Positions 1 to 64,000 of a stretch of 64,000 bases of DNA are shown here, one piece after another. The notes beneath the pieces were generated by a model. That model was not told where the DNA came from. It saw only the letters and a program-made list of their open reading frames with translations, and ran no database searches. The stretch spans positions 558,001 to 622,000 of the forward strand of contig NZ_JAUFPZ010000002.1 of NCBI RefSeq assembly GCF_030409505.1, in the 5' to 3' direction. Both the position numbers and the translations under genes were made by a program. Position 1 is the first letter of the stretch. Each line of letters begins with the position of its first letter. Origin of the DNA: Zunongwangia endophytica. Lineage in GTDB: Bacteria > Bacteroidota > Bacteroidia > Flavobacteriales > Flavobacteriaceae.

Positions 1-140
1 AGTTTTTCTAATTTTAGATTTTTCTTATTACTCATATCGTTACGTTCTAATTTTGGAATGAAATTAATAAAGAATTCCTTTACTTCAGGCTGCTTTAACG
101 GCTTATAACATATTTTATAACACTTAAAGGTTTTCGATTG
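1..140 (-). other. possible 5' fragment of a gene running off the left edge
   Basis: The minus strand stays open from a TAA at 141-143 to the window edge, at least 46 codons. The first ATG lies at 35-33 and gives only 11 residues before the edge (MSNKKNLKLEK). The upstream part of the frame reads like protein (for example KQPEVKEFFINFIPKLE) but has no ATG, GTG or TTG start. It may be the 5' end of a leftward gene, a decayed gene, or chance. No function can be given. Confidence 0.2.
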
Positions 141-202
141 TTAAGGTGTACGGAGGTTTTAGACTCTAATATATTTTTTGCCTGAGAAGAACAAGATAAG
201 AC

Positions 203-218
203 TGTAACAAAAGTTACT
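203..218. promoter_or_regulatory. Crp/Fnr-like inverted repeat upstream of the desaturase/MBL operon
   Basis: TGTAAC-AAAA-GTTACT forms an inverted repeat with GTAAC-N4-GTTAC perfectly symmetric. Its centre (210.5) lies 36.5 bp from the G of the -7 element at 240-247, so about -41.5 from a predicted start near 252. This is the classic position of a class II activator site. A second copy, at the same spacing, precedes the YeeE gene at 7724-7739. The shape resembles Crp/Fnr-family sites, but the regulator is not in this window. Confidence 0.6.
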
Positions 219-239
219 AGCGTTCCTTTAGGTTTTGGT

Positions 240-247
240 TACTTTTG
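240..247 (+). promoter_or_regulatory. Bacteroidota-type -7 element
   Basis: TACTTTTG matches the Bacteroidota primary sigma factor -7 consensus TAnnTTTG exactly. It overlaps the TTG at 245, so that TTG cannot be the translation start and the ATG at 266 is favoured. No clear -33 TTTG is present, which fits an activator-dependent promoter. Confidence 0.55.
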
Positions 248-265
248 CTATGGAATAAAATCGAA

Positions 266-1153
266 ATGGAGCGATATTTAAAAATAATTCAGGATTCGTT
301 TACCGGATATTTTAATTATCTGATGCAGGAAATTACAAATCCTTCCTGGACTAATTATTTTTATTGGCTAATCGCAATTTCTTTATGTGTTTGGATAATA
401 GAGATTGCCTTACCCTGGCGAAAAAATCAATCTATTTTTAGAAAAGGCTTTTGGTTAGATGGCTTCTATATTTTATTCAATTTTTTCCTGTTTTCCTTAA
501 TAGGTTACAATGCACTTTCGAATATTGGAGTTGCAGTTTTTAATGATTTTCTTGGATTATTTGAAATAGAAAATATAGTCGCGGTAAATATCCAAACTTT
601 ACCGGTTTGGTCGCAACTGCTCATCATGTTTGTTATCGCAGATTTTATACAATGGAATGTTCACCGGCAGTTACATATAAGACCGTGGTTATGGCAATTC
701 CATAAAGTGCATCATAGTGTAAAGGAGATGGGATTTGCGGCGCAGTTTCGATTTCATTTCATGGAAACTATCATTTATAAAACTGCACAATATGTTCCCT
801 TGGCTATGATAGGTTTTGGAATTCAGGAGTTTTTTATCGTTCACATGTTTAGTGTTTTAGTAGGACATTTAAATCATGCAAATGTGGGATGGAATTATGG
901 ATTTTTAGGTTACATTTTTAATAATCCTAAAATGCATATTTGGCATCATTCCAAAGAATTACCAGAATCTCATCCCTACGGAATGAATTTCGGGTTAAGT
1001 TTAAGCATTTGGGATTATATTTTTAAAACAGCATATATTCCCGAGAGCGGGAAAACTATAGAACTTGGTTTTAAGGGAGACGAAGAATTTCCAAGAAGTT
1101 TTAAGGAACAGATGGCTTTTCCGTTTAAAAATAATAATGAATCAAAAGAATAA
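266..1153 (+). CDS. sterol desaturase / fatty acid hydroxylase family membrane protein
   Basis: This is a 295-residue integral membrane protein of the fatty acid hydroxylase superfamily, a di-iron oxygenase fold that hydroxylates or desaturates lipids. The histidine clusters are visible: HRQLH (HX3H), FHKVHHS (HX2HH), HLNHANVG and MHIWHHS. Several hydrophobic segments precede and separate them. I use the ATG at 266 because an earlier TTG lies inside the -7 promoter element. The stop is three bases before the MBL/rhodanese gene, so the two should be cotranscribed. The family is clear; the lipid substrate, and why it is linked to sulfide oxidation, are unknown. Confidence 0.85.
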   Translation: MERYLKIIQDSFTGYFNYLMQEITNPSWTNYFYWLIAISLCVWIIEIALPWRKNQSIFRKGFWLDGFYILFNFFLFSLIGYNALSNIGVAVFNDFLGLFEIENIVAVNIQTLPVWSQLLIMFVIADFIQWNVHRQLHIRPWLWQFHKVHHSVKEMGFAAQFRFHFMETIIYKTAQYVPLAMIGFGIQEFFIVHMFSVLVGHLNHANVGWNYGFLGYIFNNPKMHIWHHSKELPESHPYGMNFGLSLSIWDYIFKTAYIPESGKTIELGFKGDEEFPRSFKEQMAFPFKNNNESKE

Positions 1154-1156
1154 AAG

Positions 1157-2494
1157 ATGATTATAAAACAGTTTAACGATGAAGCATTGGCGCATTATTC
1201 TTACGCCATTATTAGCGAAGGAGAAATGGCAGTTGTAGATCCATCACGAAATCCAATGCCATATTATGAGTTTGCAGAAGATCATAATGCAAAGATTGTT
1301 GCTGTTTTTGAAACTCATCCACATGCCGATTTTATAAGTGGTCATTTACAGATACACGAAGAAACAGCAGCAACTATTTATGTTAGTAAGCTGGTTGGTG
1401 CAGATTACGATCATAAAACTTTCGATGAAGGCGATACTTTCGAATTAGGTAATGTAACTTTTGAAGCATTAAATACGCCTGGGCATAGTCCAGACAGTAT
1501 TACGGTAATTGCTAAGCACAACAATGAAACAGTTCTTTTTACAGGCGATACCTTGTTTATAGGCAATGTTGGTCGACCAGATCTTCGTGAAAATGCAGGG
1601 AACATGAAGGCGAAGCGCATCGATTTAGCCAAGCAAATGTATAACACAATGCAAACTAAATTCAATCATTTACCAGATGATGCGATTGTTTATCCTGCAC
1701 ATGGAGCAGGTTCGTTGTGTGGTAAGAATATGAGTAGTGATTCCTCCAGTACTTTAGGAAATGAGCGTATGGGAAATTGGGCATTTAAAGAGCAAACTGA
1801 AGATGAATTTGTAGAGGAAATTTTAAAAGATCAACCCTTTATTCCGTCTTATTTCGGTTTTGATGTCGACATAAATAAAGTGGGTGCTCCAAATGTTCAG
1901 AAGGCAAAATACAGTGTGCCGGTATTTTTGAATGTAGATGAAGTAGAAGAAGAATTGACAGTAGTAGATACTCGTAATGAGGATAAATTTAAAAAATCAC
2001 ATTTAAGCAGTGCCATCAATATAATGGCAACTTCACCAAAGCAAAAGTTTGAAACCTGGTTAGGAGCTATAATTCAGCCTGAAGAAGCTTTTTATTTGGT
2101 TGTAGACTCGGTTCAGGAGATCGATGCAATCTTAGAGCGTATTGCAAAAATAGGTTATGAAAAACATCTAAAAGCGATTTTTACTGTGGCTGAAAATCTT
2201 GAAAGTAGCACAGCGATTTTAGATATTGATCAATTTAAAGAAAACCTTTCCAATTATACCATAGTTGATATTAGGAACACTTCTGAAGTAGCCAAGGGTA
2301 AATTCTTCGAAGATGCCGTTGCGGTTCCCTTAAAGGAGTTAAGAGATCGCAGTGATGAAATTTCTACCGATAAACCGATAGTCGTGCATTGCGCAGGTGG
2401 GTATCGATCTGCTGCCGGTAGTAGTATCTTAGAAAAAAACTTAAAAGGAGTAGCGATTTTTGATCTTAGCGATGCTGTAAAAGAGTTTAAATAA
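1157..2494 (+). CDS. MBL-fold persulfide-dioxygenase-like protein with two rhodanese domains
   Basis: This 445-residue cytoplasmic protein joins an N-terminal metallo-beta-lactamase domain (about 1-235) to two rhodanese domains (about 260-345 and 355-445). The ETHE1-type iron ligands are in place: H54 in THPHAD, H110 in NTPGH and D131 in GDTLF, followed by GNVGRPDL and YPAHGAGS. The residue after D58 is Phe rather than the His of two-metal hydrolases, which fits a mononuclear-iron persulfide dioxygenase. The second rhodanese carries the active cysteine in CAGGYRS (about C412); the first has no such loop and is probably inactive. The expected role is oxidation of glutathione or protein persulfide to sulfite and sulfur transfer. 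It follows the desaturase-family gene by 3 nt. Confidence 0.85.
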   Translation: MIIKQFNDEALAHYSYAIISEGEMAVVDPSRNPMPYYEFAEDHNAKIVAVFETHPHADFISGHLQIHEETAATIYVSKLVGADYDHKTFDEGDTFELGNVTFEALNTPGHSPDSITVIAKHNNETVLFTGDTLFIGNVGRPDLRENAGNMKAKRIDLAKQMYNTMQTKFNHLPDDAIVYPAHGAGSLCGKNMSSDSSSTLGNERMGNWAFKEQTEDEFVEEILKDQPFIPSYFGFDVDINKVGAPNVQKAKYSVPVFLNVDEVEEELTVVDTRNEDKFKKSHLSSAINIMATSPKQKFETWLGAIIQPEEAFYLVVDSVQEIDAILERIAKIGYEKHLKAIFTVAENLESSTAILDIDQFKENLSNYTIVDIRNTSEVAKGKFFEDAVAVPLKELRDRSDEISTDKPIVVHCAGGYRSAAGSSILEKNLKGVAIFDLSDAVKEFK

Positions 2495-2520
2495 AAAGGC
2501 TACAAATTATTAAGAATATG

Positions 2521-2554
2521 AATCCTGATTTCCAAGTAGAAGTCAGGGTTTTTA
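2521..2554 (+). terminator. intrinsic terminator after the MBL/rhodanese gene
   Basis: AATCCTGA pairs with TCAGGGTT (one G-U pair) across a 14-nt loop, followed by a T run. It sits 26 nt after the stop codon. Confidence 0.6.
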
Positions 2555-2684
2555 TTTGGTTTCAAAATTCATTTTAGATCTTTAATTAATATGTATCTAA
2601 TAAATTATTAATACTTCAATAAAAATTCATTATTTTTTTATATTTACAAGGTTAGGTTGTCTGTAATATTAGAATTTATTGAAT

Positions 2685-3170
2685 ATGAATGAAAAATTTA
2701 AGGTAAATGTAAATGATAAATCTGAATTTGAGTTTACAAAAGATCAGGTGAGTTCGCTAGATATTCAGCCTAACGGAACTTCAGGTTTGCACATTCTTCA
2801 CAACGATAAGTCTTTCAAAGCTTCTATAGAAAAGAAAGATTTTCTAAATAAGCAATATTCGGTAAAAATCAATTCGAATATTTACAAAGTCAATATTTCA
2901 AACGATTTAGACCTTTTAATTGAAGAGATGGGTTTGTCTTTGGGCGCCTCTCAGGTTATTAACGATATTAAAGCTCCAATGCCAGGTTTAATTCTGGAAG
3001 TAAATGTAGAAGAGGGAAGTGAGGTAAAGGAAGGTGATTACTTATTGGTTTTAGAAGCGATGAAGATGGAAAATACCATTACTGCTCCCAAAGATGGCGT
3101 GGTAAAAAGCCTTCAGATAAAAAAAGGCGACACTGTAGAAAAAAATCAACTGCTTATCGGAATGGATTAA
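2685..3170 (+). CDS. biotin carboxyl carrier subunit of an acyl-CoA carboxylase
   Basis: This 161-residue protein carries a C-terminal biotinyl domain with the biotin-lysine motif EAMKMEN, preceded by the family APMPG turn. It would carry carboxybiotin between the biotin carboxylase (next gene) and the carboxyltransferase (4894). The N-terminal half (about 1-90) resembles the linker/BT-type region of acyl-CoA carboxylase alpha chains, so this looks like the C-terminal part of a PccA-like chain made as a separate protein. I use the ATG at 2685; an in-frame TTG lies six bases upstream. The next gene begins 27 nt downstream. Confidence 0.9.
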   Translation: MNEKFKVNVNDKSEFEFTKDQVSSLDIQPNGTSGLHILHNDKSFKASIEKKDFLNKQYSVKINSNIYKVNISNDLDLLIEEMGLSLGASQVINDIKAPMPGLILEVNVEEGSEVKEGDYLLVLEAMKMENTITAPKDGVVKSLQIKKGDTVEKNQLLIGMD

Positions 3171-3197
3171 TTCAAATTCCATTAAAATTCTAAAAAT

Positions 3198-4658
3198 ATG
3201 AAGAAAATATTAGTAGCTAATCGTGGTGAAATCGCCTTGAGAGTGATGAAAAGCATTCAGAAAATGGGCATAAAAACCGTAGCTATTTTTTCTGAAGCCG
3301 ATAGAAATGCACCACATGTAAAATTTGCGGATGAAGCGGTTTGTGTTGGACCGGCACCTTCTAATCAATCTTATTTGTTAGGTGATAAAATTATTGAAGT
3401 TTCCAAAAAATTAAAAGTAGACGGAATCCATCCAGGATACGGATTTTTAAGTGAAAATGCCAATTTTGCTGAAGCTGTTGAAGAAGCCGGAATCACGTTT
3501 ATTGGTCCGCGTAGTAGAGCAATACGGATTATGGGAAGCAAATTGGCTGCAAAAGATGCGGTGAAAAAATATGATATTCCTATGGTTCCTGGGATTGATG
3601 AAGCAATAATAGATCCTGAAAAAGCGAAAAGAATTGCCACTGAAATTGGCTATCCTATTTTAATAAAAGCTTCTGCCGGTGGTGGCGGAAAGGGAATGCG
3701 GGTAGTTGAAGAGGAAAAAGATTTGGAAGACCAAATGAAACGTGCCATTAGCGAAGCCGAGTCGGCATTTGGTGATGGATCAGTTTTTATAGAAAAATAT
3801 GTAGCTTCTCCACGCCATATCGAAATTCAGGTCTTGGCCGATATTCATGGAAATACCTTGCATTTATTTGAACGAGAATGTTCAGTACAACGTAGACATC
3901 AAAAAGTAATTGAAGAAGCACCTTCAATAGTTTTGGACGAAAAACTTCGTGAAGAAATGGGGAAAGCAGCGGTAAAAGTAGCAGAAGCCTGTGATTACGT
4001 TGGTGCTGGCACAGTAGAGTTTTTATTTGACGAGAATAGAGACTTTTATTTCTTAGAAATGAATACGAGACTTCAGGTAGAGCATCCGGTAACGGAATAT
4101 ATCACTGGAATCGATTTGGTAGAAGAACAAATCAAAATCGCACGAGGGGAAAAACTAAGTTTTAGTCAGGATGATTTAAAAATTAGTGGTCATGCATTAG
4201 AACTAAGAGTTTATGCCGAAGATCCAATGGATAATTTCCTACCAAGTGTGGGGAAATTGGAGCGTTACCAAATTCCTTCCGGAGAAAAAATAAGAGTAGA
4301 TAACGGTTTTGAAGAAGGTATGGATGTTCCGATTTATTACGATCCTATGCTTTCTAAGCTAATTACTTACGGCAAAAATCGAGAAGAAGCTATACAGCTA
4401 ATGCTTAAAGCTATCGGTGATTACCAGGTGGAAGGCGTTTCTACAACATTGAGTTTTGGGAAATTTGTCTTTGAGCATGAAGCTTTTCGATCGGGAAATT
4501 TTGATACCCATTTTGTAAAAAAATATTATTCTCCTGAAAAGCTACAAAATGAAATCGAAGAGGAGTCGAAGCTCGCTGCTTTGGTTGCCTTAAAACAATA
4601 TCTACAAGATCAGGAAAAATTAAGATTGCCAATTACTGAAGCAAGAGAGAAAAATTAG
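3198..4658 (+). CDS. biotin carboxylase subunit of an acyl-CoA carboxylase
   Basis: This 486-residue enzyme carboxylates biotin with ATP and bicarbonate. It has the biotin carboxylase N-terminal domain (KKILVANRGEIALRV), an ATP-grasp domain with the glycine loop GGGGKGMRVV, the active-site stretch FLEMNTRLQVEHPVTE, and the C-terminal domain (HALELRVYAEDP). It is somewhat longer than the roughly 450-residue AccC and close to the propionyl/acyl-CoA carboxylase alpha N-terminal part. It follows the carrier gene by 27 nt. Together with the carboxyltransferase at 4894 it most likely makes methylmalonyl-CoA or a related acyl product; the sequence does not decide the substrate. Confidence 0.92.
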   Translation: MKKILVANRGEIALRVMKSIQKMGIKTVAIFSEADRNAPHVKFADEAVCVGPAPSNQSYLLGDKIIEVSKKLKVDGIHPGYGFLSENANFAEAVEEAGITFIGPRSRAIRIMGSKLAAKDAVKKYDIPMVPGIDEAIIDPEKAKRIATEIGYPILIKASAGGGGKGMRVVEEEKDLEDQMKRAISEAESAFGDGSVFIEKYVASPRHIEIQVLADIHGNTLHLFERECSVQRRHQKVIEEAPSIVLDEKLREEMGKAAVKVAEACDYVGAGTVEFLFDENRDFYFLEMNTRLQVEHPVTEYITGIDLVEEQIKIARGEKLSFSQDDLKISGHALELRVYAEDPMDNFLPSVGKLERYQIPSGEKIRVDNGFEEGMDVPIYYDPMLSKLITYGKNREEAIQLMLKAIGDYQVEGVSTTLSFGKFVFEHEAFRSGNFDTHFVKKYYSPEKLQNEIEEESKLAALVALKQYLQDQEKLRLPITEAREKN

Positions 4659-4893
4659 TAGGCAGCGGCAGTTATCAGTGGGCAGGAACAGTTTGCAGTT
4701 TTTAGTAAAGTTTGATATGAAAATGTGCTGATTTGTCGATTTGAAAATTCTAAGAATTCGAAATTGAGTAGCAGAGTATTGTCATTTCGACTGAAACAAA
4801 GTGAAACGGAGAAATCTTAAACCAAGATCAATTTAAATTTAAAAGCGAAAGCAGAGCTTAAAGCTTAAAGCTGACAGCTAAAAATTAAAACCC
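4659..4893. repeat. intergenic spacer with degenerate AACTG-type repeats and a REP-like unit
   Basis: The 235-bp gap inside the carboxylase locus contains degenerate repeats such as GGCAGTTATCAGTGGGCAG and AGCTTAAAGCTTAAAGCTG. The stretch at 4781-4818 (GTCATTTCGACTG followed by GGAGAAATCTT) recalls a unit seen in many Flavobacteria intergenic regions; that is from memory. No gene or clear terminator is visible. Confidence 0.4.
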
Positions 4894-6438
4894 ATGAGTA
4901 AGAAAAATATAGAGAAATTAAACCAAAAAATAGAAGAAGCTCATCTGGGTGGTGGTGAGAAGCGAATCGCAAAGCAACATGAAAAGAAAAAGCTCACTGC
5001 TAGAGAACGTATAGCTTATTTATTGGATGAAGGTTCTTTTGAAGAAATCGGGATTTTGGTAACTCATCGTACAACTGATTTTGGAATGGAAGATCAAAAG
5101 TTTTATGGCGATGGCGTAATCACCGGTTATGGTACGATCGATGGTCGTTTGGTTTATATTTTTGCTCAGGATTTTACGGTTTTTGGTGGTGCATTATCAG
5201 AAACTCATGCAGAAAAGATTTGCAAAGTCATGGATCTTGCGGTAAAAGTCGGGGTGCCAATGATTGGCTTAAATGACTCTGGTGGTGCGCGAATTCAGGA
5301 AGGAGTTAAATCTCTTGGCGGCTATGCTGATATTTTTCATAGAAATGTAAAAGCATCGGGTGTAATTCCGCAGATCTCAGCAATTATGGGACCTTGCGCT
5401 GGTGGTGCTGTTTATTCGCCCGCAATGACAGATTTTACGATTATGGTAGAAGATACCAGTTATATGTTTGTTACCGGTCCAAATGTGGTAAAAACCGTAA
5501 CCAATGAAAATGTAAGTTCAGAAGAATTGGGTGGCGCTAGCACGCATTCTACAAAATCTGGCGTAACCCATTTAACAGCTACTAATGATATTAGTTGTTT
5601 AGAGGATATCAAAAAGCTGATAAGCTATATGCCTCAAAATAATACTGAGAATCCTGCAAAGTTAGCTTTTGAATCTCAAGATGAAATTCGAGAAAAACTG
5701 GAGCAAATTATTCCTGATAGTTCTAATAAGCCTTACGATATGCATTTGGTGATCGATGGAATTATTGATAAAGATTCATTCTTTGAGATACATAAAAATT
5801 ACGCCGATAATATTATCGTTGGCTTTGCAAGATTGGGCGGTAGAAGTGTTGGTATTGTAGCCAATCAACCTATGAGTTTAGCTGGAGTTTTGGATGTAGA
5901 CAGTTCTAAAAAAGCAGCCAGATTTACCCGTTTTTGCGATTGTTTTAATATTCCGCTTTTAGTTTTAGTCGATGTACCCGGATTTTTACCGGGAACCGAT
6001 CAGGAATGGAATGGGATTATCCTGAATGGCGCTAAACTGCTCTATGCACTTAGTGAAGCGACCGTACCCAAAGTTACTGTGATTACCCGAAAAGCGTATG
6101 GAGGCGCCTACGATGTAATGAATAGTAAGCATATTGGTGCAGATATGAATTTTGCCTGGCCTAGTGCTGAAATTGCTGTGATGGGGGCGAAAGGAGCGAG
6201 TGAAATTATCTTCAGAAAAGAAATAAAAGAAGCTAATGATCCTGAAAAAAAATTAGCTGAAAAAGAAGCTGAATATTCCGAGAAGTTTGCAAATCCTTTT
6301 GAAGCGGCACAGCGCGGATTTATAGATGAAGTGATTATGCCTAAACACACTCGAAGAAAATTACTGAAAGCCTTCAGTATGCTGGAAAATAAAACAGTAC
6401 TAAGACCAGATCGCAAACATGGGAATATTCCTTTGTAG
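4894..6438 (+). CDS. acyl-CoA carboxylase carboxyltransferase (beta) subunit
   Basis: This 514-residue protein is a carboxyltransferase of the PccB type, moving the carboxyl group from biotin to an acyl-CoA such as propionyl-CoA. Both crotonase-like halves are present. The N-terminal half has the oxyanion-hole region [18 protein letters not shown] and [14 protein letters not shown]. The C-terminal half has [18 protein letters not shown] and [12 protein letters not shown]. Length and motifs are normal for the family. It completes the carboxylase with the genes at 2685 and 3198, although a 235-bp repeat-bearing spacer separates it, so it may have its own promoter. Confidence 0.93.
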
Positions 6439-6680
6439 ATGTAGACACTAGATTTGAGATTTTAGATCGCTTCGCTGTTAGATTTTAGAAATTAGATTTT
6501 TAATTCTGAATTCAGGAAGCGAGATTATTAATTAAACAATTCCTTTTTTACACTAGACCGAAACATAAATTTGAGAATAAGTTTCTTTATCCCATCATTA
6601 CGAAACGACTGTTTACTGTAAACTGTTAACCGTAAACTATGGTTTTCTTCAGTTTTTTCTTAAGTTTCCAAAAAATATAG
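6439..6680. repeat. intergenic spacer with dispersed AT-rich repeats
   Basis: This 242-bp gap contains TAGATTTGAGATTTTAGA (6449-6466) and TAGACACTAGA, which recur with one change at 26480-26497 and 26494 on. It ends with CTGTAAACTGTTAACCGTAA-like repeats. No coding frame was found. Confidence 0.45.
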
Positions 6681-7580
6681 ATGAAATTCAATAAAATCGC
6701 TTGTGTCGATTATACAAAGATGAATAATGAAGCTATTGCTGAGCTTCAGCAATATTCTGAAGAAGAAGTTATCCACCCTGATGATTTCCCGGAAAGTAAC
6801 GAGGAAATTTTAAAAAGAATTGGAGACGCAGAGGTGATTTTTGTTTCGTGGAAAACGCAGATCACCGAAGAAATTATAAAAGAATGTCCAAATCTGAAAT
6901 ATATTGGAATGTGCTGTAGTCTTTTTGACGATGCTTCAGCCAATGTTGCGGTAAATTATGCCCGCGAAAAAGGAATTACGGTAACCGGCATTTTTGATTA
7001 TGGCGACCCCGGAGTGGCCGAATTTGTGATTTCAGAATTAATCATGCTTATTCACGGTTATGCAGGAAAGCAATGGCAGGAGATTCCGCAGGAACTTACC
7101 GATCGTAAAATAGGAATTATAGGCTTAGGTGTAACCGGACAATTATTGGCAGACTGTCTTTTGCCATTTGGTGCCGATTTGTATTATTACAGCAGAAGCA
7201 AAAAGCCTCAATATGAGCAGAAAGGACTTCAGTATCTAGAGTTAGAAGAACTTTTGGAAACCGTAGAGATCATTTCAATTCATTTGCCTAAAAACGTAGA
7301 GATACTTCAAAAGGAACATTTTGATACCTTCGGGGAAGGAAAAATACTAATAAATACTTCCCTCGGACTTCCTTTCGATTTAGATGCTTTTCGAGATTGG
7401 ATAAAATCTTCTGGTAATTTTGGAATCTTTGATGGCGACGCCAAAAAAGATATGCCAGAAGATGTACGGCAAATGAAGAATGTGATCATTGGAAAGAAAA
7501 GTGCTGGGTGGACTCAAAAAACTCAAGAGCGATTATCAGAGAAAGTACTGAATAATTTTAAAGAATACCTTCAGGAATAA
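6681..7580 (+). CDS. D-2-hydroxyacid dehydrogenase-like protein lacking the catalytic triad
   Basis: This 299-residue protein has the two-domain fold of D-2-hydroxyacid dehydrogenases. The Rossmann loop GIIGLGVTGQLLADCLLPFG (about 148-167) and the substrate-domain pattern around PNLKYIGMCCSLFDDASANV are clear. The usual catalytic residues are not: the Arg of the N-x-x-R-G segment is Leu (LINTSLG), the Glu region reads GDAKKDMPED, and the His of PHxAG is Ser (KKSAGWT). It may therefore bind NAD(P) and a ligand without ordinary dehydrogenase chemistry. Relatives in Flavobacteria are sometimes named dihydrofolate reductase. It stands alone with a terminator behind it. Confidence 0.75.
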   Translation: MKFNKIACVDYTKMNNEAIAELQQYSEEEVIHPDDFPESNEEILKRIGDAEVIFVSWKTQITEEIIKECPNLKYIGMCCSLFDDASANVAVNYAREKGITVTGIFDYGDPGVAEFVISELIMLIHGYAGKQWQEIPQELTDRKIGIIGLGVTGQLLADCLLPFGADLYYYSRSKKPQYEQKGLQYLELEELLETVEIISIHLPKNVEILQKEHFDTFGEGKILINTSLGLPFDLDAFRDWIKSSGNFGIFDGDAKKDMPEDVRQMKNVIIGKKSAGWTQKTQERLSEKVLNNFKEYLQE

Positions 7581-7607
7581 GGTGATCAGTTATAATGAAC
7601 TCGTGTG

Positions 7608-7632
7608 ACCCTGAAGATGATTCAGGGTTTTT
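7608..7632 (+). terminator. intrinsic terminator after the dehydrogenase-like gene
   Basis: ACCCTGAA-GATGA-TTCAGGGT forms a perfect 8-bp stem followed by TTTT, 27 nt after the stop codon. Confidence 0.75.
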
Positions 7633-7723
7633 CATTGGATTTTTTTTCGACTGATGATGAGATTTTGGAGTAAGTTCGGAATAGCGAGAATATTGTTTGC
7701 AATAATTTACGTTAAAGCATTAA

Positions 7724-7739
7724 TGTAACTCTTGTTACA
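7724..7739. promoter_or_regulatory. Crp/Fnr-like inverted repeat upstream of the YeeE/YedE pair
   Basis: TGTAAC-TCTT-GTTACA is a perfect 6-bp inverted repeat with a 4-nt spacer. Its centre (7731.5) lies 36.5 bp from the G of the -7-like element TTTATTTG (7761-7768), the same distance as in the copy at 203-218. The two sulfur-related operons of the window are thus probably controlled by one regulator. Confidence 0.65.
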
Positions 7740-7760
7740 AGCAGTTTTCTTATTTTACGG

Positions 7761-7768
7761 TTTATTTG
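7761..7768 (+). promoter_or_regulatory. -7-like element of the YeeE promoter
   Basis: TTTATTTG differs from TAnnTTTG at one position. It is placed 21 nt after the inverted repeat, matching the arrangement at 218/240. It lies downstream of the in-frame TTG at 7732, which supports the ATG at 7783 as start. Confidence 0.45.
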
Positions 7769-7782
7769 TACAAAATAAAATT

Positions 7783-8343
7783 ATGAACTGCATTTTAGAA
7801 CCCTGGCCGTGGTATGTTTCAGGACCACTAATTGCGCTCACAATGTTTTTACTGATTTTTATGGGACGCCAGTTTGGAATGTCTTCCAACTTGCGAACCT
7901 TATGCAGTATGTGTGGTGCCGATAAAAGAGCAGACTTTTTTAATTTCGACTGGAAATCCCAACAATGGAATTTACTTGTCTTGTTAGGTGCTATTATTGG
8001 TGGTTTTATCGCTAATTTTTATTTGAATGCAGAGAGCGCAAGTGTAGCAATTTCCGAAGAAACTATTCTAGATTTAAACAATCTTGGTTTTGAAAGTGCT
8101 GGCAACGCCTATTTACCAACTGAATTATTTTCTACCGCGGTTTTTTCTGAACCTAAGACTTTAGTACTGCTTTTAGTCGGTGGAATTTTAATTGGTTTCG
8201 GAGCGAGATATGCAGGTGGTTGTACTTCAGGACATGCCATTTCTGGCTTAAGTAACTTACAGTTGCCTTCGTTAATTGCGGTGATTGGCTTTTTTATTGG
8301 AGGTTTGGTTATGATTCATTTTATCTATCCTTTAATTTTTTAA
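7783..8343 (+). CDS. YeeE/YedE family sulfur-compound transporter, first half
   Basis: This 186-residue membrane protein belongs to the YeeE/YedE family, which moves thiosulfate or other reduced sulfur species across the inner membrane. It has about four hydrophobic segments, the [14 protein letters not shown] region with cysteines near the N-terminus, and the family signature [20 protein letters not shown]. It is half-size; the next gene, 3 nt downstream, supplies the other half, as is common in Bacteroidota. I use the ATG at 7783 because the upstream TTG lies within the inverted repeat. Its shared operator with the persulfide-dioxygenase operon supports a role in sulfide or persulfide handling. 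Confidence 0.88.
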
Positions 8344-8346
8344 AAA

Positions 8347-8760
8347 ATGAAACAGTTAGCATATTTAGTGATAGGAATATTCTTCGGGATAGTGATGTTT
8401 AAGTCTGAAGCGGCATCATGGTTCAGAATCTACGAGATGTTTAAGTTTCAGTCGTTCCACATGTACGGTATTATTGGTTCTGCTTTAATTTTAGGCATTA
8501 TCGGGATACAAATTATAAAACGCAAGAACTTGAAATCATTTTATGGTCAGCCAATTCGCTTTGTTCCGAAGGATAAAAGTTTTAGTCGCTATATGTTTGG
8601 CGGAATCATCTTTGGTTTAGGTTGGGGATTAGCAGGAGCATGTCCGGGACCCATTTATGTATTGCTGGGAGCAGGATATTTACCTATAATTGTGGTTTTT
8701 GCTGGTGCTATGTTAGGAACATTTTTGTACGGATTACTTCGGAAGAAATTACCACATTAG
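8347..8760 (+). CDS. YeeE/YedE family sulfur-compound transporter, second half (DUF6691-like)
   Basis: This 137-residue membrane protein is the partner half of the YeeE/YedE transporter and begins 3 nt after the first half. It has about four hydrophobic segments and the second family signature GLGWGLAGACPGPIYVLLGA, with the conserved cysteine of ACPGP. The two halves together make up the pseudo-symmetric full transporter found as one chain elsewhere. It is followed by a hairpin terminator. Confidence 0.87.
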   Translation: MKQLAYLVIGIFFGIVMFKSEAASWFRIYEMFKFQSFHMYGIIGSALILGIIGIQIIKRKNLKSFYGQPIRFVPKDKSFSRYMFGGIIFGLGWGLAGACPGPIYVLLGAGYLPIIVVFAGAMLGTFLYGLLRKKLPH

Positions 8761-8784
8761 GAATTATACCAATATGATTTATCG

Positions 8785-8820
8785 CAGCAATTAGTTCCCT
8801 ACAGCTAATTTGCTGTTTTT
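8785..8820 (+). terminator. terminator after the YeeE/YedE pair
   Basis: CAGCAATTAG pairs with CTAATTTGCTG (one bulged T) and is followed by TTTTT, 25 nt after the stop. Confidence 0.6.
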
Positions 8821-8896
8821 GTTTAGTTGAAATTTGAAGTTTTGAAGATGAATTTTTAATTGAAGATTTTACGGATTCTTCAACCAAACTTACAAT

Positions 8897-9535
8897 TTAT
8901 TTTTGCTCTTTTTCAGGATAAAAGTCGGGGAGGGTGATATGATATTTTACAGCCAGCAATCTTAAAATAATTACGGTTAGCGAGGTCACTAAGTAAGTAA
9001 TATCAGTATTGATATTTTGATTGTCCATAATCACGAAAATGAGTCCGCCAACTAAACAGGCAGTGGCATAAATTTCTTCTTTTCTAAAAATCACGGGAAT
9101 TTCGTTACATAATATATCCCGAATTACACCACCAAAAGCTCCTGTCATTCCGCCCAGCGCTATAGAAATTATAGGGTCAAGTTCATTCCGTATACCAATT
9201 TCCACTCCGGTTATGGTAAAAACGCCAAGACCTATCGTATCGAATAAAAATAAAGATCGTTTAAGGTGATTTAAGTAGTTTCTGAAAATCAGAGCCATAG
9301 CGGTAACACCACTAATTAAATAGATGTAAAAAGTATTTTCCATCCAGGTTACCGGGGTATTGCCAATTAAAACATCACGCAGAGTTCCTCCGCCAATGGC
9401 GGTTACAAAAGCAATAATAAAAATCCCAAAAAGATCTAGCCTACGATTCATCGCAGATAATGCTCCAGAAATAGCAAAAGCTGCCGTACCCAAAATATCT
9501 AGGATGTTAAATAGGCTCCACTCCATAATTGGCAA
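8897..9535 (-). CDS. trimeric intracellular cation (TRIC) channel family protein
   Basis: This 212-residue inner-membrane protein has about seven transmembrane segments arranged as two repeats. Each repeat carries the family turn: AIGGGTLRDVLIG in the first and GAFGGVIRDILCNEIP in the second. Bacterial TRIC-type proteins (the YadS/UPF0126 group) conduct monovalent cations; some relatives may carry glycine. It is transcribed away from trxB and is not in an obvious operon. Length and motifs are normal. Confidence 0.9.
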   Translation of the reverse strand: MPIMEWSLFNILDILGTAAFAISGALSAMNRRLDLFGIFIIAFVTAIGGGTLRDVLIGNTPVTWMENTFYIYLISGVTAMALIFRNYLNHLKRSLFLFDTIGLGVFTITGVEIGIRNELDPIISIALGGMTGAFGGVIRDILCNEIPVIFRKEEIYATACLVGGLIFVIMDNQNINTDITYLVTSLTVIILRLLAVKYHITLPDFYPEKEQK

Positions 9536-9711
9536 AGGTAATTTTATTGTTTTAAATTTGCAGAATAGAAGTAAGTAATTATAGATCAGTAAGACAGACC
9601 AATGTGATGTAATTATAGACGTATAGTAAATCTATATACGATTTGCCATAAGTTTTTAAATGAAGTTACTATTTTTACAATCTGAAATTAAGAATAAGAA
9701 TTAATCAACAT

Positions 9712-10692
9712 ATGAGCGAGACTATCGAAAAAATCAAGTGTTTAATAATAGGATCTGGGCCTGCGGGATATACTGCAGCCATTTATGCAGCCAGAGCAGA
9801 TTTAAAACCGATAATGTATACCGGTATGGAACCTGGTGGGCAATTAACAACAACTACCGAAGTTGATAATTTTCCGGGATACCCTGAGGGAATCGATGGT
9901 CCTGCTATGATGATGGATTTGCAAAAGCAAGCAGAACGCTTTGGTACCGAAGTTAGAATGGGAATGGTTACTGAAGTCGCTTTTAGTAAAGAAGTAGGAG
10001 GAATGCATAAAGCTTGTATCGATAACTCGAAGTGGGTAGAAGCCGAAACTATAATTATTTCTACCGGAGCTACAGCAAAATACTTAGGCTTGCCTAGTGA
10101 GCAGAAATTAAGAGGAGGCGGAGTTTCAGCCTGTGCTGTATGTGATGGATTTTTCTACAAAAATCAGGATGTTGCGATTGTTGGTGGCGGAGATACTGCT
10201 GCGGAAGAAGCAACTTATCTAGCTAATATTTGTAGAAAAGTGACCATGTTGGTGAGAAAAGACGAAATGAAAGCATCTAAAGCTATGCAACATCGTGTAA
10301 ACAATACTAAAAACCTTGAAGTTCGTTATAATACTGAAGTAGACGAAGTAATAGGAGAGCAGGTTGTTGATGGTTTAAGAATGATAAACAATCAAACCGG
10401 GGAAAAAGAAGAAATCGAGATCACTGGTTTATTTATCGCAATTGGTCATAAACCAAATACAGATGTGTTTAAAGGACATTTGGATATGGACGAGACAGGA
10501 TACTTGATTACTCAGGGGAAATCGACCAAAACAAATATTCCAGGAGTATTTGCTTCAGGAGATGTGCAGGATAAAGAATATCGACAAGCAATTACAGCTG
10601 CTGGTACCGGATGTATGGCTGCGATGGATGCTGAGCGTTATATCGCTGAAATTGAAACTACAGAAGAAGAGGAAAAAGAAGTTACTGCATAA
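9712..10692 (+). CDS. trxB: thioredoxin-disulfide reductase
   Basis: This 326-residue NADPH- and FAD-dependent enzyme reduces thioredoxin in the cytoplasm. It has the FAD loop IGSGPAGYTAAIYAARA, the redox motif CAVC (C141 and C144), the NADPH loop VGGGDTAAEEATYLA and the C-terminal FAD motif GVFASGDVQDKEYRQAITA. A glutamate-rich tail (about 315-326) extends past the usual end. The ATG at 9712 is the first start. It is monocistronic, bounded by a strong terminator. Confidence 0.97.
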   Translation: MSETIEKIKCLIIGSGPAGYTAAIYAARADLKPIMYTGMEPGGQLTTTTEVDNFPGYPEGIDGPAMMMDLQKQAERFGTEVRMGMVTEVAFSKEVGGMHKACIDNSKWVEAETIIISTGATAKYLGLPSEQKLRGGGVSACAVCDGFFYKNQDVAIVGGGDTAAEEATYLANICRKVTMLVRKDEMKASKAMQHRVNNTKNLEVRYNTEVDEVIGEQVVDGLRMINNQTGEKEEIEITGLFIAIGHKPNTDVFKGHLDMDETGYLITQGKSTKTNIPGVFASGDVQDKEYRQAITAAGTGCMAAMDAERYIAEIETTEEEEKEVTA

Positions 10693-10715
10693 TAAGTAAC
10701 TAATTGAAAATAAAT

Positions 10716-10747
10716 AAAAAACGCCGGAAATTTTTCCGGCGTTTTTT
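10716..10747. terminator. bidirectional terminator between trxB and the GIN-domain gene
   Basis: AACGCCGG pairs with CCGGCGTT and is flanked by A6 and T6 runs, so it can serve both trxB (plus strand) and the convergent gene ending at 10770. Confidence 0.9.
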
Positions 10748-10769
10748 ATTTTATAGTATTTGACATTCG

Positions 10770-11588
10770 TTAAAATTCAGCCTTTTTTAAAACTGCTTCT
10801 CCTGCAAAGGTTTCTATTTCTATTTTTGGAGAATTAAAAATCGTGGTTTCACTACGATCTTTTGCAGTAATTGTTAGATTTTCGGTAACCGATATTTCAT
10901 TTTTAGAGCGACCTTCAGCAATAACTTTTGCATTGGTAGCAGTAAGGTTTTCACCTTCAAAAGTACTGGTATGTTCTGTTCTTAATTGAAAATCTTCAAC
11001 CGTACCTTCAACAGCAGCATCGGCGCGCTCATAACTATCTATTTTGAATGAAGATGAGTTTACAAGAGCTTTTATCTTGCTACTTCCATTCAACTGAAAA
11101 TAAGCTTCTTTAGCCTTTACATTTAATTCCACAGTTGCATCTTCGCTATTGTTTAGTTTGAAATTAGAAAGCTCTACCGTTAAATAAAGTTTAGATTTTC
11201 CTGAAGTTTCAACTTCCAGATCAGAAAGTACTAGGCCCTTAGAAGCGTCTAATTCTGCATCTTCTTCAAGTTTAATTTTTGTAATCGTTTCAGGGAATTC
11301 AAGTTTAATTTCTTGTCGTTTAGAACGTTTTATTCTTTTAGCTGGTTTAATATAAAGCTTACCATCTACCACATCTGTACGAATAAGATCGTGTAGATTT
11401 TCATCGGCTTCAACTTCGGCTAAAGCTGAATTTCCACGAACTATAGTTACTTCGAAGTCGCCAGTGATATTAACTTCAGTAAAATTATCAAGATTTCTCT
11501 TCTTATTAATCACATTTCGATTCCCAACCACTTGGGCTTGCGCTGCTATACTTACAAATAATAGGAAAAGACTAAGACTTTTTTTCAT
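10770..11588 (-). CDS. secreted GIN-domain (DUF2807) protein
   Basis: This 272-residue protein has a signal peptide (about 1-18, ending AQA) and a putative auto-transporter adhesin head GIN domain (DUF2807) filling the rest. The domain shows repeating short beta strands with many Glu, Lys, Ser and Thr, as expected of a parallel beta-helix. It is probably periplasmic or at the cell surface. GIN proteins are commonly found next to PspC and PadR genes in Bacteroidota, as here, which suggests a role in the same envelope response. A terminator at 11681-11710 separates it from that operon, so it likely has its own promoter in 11589-11680. Confidence 0.85.
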   Translation of the reverse strand: MKKSLSLFLLFVSIAAQAQVVGNRNVINKKRNLDNFTEVNITGDFEVTIVRGNSALAEVEADENLHDLIRTDVVDGKLYIKPAKRIKRSKRQEIKLEFPETITKIKLEEDAELDASKGLVLSDLEVETSGKSKLYLTVELSNFKLNNSEDATVELNVKAKEAYFQLNGSSKIKALVNSSSFKIDSYERADAAVEGTVEDFQLRTEHTSTFEGENLTATNAKVIAEGRSKNEISVTENLTITAKDRSETTIFNSPKIEIETFAGEAVLKKAEF

Positions 11589-11680
11589 AGTTAATTATTT
11601 AATTCAACTAGCATTTATCAAAAAGAACGCCACAAAATTGAATGTATTGGAAACTAAAGTACGAAATCTACTTTAACCAA

Positions 11681-11710
11681 AAATAAAGCCTCAACATTGA
11701 GGCTTTATTT
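11681..11710 (-). terminator. terminator of the PadR-PspC operon
   Basis: AAATAAAGCCTCA and TGAGGCTTTATTT form a 13-bp perfect stem with a 4-nt loop directly after the stop of the 51-residue ORF. The A and T flanks would let it act on both strands. Confidence 0.8.
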
Positions 11711-11711
11711 T

Positions 11712-11867
11712 CTAATCTGGATGGTTATCTTCAAGCTCGTTTTCCTGATAATTACACTCGATTTTATTCGAAATATCAATGATTTTTTCTTTTTGTTTTG
11801 CCATCTCTATGTACGATGAAAGCGCAAAGAGAATAATACTGATGATGAAATTTAAAAGACTAATCAT
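11712..11867 (-). CDS. small 51-residue single-pass membrane protein
   Basis: On the minus strand an ATG at 11867 opens a 51-residue frame with a hydrophobic segment at residues 2-20 (SLLNFIISIILFALSSY), then a charged stretch (EMAKQKEKIIDISNKIE) and an acidic tail (ENELEDNHPD). It lies 34 nt after the PspC gene, same strand, and its stop directly abuts the operon terminator, which argues it is real. It may act with PspC at the inner membrane. I recognise no family. Confidence 0.6.
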   Translation of the reverse strand: MISLLNFIISIILFALSSYIEMAKQKEKIIDISNKIECNYQENELEDNHPD

Positions 11868-11901
11868 AATTGGTTGTTTTTTGATTGATGGTTAATTGAA
11901 T

Positions 11902-13632
11902 TTAATTCATCTCTTCCTTGTCTGGAACCGGAGCATCGAAATCATCAGAAGTGTCGAATTCATCTTCCTTAAGCTCACTATCGTCATCAGAAAAGTTGTC
12001 GTCTTCATCTATATTTTCTTCAGTATCAAAAACATCTTCATCTTCAATAACTTCAACAGGACAATCTAAGCATATCGAATTGTTGTTTTCTACACGCAAG
12101 GTATAGCCTTCCTGTCCGTTTTGTAAAATATCGTAAGATGAATAACTATTTCTATGGTATTGTTCTGTATTAGCATCTACCATTAAAAAACTTTGCTCTG
12201 GCAGCCATAGCACAAGATCAATCTCCTGATCTCTGGCTTTTAGATCTTCTTTTACCAGAAAGTAGCTATCGAGGTAGAGCGTGTTTTTAGAAAATTCGAA
12301 ATGATATTCGATGTTTTCGGCTCGCTTTTTAGCATCTAAAACACTACTACCTTCAGCAGATTTAATGATTTCTAATTTTGCAACAGAGTCTTTAGTAGAT
12401 CGAATTACAAGACCAATATCCTCGTTATACAATACTTTATTGTCGTTCTCGTCATACTTCAATTCAAAGTCGTTAGAAGACCAACCAAAATTAGACGAAT
12501 ATTGCGTGTTGTTTCTCATTTCAACTATTAAGGTATCCTGCGCTTTAGTAGGAATCACATAAGTTTCCATCGCTTCTTCATCAAAAGCTCTACTGGTGGC
12601 TTCTTTTACACCAATTACGGCTAATCCTATCACTGAAAGAATCCATAAGCCCAGAAGCACCAATTTGGCTGTAACTCCAATAGATTTTAGGTTTTTGACT
12701 AAAATTTTTAATCCTAAAATAAATAGAAAGAACAAAGGAACACCAGCAGCAAAAAAGCTAAATATCGCACCTACCCAAATGGAAGTTCCTGAAATATGCA
12801 TCATCAGTTCATCGTTCCAAGGTGCTTCTATAACACCGAATGTTCCAAAGGTAAACAGACTAATAAATAGAGCGATCAATCCAGAGCCGGCAGTTAACAA
12901 TATCACGATGCCTACAAATGCTACGATAACTTTAAGTATTATATTAACTATAGATCCAAAAGCGGTTGCAGCTGTTCCTGCACCTGCTTTTGCTCGATTA
13001 CCATATTTTTGATAGTCTACATTTTTTACTTTTTCTGAAACATTATCAAATCCTTCTCTGATTTTTTTTTCAATATTAGAAATAGTAACATCTTCACCAC
13101 GCATCGAAAGTTTTTCGGCAGTAGTTTTAGCTTCCGGAGTAAAAATCCAGAAAGCGATATAGACAAATAGGAAAACACCACTTGAAGCTACTGTAAGTAC
13201 CACCCAAATTAATCGAATCCAGATAGCTTCAATTTCTAAATAATGTCCTAAACCACTGCTTACGCCGCCTACATAACTATTTTCGGTGTCGCGGTATAAT
13301 GCCTTATTAGACGTTTTTTTGCTTGATTTTGTATACGGTTGTTCTGGCTCGTCTTCAAAAATATCTTCATCGACCATGTAATCTTCAGGTTGCCCCATAA
13401 TTGCGATTACTTCGTCTACATCTTTTAAGCTGATTACCTGACTTTTATTTGCTCTTTTTTCAGTAAAAAGTTCTGCAACCCGGGCTTCGATATCCATAAT
13501 TATTTCGTCACGACCCTGCTTATCGGTAAATGATCGTTTGATGGCGTCCAGATAGTGCTGAAGTTTGTTAAAGGCATCCTCGTCGATGTGAAAGAACATG
13601 CCCGCAAGATTTATATTTATCGTCTTATTCAT
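11902..13632 (-). CDS. PspC-domain membrane protein
   Basis: This 576-residue protein starts with a helical segment (about 1-85) that resembles regions preceding PspC domains in Bacteroidota. A PspC domain follows (about 108-165), with VGGVSSGLGHYLEIEAIWIR and a transmembrane helix. Three more membrane helices lie between about 220 and 350, then a beta-rich soluble domain and a very acidic C-terminal tail (about 525-576). PspC proteins sense or stabilise the inner membrane under envelope stress. It overlaps the upstream padR by 8 nt, so translation is likely coupled and PadR probably represses the operon. Confidence 0.88.
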   Translation of the reverse strand: MNKTININLAGMFFHIDEDAFNKLQHYLDAIKRSFTDKQGRDEIIMDIEARVAELFTEKRANKSQVISLKDVDEVIAIMGQPEDYMVDEDIFEDEPEQPYTKSSKKTSNKALYRDTENSYVGGVSSGLGHYLEIEAIWIRLIWVVLTVASSGVFLFVYIAFWIFTPEAKTTAEKLSMRGEDVTISNIEKKIREGFDNVSEKVKNVDYQKYGNRAKAGAGTAATAFGSIVNIILKVIVAFVGIVILLTAGSGLIALFISLFTFGTFGVIEAPWNDELMMHISGTSIWVGAIFSFFAAGVPLFFLFILGLKILVKNLKSIGVTAKLVLLGLWILSVIGLAVIGVKEATSRAFDEEAMETYVIPTKAQDTLIVEMRNNTQYSSNFGWSSNDFELKYDENDNKVLYNEDIGLVIRSTKDSVAKLEIIKSAEGSSVLDAKKRAENIEYHFEFSKNTLYLDSYFLVKEDLKARDQEIDLVLWLPEQSFLMVDANTEQYHRNSYSSYDILQNGQEGYTLRVENNNSICLDCPVEVIEDEDVFDTEENIDEDDNFSDDDSELKEDEFDTSDDFDAPVPDKEEMN

Positions 13633-13969
13633 GATTTTTCTTTTTTTGAGTAGTTACAATGTTTACTGCGGTTTGCAGCTCATCCCAGGTCGAGGAAAGT
13701 TCGGTTAAGAACAGTCTGCCAGTTTCGGTTAATCCATAATATTTTCTTGGTGGTCCGCTAGTAGATTCTTCCCAACGATAGGAGAGTAAACCTGCATTTT
13801 TAAGTCGGGTTAATAAAGGATATATCGTTCCTTCAACCACCAGTAATTTGGCATCTTTTAAGGTGTCTAAGATTTCAGCTACGTAAGCATCTTCATCTCT
13901 TAAAACCGAAAGTATACAATACTCCAGTACACCTTTACGCATTTGTGCTTTGGTGTTCTCTATCTTCAT
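13625..13969 (-). CDS. PadR-family transcriptional regulator
   Basis: This 114-residue DNA-binding protein is a PadR winged helix. The pattern RKGVLEYCILSVLRDEDAY, VVEGTIYPLLTRLKNAGLL and GPPRKYYGLTETGR is typical of PadR s1-type regulators. These usually repress their own operon and are released by a small molecule or stress. It overlaps the PspC gene by 8 nt. The gap to the preceding gene (13970-14039) contains TTTTTTGATTGATG and could hold the operon promoter. Confidence 0.92.
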   Translation of the reverse strand: MKIENTKAQMRKGVLEYCILSVLRDEDAYVAEILDTLKDAKLLVVEGTIYPLLTRLKNAGLLSYRWEESTSGPPRKYYGLTETGRLFLTELSSTWDELQTAVNIVTTQKKKNHE

Positions 13970-14039
13970 AGCGCTTGATTTTGAATGTTGTTAAAATGTT
14001 CATTTTTTGATTGATGATTATGTGTGATAAAATTGATGA

Positions 14040-14435
14040 CTAATTTACTTTTTGATAGACTACATCATTTAGGGTTATAAAGGCCTCATCGTCTATACTT
14101 TCGTATTGAATTGGAATTTTAATTTTTTTACCATTTTTAAAATATTCGATGGTGGGAATATTCTTAGTAGTGGTTTTGGTATAAACTATTAAATCTACTG
14201 AAGAGGAACTGGTCGTGGTTAAGGTTAGTTTGCCATTAATCGTTTCGCTGTTTTTCTTCAGAATTACTTTGTTGTTATTGAATACAATATTTTTTATTGC
14301 ATTTTCTCCATCGTACAATTCCCAATTTCCGTCTAGTTTATAATTCTCGGTATCGGCAACTTCATTTTTAATTTTAACGCAAGAAATGTTTAAGAATAAC
14401 ATTAGTATTAGGCTGAAGCTTAGTAGTTTTTTCAT
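14040..14435 (-). CDS. small lipoprotein of unknown function
   Basis: This 131-residue protein has a lipoprotein signal peptide with the lipobox LNISC (Cys at about 19). The mature part is about 112 residues and beta-rich, with the pattern GNWELYDGENAI near the start that resembles lipocalin-like lipoproteins of Bacteroidota. That family link is an inference. It lies 5 nt after the DUF4870 gene and upstream of padR on the same strand, so it may belong to the same envelope locus. Confidence 0.7.
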   Translation of the reverse strand: MKKLLSFSLILMLFLNISCVKIKNEVADTENYKLDGNWELYDGENAIKNIVFNNNKVILKKNSETINGKLTLTTTSSSSVDLIVYTKTTTKNIPTIEYFKNGKKIKIPIQYESIDDEAFITLNDVVYQKVN

Positions 14436-14440
14436 GATGA

Positions 14441-14935
14441 TTATTTTAATGGTTGGTTTTCGGTACTATCTTCTTTGATAAAATTGATGCATAGCGGAAA
14501 CTTAAATTCTTTACCTTCACTAGCATTTTTTGCGGCGCTAATTACTGCATAGAGTTCAAAAACTATCAGTCCAAAAAGAAAGAAACCGCCGGTAATAAGC
14601 ATGACTAGCAAAGGAAGAACCTGCTCATTATCTATCGTATCAATCCTAATATTGTATTCATTAAATTCTAAAAATTCTATTGGAATTCTGGCACCTAAAA
14701 TAAGTATTGCAATAATGAGTAGGCATGCAATAACGAGATAATATAGGATTAAGCTTAGCTGAAAATTAACTGCGTTACGCCCATGATGATCTACAAATCT
14801 TTTCTCTTTGTTTACCAGCCAGATAATTAAAGGAAGGATAAAATTCCCAAAAGGAATAAATAATTTAGAGAAAACCGACAAGTGGATAATTGTGGAAAGT
14901 GTTTGATCTTGTTTTTTGATTGCTGATGATTCCAT
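14441..14935 (-). CDS. DUF4870 membrane protein
   Basis: This 164-residue inner-membrane protein matches DUF4870 (TIC20-like). It has three hydrophobic segments (about 22-40, 58-85 and 112-135) and the family stretch WLVNKEKRFVDHHGRNAVNFQ. No function is established for the family. A 10-bp inverted repeat sits just upstream of its start codon. The lipoprotein gene follows by 5 nt and PadR/PspC lie further downstream. Confidence 0.85.
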   Translation of the reverse strand: MESSAIKKQDQTLSTIIHLSVFSKLFIPFGNFILPLIIWLVNKEKRFVDHHGRNAVNFQLSLILYYLVIACLLIIAILILGARIPIEFLEFNEYNIRIDTIDNEQVLPLLVMLITGGFFLFGLIVFELYAVISAAKNASEGKEFKFPLCINFIKEDSTENQPLK

Positions 14936-14950
14936 AATTGATTTTTTAAT

Positions 14951-14997
14951 AAACCGGACTCAAAATTGATGGTTATTGATGCTTTTAAGTCCGGTTT
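14951..14997 (-). promoter_or_regulatory. leader hairpin before the DUF4870 gene
   Basis: AAACCGGACT at 14951-14960 and AGTCCGGTTT at 14988-14997 are perfect 10-bp inverted repeats around a 27-nt loop. In the minus-strand mRNA the hairpin would end 15 nt before the start codon at 14935. There is no T run, so it looks more like a leader element or operator than a terminator. Confidence 0.45.
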
Positions 14998-15205
14998 TAA
15001 TTTCCTGATGAAGGATAAATTTTGATTGATGTTTCTAAGTATTTGTATTTTAAAAGTACTATACCGATTAATTGCTAATACAAATATATGGTTAAAAGAA
15101 GGTATTTTGCAAAGCATAGTACTAAAATTTAACAAATAATTAAGATTGAAGCTCACGTATGCTTTTGGATTAAATTAGATATCTTTAGAAGAAATAATTA
15201 CTATT

Positions 15206-15667
15206 ATGAAGATAAGCCCAAAGAAGCTCAATCAATTTTTAATGCTGAAATTACCCAGCGCATGGCTATGTGGTGTAAGGGTTAAAGCTATTTCTGAAAC
15301 TGATTGCAGTGTTGGAGTAACCCATAAGTGGATTAATCAAAATCCTTTTAGAAGTATGTATTTTGCCGTGCAAGCGATGGCAGCAGAATTAAGTACCGGT
15401 GCTTTAGTGATCGCAAAGATTAGAGCTCAAAAAGAACCAATATCGATGTTGGTGGCACAGAATAAATCGGTTTTTACTAAAAAGGCAACCGGAAAAATTC
15501 AATTTAAATGTGCTGATGGTGAATTAATCGATAAGGCAATTCAGGAAACTTTAAAGACAGGAGCAGGACAAACTTTTTGGATGAAATCTATAGGAACCAA
15601 TGAAAATGGAGTTGAAGTATCTACTTTCGAATTCGAATGGACGGTTAAGCTGAAAACAAAAAAATAA
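15206..15667 (+). CDS. DUF4442 hotdog-fold (thioesterase-like) protein
   Basis: This 153-residue soluble protein matches DUF4442, a hotdog-fold group related to acyl-CoA thioesterases. The core pattern NPFRSMYFAVQAMAAELSTG contains the helix that packs against the hotdog sheet. It may hydrolyse an acyl-CoA, but no catalytic activity can be read from the sequence. It has 74 nt to the next gene on the same strand, separated by a palindrome. Confidence 0.85.
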   Translation: MKISPKKLNQFLMLKLPSAWLCGVRVKAISETDCSVGVTHKWINQNPFRSMYFAVQAMAAELSTGALVIAKIRAQKEPISMLVAQNKSVFTKKATGKIQFKCADGELIDKAIQETLKTGAGQTFWMKSIGTNENGVEVSTFEFEWTVKLKTKK

Positions 15668-15679
15668 TTATTCTGATAT

Positions 15680-15697
15680 AAAATGTTGTAACATTTT
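15680..15697. promoter_or_regulatory. palindrome upstream of the AIM24 gene
   Basis: AAAATGTT-GT-AACATTTT is a perfect 8-bp inverted repeat, 44 nt upstream of the start at 15742. It could be an operator. It is not followed by a T-rich terminator tail. Confidence 0.35.
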
Positions 15698-15741
15698 GCT
15701 CATTTTCACTTCTAATAAATACAACCGCTAAAACTTACAAT

Positions 15742-16542
15742 ATGAATGCGCACGAAATAGATTACGAAATTTTTGGAGAAGAAATGCAGTATGTAGAGCT
15801 AGAGTTAGATCCTCAGGAAGCTGCAATTGCTGAAGCTGGAAATTTCATGATGATGGATAATGGTATTAAAATGGATACCATATTTGGTGATGGCAGCAGT
15901 CAGGATGAAGGTTTTTTAGGAAAGGTTTTAGGTGCAGGTAAGCGATTGCTCACCGGCGAAAGTTTGTTTATGACTATTTTTTCTAATATAGGACAGGGGA
16001 AAAAGAAAATTAGTTTTGCTTCGCCATATCCAGGGAAGATTATTCCAATCGATCTTACACAATTTGGCGGTAAATTTATCTGTCAAAAAGATGCTTTTCT
16101 ATGCGCTGCCAAAGGAGTTTCGATCGGTATTGAATTTAGCCGAAAACTGGGAAGAGGATTTTTTGGAGGAGAAGGTTTTATTATGCAAAAAGTAGAAGGC
16201 GACGGGATGGCATTTGTGCATGCCGGCGGAACAATGGCTAGAAAAGAATTGGCCATGGGCGAAACTTTAAAAGTTGATACCGGTTGTATTATTGGGTTTA
16301 CACAAACTATAAATTACGATATAGAATTTGTAGGTGGCATTCGTAATACCATTTTTGGCGGCGAAGGATTATTTTTTGCGACCCTAACAGGACCCGGAGT
16401 GGTTTATATTCAGTCCTTGCCTTTTAGTCGATTAGCCAACAGAGTGTTACAAGCAGCGCCGCAGGCTGGGGGCAAAGATAAAGGTGAAGGAAACATCTTG
16501 GGAGGTTTAGGTGATATTATTAGCGGAGACAACAGATTTTAA
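15742..16542 (+). CDS. TIGR00266 / AIM24 family protein
   Basis: This 266-residue protein belongs to the AIM24 (TIGR00266) family, a beta-sheet-rich fold of unknown function. Family signatures are LDPQEAAIAEAGNFMMMDNG near the start, GEGFIMQKVEGDGMAFVHAGG in the middle and GLFFATLTGPGVVYIQSLPF towards the end. A glycine-rich tail ends the chain. No signal peptide is seen. The 65-residue gene lies 127 nt downstream. Confidence 0.9.
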   Translation: MNAHEIDYEIFGEEMQYVELELDPQEAAIAEAGNFMMMDNGIKMDTIFGDGSSQDEGFLGKVLGAGKRLLTGESLFMTIFSNIGQGKKKISFASPYPGKIIPIDLTQFGGKFICQKDAFLCAAKGVSIGIEFSRKLGRGFFGGEGFIMQKVEGDGMAFVHAGGTMARKELAMGETLKVDTGCIIGFTQTINYDIEFVGGIRNTIFGGEGLFFATLTGPGVVYIQSLPFSRLANRVLQAAPQAGGKDKGEGNILGGLGDIISGDNRF

Positions 16543-16669
16543 ATGTTAAAAAAATGTTTAATTATAAATGAAACATTGATTTTTAGTATATTTAAACATA
16601 CAATTTATACAGCCTATAGAAAAAATTACATTTTCTTAATTAACTATGTATTTTTAAAATTGTCAAATT

Positions 16670-16867
16670 ATGGCGAGAGCGATGTTTGATTACACCAAAA
16701 TCATCTTAGATAAGGTGAGTTTTGATGCTAATTTATTCTGTAAAGAAGTTCAAAAAGCGATTTCGAGATTATTACCTCATGAAGTTGAGGAACTTAAAAT
16801 TTGGTTGGAAGCACTTACAAAACAGAATCCAGAACTAAATCAATGCTTAATCTATTTAAATTCGTAA
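16670..16867 (+). CDS. small conserved-looking protein of unknown function
   Basis: This 65-residue soluble protein has the body MFDYTKIILDKVSFDANLF followed by two predicted helices (residues about 20-52). I recall similar small proteins in other Flavobacteria but recognise no domain. A strong terminator follows 14 nt after the stop, which supports it as a real gene. A start at the second ATG (residue 5) is possible. Confidence 0.65.
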   Translation: MARAMFDYTKIILDKVSFDANLFCKEVQKAISRLLPHEVEELKIWLEALTKQNPELNQCLIYLNS

Positions 16868-16881
16868 AATGATAAAAAATT

Positions 16882-16909
16882 AAAAAAGCGGCTTTTAGCC
16901 GCTTTTTCT
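16882..16909 (+). terminator. terminator after the 65-residue gene
   Basis: AAAAAGCGGCT-TTT-AGCCGCTTTTT forms a perfect stem with a T run. It lies between the 65-residue gene and the convergent oxyR, and could serve both. Confidence 0.85.
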
Positions 16910-16929
16910 TTTTTTAAGTAAGTATAACT

Positions 16930-17892
16930 TTAATATTGTATTTCTTTCTTTTTCTTTTGTTGTGTAGGACTTATAATTTCTACGTTTTGGAAGGCGATTG
17001 CGCCTTTCACTACAGATCCTATTACCTTGCGCATCGCATCGATAATTTGCATTTTTAGCTCGCTACGATTGTAAATCAAGCTGACTTCTCTAGCCGGTAC
17101 GGGATCTTTAAACATTCGCAAATTACTCTTATCCTTATCTGGGAGATCCATAGTGTGTAGATAAGGCAACAACGTCATACCTAAGCCTTCGTTAGCTAAT
17201 TTGATCAAGGTTTCAAAGCTTCCGCTTTGTAATCTAAAATGTTCAGCTTCTGTAGATTTTACCGTTTTACATAAATTAATAATGCCGTCTTTAAAGCAAT
17301 GGCCGTCCTGCAATAAAAGAATATCATCGATATCTAAATCGCCTACATCAATTTTATGATCTTTATGTAATCGATGGCTTGGCGGAATATAACCTACAAA
17401 AGGCTCATAATATAAAACGTTCTCTTTAATGCCATCAATACTTAGCGGAGTAGCTGCAATTGCAGCATCAAGATGTCCTTCTTTAAGTTTTTCTATAATA
17501 GCTTCAGTATGTAATTCTTCAATTTGAAGCTTAACTTTTGGGTATTTTTTAATGAAGTTATTAATAAACATTGGTAGTAAAGTAGGCATTACCGTTGGGA
17601 TTATTCCCAGCCTAAATGCACCACCAATAAATCCTTTTTGCTGATCTACAATATCCTGAATTCGATCACTTTCATTTACTATATTCCGAGCCTGAGTCAC
17701 AATTTTCTTCCCAGTTTCAGTAAGCTCAATAGGTTTTTTGCTTCTATCAAAGATTAGAATATCTAACTCTTCTTCCAGTTTCTGTATTTGCATACTTAAA
17801 GTGGGCTGGGTAACAAATACCTTTTGAGCAGCTCTGGTGAAATTTTTATGTTCAGCAACGGCCAAAACGTAATGTAACTGTGTAATCGTCAT
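16930..17892 (-). CDS. oxyR: LysR-family peroxide sensor OxyR
   Basis: This 320-residue regulator has an N-terminal LysR helix-turn-helix (FTRAAQKVFVTQPTLSMQIQKLEEE) and a C-terminal sensor domain. The redox cysteines fall at C199 and C208, in LLQDGHCFKDGIINLC, at the same numbering as E. coli OxyR. This is strong evidence that it senses hydrogen peroxide by forming a disulfide and then activates defence genes. The target catalase or Dps genes are not in this window. It is convergent with the 65-residue gene. Confidence 0.93.
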   Translation of the reverse strand: MTITQLHYVLAVAEHKNFTRAAQKVFVTQPTLSMQIQKLEEELDILIFDRSKKPIELTETGKKIVTQARNIVNESDRIQDIVDQQKGFIGGAFRLGIIPTVMPTLLPMFINNFIKKYPKVKLQIEELHTEAIIEKLKEGHLDAAIAATPLSIDGIKENVLYYEPFVGYIPPSHRLHKDHKIDVGDLDIDDILLLQDGHCFKDGIINLCKTVKSTEAEHFRLQSGSFETLIKLANEGLGMTLLPYLHTMDLPDKDKSNLRMFKDPVPAREVSLIYNRSELKMQIIDAMRKVIGSVVKGAIAFQNVEIISPTQQKKKKEIQY

Positions 17893-17922
17893 AATCGAAA
17901 TGAAATATTTTATACTAATAAC

Positions 17923-17941
17923 TCGAGATTTTCAATCTCGA
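17923..17941. promoter_or_regulatory. inverted repeat upstream of oxyR
   Basis: TCGAGATT-TTC-AATCTCGA is a perfect 8-bp inverted repeat, 30 nt before the oxyR start. CTAT tetramers at 17971-17974 and 17982-17985 are 11 bp apart, resembling OxyR half-site spacing, but the match is weak. Autoregulation is possible. Confidence 0.4.
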
Positions 17942-18013
17942 ATGTCTTCTTACAAATATATTAGTTTTTTCTATTAGTAATCTATAAAAGCTAAAGTTTA
18001 TCTATGACGAAAT

Positions 18014-18041
18014 CCCATAACTAGTGCAAACTAATTATGGG
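18014..18041. terminator. hairpin downstream of the DUF2141 gene
   Basis: CCCATAACTAGT pairs with ACTAATTATGGG (one mismatch) around a GCAA loop. It lies 22 nt past the stop of the DUF2141 gene. There is no good T run on either strand, so a terminator or a processed 3' hairpin are both possible. Confidence 0.4.
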
Positions 18042-18063
18042 AGGAGTTCTATCGTCGCGGTTT

Positions 18064-18489
18064 TTATAGTCGAATATTTAATTCTTTCTCCGTACCGTCG
18101 AAAGTGAATTTTCCTTCTTCCCAGGTTGGAGGGCCGTAGGGATTTAATTTATTATTAGAAATGCCATAATCTTCTTTTGGCATTCCGTTAGACTCAAAAT
18201 CCATTTTATCATTATCATTTTTGTCATGGAAGCAAATCACAGCGTATTCGCCTTCAGGAACATCATCAAAAGTAATCATAGATTTGCCATCTTCGATCGT
18301 TGCACTTTTAGAGTAATTGGGCTTTTTCATAAAACTGTCTTTAGTGTAAATGGCGTACATGATCTTTCCATCATCGCTGGTTACGTTTAGAATTTCTACG
18401 GAAATAGATCCGGTTTTGGCTGTTTTACTTTCCTGAGCAGAAGAGATTCCTGTAATAAGTAATGCGAAAATAATTGCTAAAGTCTTCAT
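18064..18489 (-). CDS. secreted DUF2141 protein
   Basis: This 141-residue protein has a signal peptide (about 1-18, ending SSAQ) and a DUF2141 domain. The pattern DVPEGEYAVICFHDKNDNDK followed by MDFESNGMPKEDYGISNN is the family hallmark; the DxNxDxxxD loop may bind calcium. It is expected in the periplasm or outside the cell, and its function is not known. It is monocistronic. Confidence 0.9.
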   Translation of the reverse strand: MKTLAIIFALLITGISSAQESKTAKTGSISVEILNVTSDDGKIMYAIYTKDSFMKKPNYSKSATIEDGKSMITFDDVPEGEYAVICFHDKNDNDKMDFESNGMPKEDYGISNNKLNPYGPPTWEEGKFTFDGTEKELNIRL

Positions 18490-18722
18490 ATCTAATTGGT
18501 TTTATTTAATTGAACACAGTAAACTTACCTGAAATATGAAGCGCAGAATAAAACAGATGACCGAGTTGTAGAATTTCACTACTGAACTGTTTTTTCTTTT
18601 ATTGAATAAGAGAATAAAACTTAAAGAGGGTTGAAAAGCTTGTAATATGAAGTTTTATCGAAGTCGACCAATATTCGAGGCATCGAAAATTAGAATTGAA
18701 AAGTTAAAGTTTAATTCTAATA
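18490..18722. other. 233-bp intergenic region
   Basis: AT-rich sequence with no convincing coding frame, terminator or RNA. It should contain the promoter of the DUF2141 gene on the minus strand, but no clear -7 element stands out. Confidence 0.3.
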
Positions 18723-19277
18723 TTACAGACCTTGATCGTCAATTATATCTTTTAAAGGCATTTTGTAGTTTTCATAGCTGCTGTGCGTATCCAGAAAAGG
18801 TTCTATGGTAAAACTAAACGTACGATTCCCCTCAAAAACCCAGTAGTTTCCTTCTAGCTTGCCATCGTCGGTTTTTATATAATCCTTTAAAATATTATTT
18901 ATTGTAAATTGATTCTTTTCTTTATTGTACCAGATTCCCAGAGGACGTAAATCTTCTTCCTGTGAATAGTTTAAAATCAAATGAGGTTGGATTTCATTTT
19001 TGATAGATTTTAAATCAAATTTTTTAGAAGGAAGAGTAGCCAATTCTTTGGACCATTTCGGTGTATTTTCTTGATAAGAAATAAGTTCTTCCCATTGTCT
19101 CAAAACGGTTATACTGTCTTCTTGTGATTGAATAACCGCAAATAGATCTTCTTGAATAATTTCTATGGTTTTCTTTTCAGGATTTATGGTAACGGTAGTT
19201 TTTTCAGCAGCAATCCGGCCATCTTCCCTTCCAAAAAAGGATGCCAATATGAAAAATAGAATTTTTATTTCTTCCAT
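18723..19277 (-). CDS. protein of unknown function, possibly secreted
   Basis: I do not recognise this 184-residue protein. The N-terminus (MEEIKILFFILASFFG) is hydrophobic and could be an uncleaved anchor or weak signal peptide. The rest is soluble and mixed alpha/beta: a segment with EKTTVTINPEKKTIEIIQED (about 25-44) and a C-terminal part with VFEGNRTFSFTIEPF. It stands alone, with 200-bp gaps on both sides. Codon use is like its neighbours. Confidence 0.6.
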   Translation of the reverse strand: MEEIKILFFILASFFGREDGRIAAEKTTVTINPEKKTIEIIQEDLFAVIQSQEDSITVLRQWEELISYQENTPKWSKELATLPSKKFDLKSIKNEIQPHLILNYSQEEDLRPLGIWYNKEKNQFTINNILKDYIKTDDGKLEGNYWVFEGNRTFSFTIEPFLDTHSSYENYKMPLKDIIDDQGL

Positions 19278-19503
19278 GCGACAAGATTATGGCTGTTCAG
19301 ATTTCAGCTAATTTAAGATCTCTGACTTCTAATTAAAATTAATCAATTTTAGGTGGAATATTACTAATTTCAGTTTTATAATAATCTAGGAATTTTTAAT
19401 TCCTTCCATACTAAAAAAGCCATTTTCGGCATTCAAAGTTGAAATTAGCATACAAATTTCTGTTGAACTGAATTTTTAAACTTCAAACGATCAAATGCAG
19501 TCT

Positions 19504-20835
19504 CTAAATCAAACCTCGCGCTTTAATCTCAAGATATTTATTGATGGTATTTACGCTTAATTCTTTGGGTTTTGTAAGTACGGTTTGGATACCATTTCGT
19601 TGAAGTTCTTTAGCCATTTTCACTTTATTCTGGCTAAATTCTTCAGCGATTCCCTGATGTGCGCTTTCGCTAAGATTTTCGGGGTAGGAGTGAAGCAATT
19701 TAGTGATTTCGGTATTTTCAAAGAAAACAACCACTAAAACATGGCGTTTATTTATCGCTTTTAAATATGGTAGTTGTCGTTCTAAGGCCGATGGATGCTC
19801 AAAATTAGTGTAGAGCATTAATAAGCTGCGATGCGTAATAAACCGATTAATACCGGCGTATAAACTTCCAAAATCAGATTCCTTAAAATCGGTATTCACA
19901 TTATAAAGACTTTCCATAATGCGCTGCAACTGACTCATCCTCGAGGAATCTTTCAGTATTTTTTCAACTTTAGAAGAGAAACTAATTAATCCCGTTTTAT
20001 CTTTCTTCCGTAGGGCTATATTCGAAAAAGCCAGACTACTATTAATCGCATAATCTAGCAAACTAAGACCTTCAAAAGGCATTTTCATCACTCTACCGGT
20101 ATCGATTACTGAATAAACCGGCTGCGCTTTTTCATCTTGAAATTGATTAACCATCAAATTTCGATGTTTCGCGGTGGCTTTCCAATTTATAGTTCTTACA
20201 TCGTCTCCATTAACATATTCCTTAATCTGCTCGAACTCCATCGTATGCCCAAGTCGGCGTATTTTTTTGAGTCCGGATTGCGAAATTCTATTATCAATCG
20301 CCAGGAAATCAAGCTTCTTCATCTGAATAAACGACGGATAAACTTTCACCATTTGTTCAGCATCAAAAACCTGTCTGATTTTGGCTAATTTCAGAATGGT
20401 TTGTGCGTAGATATTTAGTTTTCCGAAGATATATTCGCCACGCGCTAAAGGGGTAACTTCATGTTCAAATTCGAAGTTTTTAGTAGGTTTTACTTCGGAA
20501 GTATATAAAAAATCTCTTTTTTGAAACTGAATTGGAAGCTCGTCAATAACTTCAGCAAAAACCTTAAAAGAATACGCATTTTTAATCTGAATTTTAATTG
20601 AATTCGCATCAGAATTACTGAATTTCTCTGGTAAAATTCGTTTTGCAGTTAAACCCTTTCCTTGAAATAAAGCTATAATATCAAATAATAAAGCAATGCT
20701 TAAAATTACAAATATCACCCAAATGACCGGATAGATCGCAGGAATCCAAAACGAAAATAGTAAAAGTACGGCAATCGCAGCAATCGCGTAAAAGAAACGC
20801 TTTGTTAAGTATAAGGATTTAAGAAATTTAATCAC
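19504..20835 (-). CDS. DUF58 domain protein
   Basis: This 443-residue protein has two N-terminal membrane helices (about 15-55), a beta-rich middle region and the DUF58 core with GDDVRTINWKATAKHRNLMV (about 210-230), leading into a von Willebrand A-like domain. DUF58 proteins pair with MoxR ATPases, and here the MoxR gene overlaps by one base. The pair probably forms a chaperone-type system acting on envelope or metal-dependent proteins. It is the last gene of the SpoIIM-MoxR operon. Confidence 0.92.
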   Translation of the reverse strand: MIKFLKSLYLTKRFFYAIAAIAVLLLFSFWIPAIYPVIWVIFVILSIALLFDIIALFQGKGLTAKRILPEKFSNSDANSIKIQIKNAYSFKVFAEVIDELPIQFQKRDFLYTSEVKPTKNFEFEHEVTPLARGEYIFGKLNIYAQTILKLAKIRQVFDAEQMVKVYPSFIQMKKLDFLAIDNRISQSGLKKIRRLGHTMEFEQIKEYVNGDDVRTINWKATAKHRNLMVNQFQDEKAQPVYSVIDTGRVMKMPFEGLSLLDYAINSSLAFSNIALRKKDKTGLISFSSKVEKILKDSSRMSQLQRIMESLYNVNTDFKESDFGSLYAGINRFITHRSLLMLYTNFEHPSALERQLPYLKAINKRHVLVVVFFENTEITKLLHSYPENLSESAHQGIAEEFSQNKVKMAKELQRNGIQTVLTKPKELSVNTINKYLEIKARGLI

Positions 20836-21848
20836 TATCGCGGAATTTCTACAGATTGGCTAATCATTTGAATCACATCTTTGGTTTTCATGCCTTCCAT
20901 CTCACGATCTGGCGAAAGGATAATACGATGTCCTAAAACTGGATTTAGTGATTTCTTAATATCTTCCGGAATTACAAAATCACGTCCATTAATGGCTGCG
21001 AAAGCTTTAGCTGCATTCATAATCGCAATCGAAGCTCTTGGTGAAGCACCTAAATAGAGATGCGCATGCTGGCGCGTTTTACTTACAATCTCGGCAATAT
21101 AATGCAATAGCTTTTCTTCAATTTTAATATCGAAAATCTGCATTTTCAATTCCTTTAATTTTTCAGGAGAAAGAATAGGGGTGATGCTGCTTTCCGGCTT
21201 TTGGCCTTTTCTTCCGTTGTGACCTTTAAGAATTTCAATTTCTTCTTCTAATTTTGGATAATCGACTTCAATTTTAAAAAGAAAACGATCCAATTGTGCT
21301 TCCGGTAGTGCATAGGTTCCTTCTTGTTCTACCGGATTTTGCGTAGCCAAAACCATAAAAGGATCTTGCAAAGAATGGCAGGCTCCATCGATAGTTACCT
21401 GGCGTTCTTCCATTACTTCAAATAACGCAGCCTGTGTTTTTGCAGGGGCACGGTTAATCTCATCGATAAGCACGATATTAGAAAAAACGGGACCTGGTTT
21501 AAATTCGAAATTAGAGCTTTGCATATTTAACACCGAAGTTCCCAAAACATCACTCGGCATCAAATCTGGTGTAAACTGAATTCTACTAAAATCGGTTTGC
21601 AGGCATTTCGCAAAAAGTTTTGCTGTTATCGTTTTAGCAACACCGGGAACACCTTCTATCAAAACGTGGCCATTAGAAAGTAAACCTACAATAAGCAATT
21701 CTACAAATTCGGTTTGGCCTACGATAATTTGCGAAAGCTGAGATTTTAAATCTTCGACTGAATTTTTTAAGTCTTCCAGCGGAATTCGATTATCAAAATT
21801 CAGTTCGTTAGTTGCTTCGTTTTCTGGTTGTATATTTTGTTCTTCCAT
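20835..21848 (-). CDS. MoxR-family AAA ATPase
   Basis: This 337-residue ATPase has Walker A (IEGVPGVAKTITAKLF), Walker B with sensor (IVLIDEINRAPAKTQAALFE) and the MoxR hallmark LATQNPVEQEGTYALPEAQL. The C-terminal lid has LYLGASPRASIAIMNAAKAF. MoxR ATPases act as chaperones for assembling or activating partner proteins, usually a VWA or DUF58 protein; the DUF58 gene overlaps by one base downstream. The DUF4350 gene ends 55 nt upstream. Confidence 0.95.
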   Translation of the reverse strand: MEEQNIQPENEATNELNFDNRIPLEDLKNSVEDLKSQLSQIIVGQTEFVELLIVGLLSNGHVLIEGVPGVAKTITAKLFAKCLQTDFSRIQFTPDLMPSDVLGTSVLNMQSSNFEFKPGPVFSNIVLIDEINRAPAKTQAALFEVMEERQVTIDGACHSLQDPFMVLATQNPVEQEGTYALPEAQLDRFLFKIEVDYPKLEEEIEILKGHNGRKGQKPESSITPILSPEKLKELKMQIFDIKIEEKLLHYIAEIVSKTRQHAHLYLGASPRASIAIMNAAKAFAAINGRDFVIPEDIKKSLNPVLGHRIILSPDREMEGMKTKDVIQMISQSVEIPR

Positions 21849-21903
21849 TGGGTTTCTATTTTTCTTCTTTCGAAGTTATATTTTCAGTTGATTTTATAGA
21901 AAA

Positions 21904-23142
21904 TCAAACGATATTTTTGGTTTTTCTGGCGTTCGCATATTTAAATTTATGAATGCCTTTACTTATATTTTCGTAATCCTGTGCTGTAGCTTTCTTATTT
22001 TCTACCGCCTCTATATTTTCAAATAATTCCTTTATAAAATCTATAGAATTTTCTGTTTTATCAGCTAAAATTGGATAAAATTCATCTCCTTTTTTATCGG
22101 GATCGAGCTTCATTTCTGTACGAATATATTCTTTAAAATGCTGAATACGCTTTTTAGTCAATTCGTCTACTTGTTTCTTTTCAAGGTAAAGATCGGCAAT
22201 AGTTTGTGTGTATTCGTACGACTGATTTTTTAGAGGTTTTACCACCGGGATTGCGCGTTGTTTCCGCTTTCCTTCAAAAATAATAAATAGCACCGATGCA
22301 ATGATCATAAGATAATATGCCCATTTGAATGGCTTGTTTTGCATGATGATATACAACAGACTTGTAGGTTGGGCTTTACCGGTTTTGTAATAATTATCCC
22401 AGTAAATTGGCTGATCTTGATCGATATAAGCTAATACATTTTCAGCATACTTAAAATTGTTATTTTTCAGCATAAAATAGTTACCGAAAGCTTCTGGAGT
22501 GCTATGCAAGACGATCTTTCCTTCGCCAAATTCATTTTCAATAAAATTTATTTGCGGTTCACTTATCGTATCATCATCATATTTTACCGTTCCTAAAATG
22601 GTCGTTTTTAACGTATCTATTTTGCTGAAGTAAATAGAACTAAACTCATGCGGAACTTCAAACGGCCCATCCTGGCTAAAATTTGGATTTACCAGATCTA
22701 ATTCGGTTTTGGGAATAAAACTGATTTCATTTTCAATCTTCTTGTTATATGGTTTTGTTTCTAAATTTAGTGTATCTAAAAAATGCTCCCCAAAAACATC
22801 TGAAGCTATAAAAGCGGTATTTCCTTTTTCAACCCAATTCAGCAATTTATTTAATTCATCTTCATCAAAATTCACATAATTATTTAAAAAGAAATAGGTG
22901 CCATTTTCGATACTCGCACTATCGCTTAAATACTCGAAAGGAGGGATGTTAATCTCTTTAAAATTATCAGTATTGCTGGCTTTCCAGTTTTCATAAAAAA
23001 CATAGGTTCCTAATGGAATTTTATCCTGTTTGGCGTAGCTGGGATACCAGTTTATAGGAGTAGGCTCGATAGCTTCCAGATAGGTTAGGAATGCTATTAG
23101 GAGTATAAAAACACCAAGCGCAATTTTATAAAATCTACTCAT
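21904..23142 (-). CDS. DUF4350 domain membrane protein
   Basis: This 412-residue protein has an N-terminal helix (about 5-22), a large extracytoplasmic region resembling DUF4350 (EKGNTAFIASDVFGEHFLD, then GKIVLHSTPEAFGNYF) and a second helix at about 275-292 (WAYYLMIIASVLFIIFEG). A cytoplasmic tail of about 120 residues ends the chain. In MoxR operons DUF4350 proteins are usual partners of unknown function. It overlaps the DUF4129 gene by 8 nt. Confidence 0.82.
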   Translation of the reverse strand: MSRFYKIALGVFILLIAFLTYLEAIEPTPINWYPSYAKQDKIPLGTYVFYENWKASNTDNFKEINIPPFEYLSDSASIENGTYFFLNNYVNFDEDELNKLLNWVEKGNTAFIASDVFGEHFLDTLNLETKPYNKKIENEISFIPKTELDLVNPNFSQDGPFEVPHEFSSIYFSKIDTLKTTILGTVKYDDDTISEPQINFIENEFGEGKIVLHSTPEAFGNYFMLKNNNFKYAENVLAYIDQDQPIYWDNYYKTGKAQPTSLLYIIMQNKPFKWAYYLMIIASVLFIIFEGKRKQRAIPVVKPLKNQSYEYTQTIADLYLEKKQVDELTKKRIQHFKEYIRTEMKLDPDKKGDEFYPILADKTENSIDFIKELFENIEAVENKKATAQDYENISKGIHKFKYANARKTKNIV

Positions 23143-23902
23143 TCTTGGTGTTTTTGATATTGGTATTTAATTCTGAAAATCCTTTCTCTGCCAATAGAAA
23201 GTCATCCTTAGAAACCCGAAAATCGCCGTACCAGATAAAGTTGTAAATGCGAGTAACTTTTTTAAAAATGCTGTTTAATTGCGTATTATTTATTTCTGAA
23301 ATATAATCGTCGTTGGTCTTTTGAGCTTCAAAATCGATAAAGTTCTTAAGATCTAATTCTTTTAACGCCTGTAGATAATAGTAACGAACAGCCAAGCGAT
23401 ATTGGCCATTTTCAATAGCTTCTTTTATTAAAGCGGGAATATCTGCATTCTGGATAATTTCTTCTTCATCGTCCAGGTAAACCTTTGCTGTTTGTGATTC
23501 CTGTAAAATATTCTTGCCGGGATTCATTCTGGTAAATAGCCAGATCACCAGAATAATTATACCGATTAAAAGGATATAAGGAATTATTTTTATAATAAAG
23601 CCAAAGAAGCTACCAGCATCATAATCGCCAAATAACCAATTTAGTAATTGTTGATATTTTTGATTGATCCACTCTTTAAATTGCTGCCACCAGTTTTTAT
23701 GCTGTTCTTCTTCTAAGTAATTAAAATCTTCGTTTTGTTTAAGATTTTTAATAGTGGTTTCTTCAAATTGAAGCGGACTAAGATTGCTATTTTCATCATA
23801 GCGTACCTCTTGTAGTTCCGCTTTATTTTCAGCAATAGAATCCTGCTGTGAAAACGCGAAATTGAAATTCAGCAATAAAAGAAAATAGATTAATATTCTC
23901 AT
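23135..23902 (-). CDS. DUF4129 domain membrane protein
   Basis: This 255-residue protein has a signal peptide (about 1-18), a periplasmic part rich in Glu and Trp, one membrane helix (about 100-125, FIIKIIPYILLIGIIILVIW) and a C-terminal DUF4129 domain (about 145-250). The domain pattern is QYRLAVRYYYLQALKELDL and IYNFIWYGDFRVSKDDF. DUF4129 resembles part of transglutaminase-like proteins and recurs with MoxR/DUF58. It overlaps its neighbours by 8 and 4 nt, so translation is coupled. Confidence 0.87.
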   Translation of the reverse strand: MRILIYFLLLLNFNFAFSQQDSIAENKAELQEVRYDENSNLSPLQFEETTIKNLKQNEDFNYLEEEQHKNWWQQFKEWINQKYQQLLNWLFGDYDAGSFFGFIIKIIPYILLIGIIILVIWLFTRMNPGKNILQESQTAKVYLDDEEEIIQNADIPALIKEAIENGQYRLAVRYYYLQALKELDLKNFIDFEAQKTNDDYISEINNTQLNSIFKKVTRIYNFIWYGDFRVSKDDFLLAEKGFSELNTNIKNTKNE

Positions 23903-24768
23903 TCTTGATCGTTACCAAGCTTATCGATACTTTCAAAAGTACCAGTGAAGTTTTTCTCTTCGTGTAAATTAAAATACACAAGACTCATAAATAGAGGCGT
24001 AATAATATATAATATGTATTGTGCTATCGAAGCCAATATGGATAATATCATCATAATAGGATCTTTGTTTTCCATATTTTCGGCAATTGTTTCTACGCCC
24101 GCATCTATCCCCGAGATCATATTTACAAGCATATAAACTATTAGCGGAAGTTGGAAAACCACATTTATCACGTACATAATTATCCCAAAGACTATGAGCA
24201 AACCAAAGGTTATCCACCAATTATCTTTTATAAGCTTAAAGCAAGAAGATATGGTATCACCAACACTTTTTTGCTCAAAAACTAAAATCGGTAAAGCAAC
24301 AGTAAAGACAACGCCCAAATATATACTTGGTATAATTAAGAAAATAAATGCGATAAAGATAAGCATCGCAACAATCAAATTAATTGCTAAACCGCTGCCT
24401 AAATCATTTTTGAGTCCGTTTTTGACATCCTCCTCGCTTACAATTCCGTTATTCGCAATATATGATTTTACATAGTTGAACACGCTTAGATAAAGTGCGG
24501 TGATATAGACAAAAAGAGCGAGCATGTTTATGAGCGCCGGGATTAGAAATCCTGTTAAATTTGTATAACCTTCAAAGCCAATGCCAATGGTCATATATGT
24601 ATAGTAGGCATTAGTCAGGATTAGTGCTACCAAAAACGGAGCACAGACTTTTAAATTTATACTGAAAAAGTTTTTTGCGTTTTCCCGTATAAACTTAAAA
24701 GTATCACTTAACAGATCTCCAAAATCTCTTGTTTTTCTAAATCTGAAAACATTATTTTCCATCAACAA
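23899..24768 (-). CDS. polytopic membrane protein of the MoxR operon
   Basis: This 289-residue protein has about six transmembrane segments and no recognised catalytic motif. Its layout resembles the DUF975/glycerophosphodiesterase membrane-domain group (LIKDNWWITFGLLIVFGII), which is an inference. It overlaps the SpoIIM gene by 17 nt and the DUF4129 gene by 4 nt. An alternative start is the ATG at 24762. It probably takes part in the same envelope complex. Confidence 0.75.
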   Translation of the reverse strand: MLMENNVFRFRKTRDFGDLLSDTFKFIRENAKNFFSINLKVCAPFLVALILTNAYYTYMTIGIGFEGYTNLTGFLIPALINMLALFVYITALYLSVFNYVKSYIANNGIVSEEDVKNGLKNDLGSGLAINLIVAMLIFIAFIFLIIPSIYLGVVFTVALPILVFEQKSVGDTISSCFKLIKDNWWITFGLLIVFGIIMYVINVVFQLPLIVYMLVNMISGIDAGVETIAENMENKDPIMMILSILASIAQYILYIITPLFMSLVYFNLHEEKNFTGTFESIDKLGNDQE

Positions 24769-25717
24769 CTTTTTTGTGCAAGCGATGTGGCAATATTACA
24801 TAGTACCACACGATTAATATTAACGATAAACTTATAATTAAAATAGCCAGCGCATCTGGCATTTCTGTATGTCTTGTTACAAATCCTTCTAAAAATCCTG
24901 CAATAATAAAAAAAGGAACGGTAGAAATGATGATTTTTAATCCGTCTTTAATACCGGTTACAAAAGAATGCAATCGGCTGTAAGTTTTTGGGAATAAAAT
25001 ACTTTTCCCCACAACCAAACCGGCGCATGCTGCAATAATTATTACTGAAATTTCTATAGTACCGTGTATCCAAATGGTTCTTGCCGATTCCCAAAGTAAG
25101 CCTTTATCGTAAAAGAAATACTGAAATGAACCTAACATGATTGCATTTTGCATGATTATTACCAACGTTCCTAAACCGCCAAGAACGCCAAGGGTAAAAG
25201 CCATTAAGCCAACCCTAACATTATTTATGGTGATCCCCAAAAACATATCTGTTTCTGATGCTTGCTTGTAAACAGCCATGGGATCGTTATTCTCGATATT
25301 ATTTAACGTAGCGTTTACATAAGCATCGCCTAAGACAGCACGTACAAAATTAGCATCGCTTGCCGCAGAAAAAGCACCAATTGTGGCAAATATGGCAAAT
25401 ACCAAAAAGCTGAATAAAAGCTGTTTTTGATATTGGTAGAAAAATAACGGAAACTCTTTCGTATAAAATAAAAGAAACTTATTCTTCGATTCCGTTTTAT
25501 TTTTATAGATCATACGATGCGCAGAGGATGCAAGATCATTAAGGTAGCGAGCAGTATTACTTCCTGTATAAAAAGTATTGGCGTAGCTTAAGTGATCTGT
25601 AATTTCTACATAGGCAGCAGAAAGCTGATCCGGAGAAATATTAGTATTATTTTTCAGGAGACTTTCAAACTTGAGCCATTTATCTTTATTTTGCTTCACA
25701 AAAGCAGCCTCGCGCAT
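24752..25717 (-). CDS. SpoIIM (stage II sporulation protein M) family membrane protein
   Basis: This 321-residue protein has a cytoplasmic N-terminal helical region (1-100) and then about five membrane segments of the SpoIIM type. Typical stretches are LGITINNVRVGLMAFTLGVL and ARTIWIHGTIEISVIIIAACAG. The organism is not expected to sporulate; in Bacteroidota this family is found with MoxR operons. It is the first gene of the minus-strand operon, divergent from the RDD gene with only 38 nt between starts. Confidence 0.9.
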   Translation of the reverse strand: MREAAFVKQNKDKWLKFESLLKNNTNISPDQLSAAYVEITDHLSYANTFYTGSNTARYLNDLASSAHRMIYKNKTESKNKFLLFYTKEFPLFFYQYQKQLLFSFLVFAIFATIGAFSAASDANFVRAVLGDAYVNATLNNIENNDPMAVYKQASETDMFLGITINNVRVGLMAFTLGVLGGLGTLVIIMQNAIMLGSFQYFFYDKGLLWESARTIWIHGTIEISVIIIAACAGLVVGKSILFPKTYSRLHSFVTGIKDGLKIIISTVPFFIIAGFLEGFVTRHTEMPDALAILIISLSLILIVWYYVILPHRLHKKVVDGK

Positions 25718-25755
25718 ATTCAGGATTAAATTAGATCCTCAAAGAAACATATTTA

Positions 25756-26469
25756 ATGGATAATTTTCAAATTGAAACCGCTCAAAATATCGGAATTCAG
25801 CAAAATTCGGCTTCTATTGGTGATCGAATTTTAGCATTTTTAGTAGATTTTTTTATAATTGCCGCCTACGGTATTCTTAGCATGCTATTATTGGCAGGTT
25901 TAGAAGCCGATCGTTTTGGCGAAGGCGTGTACTATGTGGTGATAGGTTTGCCTATTTTTCTTTATTATTTATTATTCGAAACTTTTTGGGATGGGAAAAC
26001 TCCCGGAAAATCTGCATTGAAAATACGCGTGGTGAAATTGGATGGATCTCGACCTGCTTTTTCAAATTATCTGATACGCTGGTTGCTGCGAACTATCGAC
26101 ATTAGTTTAGGAAGTGGAAGCATCGCTGTAGTTACTATTTTACTAAATGGTAAAGGACAGCGTTTAGGCGATATGGCTGCAAAAACAACGGTGATTTCTG
26201 AAAAAAGAAAAGTGAGCTTAGCCAATACTTTAGCAGTTGAAATTCCTGAAGATTACTTCCCAAAATATCCTCAGGTAACAGTTTTGAACGACAGGGATGT
26301 ACAGGAAATTAAAGAGATTTATAGAAATGCTCGAATAAAAGGCAATCATAATATTATTATCGCTTTAGCTGAAAAATTATCCAACTTACTCGGAGTGAAA
26401 TTTGAAGAAAAACCAATGGTTTTTGTACAACGAGTGATTGAAGATTACAACTATTTTACGCAACAGTAA
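25756..26469 (+). CDS. RDD family membrane protein
   Basis: This 237-residue protein has an RDD domain (about 17-150) with three hydrophobic segments: ILAFLVDFFIIAAYGILSML, YYVVIGLPIFLYYLLFETFW followed by GKTPGKSALKIRVV, and SLGSGSIAVVTILLNGKGQRL. A cytoplasmic C-terminal region follows. RDD proteins may move ions or small solutes, but function is not settled. It faces the SpoIIM-MoxR operon across a 38-bp gap, a pairing common in Bacteroidota. Confidence 0.9.
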   Translation: MDNFQIETAQNIGIQQNSASIGDRILAFLVDFFIIAAYGILSMLLLAGLEADRFGEGVYYVVIGLPIFLYYLLFETFWDGKTPGKSALKIRVVKLDGSRPAFSNYLIRWLLRTIDISLGSGSIAVVTILLNGKGQRLGDMAAKTTVISEKRKVSLANTLAVEIPEDYFPKYPQVTVLNDRDVQEIKEIYRNARIKGNHNIIIALAEKLSNLLGVKFEEKPMVFVQRVIEDYNYFTQQ

Positions 26470-26740
26470 ACTTAGAAGTTAGATTTGAGATTCTAGACAC
26501 TAGACATTCCTAATTAAAAATTGAACTCCAGAATTAAGATTATTGATAATTGCTAACTGTTAATTGATTGCTTCTCACTGAAACTGTCAATTGACTAAAA
26601 CGCTCTTAAAGGTTAAGATATTAGAGCCTAGAAACCAGACATTCTTCATTGAAAATTGAACTGTAAAACTTAGATTATTGATAATTGCTAACTGTTAATT
26701 GATCTCTACCAACTGAGACTGCTCACTGCAAACTGAAAAA
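26470..26740. repeat. intergenic region with a 32-nt direct repeat and repeat-family sequences
   Basis: This 271-bp gap contains an identical 32-nt direct repeat at 26537-26568 and 26672-26703 (core TTGATAATTGCTAACTGTTA), 135 bp apart, inside longer imperfect copies (from about 26501 and 26636). It also contains the TAGATTTGAGATT motif of 6449. No coding frame is visible. Confidence 0.7.
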
Positions 26741-27499
26741 CTATTCAATAATTTCCACCTGCATTTCTATATTATCGATTGGCCATTCTGATTGTCCGGT
26801 TTCGACTTGAGAAATTTTATCGACTACATCCATTCCTTTGGAAACATAACCATAAACGGTATGTTCATCGTCCAAATGATGTGCGCCGTTGGGATTGAGA
26901 ACAACGAAAAATTCAAACGGACTCGATGCTTTGCTGGTATTCTGTTCGGCATACTTTGCTGCAGAAAAAGCTCCACGATTATGGGTGTGTCCTGCATTTA
27001 ATTCATTCGGAATTAGGTAATCACCGATAGCATATCTTTTTTTGTTGGTAGAAGCATTATCTGAATTACCTCCCTGAATCACAAAATTTGGCGCTACCCG
27101 ATGAAAATAAGTATTGTTGAAATAATTATTTTTTATAAGCATAATAAAATTAGCACGGTGCAGTGGGGTATCACGATATAAAGTGACTTCAAAAGATCCA
27201 AAAGAGGTGGTAATACGTACTTTATTCTCTGGATTCTTTTTTCCATATTCGGTTAAAAAAGGTATCAATTTTTCTTGCTGAATGGGAAAAGCGGTGTCTT
27301 TCGCAGTTTTTATTTTCTGTTCGTTATTTTCAATTTCTGAAGAATCGACTTTGTTTTTTGCCGAATCTTCGCTTTTTATGCTATTTTTAACGGCTTCTGA
27401 GGTGTTTTCTGAATTATTTTCGCCTGAAGTTTTCTTATCTTCACAACTTGCGAAAACACTAACAACCAAAATTACGATTACTGATACACGTTTAAACAT
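26741..27499 (-). CDS. cyclophilin-type peptidyl-prolyl isomerase lipoprotein
   Basis: This 252-residue protein has a lipoprotein signal peptide (MFKRVSVIVILVVSVFASC, Cys at 19), a charged linker, and a cyclophilin domain from about residue 85. The cyclophilin core shows FHRVAPNFVIQGGNSDN and PFEFFVVLNPNGAHHLDDEH. It would catalyse cis/trans proline isomerisation during folding in the periplasm. The start at 27499 is chosen because it begins the lipoprotein signal. It lies head to head with the Nudix gene, and the two start codons overlap in one CATG. Confidence 0.9.
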   Translation of the reverse strand: MFKRVSVIVILVVSVFASCEDKKTSGENNSENTSEAVKNSIKSEDSAKNKVDSSEIENNEQKIKTAKDTAFPIQQEKLIPFLTEYGKKNPENKVRITTSFGSFEVTLYRDTPLHRANFIMLIKNNYFNNTYFHRVAPNFVIQGGNSDNASTNKKRYAIGDYLIPNELNAGHTHNRGAFSAAKYAEQNTSKASSPFEFFVVLNPNGAHHLDDEHTVYGYVSKGMDVVDKISQVETGQSEWPIDNIEMQVEIIE

Positions 27500-28136
27500 G
27501 GAATTTTTCGAGTTTAAAAATAGAATTTCAAATTTAAAAAAAATTGAACTGCCCGGCGAGGCTGCGCACAATAAATTAGCGCCTTCTATTAGAGTTCAGG
27601 AACTTAAAAAAATAGACTTTTCAGCAAAAACAACAAATAGCGCCGGAGTAATGGCGGTTTTTTATCCGAAAAACGAGCAAACTTATTTCGTTTTGATTCT
27701 TAGAAAAACTTATAAAGGAGTGCATTCTAACCAAATTGGGTTTCCTGGTGGCAGGGTAGAAGAGGAAGATGAAAATATAGAAGAAACCGCTTTGCGAGAA
27801 ACTGAAGAGGAAGTAGGTATTCCTCGAGATAAAATTAAAGTTATTAGAGGTTTAACCAAATTGTATATTCCGCCCAGTAATTTTTGGGTGCATCCTTACA
27901 TTGGGGTAATGACAGAAACTCCCAATCTTATTCCGCAGGAAAGCGAAGTAGAAGCTATTTTGGAAGTAAAACTTGAAGATTTTTTAGATGATAAAAATTT
28001 TGTGACCGAGAATTTGAGTACTTCTTACATGGAAAATATTGATGTTCCGGCATTCTTATTAAACGATCAGATCGTCTGGGGCGCTACAGGTATGATGCTC
28101 GGTGAACTTCGAGAAATGCTTCAGGAAATTCTATAA
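27498..28136 (+). CDS. Nudix hydrolase, CoA pyrophosphatase type
   Basis: This 212-residue enzyme has a Nudix box of the CoA-pyrophosphatase form: QIGFPGGRVEEEDENIEE continuing to ALRETEEEVGI. It probably cleaves CoA or acyl-CoA to 3',5'-ADP and phosphopantetheine. The spacing before the REUXEE part is one residue longer than in the general Nudix consensus, as in the NudL group. I chose the ATG at 27498 because the start (MEFFEFKNRI) matches relatives I recall; an upstream in-frame ATG lies inside the opposite gene. The start codon overlaps that of the cyclophilin gene. Confidence 0.9.
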   Translation: MEFFEFKNRISNLKKIELPGEAAHNKLAPSIRVQELKKIDFSAKTTNSAGVMAVFYPKNEQTYFVLILRKTYKGVHSNQIGFPGGRVEEEDENIEETALRETEEEVGIPRDKIKVIRGLTKLYIPPSNFWVHPYIGVMTETPNLIPQESEVEAILEVKLEDFLDDKNFVTENLSTSYMENIDVPAFLLNDQIVWGATGMMLGELREMLQEIL

Positions 28137-28148
28137 AATCGAATTTCT

Positions 28149-28156
28149 TATATTTG
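28149..28156 (+). promoter_or_regulatory. candidate -7 element upstream of the acyltransferase
   Basis: TATATTTG matches TAnnTTTG exactly. It lies 80 nt before the start at 28237 and just after the Nudix stop. No convincing -33 motif was found. Confidence 0.35.
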
Positions 28157-28236
28157 TGGGTTTTTCAGAAAAAATGAAGTAAAATTTAAGATTCTGAATT
28201 AAACGATTCAATTCCGACCAATAGACCAACTAAACT

Positions 28237-29049
28237 ATGGGATTATTCAAAAAAAATCCATTTGGACATATATTATTTATTAAAAAATGGCTTATTCGTG
28301 TATTCGGATTAATGACACATCGTCGTTATAGAGGATTCAACGAATTAAATATTGAAGGTTCAGAAATTATTAAAAACTTACCAGATAGGGGAGTTTTATT
28401 TGTTTCTAATCATCAAACTTACTTTGCCGATGTTGTGGCAATGTTTCATGTATTTAATGCGAGTCTTAGTGGGCGAGTAGATAGTATAAAAAATGTAGGC
28501 TATATCTGGCAGCCAAAAATGAACATCTATTATGTTGCTGCCAAAGAAACGATGAAAGCTGGATTGCTAGCCAGAGTTTTGGCGTATGCCGGTGCTATTA
28601 AAGTAGAAAGAACCTGGCGTTCTAAAGGACAAGAAGTAAAAAGAAAAGTAAATCCAGATGATTCCAAAAATGTAGGTGTAGCTTTAGACGATGGCTGGGT
28701 AATTACCTTCCCGCAAGGAACTACGACGCCATTTAAGCCTATTCGTAAAGGTACAGCGTATATTATAAAGCAATATAAGCCGATTGTTGTTCCTATAGTT
28801 ATCGATGGTTTTAGACGTTCTTTCGACAAAAAAGGGCTACGCATTAAAAAACGTGGAATACTGCAATCATTTCAGGTAAAAGAACCTTTGGAGATCGATT
28901 ATGAGAATGATACTGTCGAAGAAATTGTTGGAAAGTTGGAACATGCAATAGAGCAGCATTCTTCATTCTTAAAAGTAATACCAGCAGAGGAATTAGTGGA
29001 AATCGAACATTTAAATGAAAAACGCCGCTATTCTTACAAAGAAGAATAA
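28237..29049 (+). CDS. 1-acyl-sn-glycerol-3-phosphate acyltransferase family protein
   Basis: This 270-residue protein has a PlsC-type acyltransferase domain. The block I motif is SNHQTYFADV, with five residues rather than four between His and Asp. The block III motif is FPQGTTTPF (Gln in place of Glu). An N-terminal hydrophobic segment at about 15-30 could anchor it to the membrane. It should transfer an acyl chain to a glycerophosphate or related lipid. The last ten codons form one arm of its own terminator. Confidence 0.88.
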   Translation: MGLFKKNPFGHILFIKKWLIRVFGLMTHRRYRGFNELNIEGSEIIKNLPDRGVLFVSNHQTYFADVVAMFHVFNASLSGRVDSIKNVGYIWQPKMNIYYVAAKETMKAGLLARVLAYAGAIKVERTWRSKGQEVKRKVNPDDSKNVGVALDDGWVITFPQGTTTPFKPIRKGTAYIIKQYKPIVVPIVIDGFRRSFDKKGLRIKKRGILQSFQVKEPLEIDYENDTVEEIVGKLEHAIEQHSSFLKVIPAEELVEIEHLNEKRRYSYKEE

Positions 29050-29060
29050 CAGCGTTTTTT
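29017..29060 (+). terminator. terminator whose stem is part of the acyltransferase coding end
   Basis: AAAAACGCCGCTATTCTT (coding) pairs with AAGAATAACAGCGTTTTTT, one mismatch, around a short loop. The TAA stop at 29047-29049 is inside the 3' arm, so the last codons and the terminator share sequence. Confidence 0.75.
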
Positions 29061-29075
29061 GTATAATCATAGGTG

Positions 29076-29717
29076 TTAATTGCTGTCTAAATTTTTTAGT
29101 TGCATATAGTTTTTCTTCAGTCTCTTTAGTAAAATACCATAAATAAGACGATAGAATAGCCAAGTTCCCCCGAGGACAACACTTAAAAGAAGTATGATTA
29201 GCCCTATAAATTTAAAATAATCTAAAGTTTCGAAATTTCTTATAGGATTATTGGCAATTTGAGTTTCGTGAACGTAATGATAAATAATTAGGAAAGCATA
29301 GACAATAAATAATAGAGCGCTGGAAATTAAGATGTAGGCTATATAATGCTTAACAGTCTTCCTAGTTTTTAGAATATTTTGCATCAGTTTTTTAGTAGAA
29401 CTGGTAGAAGATATTTTTTGATAGTTTTTATAGAACTTGTACACAAAATATAACCAGATTACTAGATGGATAACACTAGTTGCGATAGTAAATTCTCTTA
29501 AATCTACTTTATCCATATTTTTCCAGTAATTATCGTCCATGACGAAAAAGCTAAGTGCAATACCCAGCCCAAACTCGCAAAGGCTAATGATAAACAACCA
29601 CTTTACAATCGAAGAAGATCGCTTCCAGATCATCTTATAGAGCTCATCATAGGAAACTTTAGGAAGATTTACTTCCTGTTTTTTCCAGTCTTTTTTTAAT
29701 AATTCTAATCCATCCAT
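29076..29717 (-). CDS. four-helix membrane protein linked to a sigma factor
   Basis: This 213-residue protein has four transmembrane helices (about 37-60, 82-105, 128-150 and 170-195) and an N-terminal cytoplasmic segment of about 35 residues with charge. It begins 3 nt after the ECF sigma gene. In Bacteroidota such pairs often make a membrane-bound regulator that holds the sigma factor; no zinc-binding anti-sigma motif is visible. The function is an inference from position. Confidence 0.7.
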   Translation of the reverse strand: MDGLELLKKDWKKQEVNLPKVSYDELYKMIWKRSSSIVKWLFIISLCEFGLGIALSFFVMDDNYWKNMDKVDLREFTIATSVIHLVIWLYFVYKFYKNYQKISSTSSTKKLMQNILKTRKTVKHYIAYILISSALLFIVYAFLIIYHYVHETQIANNPIRNFETLDYFKFIGLIILLLSVVLGGTWLFYRLIYGILLKRLKKNYMQLKNLDSN

Positions 29718-29720
29718 AGT

Positions 29721-30215
29721 TTACGGATTTAAAACACTTTTAAGTTTCGTTTTAATTCTATTCATTTTCACTCTCGCATTCACTTCACTTATTCCTAATG
29801 TTTCAGATATTTCTTTATAATTTTTGTCTTCCAGATATAAAAAAACAAGCGCTTTTTCAATATCATTTAATTCTTTAATCGCACTGTACATCAATCCTAA
29901 TTGTTGTTCTGCTTCGTCATCATAATCTTCTGCTTTTATTTTGAAATGTACTGTATCAAAATCCTGAGTCGCAATACCGCGTTTTTTCTTTCGATATAAC
30001 GTAATGGCGGTGTTTAATGCTACTCTGTACATCCAGGTGCTAAACTTAGCATCACCCCTAAATTTAGGATATGCCTTCCATAGCTGGATGGTGATCTCTT
30101 GAAACAAATCGTTATGCGACTCTCTATCGTGCGTATATAATCTGCAAATCTTATGCGCAATATTTTGATGTCGCTCTAAATTTGTGACGAATTGATGTTC
30201 TAATTCCTTCTCCAC
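29721..30215 (-). CDS. ECF-type RNA polymerase sigma factor
   Basis: This 164-residue protein has sigma region 2 (HDRESHNDLFQEITIQLWKA and FSTWMYRVALNTAITLYRKK) and region 4 (YKEISETLGISEVNARVKMN). It has no region 1 or 3 and fits the extracytoplasmic function group. It probably directs RNA polymerase to a small regulon in response to an envelope signal. The membrane partner gene follows after 3 nt. The divergent type II NADH dehydrogenase starts 126 nt away. Confidence 0.92.
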   Translation of the reverse strand: MEKELEHQFVTNLERHQNIAHKICRLYTHDRESHNDLFQEITIQLWKAYPKFRGDAKFSTWMYRVALNTAITLYRKKKRGIATQDFDTVHFKIKAEDYDDEAEQQLGLMYSAIKELNDIEKALVFLYLEDKNYKEISETLGISEVNARVKMNRIKTKLKSVLNP

Positions 30216-30310
30216 ATTGATTGATTAGCTTCTATAGGTAGCAATAAACTATTTTTTGTTACACAAAAACTTTAAAATACCGTTAATGCCCTTCTTTTTT
30301 ATGGTTTAAG

Positions 30311-30324
30311 CCGTAACTTTACGG
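30311..30324. promoter_or_regulatory. palindrome overlapping a -7-like element upstream of the NADH dehydrogenase
   Basis: CCGTAA-CT-TTACGG is a perfect 6-bp inverted repeat with 2-nt spacer, 17 nt before the start at 30342. It contains TAACTTTA, one base off TAnnTTTG, so a bound protein could block the promoter. Confidence 0.45.
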
Positions 30325-30341
30325 TAAAGCAATCAATAATT

Positions 30342-31649
30342 ATGAATATACCCAGAACCGAATTGCCCCGGGTGGTCATCATTGGTGGCGGTTTTGCCGG
30401 AATATCGCTGGCAAGAAAGTTATTACACGAGGAAGTTCAAATGGTCTTACTGGACCGTAACAATTATCACACTTTTCAACCCCTTTTATATCAAGTATCA
30501 ACCTCTGGATTAGAACCAGATTCTATTGCTTATCCCTTAAGAAAAGTGACAAGGAATTCGCAAAAATGTTTCTTTCGAAATGCAGAAGTTGAATCTATAG
30601 ATGCAGAAAATAATATCATACACTCTAATATTGGAGAACTTGTTTACGATTACCTGGTGATTGCCACTGGATCTAAAACGAATTTCTTCGGAAATGAGAG
30701 TGTTGAAAAGAATGCTATGTGGATGAAAACGATTCCGCAGGCATTAAATATTAGAAGTCTCATCTTAGAGAATTTAGAGCAGGCTGTAATTGAAACAGAT
30801 CCAGAAAAGCGTAAATCCTTATTAAATTTCGTTTTAGTGGGTGCTGGTCCTACCGGAGTTGAATTGAGTGGAGCTATAGCCGGCCTTCGAAATAATATCG
30901 TGCCTAAAGATTACCCCGATCTTAATCCAGCAGAAATGAATATTCACTTATTAGAAGGTTTAGGGCGTGTTCTCCCTCCTATGAGTGAAAAATCTTCTGA
31001 AAAATCTCAGAAATTTTTAGAAGATTTAGGAGTAAAGATTCATTTAAATACCATGGTAGAAAGTTATGATGGCCATTTGGTTACCACAAATACAGATCTG
31101 GCTTTAAAGACTGAAACCTTAATTTGGTCTGCCGGAGTAACAGGAGCGCCCGTAAAAGGTTTAAATGCTTCTGCTATGATCGAAAAAGCAAATCGCTACG
31201 AAGTAAATGCATTTAACCAGATTAATGGTTACGAAAATATTTTTGCTATAGGCGACATTGCTGTGATGCAAACTGAAGAATATCCAAAAGGGCATCCAAT
31301 GGTTGCACAGCCGGCTATTCAGCAAGGAAAGCATTTAGCTAAGAATTTAAAGAAACTTATAAATGGTGAGAAATTAAAACCTTTTGATTATTTTGATAAA
31401 GGAAGTATGGCTACTATTGGAAGAAATAAAGCCGTTGTAGATATAGGAAAATCTACATTTGGAGGCTTTTTTGCCTGGTTTATCTGGATGTTCGTACACC
31501 TTTGGTTTTTAATAGGTTTTAGAAATAGATTAGTAACATTTTGTAACTGGGTATACAATTATATTAATTTTGATCGAGCGGCACGACTTATTATAAGACC
31601 GTATAAATCGAATAGAGAAAATTTGGAAACCAACCAGAAAAAAGTATAA
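30342..31649 (+). CDS. type II NADH dehydrogenase-like FAD oxidoreductase
   Basis: This 435-residue protein has the FAD dinucleotide fold VVIIGGGFAGISLARKLL at its start, the NDH-2 pattern NYHTFQPLLYQVSTSGLEPD, and a second fold LVGAGPTGVELSGAIAGLRN for NAD(P)H. The FAD C-terminal motif reads IFAIGDIAVM. Two hydrophobic stretches near the end (about 370-415) may bind the membrane. It would transfer electrons from NADH to the quinone pool without pumping protons. It is monocistronic with a terminator at 31677. Confidence 0.92.
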   Translation: MNIPRTELPRVVIIGGGFAGISLARKLLHEEVQMVLLDRNNYHTFQPLLYQVSTSGLEPDSIAYPLRKVTRNSQKCFFRNAEVESIDAENNIIHSNIGELVYDYLVIATGSKTNFFGNESVEKNAMWMKTIPQALNIRSLILENLEQAVIETDPEKRKSLLNFVLVGAGPTGVELSGAIAGLRNNIVPKDYPDLNPAEMNIHLLEGLGRVLPPMSEKSSEKSQKFLEDLGVKIHLNTMVESYDGHLVTTNTDLALKTETLIWSAGVTGAPVKGLNASAMIEKANRYEVNAFNQINGYENIFAIGDIAVMQTEEYPKGHPMVAQPAIQQGKHLAKNLKKLINGEKLKPFDYFDKGSMATIGRNKAVVDIGKSTFGGFFAWFIWMFVHLWFLIGFRNRLVTFCNWVYNYINFDRAARLIIRPYKSNRENLETNQKKV

Positions 31650-31676
31650 AATTTCAATACAGAATAAAGATAGAAG

Positions 31677-31706
31677 AAACCCGAATCGAGAGATTCGGGT
31701 TTTGTT
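31677..31706 (+). terminator. terminator after the NADH dehydrogenase gene
   Basis: AAACCCGAATC and GATTCGGGTTT form an 11-bp stem with a 4-nt loop, followed by TGTTTTTT. Confidence 0.85.
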
Positions 31707-31800
31707 TTTTCAGTTGATCCCTAAAAAATTACAGTTCAGTTTTCTTTTTTACGAAGTTGGATTTTTCTGAAGCATTTTTGAAGTATAAAATCAATCAAAA

Positions 31801-33951
31801 ATGAACTTCAACTACTTCGCTTTATTTTACTTCACTTTTTTTATTGCGCATGTATCTTTTGCGCAGCAGGAAATCTCGGGTATCGTAACCGATAAAAAAC
31901 AACGACCTGTTGCTGGTGCGAATATATATCTGAAAGGAACTTACGACGGAGCAATTTCAGATGAAAATGGTATATTTTCTTTTACTTCAGAAAAAAAAGG
32001 AATTCAAACGCTTATCATCTCATTTCTTTCCTTTAAAACGAAAGAAATATCTGGAGAAATTAATAATTTCAATAATTTAGAAATTCAACTTTCTGAACAA
32101 TTTGATGTTTTAGAAGCGGTAATGATCAACGCTGGTAATTTTGAAGCAGGAAGCACTTCAGAAGCTTCCGTGTTAAAACCTTTGGATATCGTTACTACTG
32201 CCGGGAGTGTAGGGAATATCATCGCTGCGCTAGAAACACTCCCCGGTACACAAAGTGTAGGTGAAAGTGGACGATTATTTGTGCGTGGTGGCGATGCTAC
32301 AGAAACCCAAACCTTTGTCGATGGCCTTCGGGTGGCGCAACCTTATAATGCATCAGTTCAAAATATACCTTCCAGAGGACGATTTTCGCCTTATTTATTT
32401 AAAGGAATGTCATTTTCTACCGGTGGCTACAGTGCCGAATATGGTAATGCCCTTTCCAGTATTTTAGTAATGGATACTCAGGATAAAGCCGAAGAAGATA
32501 ATACCGAGCTTAGTTTTATGAGTTTAGGTTTGGGAATTGGAAAAACCAAGAATTGGGAGAAAAGCTCGATTACTTTAAATGCTAGTTATACCAATTTAGG
32601 GCCTTATCAATCACTAATCAATCAAAATATAACTTTTGATAAACCATTTCAGTCTATTGCAGGAGAAGTAGTTTATAGAAATCAAATGAAAAATGGCTTA
32701 TTAAAGGTTTACACCGCTTACGATTATACTTCTTTTAAAGTAAACCAGCCAATAGACGGAATACGCCGAACTGTCGATTTAAATAATAATAATTTTTATC
32801 TGAATTCTTCTTACGATCACGCTCTGGGAAACAAATGGCATTTATTTAGCGGAATAAGTTACGGAAATAGCCAAAACGATATTGATTTGGATACAGAAGC
32901 TGTTGATGATACTGAAAATAGCTTCCATTTAAAGACCAAAGTGAGCAAAAGGTTTACTGATAAGATAAAACTGAATTTTGGAGCTGAATATTTTAATACC
33001 GATTTTGACCAATCTTACCAATCGGAAGAAGGGAATTTTAATCCAAATTATACTTCAGGATTATTTTCAATATTTTCTGAAGCGGACATTTACTTTACAC
33101 AAGATCTTGCAGCAAAAGTTGGACTTAGAGCAACGCAAGATGCTTTGTTAGATGATGTTTATGTGAGTCCGCGTATATCGCTAGCTTATAAATTAGATAA
33201 AAATCAACAAATTTCAACTGCTTTTGGAAATTTTAAACAGCAGGCTTCGCAAGAATACTTAAAATTCAATCAGAATTTATTTCAGCAAAAAGCAACGCAT
33301 TATATTCTGAATTATCAATATTCTAAAGCTTCAAAAACCTTGAGAGCAGAAGCTTATTTTAAAGAATATCGAGATCTACTTACGCATACCGGTAACGAAA
33401 TAACCTACGATTCTAATTTCGGAAATTCAGGTTCGGGATATGCTAAAGGAATTGATATTTTTTGGAGAGATGGGCACTACAGAAATTTAGATTATTGGGT
33501 TTCGTACTCCTTTATAGATTCAGAAAGAAAATATCAAAATTATCCGGAGAAAGTTATTCCTAATTTTGTCGCCAATCATAACCTGTCGATAGTCAGTAAA
33601 TACTGGATCGAGTCTTTAAGAAGTCAGGCAGGATTTACTTATAATTTTAATTCAGGTAGGCCATTTAACGATCCAAATACTTCTAGTTTTATGGCTGGCA
33701 AAACCAAATCTTATCATAGCTTAAATTTCAATTGGGCGTATTTAGTTAGCAAACAGCAAATTTTATATGTTTCCATTTCTAATGTTTTAGGAACCGAAAA
33801 TGTTTTTGGATACGAGTATTCAAATACTCCAAATGCTTCAGGTAGATACTCCGCTACAGCTGTTAGACCCACGGCAGATCGGTTTTTCTTTGTTGGTTTC
33901 TTTTGGACAATTAGTGATAATAAAAACCGAAATCAGCTAGATCAACTTTAA
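31801..33951 (+). CDS. TonB-dependent receptor with carboxypeptidase-regulatory-like domain
   Basis: This 716-residue outer-membrane protein has a signal peptide (1-21), a carboxypeptidase regulatory-like domain (about 24-100; GIVTDKKQRPVAGANIYLKG), a plug domain (about 110-225; AALETLPGTQSVGESGRLFV and FVDGLRVAQP), and a 22-strand-type barrel ending in an aromatic residue region (FFFVGFFWTIS). It is a small receptor, likely for an iron complex or peptide/sugar. No SusD partner lies beside it; the TPR-like gene follows by 100 nt. Confidence 0.88.
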   Translation: MNFNYFALFYFTFFIAHVSFAQQEISGIVTDKKQRPVAGANIYLKGTYDGAISDENGIFSFTSEKKGIQTLIISFLSFKTKEISGEINNFNNLEIQLSEQFDVLEAVMINAGNFEAGSTSEASVLKPLDIVTTAGSVGNIIAALETLPGTQSVGESGRLFVRGGDATETQTFVDGLRVAQPYNASVQNIPSRGRFSPYLFKGMSFSTGGYSAEYGNALSSILVMDTQDKAEEDNTELSFMSLGLGIGKTKNWEKSSITLNASYTNLGPYQSLINQNITFDKPFQSIAGEVVYRNQMKNGLLKVYTAYDYTSFKVNQPIDGIRRTVDLNNNNFYLNSSYDHALGNKWHLFSGISYGNSQNDIDLDTEAVDDTENSFHLKTKVSKRFTDKIKLNFGAEYFNTDFDQSYQSEEGNFNPNYTSGLFSIFSEADIYFTQDLAAKVGLRATQDALLDDVYVSPRISLAYKLDKNQQISTAFGNFKQQASQEYLKFNQNLFQQKATHYILNYQYSKASKTLRAEAYFKEYRDLLTHTGNEITYDSNFGNSGSGYAKGIDIFWRDGHYRNLDYWVSYSFIDSERKYQNYPEKVIPNFVANHNLSIVSKYWIESLRSQAGFTYNFNSGRPFNDPNTSSFMAGKTKSYHSLNFNWAYLVSKQQILYVSISNVLGTENVFGYEYSNTPNASGRYSATAVRPTADRFFFVGFFWTISDNKNRNQLDQL

Positions 33952-34051
33952 AATACAATTCAGTATAAAGTTTTGACGGTTCAGTAACCTATTCTTTAAA
34001 GTACGAGTGTATTTATTCAATTTTACACTACAAATAAAATCAATCATAGAC

Positions 34052-34672
34052 ATGAAAGCACTTATTATCTTATTATTAGTTACGGCTGCAGAAGTTATCT
34101 CTGCACAAACATACCAGGAAGTGATGCAAAAAGGCATGCAACAGTGGGAGGAAGGGAATATCGAAAGCGCTAGCGCTATTTTTGAGCGTGTTGCAGCGGC
34201 AGAACAAGAAAACTGGTTACCAGATTATTATTTAGGGCTGGTGAATACTACGGAAGCATTTAATACCAAGGACAAAAAGAAAGTTGAAGCTCAACTTAAA
34301 AAGGCCGAAGGTGCCTTACAATCTGCGCTATTAAAAACTGAAGAAAACGCGGAGCTATTAGTTTTGGAAGCATTGATTTATACGGTGAAAATTATGCAGA
34401 ATCCCATGACTAACGGACAAAAATATATGCCGAAAATCAATGAAATTTATACCAAAGCTGAAAAACTTGAGCCAAAGAATCCACGGGTGAAGTTTGAAAA
34501 AGCGCAATTTGCCATGGGGAGCGCAAAATTCTTTGGAAACGATCTTGCACCAATTTGCAAAGATATTGAGACTTCTATCGTCCTTTTTGAAGAATTTGAA
34601 AACGATACACCATTTTATCCAAACTGGGGAAAAGACCAGGCCATAAAAGCTTTAGAAAGTTGCCAGCAATAA
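34052..34672 (+). CDS. secreted TPR-like protein
   Basis: This 206-residue protein has a signal peptide (about 1-18, ending ISAQ) and helical repeats rich in Ala, Glu and Lys, with the pattern MQQWEEGNIESASAIFERVA and WLPDYYLGLVNT typical of TPR units. I use the ATG at 34052, since the reading frame from 34007 would put a stretch before the signal peptide. It may help the nearby TonB receptor, but this is a position-based guess. Confidence 0.75.
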   Translation: MKALIILLLVTAAEVISAQTYQEVMQKGMQQWEEGNIESASAIFERVAAAEQENWLPDYYLGLVNTTEAFNTKDKKKVEAQLKKAEGALQSALLKTEENAELLVLEALIYTVKIMQNPMTNGQKYMPKINEIYTKAEKLEPKNPRVKFEKAQFAMGSAKFFGNDLAPICKDIETSIVLFEEFENDTPFYPNWGKDQAIKALESCQQ

Positions 34673-34728
34673 ATGAAATAGATCGTAATTAAAATTTATA
34701 GTATTTTTAGAACCATAACATTTCGCTT

Positions 34729-36069
34729 ATGCAAAGTTTACTTAAAATTTTCAGGATCAGTATTGTTGTATGTATTCTGGTTTTCGTTATTAACTTCATA
34801 TTTAATGATTTTGATATAGAATTTTTTAGAGATATAAAAAACTGGGGAGTGATGGTTTTTTATAGTATATCGATCACTATCGTTAATGTTTTGTATGCCG
34901 ATCTTTTTGAAAAATATGTTGGTTGGGAAAATGCAGGAACAAGACGAATATTTTATTCGGCCTTAGGTGCAATTATAGTTACACTTGTTGCTTATTTTTT
35001 GTGCAGGTTAACACATCTAGTGTGGCTTGTTCCCACAAAGACAATAGCAGAGTTTGTTAGCGAAGAAAAATTAAGATATTATTTATTTCCGCTTTTGTTT
35101 AGTACCGCGATAACCCTGTTTTTTCATTTGATTTATCTTTTTAAGTCGCGACAGGAAGAAAAAATGAACGAGCAAAAAATTATAGCGGGTACAGCAACCT
35201 CAAGATTCGATGCGCTTAAAAACCAACTAGATCCTCATTTCTTATTCAACAGTTTAAATGTGCTAAGTTCTTTAATTGATGAAGATCCTGATAAAGCACA
35301 AAAATTTACCGGTTCATTATCAAAAGTGTACCGCTATGTTCTAGAGCAAAAAAGTAAAGAGCTAGTTACAATAGAAGAAGAGTTGAAATTCGCAATTGTG
35401 TATATGAATCTATTGAAGATGAGATTTGAAGATTCTATCATTTATAATCCTCCTACAGAAATTTCGAATCTAGAAGCTAAGGTGGTTCCGTTATCGCTTC
35501 AGCTATTATTGGAAAATACCGTAAAGCATAATAAAATCACACCAGAATCTCCACTGGTAATTACTATTTACGAGACCGATAAAGTTTTGGTGGTAAAAAA
35601 TAATCTTCAACCTAAAGAAATTCTAAGAAGTGGCGGGAGCGGTGTAGGGCTTCTAAATATTAAAGAGCGTTATAATTTGCTTACTGAAAGAACGATGGAG
35701 ATTATTAAAACTGAAAGCGAGTTTATGGTACGTCTTCCGTTATTGACGAAAAAAACTAAGCACGCACAATTATTTAAAACTGAAAAAATGAAAGATTTGG
35801 AACTAGCGAATAAAAATTATTTATACGCAAAGGAGCAGGTTAAAAAAGAAAAAGATTTTTATGGAAATTTAACCTCCTATTGTATTATTATTCCTGCTTT
35901 AGGAGTTTTTAATTACCTAACCATAGATTTTTTATGGGTAATCTTCCCAGCTATGGGATGGGGACTTGGACTTCTGTTTCATGGTCTTTCCGCCTTCAAT
36001 TATAGTCCATTTTTAGGAAGAGATTGGGAAGAACGTAAGATTAAAGAAATAATGAATAAAAAGGGCTAA
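34729..36069 (+). CDS. LytS-type sensor histidine kinase with C-terminal 2TM domain
   Basis: This 446-residue kinase has four N-terminal membrane helices (about 8-27, 40-60, 75-95 and 115-138), a His_kinase domain with the phosphorylated H170 in LDPHFLFNSLN, and an HATPase region with LLLENTVKHNK and SGGSGVGLLNIKERYN. Its C-terminal 100 residues form an extra two-helix 2TM domain ending in GRDWEERKIKEIMNKKG. Two free-standing copies of this domain follow as separate genes. The response regulator at 36677 is its partner. Confidence 0.9.
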   Translation: MQSLLKIFRISIVVCILVFVINFIFNDFDIEFFRDIKNWGVMVFYSISITIVNVLYADLFEKYVGWENAGTRRIFYSALGAIIVTLVAYFLCRLTHLVWLVPTKTIAEFVSEEKLRYYLFPLLFSTAITLFFHLIYLFKSRQEEKMNEQKIIAGTATSRFDALKNQLDPHFLFNSLNVLSSLIDEDPDKAQKFTGSLSKVYRYVLEQKSKELVTIEEELKFAIVYMNLLKMRFEDSIIYNPPTEISNLEAKVVPLSLQLLLENTVKHNKITPESPLVITIYETDKVLVVKNNLQPKEILRSGGSGVGLLNIKERYNLLTERTMEIIKTESEFMVRLPLLTKKTKHAQLFKTEKMKDLELANKNYLYAKEQVKKEKDFYGNLTSYCIIIPALGVFNYLTIDFLWVIFPAMGWGLGLLFHGLSAFNYSPFLGRDWEERKIKEIMNKKG

Positions 36070-36080
36070 AATCATCGATT

Positions 36081-36359
36081 ATGAATAATTCAGAAGAAAA
36101 ATATTTTGCGGCACGAGAAAAAATGGAAAATTTAAAACAGTTCTATGCCCATTTAATAATCTTCGTTTTCGTTAACCTTGTTTTTTTGAGTTTTAATTAT
36201 TACAAAAACTATATCGAATTTCCTTGGGTTTTATGGGGAACATTTGGCTGGGGAATAGGTTTAGGTTTTGACTACTTAAAAGCATTTGATAAAAATCTGT
36301 TTTTAGCAAGAGATTGGGAAAAGCGTAAGATCAAAGAAATAATGAATCAAAAGGACTAA
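36081..36359 (+). CDS. 2TM domain protein, copy 1
   Basis: This 92-residue protein is one 2TM domain: two helices (LYAHLIIFVFVNLVFLSF-like segment at about 22-40, and WVLWGTFGWGIGLGFDYL at about 50-68) with the C-terminal signature ARDWEKRKIKEIMNQKD. It lies 11 nt after the kinase. The first 23 nt of the gene and the 20 nt before it match those of the next gene almost exactly, showing a recent duplication. It may tune the kinase. Confidence 0.85.
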   Translation: MNNSEEKYFAAREKMENLKQFYAHLIIFVFVNLVFLSFNYYKNYIEFPWVLWGTFGWGIGLGFDYLKAFDKNLFLARDWEKRKIKEIMNQKD

Positions 36360-36370
36360 AATTATCGATT

Positions 36371-36667
36371 ATGAATAATTCAGAAGAAAAATACCTAGAG
36401 GCACGTAAGAAGGTAAAAAAAATGAAAGAGTTTTATTCGCACTTAACGGTGTTTATAGTAGTAAATCTCTTTTTATTCGGAATAAATTGGTACACAATCA
36501 ATCTACAATATCCTTGGTTTTTATGGGTTTTATTTGGCTGGGGAATAGGTTTGGTATTCGATTATTTAAAAGCCTTTGATAAAAATCCAATTTTCAATAA
36601 AGATTGGGAACAACGAAAGATAAACGAATACATGAACAAAGAGCAAGATCAACAACGCTGGGAATAA
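36371..36667 (+). CDS. 2TM domain protein, copy 2
   Basis: This 98-residue protein is a paralogue of the previous gene, with helices HLTVFIVVNLFLFGINWY and WFLWVLFGWGIGLVFDYL and the tail KDWEQRKINEYMNKEQ. It begins 11 nt after copy 1 and ends 9 nt before the LytTR regulator. All three 2TM units here share the DWExRKIxExMN end motif. Confidence 0.85.
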   Translation: MNNSEEKYLEARKKVKKMKEFYSHLTVFIVVNLFLFGINWYTINLQYPWFLWVLFGWGIGLVFDYLKAFDKNPIFNKDWEQRKINEYMNKEQDQQRWE

Positions 36668-36676
36668 GATATTTAC

Positions 36677-37429
36677 ATGAAATTAGTAATTGTAGAAGAC
36701 GAAAAGCCGGCCGCACGACGGTTAAATCGTTTACTGAATAAAAAAGGACTAGAAGTAGAAGTAATGCTTCACTCGGTTGCTGAGGGAATACAATGGTTTT
36801 CTGAAAATGAGCATCCAGATCTAATATTTTTGGATATTCAGCTTAGTGACGGATTATCTTTTGAAATTTTTGAAGCCGTAAAGGTAAAAAGTGCTATTAT
36901 TTTTACTACGGCTTACGATGAATATGCGCTTAAAGCTTTTAAACTTAATAGTGTAGACTATTTATTGAAACCGATTGATGATGAAGAGTTAGATGAAGCG
37001 ATCGAGAAATTTGAAGAAACCTACCAATCGAAATCGATAAAACTAAATGTAGATGATTTTAGAAGTTTGCTTAGCTTTTCTTCCTCTGAAAATTATAAAT
37101 CCAGATTCACCATTCAGGTTGGGCAGCATCTAAAAATTATTGATGTTGAAGACATTGTATGTTTTTATTCTGAAAATAAAGCAACCTACATTCATAATAG
37201 TGAAGGAAGAGGATATTTGATGGATGTTTCTTTAGAGCAGCTTGAAAAGGAACTCGATCCTAAAAAGTTTTTTAGAATTAACAGAAAGTGTATTGTTCAT
37301 ATTAAAGCTATTAAAGATATAATTTCTTACACAAATTCTAGATTAGAACTGAAGCTTACGAACTTCAATGAATTTCAGATCATTGTGAGTAGGGAACGCG
37401 TTAAAGATTTCAAGAATTGGATATCTTAA
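36677..37429 (+). CDS. LytTR-family response regulator
   Basis: This 250-residue regulator has a receiver domain (1-120) with phospho-acceptor D53 in LIFLDIQLSDG, the conserved Thr in TTAYDEYA and Lys in DYLLKPIDD. A LytTR DNA-binding domain follows (about 145-250; VEDIVCFYSENKATYIHNS and FFRINRKCIVHIKAI). It is the cognate regulator of the LytS-type kinase at 34729, with which it is cotranscribed through the two 2TM genes. Confidence 0.93.
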   Translation: MKLVIVEDEKPAARRLNRLLNKKGLEVEVMLHSVAEGIQWFSENEHPDLIFLDIQLSDGLSFEIFEAVKVKSAIIFTTAYDEYALKAFKLNSVDYLLKPIDDEELDEAIEKFEETYQSKSIKLNVDDFRSLLSFSSSENYKSRFTIQVGQHLKIIDVEDIVCFYSENKATYIHNSEGRGYLMDVSLEQLEKELDPKKFFRINRKCIVHIKAIKDIISYTNSRLELKLTNFNEFQIIVSRERVKDFKNWIS

Positions 37430-37498
37430 AAAAACAGGCTTAAATGTTAAAAATCAAACTTTTAAAAACCGCGATGGCTTTTTCTACGTAAATATAAA

Positions 37499-37526
37499 TG
37501 AGAAGCAAAGTGAGAAATGCTTCTCA
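37499..37526 (+). terminator. hairpin after the LytTR operon
   Basis: TGAGAAGCA and TGCTTCTCA form a 9-bp stem with a 10-nt loop, followed 12 nt later by nine T's. It is a candidate terminator of the two-component operon. Confidence 0.45.
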
Positions 37527-37592
37527 GGCTTGAATCATTTTTTTTTGGTCGAATTTTTGATTTAAGTTTTGATTTTTTTTGGTTGGTTAGAG

Positions 37593-37620
37593 TGAAAGGC
37601 TTGCTTCGGCAAGCCTTTCA
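37593..37620. terminator. 12-bp stem with TTCG tetraloop
   Basis: TGAAAGGCTTGC-TTCG-GCAAGCCTTTCA is a perfect 12-bp stem closed by a UUCG tetraloop. It has a weak T run on the plus strand, so it may be a second terminator or a stable RNA 3' end. Confidence 0.5.
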
Positions 37621-37653
37621 GTTTGTCTGAAAATTGAATGATAAACACCTATG

Positions 37654-37683
37654 AAAAAAGCCCGGCGATTGCCGGGCTTTTTA
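37654..37683. terminator. strong bidirectional terminator
   Basis: AAAAAGCCCGGC-GATT-GCCGGGCTTTTT is a perfect stem with A and T runs. It lies after the anti-sigma gene on the minus strand and can also stop plus-strand transcription. Confidence 0.9.
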
Positions 37684-37705
37684 ATTTTATAATATTAAAT
37701 ACATT

Positions 37706-38512
37706 TTAAGGTGCAGCAACTGTACCTAAAACATATAATTGATCCATCGTTGGCGTTTCACTACCACCTTCTGGCTCTAGCGTGATACCAAAGGCTTCAG
37801 ATTGATTCGCATTTTCCAGACTGAAGATTTTATTTTCATCTCCAGCAAAATCATCCAATAATCCTAAGCTAGTAGGAGTGAGCGGTTGCATTGTTAAAGA
37901 CCAAACCTGATAAACCTGACCTCTTGGTGGTTCTGGTAAACCTTTAGCATCAATATATGCAGTATCATCTATATCATTCCAATAAACCGTTGCGTAAGCC
38001 TCAGAAAAACCTTCCTGACCTTGCAATGGTATTCTGGAGATATTATTATCTCTTATTGCTGCTAAAATTTGTTTGGTATTTTCAGCTTCGTCACGTATAT
38101 CTGCGATTTGCTGCTCGATAATACTATTTTTCGTTTCAGCTTCAGTTAAAGATCTTCTAAGTTCACTATTCTGTTGGAATAAAAAGAATAACCCTATCAA
38201 GAATACTAAACTTGCAGCCCATCCTATATAACTAACCCATCTTGTGCGCTGGCTACTTTCAGGACTTAATTGCCTTACAGGAGTACGGGAAGATAATTTA
38301 GATTTTAATGTCGACAATAGCGCTTCCGGATTGTATGGAGCAATACCGGCGGCTAGTTTTTGAAGCGCATCTTCAATTTCTTCAACTTCTTTTTCTACTT
38401 CAGGATATTCTCTAAGTACAGCAGTTACTTCGCGACTTTCTTTGTCACTAAGTGCACCGTAAACATAAAGTTCCAGAATTCCAGATGATATGTATTCTTC
38501 GATCTCAGCCAT
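37706..38512 (-). CDS. RskA-type anti-sigma factor
   Basis: This 268-residue protein has a cytoplasmic N-terminal region (about 1-85) with YISSGILELYVYGALSDKES, one membrane helix (about 93-113, IGWAASLVFLIGLFFLF), a coiled stretch and an extracytoplasmic RskA domain with GLPEPPRGQVYQVWSLTMQP and FGITLEPEGGSETPT. It would hold the sigma factor encoded upstream until an envelope signal is sensed. The start codon's last base is shared with the sigma gene's end (1-nt overlap). Confidence 0.92.
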   Translation of the reverse strand: MAEIEEYISSGILELYVYGALSDKESREVTAVLREYPEVEKEVEEIEDALQKLAAGIAPYNPEALLSTLKSKLSSRTPVRQLSPESSQRTRWVSYIGWAASLVFLIGLFFLFQQNSELRRSLTEAETKNSIIEQQIADIRDEAENTKQILAAIRDNNISRIPLQGQEGFSEAYATVYWNDIDDTAYIDAKGLPEPPRGQVYQVWSLTMQPLTPTSLGLLDDFAGDENKIFSLENANQSEAFGITLEPEGGSETPTMDQLYVLGTVAAP

Positions 38513-39042
38513 TAGTTTCCTACAATTTCTCTTAATTTATTTATACAGGCTCTATTTCTGGTTTTTACAGTTCCCAGAGGCATTTCCAATTCTTCAGCGG
38601 TTTCTTTTTGAGTATATCCTTTGAAGAATAATAGGTCGATTAATTTTTTACAAACTGGCTTTAGAACTTCAATATATTTTTTCAATCCTATAGCGTCTAT
38701 AGTAGAACTAAAATTAGTTTTTGATTCTAATATATTTACGAAATTATCTGCAGCTAGGTTTTGTCGTTTATTTTTAAAGCTTTTAGATCGTATTTTATCA
38801 ATAGATGCATTTCTGGCAATATTGAGTACCCAAGTGAAAAAACGGCCTTTACTAGAATCGTAAGACGATGCATTTTCCCATATTTTCATAAAAACATCCT
38901 GTAACACTTCTTCGGCGATATCTTTTTCACCAATTATACTAAAGATAATTCCATAAGTACTTTCTGAGTAGAGCTGGTAAATACGCTCAAAGGCTTTTTG
39001 ATTCCCTTTTTGTAACTCAAGAATAAGTTCATCCTGCTGCAT
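38512..39042 (-). CDS. ECF-type RNA polymerase sigma factor
   Basis: This 176-residue sigma factor has region 2 (IGEKDIAEEVLQDVFMKIWE and FFTWVLNIARNASIDKIRSK) and region 4 (KGYTQKETAEELEMPLGTVK), the SigK/RskA pairing type. It overlaps the anti-sigma gene by 1 nt. Region 2 and region 4 are of normal length. The regulon is unknown; the Cu-Zn superoxide dismutase gene lies upstream on the same strand but behind a terminator. Confidence 0.94.
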   Translation of the reverse strand: MQQDELILELQKGNQKAFERIYQLYSESTYGIIFSIIGEKDIAEEVLQDVFMKIWENASSYDSSKGRFFTWVLNIARNASIDKIRSKSFKNKRQNLAADNFVNILESKTNFSSTIDAIGLKKYIEVLKPVCKKLIDLLFFKGYTQKETAEELEMPLGTVKTRNRACINKLREIVGN

Positions 39043-39081
39043 AAATCTGAATGTGGTTAGTTTCTTTAAAAATATATAAAA

Positions 39082-39117
39082 AAATAAAAGCAGCTAAATG
39101 AATAGCTGCTTTTATTT
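39082..39117 (-). terminator. terminator of the superoxide dismutase gene
   Basis: AAATAAAAGCAGCTA pairs with TAGCTGCTTTTATTT around a 6-nt loop, 27 nt past the stop at 39144 on the minus strand. The A and T flanks allow both directions. Confidence 0.85.
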
Positions 39118-39143
39118 AAAATATTATAGTATTTCTACTAAAA

Positions 39144-39755
39144 TTATTTCATTTCAATAACTCCACATCCTACACGAGTACCAGCGGCACCTGATGGTTG
39201 AGAAGTGAAATCGTCTACACCATCATGTACGATGATTGCTTTTCCAAGAATATCTTTAGTGTCATCTCCACATCCTATACACCACTCGTCTGTAGTTACA
39301 GTGATTGTACCTTTTCCGCTAGAATCTACTTCAAAGTTTCCAATATCTCCTTTATGGTATCCTTCTTCAGATCCCCATTTACCGTGAGGCTCGTTAGTAG
39401 GATTCCAGTGTCCACCAGCTGAAGTTCCATCTGCAGCAGAACAGTCTGCTTTTTGGTGAATATGGATTGCATGTTTACCTTCAGAAAGTCCCATGATAGT
39501 TGCTTCCATAGTTACTTCACCGTTTTCTTCAGTAAAAGTTACTTCTCCAGAAAGATTGCTATCACTCTTAGGTTCTAAGGTTACCATAACTTCTTTTTTC
39601 TCAGAAGATTCGGCATCCATATCTTCGTCCATTTCAGAAGTCATTTCTGTGTTTTGATCATCTACTTCTGCTTCTTCGTTATCTTTTTTTTCGTTTTTAC
39701 AACTAGTAATAAAAAGTGAAGCGCAGAATAGTAGCGATAAGCTAATACGTTTCAT
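39144..39755 (-). CDS. Cu-Zn superoxide dismutase lipoprotein
   Basis: This 203-residue protein has a lipoprotein signal (MKRISLSLLFCASLFITSC, Cys at 19), an acidic linker (about 20-55) and a Cu-Zn superoxide dismutase domain. Metal ligands are seen in KHAIHIHQKADC, SAGGHWNPTNEPHG, YHKGDIGNF and KAIIVHDG, together with the paired cysteines in CSAAD and GVGCGV. It removes superoxide in the periplasm. I use the ATG at 39755 because the signal peptide begins there. Confidence 0.93.
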   Translation of the reverse strand: MKRISLSLLFCASLFITSCKNEKKDNEEAEVDDQNTEMTSEMDEDMDAESSEKKEVMVTLEPKSDSNLSGEVTFTEENGEVTMEATIMGLSEGKHAIHIHQKADCSAADGTSAGGHWNPTNEPHGKWGSEEGYHKGDIGNFEVDSSGKGTITVTTDEWCIGCGDDTKDILGKAIIVHDGVDDFTSQPSGAAGTRVGCGVIEMK

Positions 39756-39934
39756 AATAATGATTGGTTTTGTGATTATAGGTACTAAAGTACTTTGAAT
39801 ATAGTGCTTTCGCAAAGATTTAAGTATAGCTTAACATTGCGAAGTTTCAGTATTCGCGTGCTTTCAGCAATAGTTCAGCTAATTAAGGACTTCAGAAAAA
39901 TATTAATTATCTATAAAATTATTTTTTTCTCTAA
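39756..39934. other. 179-bp intergenic region
   Basis: AT-rich, with no clear coding frame. It should carry the promoter of the superoxide dismutase gene. No terminator was identified for the DUF1080 gene ending at 39935, although a weak T-rich stretch is present on the minus strand. Confidence 0.3.
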
Positions 39935-40684
39935 TTAGTCCAATCGCTTAATTTTAATATTTCTAAACCAAACTTCATTTCCGTGATCTTGCAAAGCGAT
40001 GTGGCCTGATTTTGCTTTTCCAAATTGTTCCCAATCTGCAAATTTAGAATTTGCAACCAACTCTTCCCAGCCATCGCCATCAACCTGAAATTCGACGATT
40101 TTCACACCATTCTGCATAACAGAACCCTTATTTGATTTGTGATCTATTTTTAGAATGATGCTGTTCCATTCTCCAACTGGTTTCGTTGTATTTTCAGAAG
40201 GTGCTATCATGTCGTAAAGTGCACCGGCATGGCGCTTAGGGCCATTTTTTCCGTCGGGATGTTTCTCATTGTCTAAAACCTGAATTTCCGGACCGGTTAA
40301 ATAGGGCTCATCCAGTTCTTTATCCTCTATGACAGCCCACATGAAACCACTATTCCCAGCCTCTGAAATTTTCCATTCCATAGAAAGCTCAAAATCGGTA
40401 TATTTTTCTTTAGTTATTAGATTCTCAGTTTGATTGCGTCCTTCTTTCGGAAGTAGATGAAACGTTGCATCATTGCTTGTCCATTGCGTGATAGAATCGC
40501 GATTATAGGCTTTCCAATGGTCATTGATATTACTCGTGCTTAAATCAATCCAATCTTCTGCAGGTTTTTCAATTTCGGCAGTTGATTCTTCATTAGCCAC
40601 TTTTTCAGATTTATCTGATTCAGAATTTTTACAACTAACTATTGTAAAAGCACTTGCTATAAGCGCTATTCCTAGTTTCTTCAT
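39935..40684 (-). CDS. DUF1080 (3-keto-disaccharide hydrolase family) lipoprotein
   Basis: This 249-residue protein has a lipobox (FTIVSC, Cys at 19) and a DUF1080 domain, a concanavalin-like beta-sandwich. Family motifs are YTDFELSMEWKISEAGNSGF and NSIILKIDHKSNKGSVMQNG, then GHIALQDHGNEVWFRNIKI. Pfam now calls this family 3-keto-disaccharide hydrolase, and members cleave 3-keto glycosides by elimination. It is the last gene of the sugar operon, 22 nt after the TIM-barrel isomerase. Confidence 0.9.
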   Translation of the reverse strand: MKKLGIALIASAFTIVSCKNSESDKSEKVANEESTAEIEKPAEDWIDLSTSNINDHWKAYNRDSITQWTSNDATFHLLPKEGRNQTENLITKEKYTDFELSMEWKISEAGNSGFMWAVIEDKELDEPYLTGPEIQVLDNEKHPDGKNGPKRHAGALYDMIAPSENTTKPVGEWNSIILKIDHKSNKGSVMQNGVKIVEFQVDGDGWEELVANSKFADWEQFGKAKSGHIALQDHGNEVWFRNIKIKRLD

Positions 40685-40706
40685 TTTTCTTAGCTAAGGT
40701 TGAGAC

Positions 40707-41762
40707 TTACTTAATCCCTAAAATTGTTTTAAGATGATTTTCATCAATTTCGGAACCTGCAAAATCATCAAATTTTTTCTGTGTAGCTTCAATAATATGA
40801 CTTTGAATAAAAGGAGCACCTTCTTTTGCACCTTGTTCTGGTGATTTAATGCAACATTCCCATTCCATTACTGCCCAAACATTACAACCATATTGCGTTA
40901 ATTTAGAGAAAATAGTTTTAAAATCTACCTGTCCGTCACCAGGGTGACGATAACGACCGGCTCGATCTACCCAATTATTATAGCCTCCAAAACTTCCTTT
41001 TTTTCCCGTAGGATTAAATTCGGCATCTTTAACATGAAACATTTTAATAAATTCATGATAGTGATCGATATAGGTTAGATAATCCAGTTGTTGCAACACA
41101 AAATGACTAGGATCATATAATAAATTTGCGCGTTTATGATTATTGGTTTCGGCTAAAAACCGCTCAAAAGTGTCGCCATCGTGAAGGTCTTCTCCAGGAT
41201 GAATCTCATAACAAAGATCAACTCCATTTTCATCAAAAACATCTAAAATAGGCAACCAGCGATTTGCCAGTTCTTTAAATCCTAATTCTACCAGACCATC
41301 TGGTCGTTGCGGCCATGGGTGAGCCGTATGCCATAGGAGGGAACCGCTGAACGTTCCATGCACATCCAAACCAAAATTTCTACTCGCTTTAGCAGCACTT
41401 TTTAACTGATCTATTGCCCAAGCCGTTCTCGCTTTTGGATTGTTCTTATAATCATCTGGCGCAAAATTATCGAACATGGTATCATAAGCAGGATGTACAG
41501 CTACTAATTGCCCCTGTAAATGGGTACAGAGTTCTGTAATTTCTAAACCATACGATGCGACCTTTCCTTTTAGTTCGTCACAATATGTTTTGCTCTCTCC
41601 TGCTTTTTTTAGATTTATAAGTGCAGATTCCCATGTGGGAATTTGTATTCCTTTATAACCCAAATCTGCAGCCCATTGGCACAGCCCATCTAAGCTATTA
41701 AATGGAGCTTTAGAATCCATAAACTGAGCTAAATAAACAGCTGGTCCTTTAATAGTTTTCAT
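40707..41762 (-). CDS. sugar phosphate isomerase/epimerase family protein (TIM barrel)
   Basis: This 351-residue soluble protein is a xylose-isomerase-like TIM barrel. Metal-site stretches are LCYEIHPGEDLHDG, LLYDPSHFVLQQLDYL, FHVKDAEFNPTG and AVMEWECCIKSP. It has no signal peptide, unlike the related lipoprotein at 44173. It probably isomerises or epimerises a keto-sugar in the cytoplasm. It follows the Gfo/Idh/MocA gene by 19 nt. Confidence 0.9.
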   Translation of the reverse strand: MKTIKGPAVYLAQFMDSKAPFNSLDGLCQWAADLGYKGIQIPTWESALINLKKAGESKTYCDELKGKVASYGLEITELCTHLQGQLVAVHPAYDTMFDNFAPDDYKNNPKARTAWAIDQLKSAAKASRNFGLDVHGTFSGSLLWHTAHPWPQRPDGLVELGFKELANRWLPILDVFDENGVDLCYEIHPGEDLHDGDTFERFLAETNNHKRANLLYDPSHFVLQQLDYLTYIDHYHEFIKMFHVKDAEFNPTGKKGSFGGYNNWVDRAGRYRHPGDGQVDFKTIFSKLTQYGCNVWAVMEWECCIKSPEQGAKEGAPFIQSHIIEATQKKFDDFAGSEIDENHLKTILGIK

Positions 41763-41781
41763 TAGTTAGTTTTTTTGAAGG

Positions 41782-42921
41782 TTAATTGTCTATGCTTATC
41801 CAAACATTTCCTTTTTTGTGGCTTTCTACGGCTTTTTCGATAAAATTCATACCTCGTAAACCATCAGTAATCGTTGGATATTCACCATCAAATCCATCTT
41901 CACCTAAAATTGCTTTAGCCACTCCATGATAGATATTTCCCATGGAATCAAAAATTCCTTCAGGATGGCCCGGTGGCAATTTTGTTCCGCTTAAAGAAAA
42001 TTCACTGTTATAGGCATGTCCTGGTTTGAGTACCTGTAAAGGTTTATTTTCTTCTAATAAATAAAGATAATTAGGATTTTCCTGTTCCCATTTTAATCCG
42101 GCTTTATCTCCGTAAATTTTTACCGTAAAATTATTTTCTTCGCCTGTAGCAATTTGGCTGGCTCTAAGTACTCCTTTTACCTGATTATCCATGCGGAGTA
42201 AAACCGTTCCATCAATGTCCATCTCATTATCTTTATAAAGATAATTAAGGTCGGCAAGAATTTTTTTGACTTCCATACCGGTAACATACTCGATCATATC
42301 GTAAGCGTGCGTACCAATATCCCCAAGGCAACAACTAATGCCAGATTTCTCGGGATCTAATCTCCAAATACTGTTTCGTTGTTCTTTATCATGAATTATT
42401 GGGTTAATCCATCCTTGGTAATATTGAACATCTATTTTCTGAATGTTACCAAGTTTCCCAGAAGTAATCATTTCTCGCATCTGGCGAACCATTGGATATC
42501 CCGTATACGTATAAGTTACCGCAAATACTTTTCCTGTTTTATCTGAAGTTTCTTTTAGAATTTTAGCTTCTTCTAAAGTAGTTGTCAGTGGTTTTTCGCA
42601 AATCACATGAAAACCATTTTCCAGCAGCTGTTTTGCCATAGGAAAATGAAGGAAATTAGGAGTTAAAACAGAAACAACTTTAACCCTTTCTTCTTCCGGA
42701 AGGTTATTTTCTTTTTCTATAAACTCGTCTAGAGATTTGTAAACTCTACCAGTATTGATTCCTATATCTTCTGCAAACTTTATGCTCTCGTTGAAATCGG
42801 TATTAAAAACACCACCAACAAGTTCAAACTTATCAAACATTGAAGAAGCTACCCGATGCAAAACACCAATAAGAGAGTTGTTACCGCCACCAAGTATGCC
42901 TAGTTTTATTTTCTTTCCCAT
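41782..42921 (-). CDS. Gfo/Idh/MocA family NAD(P)-dependent oxidoreductase
   Basis: This 379-residue enzyme has an N-terminal Rossmann fold (KLGILGGGNNSLIGVLHRVA) with the conserved EKP motif (HVICEKPLTTTLEEAK) and the C-terminal substrate domain (GIGTHAYDMIEYVTG-type stretch at about 198-213). It oxidises or reduces a sugar or inositol derivative. In the keto-sugar context it likely interconverts 3-keto and hydroxy sugars. It lies 15 nt after the MFS gene. Confidence 0.92.
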   Translation of the reverse strand: MGKKIKLGILGGGNNSLIGVLHRVASSMFDKFELVGGVFNTDFNESIKFAEDIGINTGRVYKSLDEFIEKENNLPEEERVKVVSVLTPNFLHFPMAKQLLENGFHVICEKPLTTTLEEAKILKETSDKTGKVFAVTYTYTGYPMVRQMREMITSGKLGNIQKIDVQYYQGWINPIIHDKEQRNSIWRLDPEKSGISCCLGDIGTHAYDMIEYVTGMEVKKILADLNYLYKDNEMDIDGTVLLRMDNQVKGVLRASQIATGEENNFTVKIYGDKAGLKWEQENPNYLYLLEENKPLQVLKPGHAYNSEFSLSGTKLPPGHPEGIFDSMGNIYHGVAKAILGEDGFDGEYPTITDGLRGMNFIEKAVESHKKGNVWISIDN

Positions 42922-42936
42922 GCTATTTTTTAAATT

Positions 42937-44163
42937 TTATTCTGAGTATTCTACTTTTTCATTTCTAAAGAAGATAGCAAATAAGATCATCACCACAAAA
43001 GCAAAACCGGCAGGAACTATCCAGATATTCGTCCAATCGTGACTTCCATCGGCATTAAGATACATATCACTGATTTGACCTGCTACCCAAAACCCTATAA
43101 GCATTCCAACTCCGTAGGTTGCTAGTGTAATAAGTCCTTGGGCCGCACTTTTAATTTTTGGACCAGCTTTAGAATCGGTATAAATTTGTCCCGATACAAA
43201 GAAGAAATCATAACAAATCCCATGTAAAGCGATGCCTAAATAAAGCATGATAACTGTTTCATCTGCATTTCCGTAAGCAAATAATAGGTATCTGATGGTC
43301 CATGCCAACATTCCGGCAATAAGCGTGATTTTAAAACCATATCTCTTAAAGAAAAAAGGAATCAATAAAAGAAATAAAGCTTCTGAAACCTGACCAATAG
43401 CCATTTTTGCAGTAGGCGATCCCATACCTATTTCAGCTAAAAACGGATTTGCATTTTGATAATAAAAGGCTAGAGGAATACAAATTAATATTGAAGATAA
43501 AAAGAACATTAAAAAGTTCCTATTCTTCAGTAATCCAATAGCTTCTAATCCCAGTATATCTTTAATAGTAATTTTCTCTCCTTTACCAGAAGGCGGAGTT
43601 TTAGGTAAGCTGAAACTAAAAAGGCCTAATATTGTTGATGCAATAGCCACCATTAAGAATGTATACTTTAGCATCCCTTCAGCTCTTGCTTCCGGTGCAT
43701 CCCAAGCAAACACTGTACTAATAACCACTCCTGAGACAATCCATCCGATAGTTCCAAAAACTCTAATATTAGAGAATTCTTTAGATGGGTCTTTCATTTG
43801 CGCAAATGAAATAGAGTTTACTAAAGCCAAAGTTGGCATGTATAATATCATGTATCCTAGCACATAGGGATAAAAACTTCCAAAGTCTACAGAGCTGTAC
43901 ATCAAATACATTAAAATAGCACCAATTAGATGCAAAACGCCTAAAATCCTTTCAGCATTAAAAAATCTATCAGCAATAAGACCAATGATAAAAGGGGCGA
44001 TAATTGCTCCCCAAGATTGTGTTGAAAATGCCATCGCAGTTTCTGCTCCCGTAGCTTGCAAATTATCAGCCAAAAAAGTGCCTAAGGTAACAAACCATCC
44101 GCCCCAGATAAAAAATTCTAGGAACATCATAAGGGATAACTGAAATCTAATCCGTTTTTTCAT
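42937..44163 (-). CDS. MFS transporter, nucleoside/sugar permease type
   Basis: This 408-residue inner-membrane protein has about 12 helices and resembles the nucleoside:proton symporter group of the major facilitator superfamily (RFQLSLMMFLEFFIWGGWFV at the start; GTIGWIVSGVVIS). In Bacteroidota this group is often found with sugar oxidoreductases, so the substrate here is more likely a sugar or keto-sugar than a nucleoside. It lies 9 nt after the isomerase lipoprotein. Confidence 0.9.
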   Translation of the reverse strand: MKKRIRFQLSLMMFLEFFIWGGWFVTLGTFLADNLQATGAETAMAFSTQSWGAIIAPFIIGLIADRFFNAERILGVLHLIGAILMYLMYSSVDFGSFYPYVLGYMILYMPTLALVNSISFAQMKDPSKEFSNIRVFGTIGWIVSGVVISTVFAWDAPEARAEGMLKYTFLMVAIASTILGLFSFSLPKTPPSGKGEKITIKDILGLEAIGLLKNRNFLMFFLSSILICIPLAFYYQNANPFLAEIGMGSPTAKMAIGQVSEALFLLLIPFFFKRYGFKITLIAGMLAWTIRYLLFAYGNADETVIMLYLGIALHGICYDFFFVSGQIYTDSKAGPKIKSAAQGLITLATYGVGMLIGFWVAGQISDMYLNADGSHDWTNIWIVPAGFAFVVMILFAIFFRNEKVEYSE

Positions 44164-44172
44164 ATTTTTAAT

Positions 44173-45174
44173 TTAGAGTTGCGCGGCCTCTTCGAGTAAT
44201 AATTCTTTTGTCTTTAATATTCCCTCTTCTGGAGTTAGATTTGATCCTTCGAATTCTACTCCTATCCAACCTTTGTATCCAGATTCTTTTACGATTTTAA
44301 GGATTCTTGAAATATCCATAGAAGACTCTTTTCCTTCCTCATTAAAATCATAAGTTTTCGCACTAACGGCTTTTGCGTAAGGCATCATTTCTTCTATTCC
44401 TTGATAGGTGGGATATTCTTCAACACATTCTGCACCCCACATTTCACCATTCTTTCTGCGCAGGCAAAAATTACCAAAATCGGGTAATGTTCCACAGTTT
44501 GGTAAATCAACTTCGTCCATAACTTCAGCTAAAAGCTTAGCATTGCTAGATAAACCGCCGTGATTTTCCACTAATACATTAATACCTTTGGTAGAAGCAT
44601 ATTCAGATAATTCAGTTAAGCCTTTTACCGCATTTGTTTTCCACTCTGCTTCTTTATTACTTCCAAACAGATTTACTCTGATGGCATGGCAGTCCAAAAA
44701 TTGAGCTGCATCTACCCATCTTTTATGTTTTTGGATGGCTTCTTCTCTTTTTTCATCTTCCATCGCTGCTAAATCTCCTTCATCATCGACCATTATCAGC
44801 ACATTTTCAACATTAAATTGCTCACTTTTTGCTTTTAAAGTGTCTAAAAGTTTTGAGAATGCAGCTTCAGGATTATCTGAATCTCGATATTTATCAAAAT
44901 AAAGCTGATTTACATATTCGACTCCTTCAAAACCTAACTGACTTGCTTTTTCAGCAAAATCAATTGCATCTAATTTTCCGCTGTGAATTGGTTTTTCTAA
45001 AGACCATTGCGCCAAACTTAATTTGAAGAAAGGTTTATTGCTTACAGTAGAATCAATGGATGCGGAGGTATTCTCTTTATTTTCTGTTTCTTTATTTTTA
45101 CAAGAAAGTAATGATAAATTGAAGACAATAAAGCCTAAAAATATGATTCGAAACCTGGATGTTTTGATGTTCAT
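44173..45174 (-). CDS. sugar isomerase/epimerase family lipoprotein (TIM barrel)
   Basis: This 333-residue protein has a lipoprotein signal (lipobox LSLLSC, Cys at about 25) and a xylose-isomerase-like TIM barrel with INVLVENHGGLSSNAKLLAE and GYKGWIGVEFEGSNLTPEEG. It should work in the periplasm on a keto-sugar before import. It is the first gene of the minus-strand operon (followed by MFS, Gfo/Idh/MocA, TIM barrel and DUF1080) and is divergent from the GMC oxidoreductase. Confidence 0.9.
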   Translation of the reverse strand: MNIKTSRFRIIFLGFIVFNLSLLSCKNKETENKENTSASIDSTVSNKPFFKLSLAQWSLEKPIHSGKLDAIDFAEKASQLGFEGVEYVNQLYFDKYRDSDNPEAAFSKLLDTLKAKSEQFNVENVLIMVDDEGDLAAMEDEKREEAIQKHKRWVDAAQFLDCHAIRVNLFGSNKEAEWKTNAVKGLTELSEYASTKGINVLVENHGGLSSNAKLLAEVMDEVDLPNCGTLPDFGNFCLRRKNGEMWGAECVEEYPTYQGIEEMMPYAKAVSAKTYDFNEEGKESSMDISRILKIVKESGYKGWIGVEFEGSNLTPEEGILKTKELLLEEAAQL

Positions 45175-45274
45175 AAATTCTCTTAATATGTTATAATAAA
45201 TTGAAGAATAATTTTTATTTCAGTTATAAAAGTATTGTTTTTTGTAAAGATGTGAAATTATACTCAATAATTTA

Positions 45275-45282
45275 TATATTTG
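45275..45282 (+). promoter_or_regulatory. -7 element for the GMC oxidoreductase operon
   Basis: TATATTTG matches TAnnTTTG exactly, with TGTG (one off TTTG) 20 nt upstream as a possible -33 element. It lies 40 nt before the GTG start at 45323, within the 148-bp divergent region. Confidence 0.5.
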
Positions 45283-45322
45283 AGATGATTCGATTATCAA
45301 ATTATTAACCAATAACAAAATT

Positions 45323-47029
45323 GTGAGCAAAAGCTATTATCAAAACGAGACCTACGATGCCATTGTGGTTGGTACAGGAATTAGTGGAGGATGGGCCGCA
45401 AAAGAATTGTGCGAAAAGGGTTTTAAAACTCTGGTGTTAGAAAGAGGACGCATGATAGAACACGTGAAAGATTATCCCACGATGAATGATGATCCTTGGG
45501 ATTATCAATTTAAAGGAAAACAAACTCGCGAAGAAGCTGCGCGCCAACAGAAACAAGCCCGTACAGGATATTCTACGAATAAGGCTAGTGCACATTGGTT
45601 TGTAGATGATATAGATCACCCGTATAACGAAGAAAAGAGATTCGACTGGATGCGTGGATACCATGTAGGAGGTCGATCAATAATGTGGGGACGTCATAGC
45701 TATCGTCTTAGTGATTTAGATTTCGAAGCAAATAAAAAAGATGGAGTAGGTGTCGATTGGCCTATTCGTTATAAAGATATTGCGCCCTGGTATGATTATG
45801 TAGAATCCTACATAGGGGTAAGTGGCCGCAAAGAAGGATTAAACCAATTACCAGATGGTAATTTTTTGCCTCCTATGGATCTAAATTGTTTAGAGGAGCA
45901 TGTAAGAGAGCGAATTGCAGAAAACTTTGAAGGCCGAGTTTTAACCGCAGGGAGAGTAGCCCATATAACCGGAGATAAGAAATTTGAAGGACGTTCTAAT
46001 TGTCAGTTTAGAAATCGTTGTATTAGAGGTTGCCCTTATGGCGGTTACTTTAGCAGCCCATCTTCTACATTGCCGGCGGCAAGCAAAACTAATAACATGA
46101 CCCTGAGACCTTATTCTATTGTAAGTGAAGTGTTATATGATCCCGATACTAAAGAAGCGACAGGTGTAAAAGTAATCGATACGGAAACTAAAGAAGAGAT
46201 GGAATTTAATGCCAATGTCATATTCCTTTGCGCTTCTTCAATGGCTTCTACCAGCATTCTAATGCAATCCAAATCTGATAGATTTCCTGACGGCTTAGGA
46301 AACGATAGTGGAGAACTGGGACACAATATTATGGATCATCACTTTCAGGTTGGAGCTTCAGGAAAGTATGATGGTTTTGAAGATTCTTATTATAAGGGTA
46401 GAAAGCCAAACGGAATTTACCTGCCACGTTTCAGAAATTTAAGTGATAATGAAGGCTTAGATTTTATAAGAGGATATGGCTACCAGGGAGGTGCTAGTCG
46501 TGATAACTGGCAAGAAACTATTGCAGAATTGGGATATGGTAAGGAGATGAAAGAAGCCATTACAAAACCGGGAGGATGGACGATGGGTCTTTTAGCTTTT
46601 GGAGAATGCCTGCCTTACCATGATAACAAAATGACTTTGAATTACGATAAGCTCGATAAATGGGGAATTCCTACAATTACATTTGATGCTGAATTTAAAG
46701 AAAACGAGATTAAAATGCGTAAGGATATGAAAGAGCAGGCTATCGCTATGTTAGAAAAAGCAGGCTGCCGTGATATTTCTTCTTACGATAATTTAGGAGC
46801 TCCGGGACTTGGTATCCATGAAATGGGAACAGCAAGAATGGGACGTGATCCAGAAACTTCTGTTTTGAACGGAAATAATCAGGTACACGCTGTTAAAAAC
46901 GTTTATGTTACCGATGGCGCATTTATGACTTCTTCAGGTTGTCAAAATCCATCGCTTACATACATGGCAATGACTGCCAGAGCCGCAGATCACGCCTCTA
47001 AAAACTTTAAAAAATCGTCTAACTCCTAA
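45323..47029 (+). CDS. GMC family oxidoreductase (glucoside 3-dehydrogenase-like)
   Basis: This 568-residue flavoenzyme has the FAD fold DAIVVGTGISGGWAAKEL, a cysteine-rich motif CQFRNRCIRGCPYGG typical of the gluconate 2-dehydrogenase/glucoside 3-dehydrogenase branch, and the C-terminal GIHEMGTARMG and SGCQNPSLTYMAMT with the catalytic His/Asn. It probably oxidises C3 of a sugar in the periplasm. It has no signal peptide and may be exported with its Tat partner encoded 9 nt downstream. The start is GTG; a TTG lies two bases before. Confidence 0.92.
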   Translation: MSKSYYQNETYDAIVVGTGISGGWAAKELCEKGFKTLVLERGRMIEHVKDYPTMNDDPWDYQFKGKQTREEAARQQKQARTGYSTNKASAHWFVDDIDHPYNEEKRFDWMRGYHVGGRSIMWGRHSYRLSDLDFEANKKDGVGVDWPIRYKDIAPWYDYVESYIGVSGRKEGLNQLPDGNFLPPMDLNCLEEHVRERIAENFEGRVLTAGRVAHITGDKKFEGRSNCQFRNRCIRGCPYGGYFSSPSSTLPAASKTNNMTLRPYSIVSEVLYDPDTKEATGVKVIDTETKEEMEFNANVIFLCASSMASTSILMQSKSDRFPDGLGNDSGELGHNIMDHHFQVGASGKYDGFEDSYYKGRKPNGIYLPRFRNLSDNEGLDFIRGYGYQGGASRDNWQETIAELGYGKEMKEAITKPGGWTMGLLAFGECLPYHDNKMTLNYDKLDKWGIPTITFDAEFKENEIKMRKDMKEQAIAMLEKAGCRDISSYDNLGAPGLGIHEMGTARMGRDPETSVLNGNNQVHAVKNVYVTDGAFMTSSGCQNPSLTYMAMTARAADHASKNFKKSSNS

Positions 47030-47038
47030 TCGAAAATC

Positions 47039-47692
47039 ATGAATAGAAGACAAGCCTTAAGAAATATTGGATTGGGAGCTGGAGTGATATTTGTTGGCCC
47101 CAGTACACTAAGCTTATTGCAAAGTTGTAAGAGCGATCCAACTTACGATTGGAATCCTACTTTTTTATCTGCTGCAAATGGATTTATACTGAAAGAGGTT
47201 TTAGAAGTAATTTTGCCTAAAACAGATACCGCTGGTGCCGGCGACTTAAATTTAGCTGAATTTATAGATTCTTATATGGCTGAGGTCGCTCCAGAATCAC
47301 AACAAGAAGAATTCCAGAAATCCGCTGATGCTTTTGCGAGTGCTTTTGAAAAAGAATTCGCTGAAAATCCTGGGAATGGTACGACTGAACAATATGATAA
47401 AATTATAGCAAAATACTTAAAAGCCAGTCCAGAAGAAAAGCAACGTTTTATGCCAAAAAGGAATACTGAAACTCAGGATCCTCAAGATAGAGCTCCTGAA
47501 GAAGATATAGCTGAAAACCATGATTCTGGTGCTCTAGCATATTTAGAAATTGTTAGAGATGTCGGGATTTGGGCTTGGCTAACAAGTGAACAAATAGGAG
47601 AAAATGTACTTTGGTACGATCCAATCCCCGGAGAATACATTCCTTGTGGAACAGTAGAAGAATTTGGAGGAGGAAAAGCAATGTCGCTTTAG
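47039..47692 (+). CDS. gluconate 2-dehydrogenase subunit 3 family protein, Tat lipoprotein
   Basis: This 217-residue protein starts with a twin-arginine signal (NRRQALRNIG) and ends the signal with a lipobox LLQSC (Cys at about 30). The rest matches the gluconate 2-dehydrogenase subunit 3 family, the small chain that carries the GMC flavoprotein across the membrane (LEVILPKTDTAGAGDLNLAE and the end GEYIPCGTVEE). It is 9 nt after the GMC gene and forms a complex with it. Confidence 0.92.
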   Translation: MNRRQALRNIGLGAGVIFVGPSTLSLLQSCKSDPTYDWNPTFLSAANGFILKEVLEVILPKTDTAGAGDLNLAEFIDSYMAEVAPESQQEEFQKSADAFASAFEKEFAENPGNGTTEQYDKIIAKYLKASPEEKQRFMPKRNTETQDPQDRAPEEDIAENHDSGALAYLEIVRDVGIWAWLTSEQIGENVLWYDPIPGEYIPCGTVEEFGGGKAMSL

Positions 47693-47751
47693 AACCTTTT
47701 TAATGTTTTTTATAAAATTAGTTTGCATTTTGGTTGTGCTAATTGTTATAT

Positions 47752-47787
47752 AAAAAAAGCTGTCCTTTTAATTAGGACAGCTTTTTT
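47752..47787. terminator. terminator after the GMC operon
   Basis: AAAAAAAGCTGTCCT pairs with AGGACAGCTTTTTTA around a 6-nt loop. It lies between convergent genes and can serve both strands. Confidence 0.9.
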
Positions 47788-47931
47788 ACTTTACAGCAAT
47801 TTTTTGATTTCAAAAAAGCGGATTTGGAAATTAAAAGAATTTCTAATAGTATTTCAAATTCGAAAAAAGATTTTATTAAAGTATATCCAAATTAGATATT
47901 TATAGTAGATATTTTTTACTGAATATTTAAC

Positions 47932-48825
47932 CTATCTAACCAAAGTATAAATATCAGTTTTCCAATCAATAGAATTTCCTCCCATTTCTGGATTACTATT
48001 AAAAACTTCTAATACTTGGTCACTAAGGTTTAAATTATTCTTTTTAGCATAATCCTGTAATTTATACCAGCCGAAATGCGTGAATAGGTAATTCCCATTA
48101 AAGACCACATGCATTGCATTAAATGATGGCAGCGTTTTTAGTTTGATTTTTTCGGTTTCGGATAAACCTTCTTTTTGTATAATAGGAAAACAAAAATCGA
48201 ATTTAATTTCATTCGTTACTTTATCCCAGCTTTTAACCAAAACCCTTGGTTTTTCTGGCATTTCCAATTCATGTTCTAAAACATAGTCTGATAAATAACC
48301 AATATTGGTCATCATGAGCATGGCTTTTTGTTGTAACTGCCCTTTTAAACTCATGCACGCACAATCTGTTTTTGGCGCTTTTGCCTTACCAATTATTTTA
48401 ATAGAATAATTGCTTTTATCTGCTTCAATAGATTTTCGAATAATCTTGAGTTCTGCTTTAAGGCTATCTTGTTCTTTATTTTCTCCGAACAATAAAGAAA
48501 GCCGATTAGAAATACGATTTTGTGGATGATGCACAACTGCTTTTATCTGGTTTACAGAGTCATTTAAAGTTGAAATATTCCAATCGATTAGTAAGGGTTT
48601 ATCTTCAAAATCGAGTTTATGCGTTACTTTTTTATTCAGGCTTTCTTCAGTAATTTCGGCATTGCTGAAATGGTCATATTGCCAGTATTGTAATTTTTCG
48701 TAAATAATACCACTTGGAGTATTGGTGGTAAAGGCAATGCTATAGTCGTAAGGTTTAACAGCAAGATACCAGATAGAAATACCAACTAAGCCTACGATGA
48801 ATAGTCCCAAAAGTAGTTTCTTCAT
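47932..48825 (-). CDS. SRPBCC / GyrI-like domain protein with N-terminal anchor
   Basis: This 297-residue protein has an N-terminal hydrophobic anchor (about 4-22, LLGLFIVGLVGISIWYL) and then a region with the look of a SRPBCC (START-like) domain, followed by a GyrI-like small-molecule-binding half (about 165-297, with MHVVFNGNYLFTHFGWYKLQ). The domain calls are inferences from pattern only. It is the last gene of the haloperoxidase/SusCD cluster, 3 nt after the haloperoxidase gene. Its function is unknown. Confidence 0.6.
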   Translation of the reverse strand: MKKLLLGLFIVGLVGISIWYLAVKPYDYSIAFTTNTPSGIIYEKLQYWQYDHFSNAEITEESLNKKVTHKLDFEDKPLLIDWNISTLNDSVNQIKAVVHHPQNRISNRLSLLFGENKEQDSLKAELKIIRKSIEADKSNYSIKIIGKAKAPKTDCACMSLKGQLQQKAMLMMTNIGYLSDYVLEHELEMPEKPRVLVKSWDKVTNEIKFDFCFPIIQKEGLSETEKIKLKTLPSFNAMHVVFNGNYLFTHFGWYKLQDYAKKNNLNLSDQVLEVFNSNPEMGGNSIDWKTDIYTLVR

Positions 48826-48828
48826 TAT

Positions 48829-50169
48829 CTATAACGCTTTTACATTTAAAGTATTCACAACATGCTTTCCTAGATCGATTCCCTGCTCCAATCCATTTTC
48901 TATAGCTGCACGATAGTGTATGCCACCATAGAGTCTACTTAGCGCAGCTTCTTGAGCTGCATTTCTAAATGATGTATATTCTCTTTGCGGTAAGCCATAA
49001 CGTACCTCTGTATCATCTAAAAACTGAAATTGATCACCAAATAACTGCGTTAATATTTCTGCAGAAGTTCCACTTACAACAGAATGTCCGCTGGTGTACT
49101 CTGGGAATGGAGGTGTTTGTAAAACGGGTTTCCATTGGTCATCTATAAACTTATTAATAAGTGTTTCTGGACGTATAAGGTTACTGCTATATTTTTCGTC
49201 CCAGCAACTTATAAAAGCATCAGCAATACCTATACTTATAGTGGTATAGGCATAAACGGTTTTATCAAAATCAAGATTGGCTTTTTGACTTGCGATTTTT
49301 GTAATACCAATCCAGTGACCGCCAGGAGTAATTTTTTTTGTGGCAAACATTAAATGTCCACGTTGAGTTGAAACATAAGGATTACAATCCCAAAATTTAG
49401 CGATAGACAGCTCTTCAGATTTGTTCCCGGTTTTATCCATTTGATTTCTTACTTCATAAACCTCCATTAACTCTTTATAGAAAACGGATCCTACTTTCAT
49501 CGAGAATTCAGGATGAGGCTTTGGTTTAAATTGCGAAGCCGAATCTAATGTGAAAGGCCTAATTTTCATCCAATGTGGTTCTATCCCATCCATATAGGTT
49601 GGGGGAGTAGGCTGCCAACGCGAAACATCTTCAGTATACACCGAAAATTTAGGCATGGTTCGCGTTTCCTTATAGTTATCTTTATCGATCCATCTTTTGA
49701 AAGCATCAGCGACCTGCATTCCGTAGGTTTCAGAATTTAAAAAGATTTCCTCATTATTTTCTTTCCAGCGTACAAATAAACTATCCCTGTAATTGGTGAT
49801 TTCGGCTTCAGAAAAAATAAGCGTCTTCCCAATTTCTAATTGTGCGATTAAGGCCGCCATTTTATAATCTATATTTTTGGTAGTATCTAATACCGGGATT
49901 TTGATATCTGCATTTATAGTTTTTGTGAGGGACTCTAATTCGGGATTATGTTGCGCTACAATTTCGTAGGCAGCAAGGTTAGCATACGAATAAATTCGGC
50001 TTGCGACCGGTGGCGAGAAAATATCATGCACCATGATATTGGTAATTTGGTCTAAAGAGGCGTGATAATCTAAAGCGCTTATGTTTAGGGCTTCAATATT
50101 TGTATTTTTATCATCTGCACAGGCGCTGAGTATTGCTATACTTAAAAGTAACATTAGAGCTTTTCTCAT
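48829..50169 (-). CDS. vanadium-dependent haloperoxidase / PAP2-type lipoprotein
   Basis: This 446-residue protein has a lipobox (LSAC, Cys at 17) and the PAP2/vanadium haloperoxidase active-site set: KYSSNLIRP (about 327-335), EYTSGHSVVSG (about 359-369) and SRLYGGIHYRAA (about 412-423). All the vanadate- or phosphate-binding Lys, Arg, Ser, Gly, His residues are present. It may oxidise halide with hydrogen peroxide or act as a phosphatase; sequence alone does not decide. It lies 2 nt after the second VCBS gene. Confidence 0.87.
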   Translation of the reverse strand: MRKALMLLLSIAILSACADDKNTNIEALNISALDYHASLDQITNIMVHDIFSPPVASRIYSYANLAAYEIVAQHNPELESLTKTINADIKIPVLDTTKNIDYKMAALIAQLEIGKTLIFSEAEITNYRDSLFVRWKENNEEIFLNSETYGMQVADAFKRWIDKDNYKETRTMPKFSVYTEDVSRWQPTPPTYMDGIEPHWMKIRPFTLDSASQFKPKPHPEFSMKVGSVFYKELMEVYEVRNQMDKTGNKSEELSIAKFWDCNPYVSTQRGHLMFATKKITPGGHWIGITKIASQKANLDFDKTVYAYTTISIGIADAFISCWDEKYSSNLIRPETLINKFIDDQWKPVLQTPPFPEYTSGHSVVSGTSAEILTQLFGDQFQFLDDTEVRYGLPQREYTSFRNAAQEAALSRLYGGIHYRAAIENGLEQGIDLGKHVVNTLNVKAL

Positions 50170-50171
50170 GC

Positions 50172-53100
50172 TTAGTTGAGTTTATAAATTTCTGGTTTAT
50201 CGTTATTAAAGGTTACTAGTAAATAATCCTGGTTTTCAAAATTTAAAATATCAAGGTTAATTAACGCCTTTTGTGTAAAATTAATACCAAGATCTTTTGC
50301 TTCGATATAAGTGTCGACAGATTGCAGCATAATGCCGGCGAGTTGATCGAATTTGCCATGATATGGTATCGTTCCAAAATAATTACCGCCAATAAGCACT
50401 TCAGTTTTGTCGTCTTTATTAAAATCGTACTCCAAAAATGATGTTATTGGGGATATTTGTAAAGGATTTTTAAAAGCTTTAAAGCTGAAATTTCCATTTT
50501 CATTTAGCAAATATCCTGAAGCAAGTGTTTCAACTTCCAAAATTTCCGCTTTATTCAGCTTTTCGCTACTAAAGATTTCTTCGACCGTTTTACCTGCAAA
50601 ACTTTTATAGTTGGGGAATTTTTTACGCAGATAAGACAATTGTCCCACCAGCATATCTAAACCATTAACGGGATAGTAGTTGCCATTTTTTTCCTGGGCT
50701 AGAATGGTTTCAGTACTTCCGTTAGTATCAAAATCAAGATAATACATTTTAAGCGGATTCTCTCTATTTGCGCTCAATTTTGTGTTTAATCCCCAGTTTC
50801 CTAGCAAATAATCCTTATCACCATCATCGTCTATATCAAATGCGGCGATAGTTTGCCATAATCCTTTTAAATCACCTTCAATTTTGTATGCTGTAAGTTT
50901 TCCTCCTTGATTCTCATAGAATTTTGGTGCCATCCATTCGCCAACTACGATAAGATCGATCTGCCCATCATTATTAAAGTCGGTCCAGGTAGCATCGGTA
51001 ATCATTCCAATTTGTCCAAGATTATTTTTTTGATCGATGCTAAAATTTCCATTTTCGTTTTTCAGTAAAAATGACTGCGAAATTTTACCAAAATCGTTAG
51101 AAACTGCAGCGCCGCCTACAAAAAGATCTATATCGCCATCGCTATCATAATCGGCTGCTTTTACCACGCTACCATTTTCAAAATATTCCGGAAATTTACT
51201 TTTACTGAAGTTTTTATCTTGCTGGAGATATAATCGATCTAATAAGGCTTTGTTTTCACCATAATATTCTCCGCCCCCCGAAACAATAAGCAAATCATTT
51301 TCTCCATTATTGTCAAAATCTTCGATTACTGCCGAAATATCTTCTGTGTGAATATCCTCCTCTAAAGCCGAAATTGTTTGTTTTTCGAAGCCTTTTTTGG
51401 TTTGAAAATAGACTGCTGAATTGTCGAATTTTGCACTTCCGAAGAAAATATCTTCTTTCCCATCGCCATTGATATCTTTTACCACAACGGCCGGGCCACG
51501 ATCTGAAATTTTATACGGAATTAGTTTTTGGCGATCAAAATCTTGATAGCGATTCTCTTTATGCTCGTAATCAAGCCCTGGCAACGAATCGACTTTAGTA
51601 AACCATGGCTCATTTTTTATAAAAAGGGTAGTGTAGTTTACTTTTTTTAGATTTTCCTCTGGCTTTAGATAAAGTGTTTGCCCCAAGTCGATATTCGATA
51701 ATTTCTGAATAGAATTATTGGGCCAAATAATTAAAAGAGAATCGATTTTAGTAGTTTCCGGAAAGCCAAAATGTATTACAGCCTCTGAAGCCGATTGAAA
51801 TCCGCGTGTAGTAAATAATTGTTTTATTTGTCGGTTCCCATTTTGATAAGCAATTGCTTTACTGCCAATTCCCTGAATATTTGAAGTTTTGTACTCCAAT
51901 TTTATTTTCAGATAATTCTTATTGTTTTTAGTAATTAAGTTTTCATAAATCCGTGCCGGCGAGTTAATATTGTTGGTAATAATATCCAGATCGCCATCGT
52001 TATCTAAATCGGCATAAGCCGAGCCGGTACTCATAATACTGTCTTTTGAGATCCAGACGCCAGAAAGATCTTTAAAATTCAGGCTTTTACTACCTTTAAA
52101 AATACGGTTTGCTACCGCTCCAGAAGGCATCATTTCGATCGCTTTTTTATCGATTTTATTTCCTTTACTCAGTTCTTTTTGAATCTGATTATTCGAAACA
52201 TATTTTATATAATCGTAGTCATTTGGGCGCTTTGGGATTCCTGTTGAAATAAAAACGTCCTGTATTCCGTCTAAATCATAATCAGCAAAAAGCGCACTCC
52301 AGCTCCAATCGGTAGCGGCCAGACCACTAATTAATCCTAGATCCTGAAAATATTCACCTCCCTGATTTATTTGCAACATGTTGCGGCTAAATTGATCGTG
52401 ATAATGCAGACGTTCACTCTTCATTTTATGGATATCTGGGGAATCATCGCCCATACTCGTTTTAATCACTTTTTCATCATCAGGAAGCATATCCAAGGTG
52501 AGAATATCCAAAAATCCATCGTTATTCACATCGGCAGCATCGCTACCCATAGAAAATCTGCTGGTATGCCCAAATTTAGATTTTAGACTTTCGGTAAAAG
52601 TACCGTCACCATTATTCAGATAATAAAAATCGTCTTCATGAAAATCGTTGCTGATGTAGATATCGGTAAAGCCATCGTTATTAAAATCGGCTGTAGCTAT
52701 CCCAAGTCCGTAACCATTTGAGCCACCGTAAATCCCGGCTTCTTCGCTAACATCGGTAAAATGATCGCCGTCGTTTCTTAACAGTTTATCGCCACTTTTT
52801 TTATTCCGTTTCTCTCTAATTTCAGCAGGACCATAGGTGTTTACCGTATGCACAGCATGATTCAGCAAATACATATCTAAATCGCCATCGTTGTCATAAT
52901 CAAAAAAGGCAGCATTGGTACTATAATTCTGGAAATCTAAACCAAAATCGGCTGCTTTTTCAGTAAAAGTTCCGTTGCCATTATTGATAAAGAGTTCATT
53001 TTTCCCTTTTAGCCCATTAATACCAACAACGGCGCAAACATAGATATCCAAAAGATTGTCCCCATTAATATCCACTATCGCTGTACCCGTGTTCCAATCT

Positions 53101-53438
53101 GAATTTCCAGAAACTCCGGCAGTTTCAGTAATATCTTCAAATTGCAGGTTTCCTTTATTCAAAAATAATTTGTTGGGGACCTGATTTCCGGTAAGAAAAA
53201 TATCAGGCAGGCTGTCGTTATTAATATCGCCAATAGCAACGCCACCGCCATTATAATAATACAGGTAATCTAAAATGTTGAGGCTATCTGTTTCAGTGAG
53301 TGTGTTACTGAAATTAAGATTGGTGATTTCTGCATCCAATTCTTTAAATAGGGCAGGAGCAGTATCGTCCTGTTCTATCTCTTTTTTAGAACAGGCCGCC
53401 ATAATCACCAAAATCAATATGTAGCAAAGCTTTTTCAT
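50172..53438 (-). CDS. FG-GAP/VCBS-repeat lipoprotein with UnbV domain, second copy
   Basis: This 1088-residue lipoprotein (lipobox MAAC, Cys at 16) has many FG-GAP repeats with DxDxDG-type calcium loops, for example AIGDINNDSLPDIFLTGN, FFDYDNDGDLDMYLL and YADLDNDGDLDIIT. An ASPIC/UnbV domain lies at about 520-590 (IGSKAIAYQNGNRQIKQLF, then FTTRGFQSASEAVIHFGFP). A second set of repeats fills the C-terminal half. It is probably at the cell surface and binds a polymer or partner. Its start codon overlaps the stop of the first copy by one base (TAATG). Confidence 0.9.
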   Translation of the reverse strand: MKKLCYILILVIMAACSKKEIEQDDTAPALFKELDAEITNLNFSNTLTETDSLNILDYLYYYNGGGVAIGDINNDSLPDIFLTGNQVPNKLFLNKGNLQFEDITETAGVSGNSDWNTGTAIVDINGDNLLDIYVCAVVGINGLKGKNELFINNGNGTFTEKAADFGLDFQNYSTNAAFFDYDNDGDLDMYLLNHAVHTVNTYGPAEIREKRNKKSGDKLLRNDGDHFTDVSEEAGIYGGSNGYGLGIATADFNNDGFTDIYISNDFHEDDFYYLNNGDGTFTESLKSKFGHTSRFSMGSDAADVNNDGFLDILTLDMLPDDEKVIKTSMGDDSPDIHKMKSERLHYHDQFSRNMLQINQGGEYFQDLGLISGLAATDWSWSALFADYDLDGIQDVFISTGIPKRPNDYDYIKYVSNNQIQKELSKGNKIDKKAIEMMPSGAVANRIFKGSKSLNFKDLSGVWISKDSIMSTGSAYADLDNDGDLDIITNNINSPARIYENLITKNNKNYLKIKLEYKTSNIQGIGSKAIAYQNGNRQIKQLFTTRGFQSASEAVIHFGFPETTKIDSLLIIWPNNSIQKLSNIDLGQTLYLKPEENLKKVNYTTLFIKNEPWFTKVDSLPGLDYEHKENRYQDFDRQKLIPYKISDRGPAVVVKDINGDGKEDIFFGSAKFDNSAVYFQTKKGFEKQTISALEEDIHTEDISAVIEDFDNNGENDLLIVSGGGEYYGENKALLDRLYLQQDKNFSKSKFPEYFENGSVVKAADYDSDGDIDLFVGGAAVSNDFGKISQSFLLKNENGNFSIDQKNNLGQIGMITDATWTDFNNDGQIDLIVVGEWMAPKFYENQGGKLTAYKIEGDLKGLWQTIAAFDIDDDGDKDYLLGNWGLNTKLSANRENPLKMYYLDFDTNGSTETILAQEKNGNYYPVNGLDMLVGQLSYLRKKFPNYKSFAGKTVEEIFSSEKLNKAEILEVETLASGYLLNENGNFSFKAFKNPLQISPITSFLEYDFNKDDKTEVLIGGNYFGTIPYHGKFDQLAGIMLQSVDTYIEAKDLGINFTQKALINLDILNFENQDYLLVTFNNDKPEIYKLN

Positions 53439-56400
53439 TACTGAAGTTTGTACAATTTCGGTTTTTCGTTGTTAATTCCCACTAACAGTAAATTTTCGCC
53501 TTTTTTATTTTGAATAATTTTTAGATCCCGAACCTGACCTTTAAAAAATAGACCTGTTTTTTCTGAAGTTTCGGCTTTAAAATTGCCTTTTCCATCGTTA
53601 ACTAAAACAAGTCCATAATTAGAATCTAATCTTGAAAACTGAGGTTTTAGATCGTAGTCATTACCGGCAATAATAATATCCGAATTTTCGTCATTGTTAA
53701 CATCTATGACTTCGATGGCATGAATAGAACTAAATTGTGCCATAGGCGGCATTTCCTTAATGTCAAAGTTTCCATCTCCTTTGTTGATCGCTATAACACT
53801 TTTAAAGCTGCTAATTTCCTTTACTAAAGCTTGGGCTAAAACCTCTTTAGAAAATAACTGATCTATAGATTTTGTTGCATATTCAGCGAATTTTAAGTTT
53901 TGTTTTTTAACCGAAGAAATCTGGCCAGAAAGTTCTCTACGTAAATGTATGGGAACGTCTTTTCCATTAATAGGTCTCGTGAAAATTTGTTCTGTGGTGC
54001 CATTATCATCAAAATCGCTGATGTATACTTTCACCGGTTTTTTTTTACTTGCATTGTAAAAAGAATTAGTGCCGCGATTTCCTAAAATCAAGTCGGGGAG
54101 TCCATCTTTATTAAGATCGGCAACTTTCATACTGTTCCATGCACCAGCGTATTCACTAAGATTAGAGCTTATTTGAGTTAATTTTTTATTCTGAACTTTA
54201 AAAATTGCCGGTGCCTTCCAATCTCCCGTGACGATTAGTTCAGCAGTCCCATTGTTATTGATATCTACCCAGCTCGCATCGGTGATCATTCCCAGATTGT
54301 CGAGATTAGATGTATCTAACGCGGTAAATTGTCCGTTTCCATTATTCTTAAGCAATTGATGCATGGGATTAATACCATAAACTCCAGGAACGCTTCGATA
54401 TCCAATAAATAGATCGGTAATTCTATCATTATCAAAATCATTTGCTGCAATAACAGCTGCGTTTTGGTCATTGATAGGAAGAGCTGAATTTTCTTCGCTG
54501 AATTTTCCATTCCCATCATTCAGATAAATTCGAGTTTCATATTGCGCTTTATCAGCATAAATAGTATTCCCGCCAGAAATTATAATTAGGTCTTCAAAGT
54601 CATCATTATTAATATCAAGAAAAATAGCACCGGTTTCTTCAAAAACTTTAGATTCTTCGGTGTTATCCAGAATCGTTTGTAAAAATCTACCATTAGACTG
54701 CTGAATATAAAGTACTCCCGACTGATTTCGCGCTCCTGCCATGTAAAAGTCATCATTTCCGTCATTATTCACATCGGCAACAGCAATTGCAGGCCCCTCG
54801 CGAGAAAGCATTTTGTTGATCAAACCTTCGTAATCGTAATCTATGTAGTTATCTTCTTTATGTGCAGTAAAATCGGTGTCGATTTCTTTGAAATATTGAT
54901 TGTAATTGATTTTTGAAAGACTGAATTCTTCTGCTTCAGTCTGGTCGAAAACTAAAAGTGTATTAATTTCAACATTAGTTTTTAAAGAGGCCATTTTATC
55001 AGGCCATGTTATACGTATCGAATCAATTTTTTCTTGTGCTCCTATACCAAAAGTTAAGTTGTAATCTGTTGAAGACTGAAAACCACGCGTAGGAATAAGT
55101 TGTTGGGTAAATTGATTATCTTCAGTATAAACTACCACTTTACTACCAATAGCGAAGGTGTTTTTATCGTTCCCTTTTAGCTCAATTTTAGTCCAGTTAT
55201 GATCTCTCTTCTTGTTCGTTTCATTGCGGTAAACAAACAATTCCATATTCACGTTGTTCACGATAAGATCTAAATCGCCATCATTATCTAGATCGCCATA
55301 AGCCGATCCATTAGAAAAACTTGGCGTATCAAATCCCCAATCTTCTGTAGTGTTAGAAAAACTTAAATCGGCATTATTTTTAAATGCAAAATTAGGAATA
55401 GCCGTGCTGGGCATTTCGTTTAAAATAGAGTCAAATTCCTTTTTTTGCCCGGTAAGCACCATATCCTGAAGAATATCGTTAGCAAAGAAATCCATAAAAT
55501 CCTGATTAGTAAGATCGTGGTAGATGCCGTTACTTACATAAATATCTTTATAACCATCGTTATCCATATCGAAGATTAAGGCACCCCAACTCCAATCTGT
55601 TTGCGCTACGTCACTATAAAATGCGATTTCAGAAAAACTATTATTTCCAGTATTTAGCTGAAGACTATTTTGCATAAACTGATGATAGAAATCGCGATCT
55701 TGCTTTAATTTATAAAGATCAAAACGTTCAAATTCAGTAGTGTTTTTTATGCGTTCATCATTTTTGGGGAGCATATCAGTTACAAAAATTTCAGGTAATC
55801 CATCATTGTTGATATCAGCAATATCAGCACCCATAGAAAACATGCTTAAATGCGAAATTCTATTTTTTATTCCCTCATTAAAAGTACCGTTCCCTTCATT
55901 AATATATAGATAGTCACGCTCGTAGAAATCGTTTGAAACATAGATATCGGGCAGCATATCATTATTGACATCACCAATGGTCACCCCAAGCCCAAAACCA
56001 ATTAGACTACCATAAATACCGGCTTCTTCACTAACATCTTTGAATTTTCCATTATCATTTCGTAATAGTTTATCTCCGCCGCCTTTAAAAACCTCTGGTA
56101 AATTCCAGTCTTTACTACGAAGTTCTCTTTTATTATTGTAACCAAGACTTGATGCAGGAATAAAACTATTGTTGAGGATATAAACATCCAAATCACCATC
56201 TAGATCATAGTCGAAAAATGCAGCATGAGTAGTAAAACCATTTTCATTGAGATTATATTCTGAAGCTTTTTCTGTAAAAGTAAGATCCCCATTATTTATA
56301 TAAAGTTCATTTCTACGATCTTCACCTTCAATGTTGCCTGCATTACAAACATAGATGTCTAGCAAACCGTCGCTGTTAATATCTACCATAGTGACACCGG

Positions 56401-56788
56401 TAGACCATGAACGATTTCCCTGAGTTGCTGAAGTTTCAGAAATATCTTTAAACTTAAAATCACCTTGATTAAGGTATAGTTTATTTTTACCCATGTTTGA
56501 AGTAAGATAAACATCTGGAAGTCCATCGTTATTGATATCGCCAATTCCTACACCCGCGCCGTTATAGAAGTTGCGATATCTGAAAATATTAAAATCTTTT
56601 TCGTTTTTTACCTGATTGATGAAAGAAATGCCCGTTGAATCTTTTGGCATAGCAGTAAATAGAAAATCGTTAGGTTCTTTATATTGCTTTTTGGAATCTT
56701 TATTACATCCATATAAAAAAGATAATAAGATGACAATACCTATATACCTGTTAAAGCATAAACTTAAAATCGCTGAAAATTTGTTCAT
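53438..56788 (-). CDS. FG-GAP/VCBS-repeat lipoprotein with UnbV domain, first copy
   Basis: This 1116-residue protein is a paralogue of the next gene, with a longer signal region and lipobox LYGC (Cys at about 28). FG-GAP repeats (GIGDINNDGLPDVYLTSN, FDYDLDGDLDVYILNN, YGDLDNDGDLDLIVNN) flank a UnbV domain (IGSKVVVYTEDNQFTQQLI and TRGFQSSTDYNLTFGIG). It overlaps the second copy by one base, so translation is coupled. A terminator-like hairpin separates it from susD. Confidence 0.9.
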   Translation of the reverse strand: MNKFSAILSLCFNRYIGIVILLSFLYGCNKDSKKQYKEPNDFLFTAMPKDSTGISFINQVKNEKDFNIFRYRNFYNGAGVGIGDINNDGLPDVYLTSNMGKNKLYLNQGDFKFKDISETSATQGNRSWSTGVTMVDINSDGLLDIYVCNAGNIEGEDRRNELYINNGDLTFTEKASEYNLNENGFTTHAAFFDYDLDGDLDVYILNNSFIPASSLGYNNKRELRSKDWNLPEVFKGGGDKLLRNDNGKFKDVSEEAGIYGSLIGFGLGVTIGDVNNDMLPDIYVSNDFYERDYLYINEGNGTFNEGIKNRISHLSMFSMGADIADINNDGLPEIFVTDMLPKNDERIKNTTEFERFDLYKLKQDRDFYHQFMQNSLQLNTGNNSFSEIAFYSDVAQTDWSWGALIFDMDNDGYKDIYVSNGIYHDLTNQDFMDFFANDILQDMVLTGQKKEFDSILNEMPSTAIPNFAFKNNADLSFSNTTEDWGFDTPSFSNGSAYGDLDNDGDLDLIVNNVNMELFVYRNETNKKRDHNWTKIELKGNDKNTFAIGSKVVVYTEDNQFTQQLIPTRGFQSSTDYNLTFGIGAQEKIDSIRITWPDKMASLKTNVEINTLLVFDQTEAEEFSLSKINYNQYFKEIDTDFTAHKEDNYIDYDYEGLINKMLSREGPAIAVADVNNDGNDDFYMAGARNQSGVLYIQQSNGRFLQTILDNTEESKVFEETGAIFLDINNDDFEDLIIISGGNTIYADKAQYETRIYLNDGNGKFSEENSALPINDQNAAVIAANDFDNDRITDLFIGYRSVPGVYGINPMHQLLKNNGNGQFTALDTSNLDNLGMITDASWVDINNNGTAELIVTGDWKAPAIFKVQNKKLTQISSNLSEYAGAWNSMKVADLNKDGLPDLILGNRGTNSFYNASKKKPVKVYISDFDDNGTTEQIFTRPINGKDVPIHLRRELSGQISSVKKQNLKFAEYATKSIDQLFSKEVLAQALVKEISSFKSVIAINKGDGNFDIKEMPPMAQFSSIHAIEVIDVNNDENSDIIIAGNDYDLKPQFSRLDSNYGLVLVNDGKGNFKAETSEKTGLFFKGQVRDLKIIQNKKGENLLLVGINNEKPKLYKLQ

Positions 56789-56828
56789 TGTTGGGGTACG
56801 CTGATTAAAAATACCAAGTAAATTAAAA

Positions 56829-56876
56829 AATAAAATAAAAAAGACCTAAGTGGCGGCTAGCCGTCTCTTAAGTCTC
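56829..56876 (-). terminator. terminator-like hairpin between susD and the VCBS genes
   Basis: Read on the minus strand, AGACTTAAG and CTTAGGTCT pair (one mismatch) with an inner CGGCTAGCCG palindrome, followed by TTTTTTATTTT. It may stop part of the transcription from susCD before the VCBS genes. Confidence 0.65.
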
Positions 56877-56894
56877 TTCTAAAAATGATTAAGT

Positions 56895-58436
56895 CTAATA
56901 TCCCGGATTCTGTGTCAAATTAGGGTTTGAAGTTAAGGCTACAGAAGGAATCGGGAATAATGCTCTAAATTCTTCCGTATTATCCTTGAACTCCCAAGTA
57001 GAATTGAAAGTTCCAAATCTAATTTGGTCCTGTCTTCTCCAGTATTCAGTATATAGTTCACGTCCGCGCTCATCTAGCATATCCTGTGCAGTTAATGAAG
57101 ATAATGGTGCAGCTTTTCTTATGGTACGTAAGTTATTTACCATAGTTAGTGCATCATCAGAGCTAGAACCCCCTCGCATAATTGCTTCAGCTTTCATTAA
57201 ATATGCATCAGCAAATCTAAATACAACTACATGGCCAGTGAAAGCACCGTTAGAAGGGTGATATTTTAGTACACGTATACCATTTCTTTCGTTGTTGCCT
57301 AAAAGACCTGGGAGATCTTTGGTAAAAACTAATGGATTACCAGCTCTATCCGTAAGCTCGCTACCATCGGCAGCATATTGCTGATTTATTAGAAAACCTT
57401 TGCCTATATAAGTACCAGTCGAATTACCATTTAAAGGTACGTAACCGCGTCTTTCTTCCTGTCCAGATCCTGGCGTATTTACGTTTTCATCACCTTCAAA
57501 TAGATCATAGAATTCTGCTAAAGTTGAGAATCCATTCCATCCACCAGCGGCGTTATCATCTGTTCCCTGCGCATAATGGAGCGTAGACCACATTCGGTTT
57601 CCGGCACTAGATGTTGTATAAAGAATGGTCTCTGTATCATCTGAAGGTTCAAAAATTTCAAAAAAACCTTCCTGGAGTTCAAATCCTGCGCCTATAATTG
57701 CATCAACATGATCTATAACCGCTGTCATGTCTGCCGCTTCAGCAGATGCCGTCGCTAAATAAATATGCTTATTAAGGTATAATTTGGCCAATAAATAATG
57801 AGCGGCTGCTTTAGAAGCCTGTACTGTACCATTACCAGGTCCTATACTTGGTAAATCTGGCATAGCTTCGTTAAGATCCTGCATAACAAATTCAAAAGCT
57901 TCACTTCTTGTCATTACTCGAGGATTTACATCTGGACCTTCATCAACTTCTCTAAAAGGAACCTGTCCATAAAGATCCATTATCCAGTACATATGAAATG
58001 CTCTTAAGAATTTTGCTTCTGCGATTTGTTGTACATTTGCATCGCTCTCTGGAGCAATTATTTCAGTGAGATTGAATATAGCAGAGTTAAACTCGTTCCA
58101 TGTATTTAGAACAAAGTTGTGGTTCGCATCCCACGTATGCTGATGTAACGTTCTCCAAACTCCATTATCCCCCCAGTCAGTTCCTCTGGTAGGAATTAAT
58201 AACTCGTCTGAAGTACCTTCATTAAGTCCGTATAAATTTTCATGGGTTTCTACATTTGTTCGAAGGCTATTGTAGGCGTTACTTAAAGATCCAGCAACAT
58301 CAGAAACACCAGTAAAGTCTCCAGTAGTCTGCACGCGCGATACAGAATCTGTGTCTTCTAACTCCAGGTCTGTACACGCGATAAAAGATCCCAGTGCTAC
58401 TAAGAGTATTGAAAGTTTTATAAATCTATTTTTCAT
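56895..58436 (-). CDS. SusD/RagB family nutrient-binding lipoprotein
   Basis: This 513-residue lipoprotein (lipobox FIAC, Cys at 21) is a SusD-like surface protein. It has the typical helical TPR-type body (AKAAHYLLAKLYLNKHIYLA) and the C-terminal SusD signature with LYTEYWRRQDQIRFGTFNST and FPIPSVALTSNPNLTQNPGY. It should bind an oligomer and hand it to the SusC barrel encoded 9 nt upstream. No CAZyme is nearby to define the ligand. Confidence 0.95.
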   Translation of the reverse strand: MKNRFIKLSILLVALGSFIACTDLELEDTDSVSRVQTTGDFTGVSDVAGSLSNAYNSLRTNVETHENLYGLNEGTSDELLIPTRGTDWGDNGVWRTLHQHTWDANHNFVLNTWNEFNSAIFNLTEIIAPESDANVQQIAEAKFLRAFHMYWIMDLYGQVPFREVDEGPDVNPRVMTRSEAFEFVMQDLNEAMPDLPSIGPGNGTVQASKAAAHYLLAKLYLNKHIYLATASAEAADMTAVIDHVDAIIGAGFELQEGFFEIFEPSDDTETILYTTSSAGNRMWSTLHYAQGTDDNAAGGWNGFSTLAEFYDLFEGDENVNTPGSGQEERRGYVPLNGNSTGTYIGKGFLINQQYAADGSELTDRAGNPLVFTKDLPGLLGNNERNGIRVLKYHPSNGAFTGHVVVFRFADAYLMKAEAIMRGGSSSDDALTMVNNLRTIRKAAPLSSLTAQDMLDERGRELYTEYWRRQDQIRFGTFNSTWEFKDNTEEFRALFPIPSVALTSNPNLTQNPGY

Positions 58437-58445
58437 AATAATTTT

Positions 58446-61400
58446 TTAAAATGATACGTTCAACCCAAAAGTGAATGTTCTTGGCTTAGGATAAGCAGTA
58501 TAATCGATACCGGCAGATGGAATTCCGTTCAATGCTTTGTTAGTATCAACCTCAGGATCTAAACCAGAATAATCTGTGATTACAAATAGATTCTGACCGT
58601 TTAAGTATAATCTTAAAGTCTTGAACATGCTATCTTCGTTAAGATCGAAGTTATACCCTAAAGTGGCATTTTGCATTCTTAGAAAATCTCCTTTTTCCAA
58701 GAATCTTGTAGAAACATCTGGAGCGTTTGAAGCAGATTCGCCATTATCAACTACATTGCGTGTCACATTACGACCATTATTTAAGGCTCCTTTTGTGAAA
58801 AATGCGTTTTCAGTATTATTATAGATATAGTGACCATACTGTCCTGCCATAAATAGGGAAAGATCCCAGTTTTTATATTCTACTCTTGTTGAAATACCAA
58901 CATTAGTTGTTGGAAGTGCACTTTTTCCTATAAAAGTTTGAACATCACCATTAGGATAAATACTTTGCCCATTCTCATCAAAGCCACCAAATTCTCTTAA
59001 GTAGTAGGAGAATAAAGGTTGTCCACCAGCGAGTAATTGAGCAAATGCACCGGTAAGCCCCTGTCCATTAATTTCTCCTGTTCTGTTTTGTCCTGCGTAA
59101 TCTTCAACCATGTTGTCGTTGTAGGCTATATTAAACCCGAAATTCCAGTACCAGTCTTCATTATTTATAATGTTATAATCAATAGCAAATTCAACACCTT
59201 TATTAATTACATGTGCATCTAAATTTTGATAAACGAATGGTTGAGGTGAAGGCTGCGCAGAGAATACCTGAATAAGTAGATCTGTTGTATTTTTATAATA
59301 AAAGTCTAAAGATCCACTTAATCTATCCTGCATAAAGCCAAAATCTAAACCAAGGTTGGTCTGGCTTGTTTCTTCCCATTGCAAATCTGGATTGGCAAAG
59401 GATACTTGCGTAACACCTGGGCGATTAATATTTCCATTATCCTGAATACCAAAATCGGCATATCGTTCTCTAACAGTATATTGATTATAAGGAATTTCTT
59501 GATTACCTGTGATACCATAACCTAATCTAAGCTTAAGAGTAGAAAAGGCTTCAGGAATAAAGTCTTCTTCTGCTAATTGCCATGCGAAAGCTCCAGATGG
59601 GAAAACACCATATTTATTGTTACCTCCAAATCTGGTAGAACCATCAGCTCTTAGCGTAGCTGTAAATAAATATTTTCCTGTAAGCTCAAAATTTACTCTA
59701 GCAAAATAAGACTGTAGTTCATCTGTAATATTAAAACTATCGTAAGCTACAGAAGTTGGCCCAATTCCTGAAGGAGATGTCAAATCTTCCGTTGCGATGT
59801 TTGGGAACAATCTGGTTACAAAAAAACCATTAGGATCGTATCCATATTGTTGGTAAGAACCAGAAATATTATTTCTTAAGATGTTATTTGCATCATTTAA
59901 ACTACTGGTCATTTCTCCTAAATCTTCACTCTGGAATCCAAAACCACTTACATTATAACCTTTTCTTTCGAAATCTTGGAAAGAGTATCCAACCAAAGCT
60001 TCAAACTTCGAGTTCTCAAACATCTTTTCGTAATTCAAAGTAAATTCCATCAAACGGTTTGTAGCTTCAACTTGATTTAGCGCGCCTCTACCATTATCTG
60101 GTACGCCAGATTGAATCCCGGTTAAACCGCCAGATATTGCTGCTTCTCTGTTCGACTCAGAAGTATCATATCCAAAGTTTATTTTAGCATTCAAGCCTTC
60201 AATAACTTCATAATCGGCAGAGAAATTTAGAAGCACTCTATCGGTTTCCGATTCATCTGAAAAGTATTTTAATAGTGATAAAGGATTTATAATGCTTCCC
60301 TGAGGCTGAAAATCTGGATCTGCTGGGAAAGTGGGATTAGCCTGATAAGCTGCGCCTAATAAATCTCCTTGAAATCCTGCGTTATTAGAAATTGGTGCTC
60401 TGGTATCGTTTACTCTTGATAGAGTAGACTGTACATTCAATTTTAATTTATCGTCAAACAAACGCTGAGTAATATTGAATCTTCCAGAAAGACGCTCTAG
60501 AGCAGAATTTTCTACAATACCTTGTTGATCTGCATAACTTAAAGAAGCGCGATAATTACCACTATTATATGAGTCGGAATACGACAAATTATGAATCTGA
60601 GAAAAAGCCGTTCTGGTAATTTCGTCTTGAAAATCGGTATTTGCGCCTTGGTCTAAAATAGCAAGATCTCCACCTAATTCAGATACAGCTTCTAAATACT
60701 CATCTCTATCCAATAAATCATACGTATTGGCGGGAGAGGCTAAACTTAAGGTTGTACCATAATCCAGTCTAGACTCAGTTCCTCTACCAGTTTTGGTAGT
60801 AATAATTACCACTCCGTTCGCACCACGAGAACCGTAAATGGCGGTAGCAGAAGCATCTTTTAAAACGCTCATACTTTCAATATCTGAAGGATTTAAAAAG
60901 TTAAGCGGATTTTTTGCTGAACTTGATCCAAAACCTACATCGTCCCCACCAGAAGAAACTTCATTTCCAGCTAAAGGAACACCATCTACCACAAATAGTG
61001 GATTGTTACCACCTCTTACCGAAGAAGTACCACGAATTCTAATGTTTACGCCACTTCCTGGCTCACCACTAGTGGTAGTGATTTGTAAACCCGCAGTTTT
61101 ACCTTGTATTAACTCTTCAGGAGAAGAGATAACACCCTGGTTAAAATCTTCAGCAGAAACGGTTGCTACGGCACCTGTTGCATCCTTAACGGTGGTAGAT
61201 CCGTAACCAATAACTACGACTTCGCTTAAGGCAGCAGCATCTTCATATAAAGTTACATTGATAGTCGATCTACCCTCGACGGCAATTTCCTGTTGTGAGT
61301 ATCCTACAAAGCTAAAAACCAGTGTTGCATTTTCTCCAACATTATTTAGACTGTAGTTTCCATCGAAATCTGTCGTGGTTCCATTTGAGGTGCCTTTTAC

Positions 61401-61529
61401 CAGAATATTCACTCCTGGAATTGGCATAGAACCATCTGTAACTGTTCCCGAAATCGATTGCGCCTTTGCAAAAGAAAAACAAAGCGCAACAAAAAGAAAC
61501 AGACTAAACCTGAGTAATCCTTTTTTCAT
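58446..61529 (-). CDS. SusC/RagA family TonB-dependent outer-membrane transporter
   Basis: This 1027-residue outer-membrane protein has a signal peptide (1-23), a carboxypeptidase regulatory-like domain (about 25-100; MPIPGVNILVKGTSNGTTTD), a plug with the SusC signature SMSVLKDASATAIYGSRGAN and a long beta barrel ending FTFGLNVSF. It works with the SusD lipoprotein encoded 9 nt downstream to import a glycan or similar oligomer. No FecR or sigma extension domain is present at the N-terminus. Confidence 0.96.
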   Translation of the reverse strand: MKKGLLRFSLFLFVALCFSFAKAQSISGTVTDGSMPIPGVNILVKGTSNGTTTDFDGNYSLNNVGENATLVFSFVGYSQQEIAVEGRSTINVTLYEDAAALSEVVVIGYGSTTVKDATGAVATVSAEDFNQGVISSPEELIQGKTAGLQITTTSGEPGSGVNIRIRGTSSVRGGNNPLFVVDGVPLAGNEVSSGGDDVGFGSSSAKNPLNFLNPSDIESMSVLKDASATAIYGSRGANGVVIITTKTGRGTESRLDYGTTLSLASPANTYDLLDRDEYLEAVSELGGDLAILDQGANTDFQDEITRTAFSQIHNLSYSDSYNSGNYRASLSYADQQGIVENSALERLSGRFNITQRLFDDKLKLNVQSTLSRVNDTRAPISNNAGFQGDLLGAAYQANPTFPADPDFQPQGSIINPLSLLKYFSDESETDRVLLNFSADYEVIEGLNAKINFGYDTSESNREAAISGGLTGIQSGVPDNGRGALNQVEATNRLMEFTLNYEKMFENSKFEALVGYSFQDFERKGYNVSGFGFQSEDLGEMTSSLNDANNILRNNISGSYQQYGYDPNGFFVTRLFPNIATEDLTSPSGIGPTSVAYDSFNITDELQSYFARVNFELTGKYLFTATLRADGSTRFGGNNKYGVFPSGAFAWQLAEEDFIPEAFSTLKLRLGYGITGNQEIPYNQYTVRERYADFGIQDNGNINRPGVTQVSFANPDLQWEETSQTNLGLDFGFMQDRLSGSLDFYYKNTTDLLIQVFSAQPSPQPFVYQNLDAHVINKGVEFAIDYNIINNEDWYWNFGFNIAYNDNMVEDYAGQNRTGEINGQGLTGAFAQLLAGGQPLFSYYLREFGGFDENGQSIYPNGDVQTFIGKSALPTTNVGISTRVEYKNWDLSLFMAGQYGHYIYNNTENAFFTKGALNNGRNVTRNVVDNGESASNAPDVSTRFLEKGDFLRMQNATLGYNFDLNEDSMFKTLRLYLNGQNLFVITDYSGLDPEVDTNKALNGIPSAGIDYTAYPKPRTFTFGLNVSF

Positions 61530-61815
61530 ACAAATAATTTTACAATTTGATTAACTAAACTTTATAATTCCTAGATATAAAATTAATAAAATTTAGATAA
61601 AAAAATGAATATTATTTAATTTAAAAGGTGTTTTTCTGAATAAACTAATGTTTAAAACCTGTAAAAATATTAATATGATAATTGTGTGCGTTTCACACTT
61701 ATTTCAATAATTAATAGCATTCATGCGGTTTAAGCACATTTTTTCGAAAAATAAGCGTATTTTTAACGTTTTTGAATAAAATAGAAATTAATAAAATTAT
61801 TTTTTTCTAAATTCT
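61530..61815. promoter_or_regulatory. upstream region of the susCD operon
   Basis: This 286-bp AT-rich region precedes susC. It holds GTGTG-CGTTT-CACAC (61684-61698), an imperfect Crp-like inverted repeat, and TTTTTCGAAAAA (61742-61753). No exact -7 element close to the susC start was found. No coding frame is visible. Confidence 0.4.
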
Positions 61816-62691
61816 TTACTTAACAGCAATTTTTAAGCTTTTTGCAGCAATTTTTACTTCAATATTCTGTGTGTTTTCGATAAATTCTCCATCAATTTGA
61901 AAAGCTATGGGCTTTTTACAGCTAATTTTCGCAGCACTTGTAGAGATAGTTTCAGCGAAGTCTGAGTCGAATTTTACTTCTTCTCGAAGTGTACCTAATA
62001 TTTCAGGAATATCTAAATTTTTAAAAATCAATATTTCAAATTTTCCATCATCGTGTTCGCCTTCAGGATTAATCTTGGCGCCGGTACCATATTTCTTACA
62101 ATTGGCAATAGCTAGCATAATTCCTTTATGATTTTGGATCTTTCCATCAATTTCCACTTCATATTCATAAGGATATTTACTCTTTATCAATGTGGGAATA
62201 GTCTGCATCAAGTAACCAAATTTACCCCGAATAGCCGCTGTTTCGTAATTTTCAATTAACTCAGCATTTAGGCCAATATCGCTTAGGTGTAAACACAACT
62301 GATTATTAATTTGCAATACATCTAAATTTGTAAATTTATCTCCTAAAGCAATTTTAATTTGTTCTTTTCGATCTTTTGGTATCCCTAGATTTAGAGCAAG
62401 ACCATTGGCAGATCCCGCTGGGAAAATGGCAATCGGTAATTCTTTATGCAATAAAGCTTCAGCAACCATATTAATGGTACCGTCACCACCAACAACTAAC
62501 ATTCGTTCTGGCTCAACTTTATCTACTTCTTGCTTTATTTTCTGAATATCATTATTACCATCAGTTTTATAAAGATGAAATTTCCAATTCTTATTTTCAA
62601 CTTCTTTGCGAACTTCAGTAATAAGATTATCCTTTTCTTCACCGCCCGAAACCGGGTTTACAACCATTAAAATATTCCTAAAGTCTCCCAT
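61816..62691 (-). CDS. diacylglycerol/lipid kinase family protein
   Basis: This 291-residue protein has the DAGK catalytic domain with NPVSGG near the start, the nucleotide loop VVGGDGTINMVAEALL and the C-terminal YegS-like domain (GKFEILIFKNLD). It may phosphorylate diacylglycerol or another lipid. I use the ATG at 62691, since the protein then starts MGDFRNILMVVNPVSGG; an ATG at 62712 adds seven residues. It is divergent from the App1 gene by 69 bp. Confidence 0.9.
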   Translation of the reverse strand: MGDFRNILMVVNPVSGGEEKDNLITEVRKEVENKNWKFHLYKTDGNNDIQKIKQEVDKVEPERMLVVGGDGTINMVAEALLHKELPIAIFPAGSANGLALNLGIPKDRKEQIKIALGDKFTNLDVLQINNQLCLHLSDIGLNAELIENYETAAIRGKFGYLMQTIPTLIKSKYPYEYEVEIDGKIQNHKGIMLAIANCKKYGTGAKINPEGEHDDGKFEILIFKNLDIPEILGTLREEVKFDSDFAETISTSAAKISCKKPIAFQIDGEFIENTQNIEVKIAAKSLKIAVK

Positions 62692-62760
62692 TTTGTATAA
62701 AATTATATTCAAAATTAACTAATTTGGAGCAGGCCTACTCTTTATAAAAAATTAAATAAT

Positions 62761-63729
62761 TTGAAACTTGACTTAAAACTTTATCGCGGTTACGCTAATG
62801 ACAAAGAATTGGTCGTTTTTGGCCATCTTTTTAAAAGCTGGGCTCCCGATAAATACCGCTTAGACAGAAAAGGAATAAAACACACCTCTGCCATTATTCA
62901 TAAGTTTAGAATAAAACCTTTATCGAATTATGAACTTCAGTTATGCTTTAGAGGAAAAAAATGGAAAACCAAAACCATGGAGGATGGTTACTTTAGATTT
63001 ACGGTTCCTTTTCAGGAAAACTTAGAAAGTGGTTGGCATGAGTATGAGGTTATCGCTAAGACCGAGGATCGTTTTGGAATTATCGAAAAAGGGGAGTTGC
63101 TAAAACCATACGAGAGTAAGCTGGGAATTATTTCTGATATCGATGATACATTTTTAATATCTCATAGTAATAGCTTTTTTAAAAAGCTTTATGTGATGTT
63201 ATCTAAAAACGTAAACCGCAGGAAAATCTTTGAAGATGTTGTAGACCACTATAAATCTCTTAGTAAAGCTGGACAAGATAGTAAAGAAGCATCGAACTCT
63301 TTTTTTTATGTTTCCAGTAGCGAGTGGAATTTGTATGATTTTATCGCTGAATTTGCTGAAATGCACGAGCTACCAAAAGCGGTGATTAAGTTGAAGAAAA
63401 TAAAAACAGGAATTTCAGATTTTATAAAAACGGGTAGGGGAAGTCACGATCATAAATTTCAGAAAGTAAAAGATATTATCTCATTTTATCCAAATTTGGA
63501 TTATGTTTTATTGGGTGACGATTCACAGCAGGATGTTCATATTTACGAGCGCATTTGTAAAACATATCCCACGAACGTACGATCGATCTACATAAGACAA
63601 ACCGGAAAAAACAAAAACGAAGAGGTAAGCGCTACTTTAAAGAATATCGAAAGTCTGGATGTCGCGACCTGTTATTTTAAAGATAGCCACGAGGCGATTG
63701 CGCATTCAGATAAAATCAATATTATTTAA
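62761..63729 (+). CDS. App1-like phosphatidate phosphatase (DUF2183)
   Basis: This 322-residue protein matches the App1 catalytic domain (DUF2183), a haloacid-dehalogenase fold with DIDDTFLISHS (DxDxT motif, about 122-132) and the later VLLGDDSQQD. It likely removes phosphate from phosphatidic acid or a similar lipid, consistent with the neighbouring lipid kinase. The start is TTG at 62761; no in-frame ATG lies before residue 76 or so, and the conserved region begins earlier. Confidence 0.85.
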   Translation: MKLDLKLYRGYANDKELVVFGHLFKSWAPDKYRLDRKGIKHTSAIIHKFRIKPLSNYELQLCFRGKKWKTKTMEDGYFRFTVPFQENLESGWHEYEVIAKTEDRFGIIEKGELLKPYESKLGIISDIDDTFLISHSNSFFKKLYVMLSKNVNRRKIFEDVVDHYKSLSKAGQDSKEASNSFFYVSSSEWNLYDFIAEFAEMHELPKAVIKLKKIKTGISDFIKTGRGSHDHKFQKVKDIISFYPNLDYVLLGDDSQQDVHIYERICKTYPTNVRSIYIRQTGKNKNEEVSATLKNIESLDVATCYFKDSHEAIAHSDKINII

Positions 63730-63764
63730 GCTGAAATTGCCAAATTAGAGCATCATTTTTTAGA

Positions 63765-63796
63765 AGCGGAATCTTATCTTCGCATTCCGCTAAATT
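63765..63796 (+). terminator. hairpin between the App1 gene and tex
   Basis: AGCGGAAT and ATTCCGCT form an 8-bp stem with an 11-nt loop and a short T run (AAATTTTT). It is 35 nt after the App1 stop and just before the tex start. Confidence 0.55.
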
Positions 63797-63803
63797 TTTC
63801 AAT

Positions 63804-64000
63804 GTGAATTTACATCAGTTTATAACTAAAAAGCTTGGCCTGCCGGCTAAGAGCATTCAAAATACAGTACAATTACTTCAGGAAGATGCAACGGTGCCTT
63901 TTATTGCGCGGTATCGAAAGGAGCAAACCGGTAATTTAGATGAAACTCAAATTCAGCAAATTTCAGAAGAACTTCAATATTTTCAGAATTTAGAGAAACG
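63804..64000 (+). CDS. tex: Tex-family RNA-binding protein, N-terminal part (runs off window)
   Basis: From a GTG at 63804 the frame is open to the window end (65 full codons). The start reads MNLHQFITKKLGLPAKSIQN, then VPFIARYRKEQTGNLDE, which is the characteristic N-terminal region of the transcription accessory protein Tex. Tex binds nucleic acid through an S1 domain further on, not in this window. The ATG two bases earlier is followed at once by a stop, so GTG is the likely start. Confidence 0.85.
   Translation, partial: MNLHQFITKKLGLPAKSIQNTVQLLQEDATVPFIARYRKEQTGNLDETQIQQISEELQYFQNLEK

Follow-up and report, generated by a model that had tools for sequence, protein, structure and literature searches.

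A SusCD importer, two FG-GAP/UnbV lipoproteins and a vanadium haloperoxidase share a conserved gene row in marine Bacteroidota

Iodine uptake by Arenibacter C-21, a marine member of the Flavobacteriaceae, requires glucose, O2 and Ca2+, and a system that generates H2O2 or oxidizes iodide substitutes for glucose; a haloperoxidase has been proposed for this H2O2-dependent uptake, but the genome paper (accession BDGL01000000) names neither a transporter nor a UnbV protein (PMC5064120). According to passages of a review, HIO formed by extracellular vanadium iodoperoxidases is then moved into cells, no transporter being named in those passages (PMC12535851), and excerpts of another report that the Zobellia iodoperoxidase vIPO3 is up on Ascophyllum relative to alginate (PMC9296495). 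Two further points of comparison are the vanadium iodoperoxidase of Zobellia galactanivorans (4cit/4usz), a species with a reported knockout mutant (PMC8490876), and the SusCD-type polysaccharide utilization locus, with its SusC–SusD pair and surface lipoproteins in a single row.

The window analyzed here, 64,000 nucleotides of Zunongwangia endophytica DNA, holds a row of six co-directional ORFs on the minus strand (47932-61529). The original prediction had described them as SusC, SusD, two FG-GAP/UnbV lipoproteins of about 1,100 residues, a haloperoxidase and a small protein; all six were confirmed, and the coordinates proved exact. The row and the two hairpins associated with it are as follows.

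58446..61529, minus strand: SusC/RagA TonB-linked outer-membrane importer, 1027 aa, opening the row (TIGR04056, 720.1 bits; plug, barrel and CarbopepD_reg_2 domains)
56895..58436, minus strand: SusD-family surface lipoprotein, 513 aa (SusD_RagB, 1.9e-19; lipobox preceding Cys-TDLELED)
56789..56894, minus strand: terminator-like hairpin with U tail in the SusD–UnbV gap (MFE -22.3, z -3.64)
53438..56788, minus strand: FG-GAP/UnbV lipoprotein A, 1116 aa, 10 DxDxDG-type motifs
50172..53438, minus strand: FG-GAP/UnbV lipoprotein B, 1088 aa, 11 DxDxDG-type motifs
48829..50169, minus strand: vanadium haloperoxidase lipoprotein of the Zobellia iodoperoxidase type, 446 aa
47932..48825, minus strand: small protein with membrane helix, SRPBCC and GyrI-like parts, 297 aa
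47752..47788, no strand assigned: strong hairpin separating convergent operons, T-tailed on either strand

From SusC to the small protein the intergenic distances are 9, 106, -1, 2 and 3 nt. The adjoining SusC and SusD genes, 9 nt apart, are those expected of a polysaccharide utilization locus, whereas none of the six genes was identified by Pfam or NCBIfam as a regulator or as a glycoside hydrolase, lyase or sulfatase. With an oxidative enzyme in the place of carbohydrate-active enzyme and regulator, the row is, as had been supposed, not a standard locus of this kind.

Residues 1–443 of the haloperoxidase align over the full length with 4cit/4usz (4cit residues 9–449; E 4.2e-188, 61% identity), and a phylogenetic tree places the enzyme and 4cit in one clade with support 1.0. 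K326, R333, S360-G361-H362, R412 and H418, which we take to be the catalytic residues of the vanadate site, are invariant across 31 aligned rows, in keeping with the claim that the catalytic set is complete. Judged by its sequence, the enzyme looks intact, and its assignment as a vanadium haloperoxidase orthologous to the Zobellia iodoperoxidase is well supported; we infer that the halide is iodide, a choice that cannot be read from sequence. In the 80 named loci used for comparison (the best 80 of 283 relatives), 75 of the haloperoxidases have a lipobox, and in 48 of these 75 at least two acidic residues follow directly after the Cys, which counts for a surface location. Pfam returns PAP2 only for this protein (29.3 bits, cut-off 27.2), and the window has DAGK and APP1 genes upstream of SusC, as 9 of the 80 loci do downstream of the small protein, observations that would suit a phosphatase acting on lipids or on phosphorylated ligands. 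However, the 61% full-length identity is to a solved vanadium haloperoxidase, and the lipobox marks the protein as a lipoprotein, so we regard such a phosphatase as highly improbable; a plain lipid phosphatase likewise appears unlikely.

Each UnbV protein contains nine FG-GAP_3 stretches and one UnbV_ASPIC domain (PF13517 and PF07593 above cut-off in both). In the structural model of protein B (pLDDT 83.6), a CRTAC1-like part is succeeded by more beta-propeller-like repeats behind the UnbV domain, and the best structural match is CRTAC1 itself (9etn; E 1.2e-26, TMt 0.70). Cartilage acidic protein 1 thus shares the FG-GAP propeller and UnbV domain with the bacterial protein, but the latter is about twice as long and adds a second repeat set and a lipid anchor. 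The Ca-type motifs, 10 in protein A and 11 in protein B, count for the iodine reading preferred below. A role as tyrosine-rich iodine acceptors was rejected, with Tyr at 4.2% and 4.9% against 4.8% in SusC. Specificity of the UnbV proteins for iodine was rejected as well: a haloperoxidase hit occurred in none of the 19 other UnbV loci fetched, while SusC was present in 16 of them, so the UnbV–SusCD association is not tied to iodine.

The last protein of the row had been called SRPBCC-like. An SRPBCC fold is indeed matched at about residues 23–140 of its model (pLDDT 92.7), but the protein is not SRPBCC alone: behind an N-terminal helix this domain is fused to a GyrI-like part (matches at 141–297). 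The Pfam GyrI-like profile was found at E 0.05 in 39 of 55 family members, the window's member not among them; taking profile or fold as evidence, the small protein has a GyrI-like domain. The lipobox pattern is absent from it, its anchor is one N-terminal membrane helix, and it probably faces the periplasm. Its C-terminal half has the fold of the small-molecule binders CTR107, CtaZ and GyrI, from which it differs by the added membrane helix and SRPBCC domain and by a presumably non-cytoplasmic location.

The original prediction had proposed a search for the gene set in other genomes, and the order is not unique to the window: UnbV, enzyme and small protein directly follow one another in 68 of the best 80 of 283 named relatives, a conservation that marks the row as a unit. 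Of these 80 loci, 77 have UnbV somewhere in the stretch and 70 have the small protein; SusC and SusD were seen in at least 14 and at least 32, the 10 kb flanks cutting them. All nine Arenibacter loci of the sample, to which C-21 does not belong, possess the enzyme together with SusD, the small protein and UnbV genes of both types. In Zobellia, for which the genus search covered one genome, the gene whose product is 98.4% identical to 4cit is flanked by UnbV and small-protein genes as in the window row, but five genes stand between SusCD and the UnbV genes.

Across 199 family genomes, counted at one place per genome, 63 have the small protein (E <=1e-30), and 62 of these also have the haloperoxidase, which adjoins it in 60. 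UnbV B (at least 49% identity) is present in 65, and 64 of these have the haloperoxidase, which adjoins it in 62. These cuts were chosen after the lists had been viewed, the small-protein list jumping from 1.1e-34 to 1.2e-13. The 63 genomes with a strong small-protein match cover about 60 genera; since content and order recur over this range and the enzyme adjoins the small protein in 60 of 62, the row is not a chance arrangement. Looser cuts gave UnbV in 132, the small protein in 117 and the enzyme in 96 of the 199 genomes, so looser paralogs of the first two are more widely spread than the enzyme. All locus and genome counts are raw, regardless of relatedness.

Among 40 stretches, the full set of SusC, SusD, two to three UnbV genes, enzyme and small protein is present in 21 (counting L142, whose SusC runs off the end of the stretch, and L145, whose SusC is divided between two ORFs). 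Five have UnbV, enzyme and small protein with SusC or SusCD not found within the stretch, three are without the small protein, two have UnbV B and enzyme only, and three are of other kinds (L150–L152). Counting against linkage, the enzyme stands alone in six stretches, four of them with distant haloperoxidases, and a second-type enzyme occurs in two (L151 and L152), in one case beside a sulfatase. In 3 of 20 distant loci, a set that includes L179 (haloperoxidase ORF lost to the overlap filter) and L190 (a 4.8 kb stub), the same types of SusD, UnbV and small protein accompany a haloperoxidase of another clade, which hints that haloperoxidase activity itself may be needed. The linkage of SusCD, UnbV, haloperoxidase and small protein is well supported: computation shows genes for importer, enzyme, propeller proteins and anchored protein to be co-oriented and mostly in direct contact, and we read the six as a single conserved module of marine Bacteroidota that would couple transport to oxidation. 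Beyond the two described here, the window's genome yields no UnbV-domain match, and it matches this haloperoxidase once.

A neighboring 3-keto-sugar locus had been thought suggestive, but the connection is weak: GMC and gluconate_2-dh3 partners are retained in only 7 of the best 80 of 283 loci, all in Zunongwangia, Salegentibacter or Salinimicrobium, so the sugar-oxidation neighbors lie outside the core, and coupling to them was rejected as lineage-limited. In distant locus L186 a GMC gene is directly upstream of SusC, a weak hint of such coupling. Near the enzyme, an SSF symporter occurs in 28 and a GH65 gene family in 8 of the 80 loci, one member of each having been scanned. The SSF transporter was dismissed as an iodide symporter; in some loci its neighbors, judged by eye, include genes resembling xylose isomerase and xylulokinase, and we read it as a sugar symporter.

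Sugar genes bear on the possibility, which we consider a real one, that SusCD and the UnbV proteins capture a glycoside or oligosaccharide (perhaps an alpha-glucoside) for uptake, the iodoperoxidase serving only to protect the cell surface from the H2O2 of algae or from competitors. The SSF and GH65 genes are in its favor, as are the LacI, SSF, DUF5107 or sulfatase genes in the other UnbV–SusCD loci scanned, and it would fit the rise of vIPO3 on Ascophyllum as a sign of algal contact, the passages concerned naming no ligand (PMC9296495). In three of the 20 distant loci (L176, L178 and L180), a kojibiose hydrolase (NF053734; 1125.6, 1125.5 and 1109.1 bits, cut-off 800) precedes the enzyme inside the row, which keeps glycoside uptake open; in L185 a different, glycosidase-like gene takes this place, and in L188, where the enzyme comes without UnbV, a kojibiose hydrolase (1206 bits) precedes it by two genes. 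The predicted lack of a glycan-degrading enzyme therefore holds for the window row, but not for these distant loci. Against glycoside uptake, nothing intervenes between UnbV, enzyme and small protein in 68 of the 80 loci, leaving no hydrolase in this part of the row within the Flavobacteriaceae, and a mere guard enzyme need not remain fixed next to UnbV B and the small protein.

The reading we tentatively prefer is a surface module in which iodide is oxidized with H2O2, the iodinated or oxidized ligand is handed to SusCD and the small protein binds the product; its ligand and import step are what we infer rather than observe. At the cell surface, the enzyme would use H2O2 from algae or sugar oxidation to turn seawater iodide into HOI or I2, and the UnbV proteins, with their many Ca2+-type motifs, may dock near SusCD and hold the ligand being oxidized or iodinated. 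SusCD would then take in the product, and the SRPBCC-GyrI protein would bind a small hydrophobic product once inside. The module could be the missing uptake step of the Arenibacter iodine accumulation that depends on H2O2, O2, Ca2+ and glucose. More doubtful is a machine dedicated to iodine acquisition, with TonB-powered SusCD tied through the Ca2+-binding UnbV lipoproteins to the iodoperoxidase, iodide oxidized and organified at the surface in thyroid fashion and an iodinated carrier imported. Such a machine would, to our knowledge, be the first of the SusCD kind to have a redox enzyme rather than hydrolases at its center. SusCD systems usually carry oligomers and not iodine, which counts against an iodine reading. 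Alternatively, the haloperoxidase might halogenate or oxidatively free an algal phenolic that the UnbV proteins hold, SusCD imports and the GyrI-like protein binds; fold similarity, however, reveals no ligand, and no aromatic-degradation gene was found among the scanned neighbors (a minority of all neighbors), so we consider ligand processing of this kind unlikely.

The expectation of an undescribed system stood in part. The enzyme is known, through the structure of the Zobellia ortholog and the haloperoxidase proposed in Arenibacter (PMC5064120); what seems new is its fixed link to SusCD, the UnbV proteins and the SRPBCC-GyrI protein. We found no description of the gene row in the open literature that could be covered, Fournier 2014 lying outside it. 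For the uptake route of oxidized iodine in marine Flavobacteriaceae, the row supplies a concrete candidate for each step, and its operon-like part of enzyme and small protein is present in 62 of 199 family genomes. The suggested pairing of SusCD with an oxidizing enzyme bears on algal iodine cycling and on the retention of radioiodine by marine bacteria.

A pattern search revealed no Bacteroidetes-type promoter upstream of SusC, and a sigma-70 scan gave 42 sites, fewer than the shuffle-based expectation of 53.9. A terminator scan gave 7 against 8.3 expected, and it missed both folded hairpins (56789..56894 and 47752..47788). The folding test of SusD–UnbV gaps took in those of 20-260 nt and left out gaps of 2-5 kb; 17 of 18 compact gaps, the window's included, beat all 40 shuffles, and for L144 one of the 40 was as good. 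The hairpin in this gap is possibly an attenuator, predicted to reduce expression of the genes behind SusC–SusD. The hairpin between the convergent operons folds strongly on both strands (47740-47810; z -7.07 on the minus and -6.44 on the plus strand) and is likely a terminator common to the two.

The row comprised six genes on the minus strand, running from the SusC end at 61529 to the end of the small anchored protein at 47932, with intergenic distances of 9, 106, -1, 2 and 3 nt from SusC down to the small protein. Pfam and NCBIfam assigned SusC/RagA, SusD, two FG-GAP/UnbV proteins (A and B) and a PAP2 protein, bearing out the original prediction for these five genes, and the small protein, the last gene of the row, gave no Pfam or NCBIfam match by itself. 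RNA folding placed a hairpin between the row and a convergent GMC/gluconate_2-dh3 pair:

47752-47788, both strands: strong hairpin, in both directions

Another, terminator-like hairpin lies within the 106-nt SusD–UnbV gap. When 18 compact SusD–UnbV gaps (six from Zunongwangia, including the window) were each compared with 40 shuffles, none of the shuffles was as good in 17 gaps, and 1/40 was in the gap of L144, a stretch from another genome. We predict that this hairpin lets the UnbV and enzyme genes be expressed below SusCD.

The PAP2 protein aligned over its full length with the solved vanadium haloperoxidase 4cit (E 4.2e-188, 61% identity), and a tree of 134 haloperoxidases joined the two in one clade with support 1.0, where 90 of the 110 tips, the window itself left out of the count, came from loci holding the small protein. 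The Zobellia enzyme is reportedly an iodoperoxidase, going by the title of the Fournier 2014 paper. In the haloperoxidase motif, Lys, Arg, Ser-Gly-His, Arg and His, whose roles are known from the family, were all invariant across 31 aligned haloperoxidase rows. These residues and the full-length match uphold, at the level of sequence, the intact haloperoxidase predicted originally; it is unlikely that the protein acts as a plain phosphatase. One haloperoxidase match elsewhere (G088:C4:581754-583052) was listed with an in-frame TAG, yet its open frame is 451 aa.

The gene set was looked for in other genomes, as had been proposed with the original prediction, and it recurred. In the best 80 of 283 relatives kept from a named-genome scan, raw counts uncorrected for kinship gave UnbV, enzyme and small protein directly in succession in 68 loci, UnbV genes within the stretch in 77 and the small protein in 70. 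Genera with relatives include Arenibacter, Maribacter, Leeuwenhoekiella, Christiangramia, Salegentibacter, Gillisia, Muriicola and Flagellimonas, and all nine Arenibacter loci among the 80 carried SusD, both UnbV types, enzyme and small protein. The full SusC-SusD-UnbV-(UnbV)-UnbV-enzyme-small protein set, with all genes in the same orientation, was present in 21 of 40 stretches from a second genome sample, which shares some genomes with the first. Across 199 genomes of the family, again as raw counts and at chosen cuts, 96 carried the enzyme, 65 UnbV B and 63 the small protein; UnbV B co-occurred with the enzyme in 64 genomes (adjacent in 62) and the small protein in 62 (adjacent in 60).

Several neighbours were seen beside these loci. 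A protein of ~286 aa with no Pfam match (cluster 3, e.g. L065 12316-13173) is encoded downstream of either the haloperoxidase or the small protein in 45/80 loci, including L122 and L128, which lack UnbV genes, and none was seen in the Zunongwangia loci among the 80. A diacylglycerol kinase and APP1 phosphatidate phosphatase pair, upstream of SusC in the window (61816-63729), directly follows the small protein in 9/80 loci (e.g. L061, L062, L066, L068), all from Christiangramia/Gramella, Gillisia and Salegentibacter; relative to the row, this neighbourhood is reshuffled yet persistent. In one genome, genes for a sulfite-oxidase-like molybdopterin protein and for a small putative cytochrome immediately precede the UnbV genes (L138 8512-10201).

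Of 19 sampled UnbV loci that lie apart from the enzyme, a SusC match was present in 16 and a haloperoxidase match in none; UnbV proteins are therefore general SusCD companions, and the enzyme and small protein are what distinguish the window-type row. Scanned neighbours of those loci included LacI regulators, SSF symporters and a DUF5107/TPR protein, and two sulfatases in L168. L163 (2361-14766) is a SusC-SusD-UnbV-(about 1050 aa protein) locus with DUF5107/TPR, LacI and SSF genes, which L157, L158, L160, L162, L165-L167, L169 and L171 resemble by gene size. The enzyme family, SusCD and UnbV proteins are already known, so that the originally claimed undescribed system narrows to the row itself, of which we found no description in the open-licence literature, a scope outside which Fournier 2014 and most subscription papers lie.

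The model of UnbV protein B (pLDDT 83.6) has propeller-type beta repeats on either side of the UnbV domain, which, from the Pfam repeats and modelled strands, we read as two putative propellers; its best solved structural match was murine CRTAC1 (E 1.2e-26, TM 0.70 on target). UnbV proteins A and B contain 10 and 11 DxDxDG-type motifs, respectively. The small protein, originally called SRPBCC-like, was modelled (pLDDT 92.7) with an SRPBCC-fold domain (about 23-140), as predicted, and also with a membrane helix and a GyrI-like domain (141-297), whose closest folds are rhodamine, closthioamide and albicidin binders, GyrI and SOUL. Because its N-terminus is positive, it would face the periplasm. 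A permissive lipobox pattern matched 75/80 haloperoxidases, 76/80 UnbV A-type, 78/82 UnbV B-type and 13/14 SusD proteins, and 2/70 small proteins, the latter two matches being probably spurious.

A phylum survey found an enzyme match at E 1e-40 in 58 of 296 genomes, and 20 loci from outside the family were picked for comparison, 12 with a UnbV gene within the stretch. Three of the 20 (L176, L178, L180) kept the order of the row almost unchanged, from SusC and SusD through two or three UnbV genes to the small protein, with one extra gene ahead of the enzyme. Their enzymes belong to a clade other than that of 4cit and the window; since the partners are kept while the enzyme lineage differs, this suggests that haloperoxidase function is needed there. 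The extra gene encodes a kojibiose hydrolase (1125.6, 1125.5 and 1109.1 bits, cut-off 800; solved relative 7fe3).

Kojibiose hydrolase genes (GH65, NF053734) within or next to haloperoxidase rows in Bacteroidota outside the window's family
L176 13466-15499
L178 4414-6453
L180 13548-15569
L188 5205-7226

In L188, which has no UnbV gene, the hydrolase lies two genes ahead of the enzyme, and L185 has another glycosidase-like gene between UnbV and enzyme. The hydrolase in the three rows points to a glucoside link and supports the main rival explanation, close behind our own, in which the locus would take up a glycoside and the enzyme would act as a guard; a phenolic ligand comes third. We favour a surface module in which H2O2-driven iodide oxidation would be coupled to SusCD import. 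Iodine uptake by Arenibacter C-21 depends on glucose, O2 and Ca2+, with an H2O2-generating system able to stand in for glucose (PMC5064120). Combining Ca-type propellers with an iodoperoxidase and an importer would suit these requirements, an analogy that likens C-21 physiology to a row known from the genes of other genomes.

Genome G006, whose enzyme is 98.4% identical to 4cit, was for that reason taken to be a Zobellia near the source of the crystal structure. Its UnbV-UnbV-UnbV-enzyme-small protein row is intact, but a SusCD pair of matching type (scores 1440 for SusC and 806 for SusD) is set off further upstream by five genes: one for an SSF symporter, two for DNA polymerases, one for a GH2 enzyme and one left unassigned. 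The other genome of this genus, G219, has a second, 44%-identical haloperoxidase, also placed behind SusC-SusD-UnbV-UnbV (locus L152 5293-18415); the SusCD-UnbV/haloperoxidase pairing therefore occurs outside the 4cit clade too.
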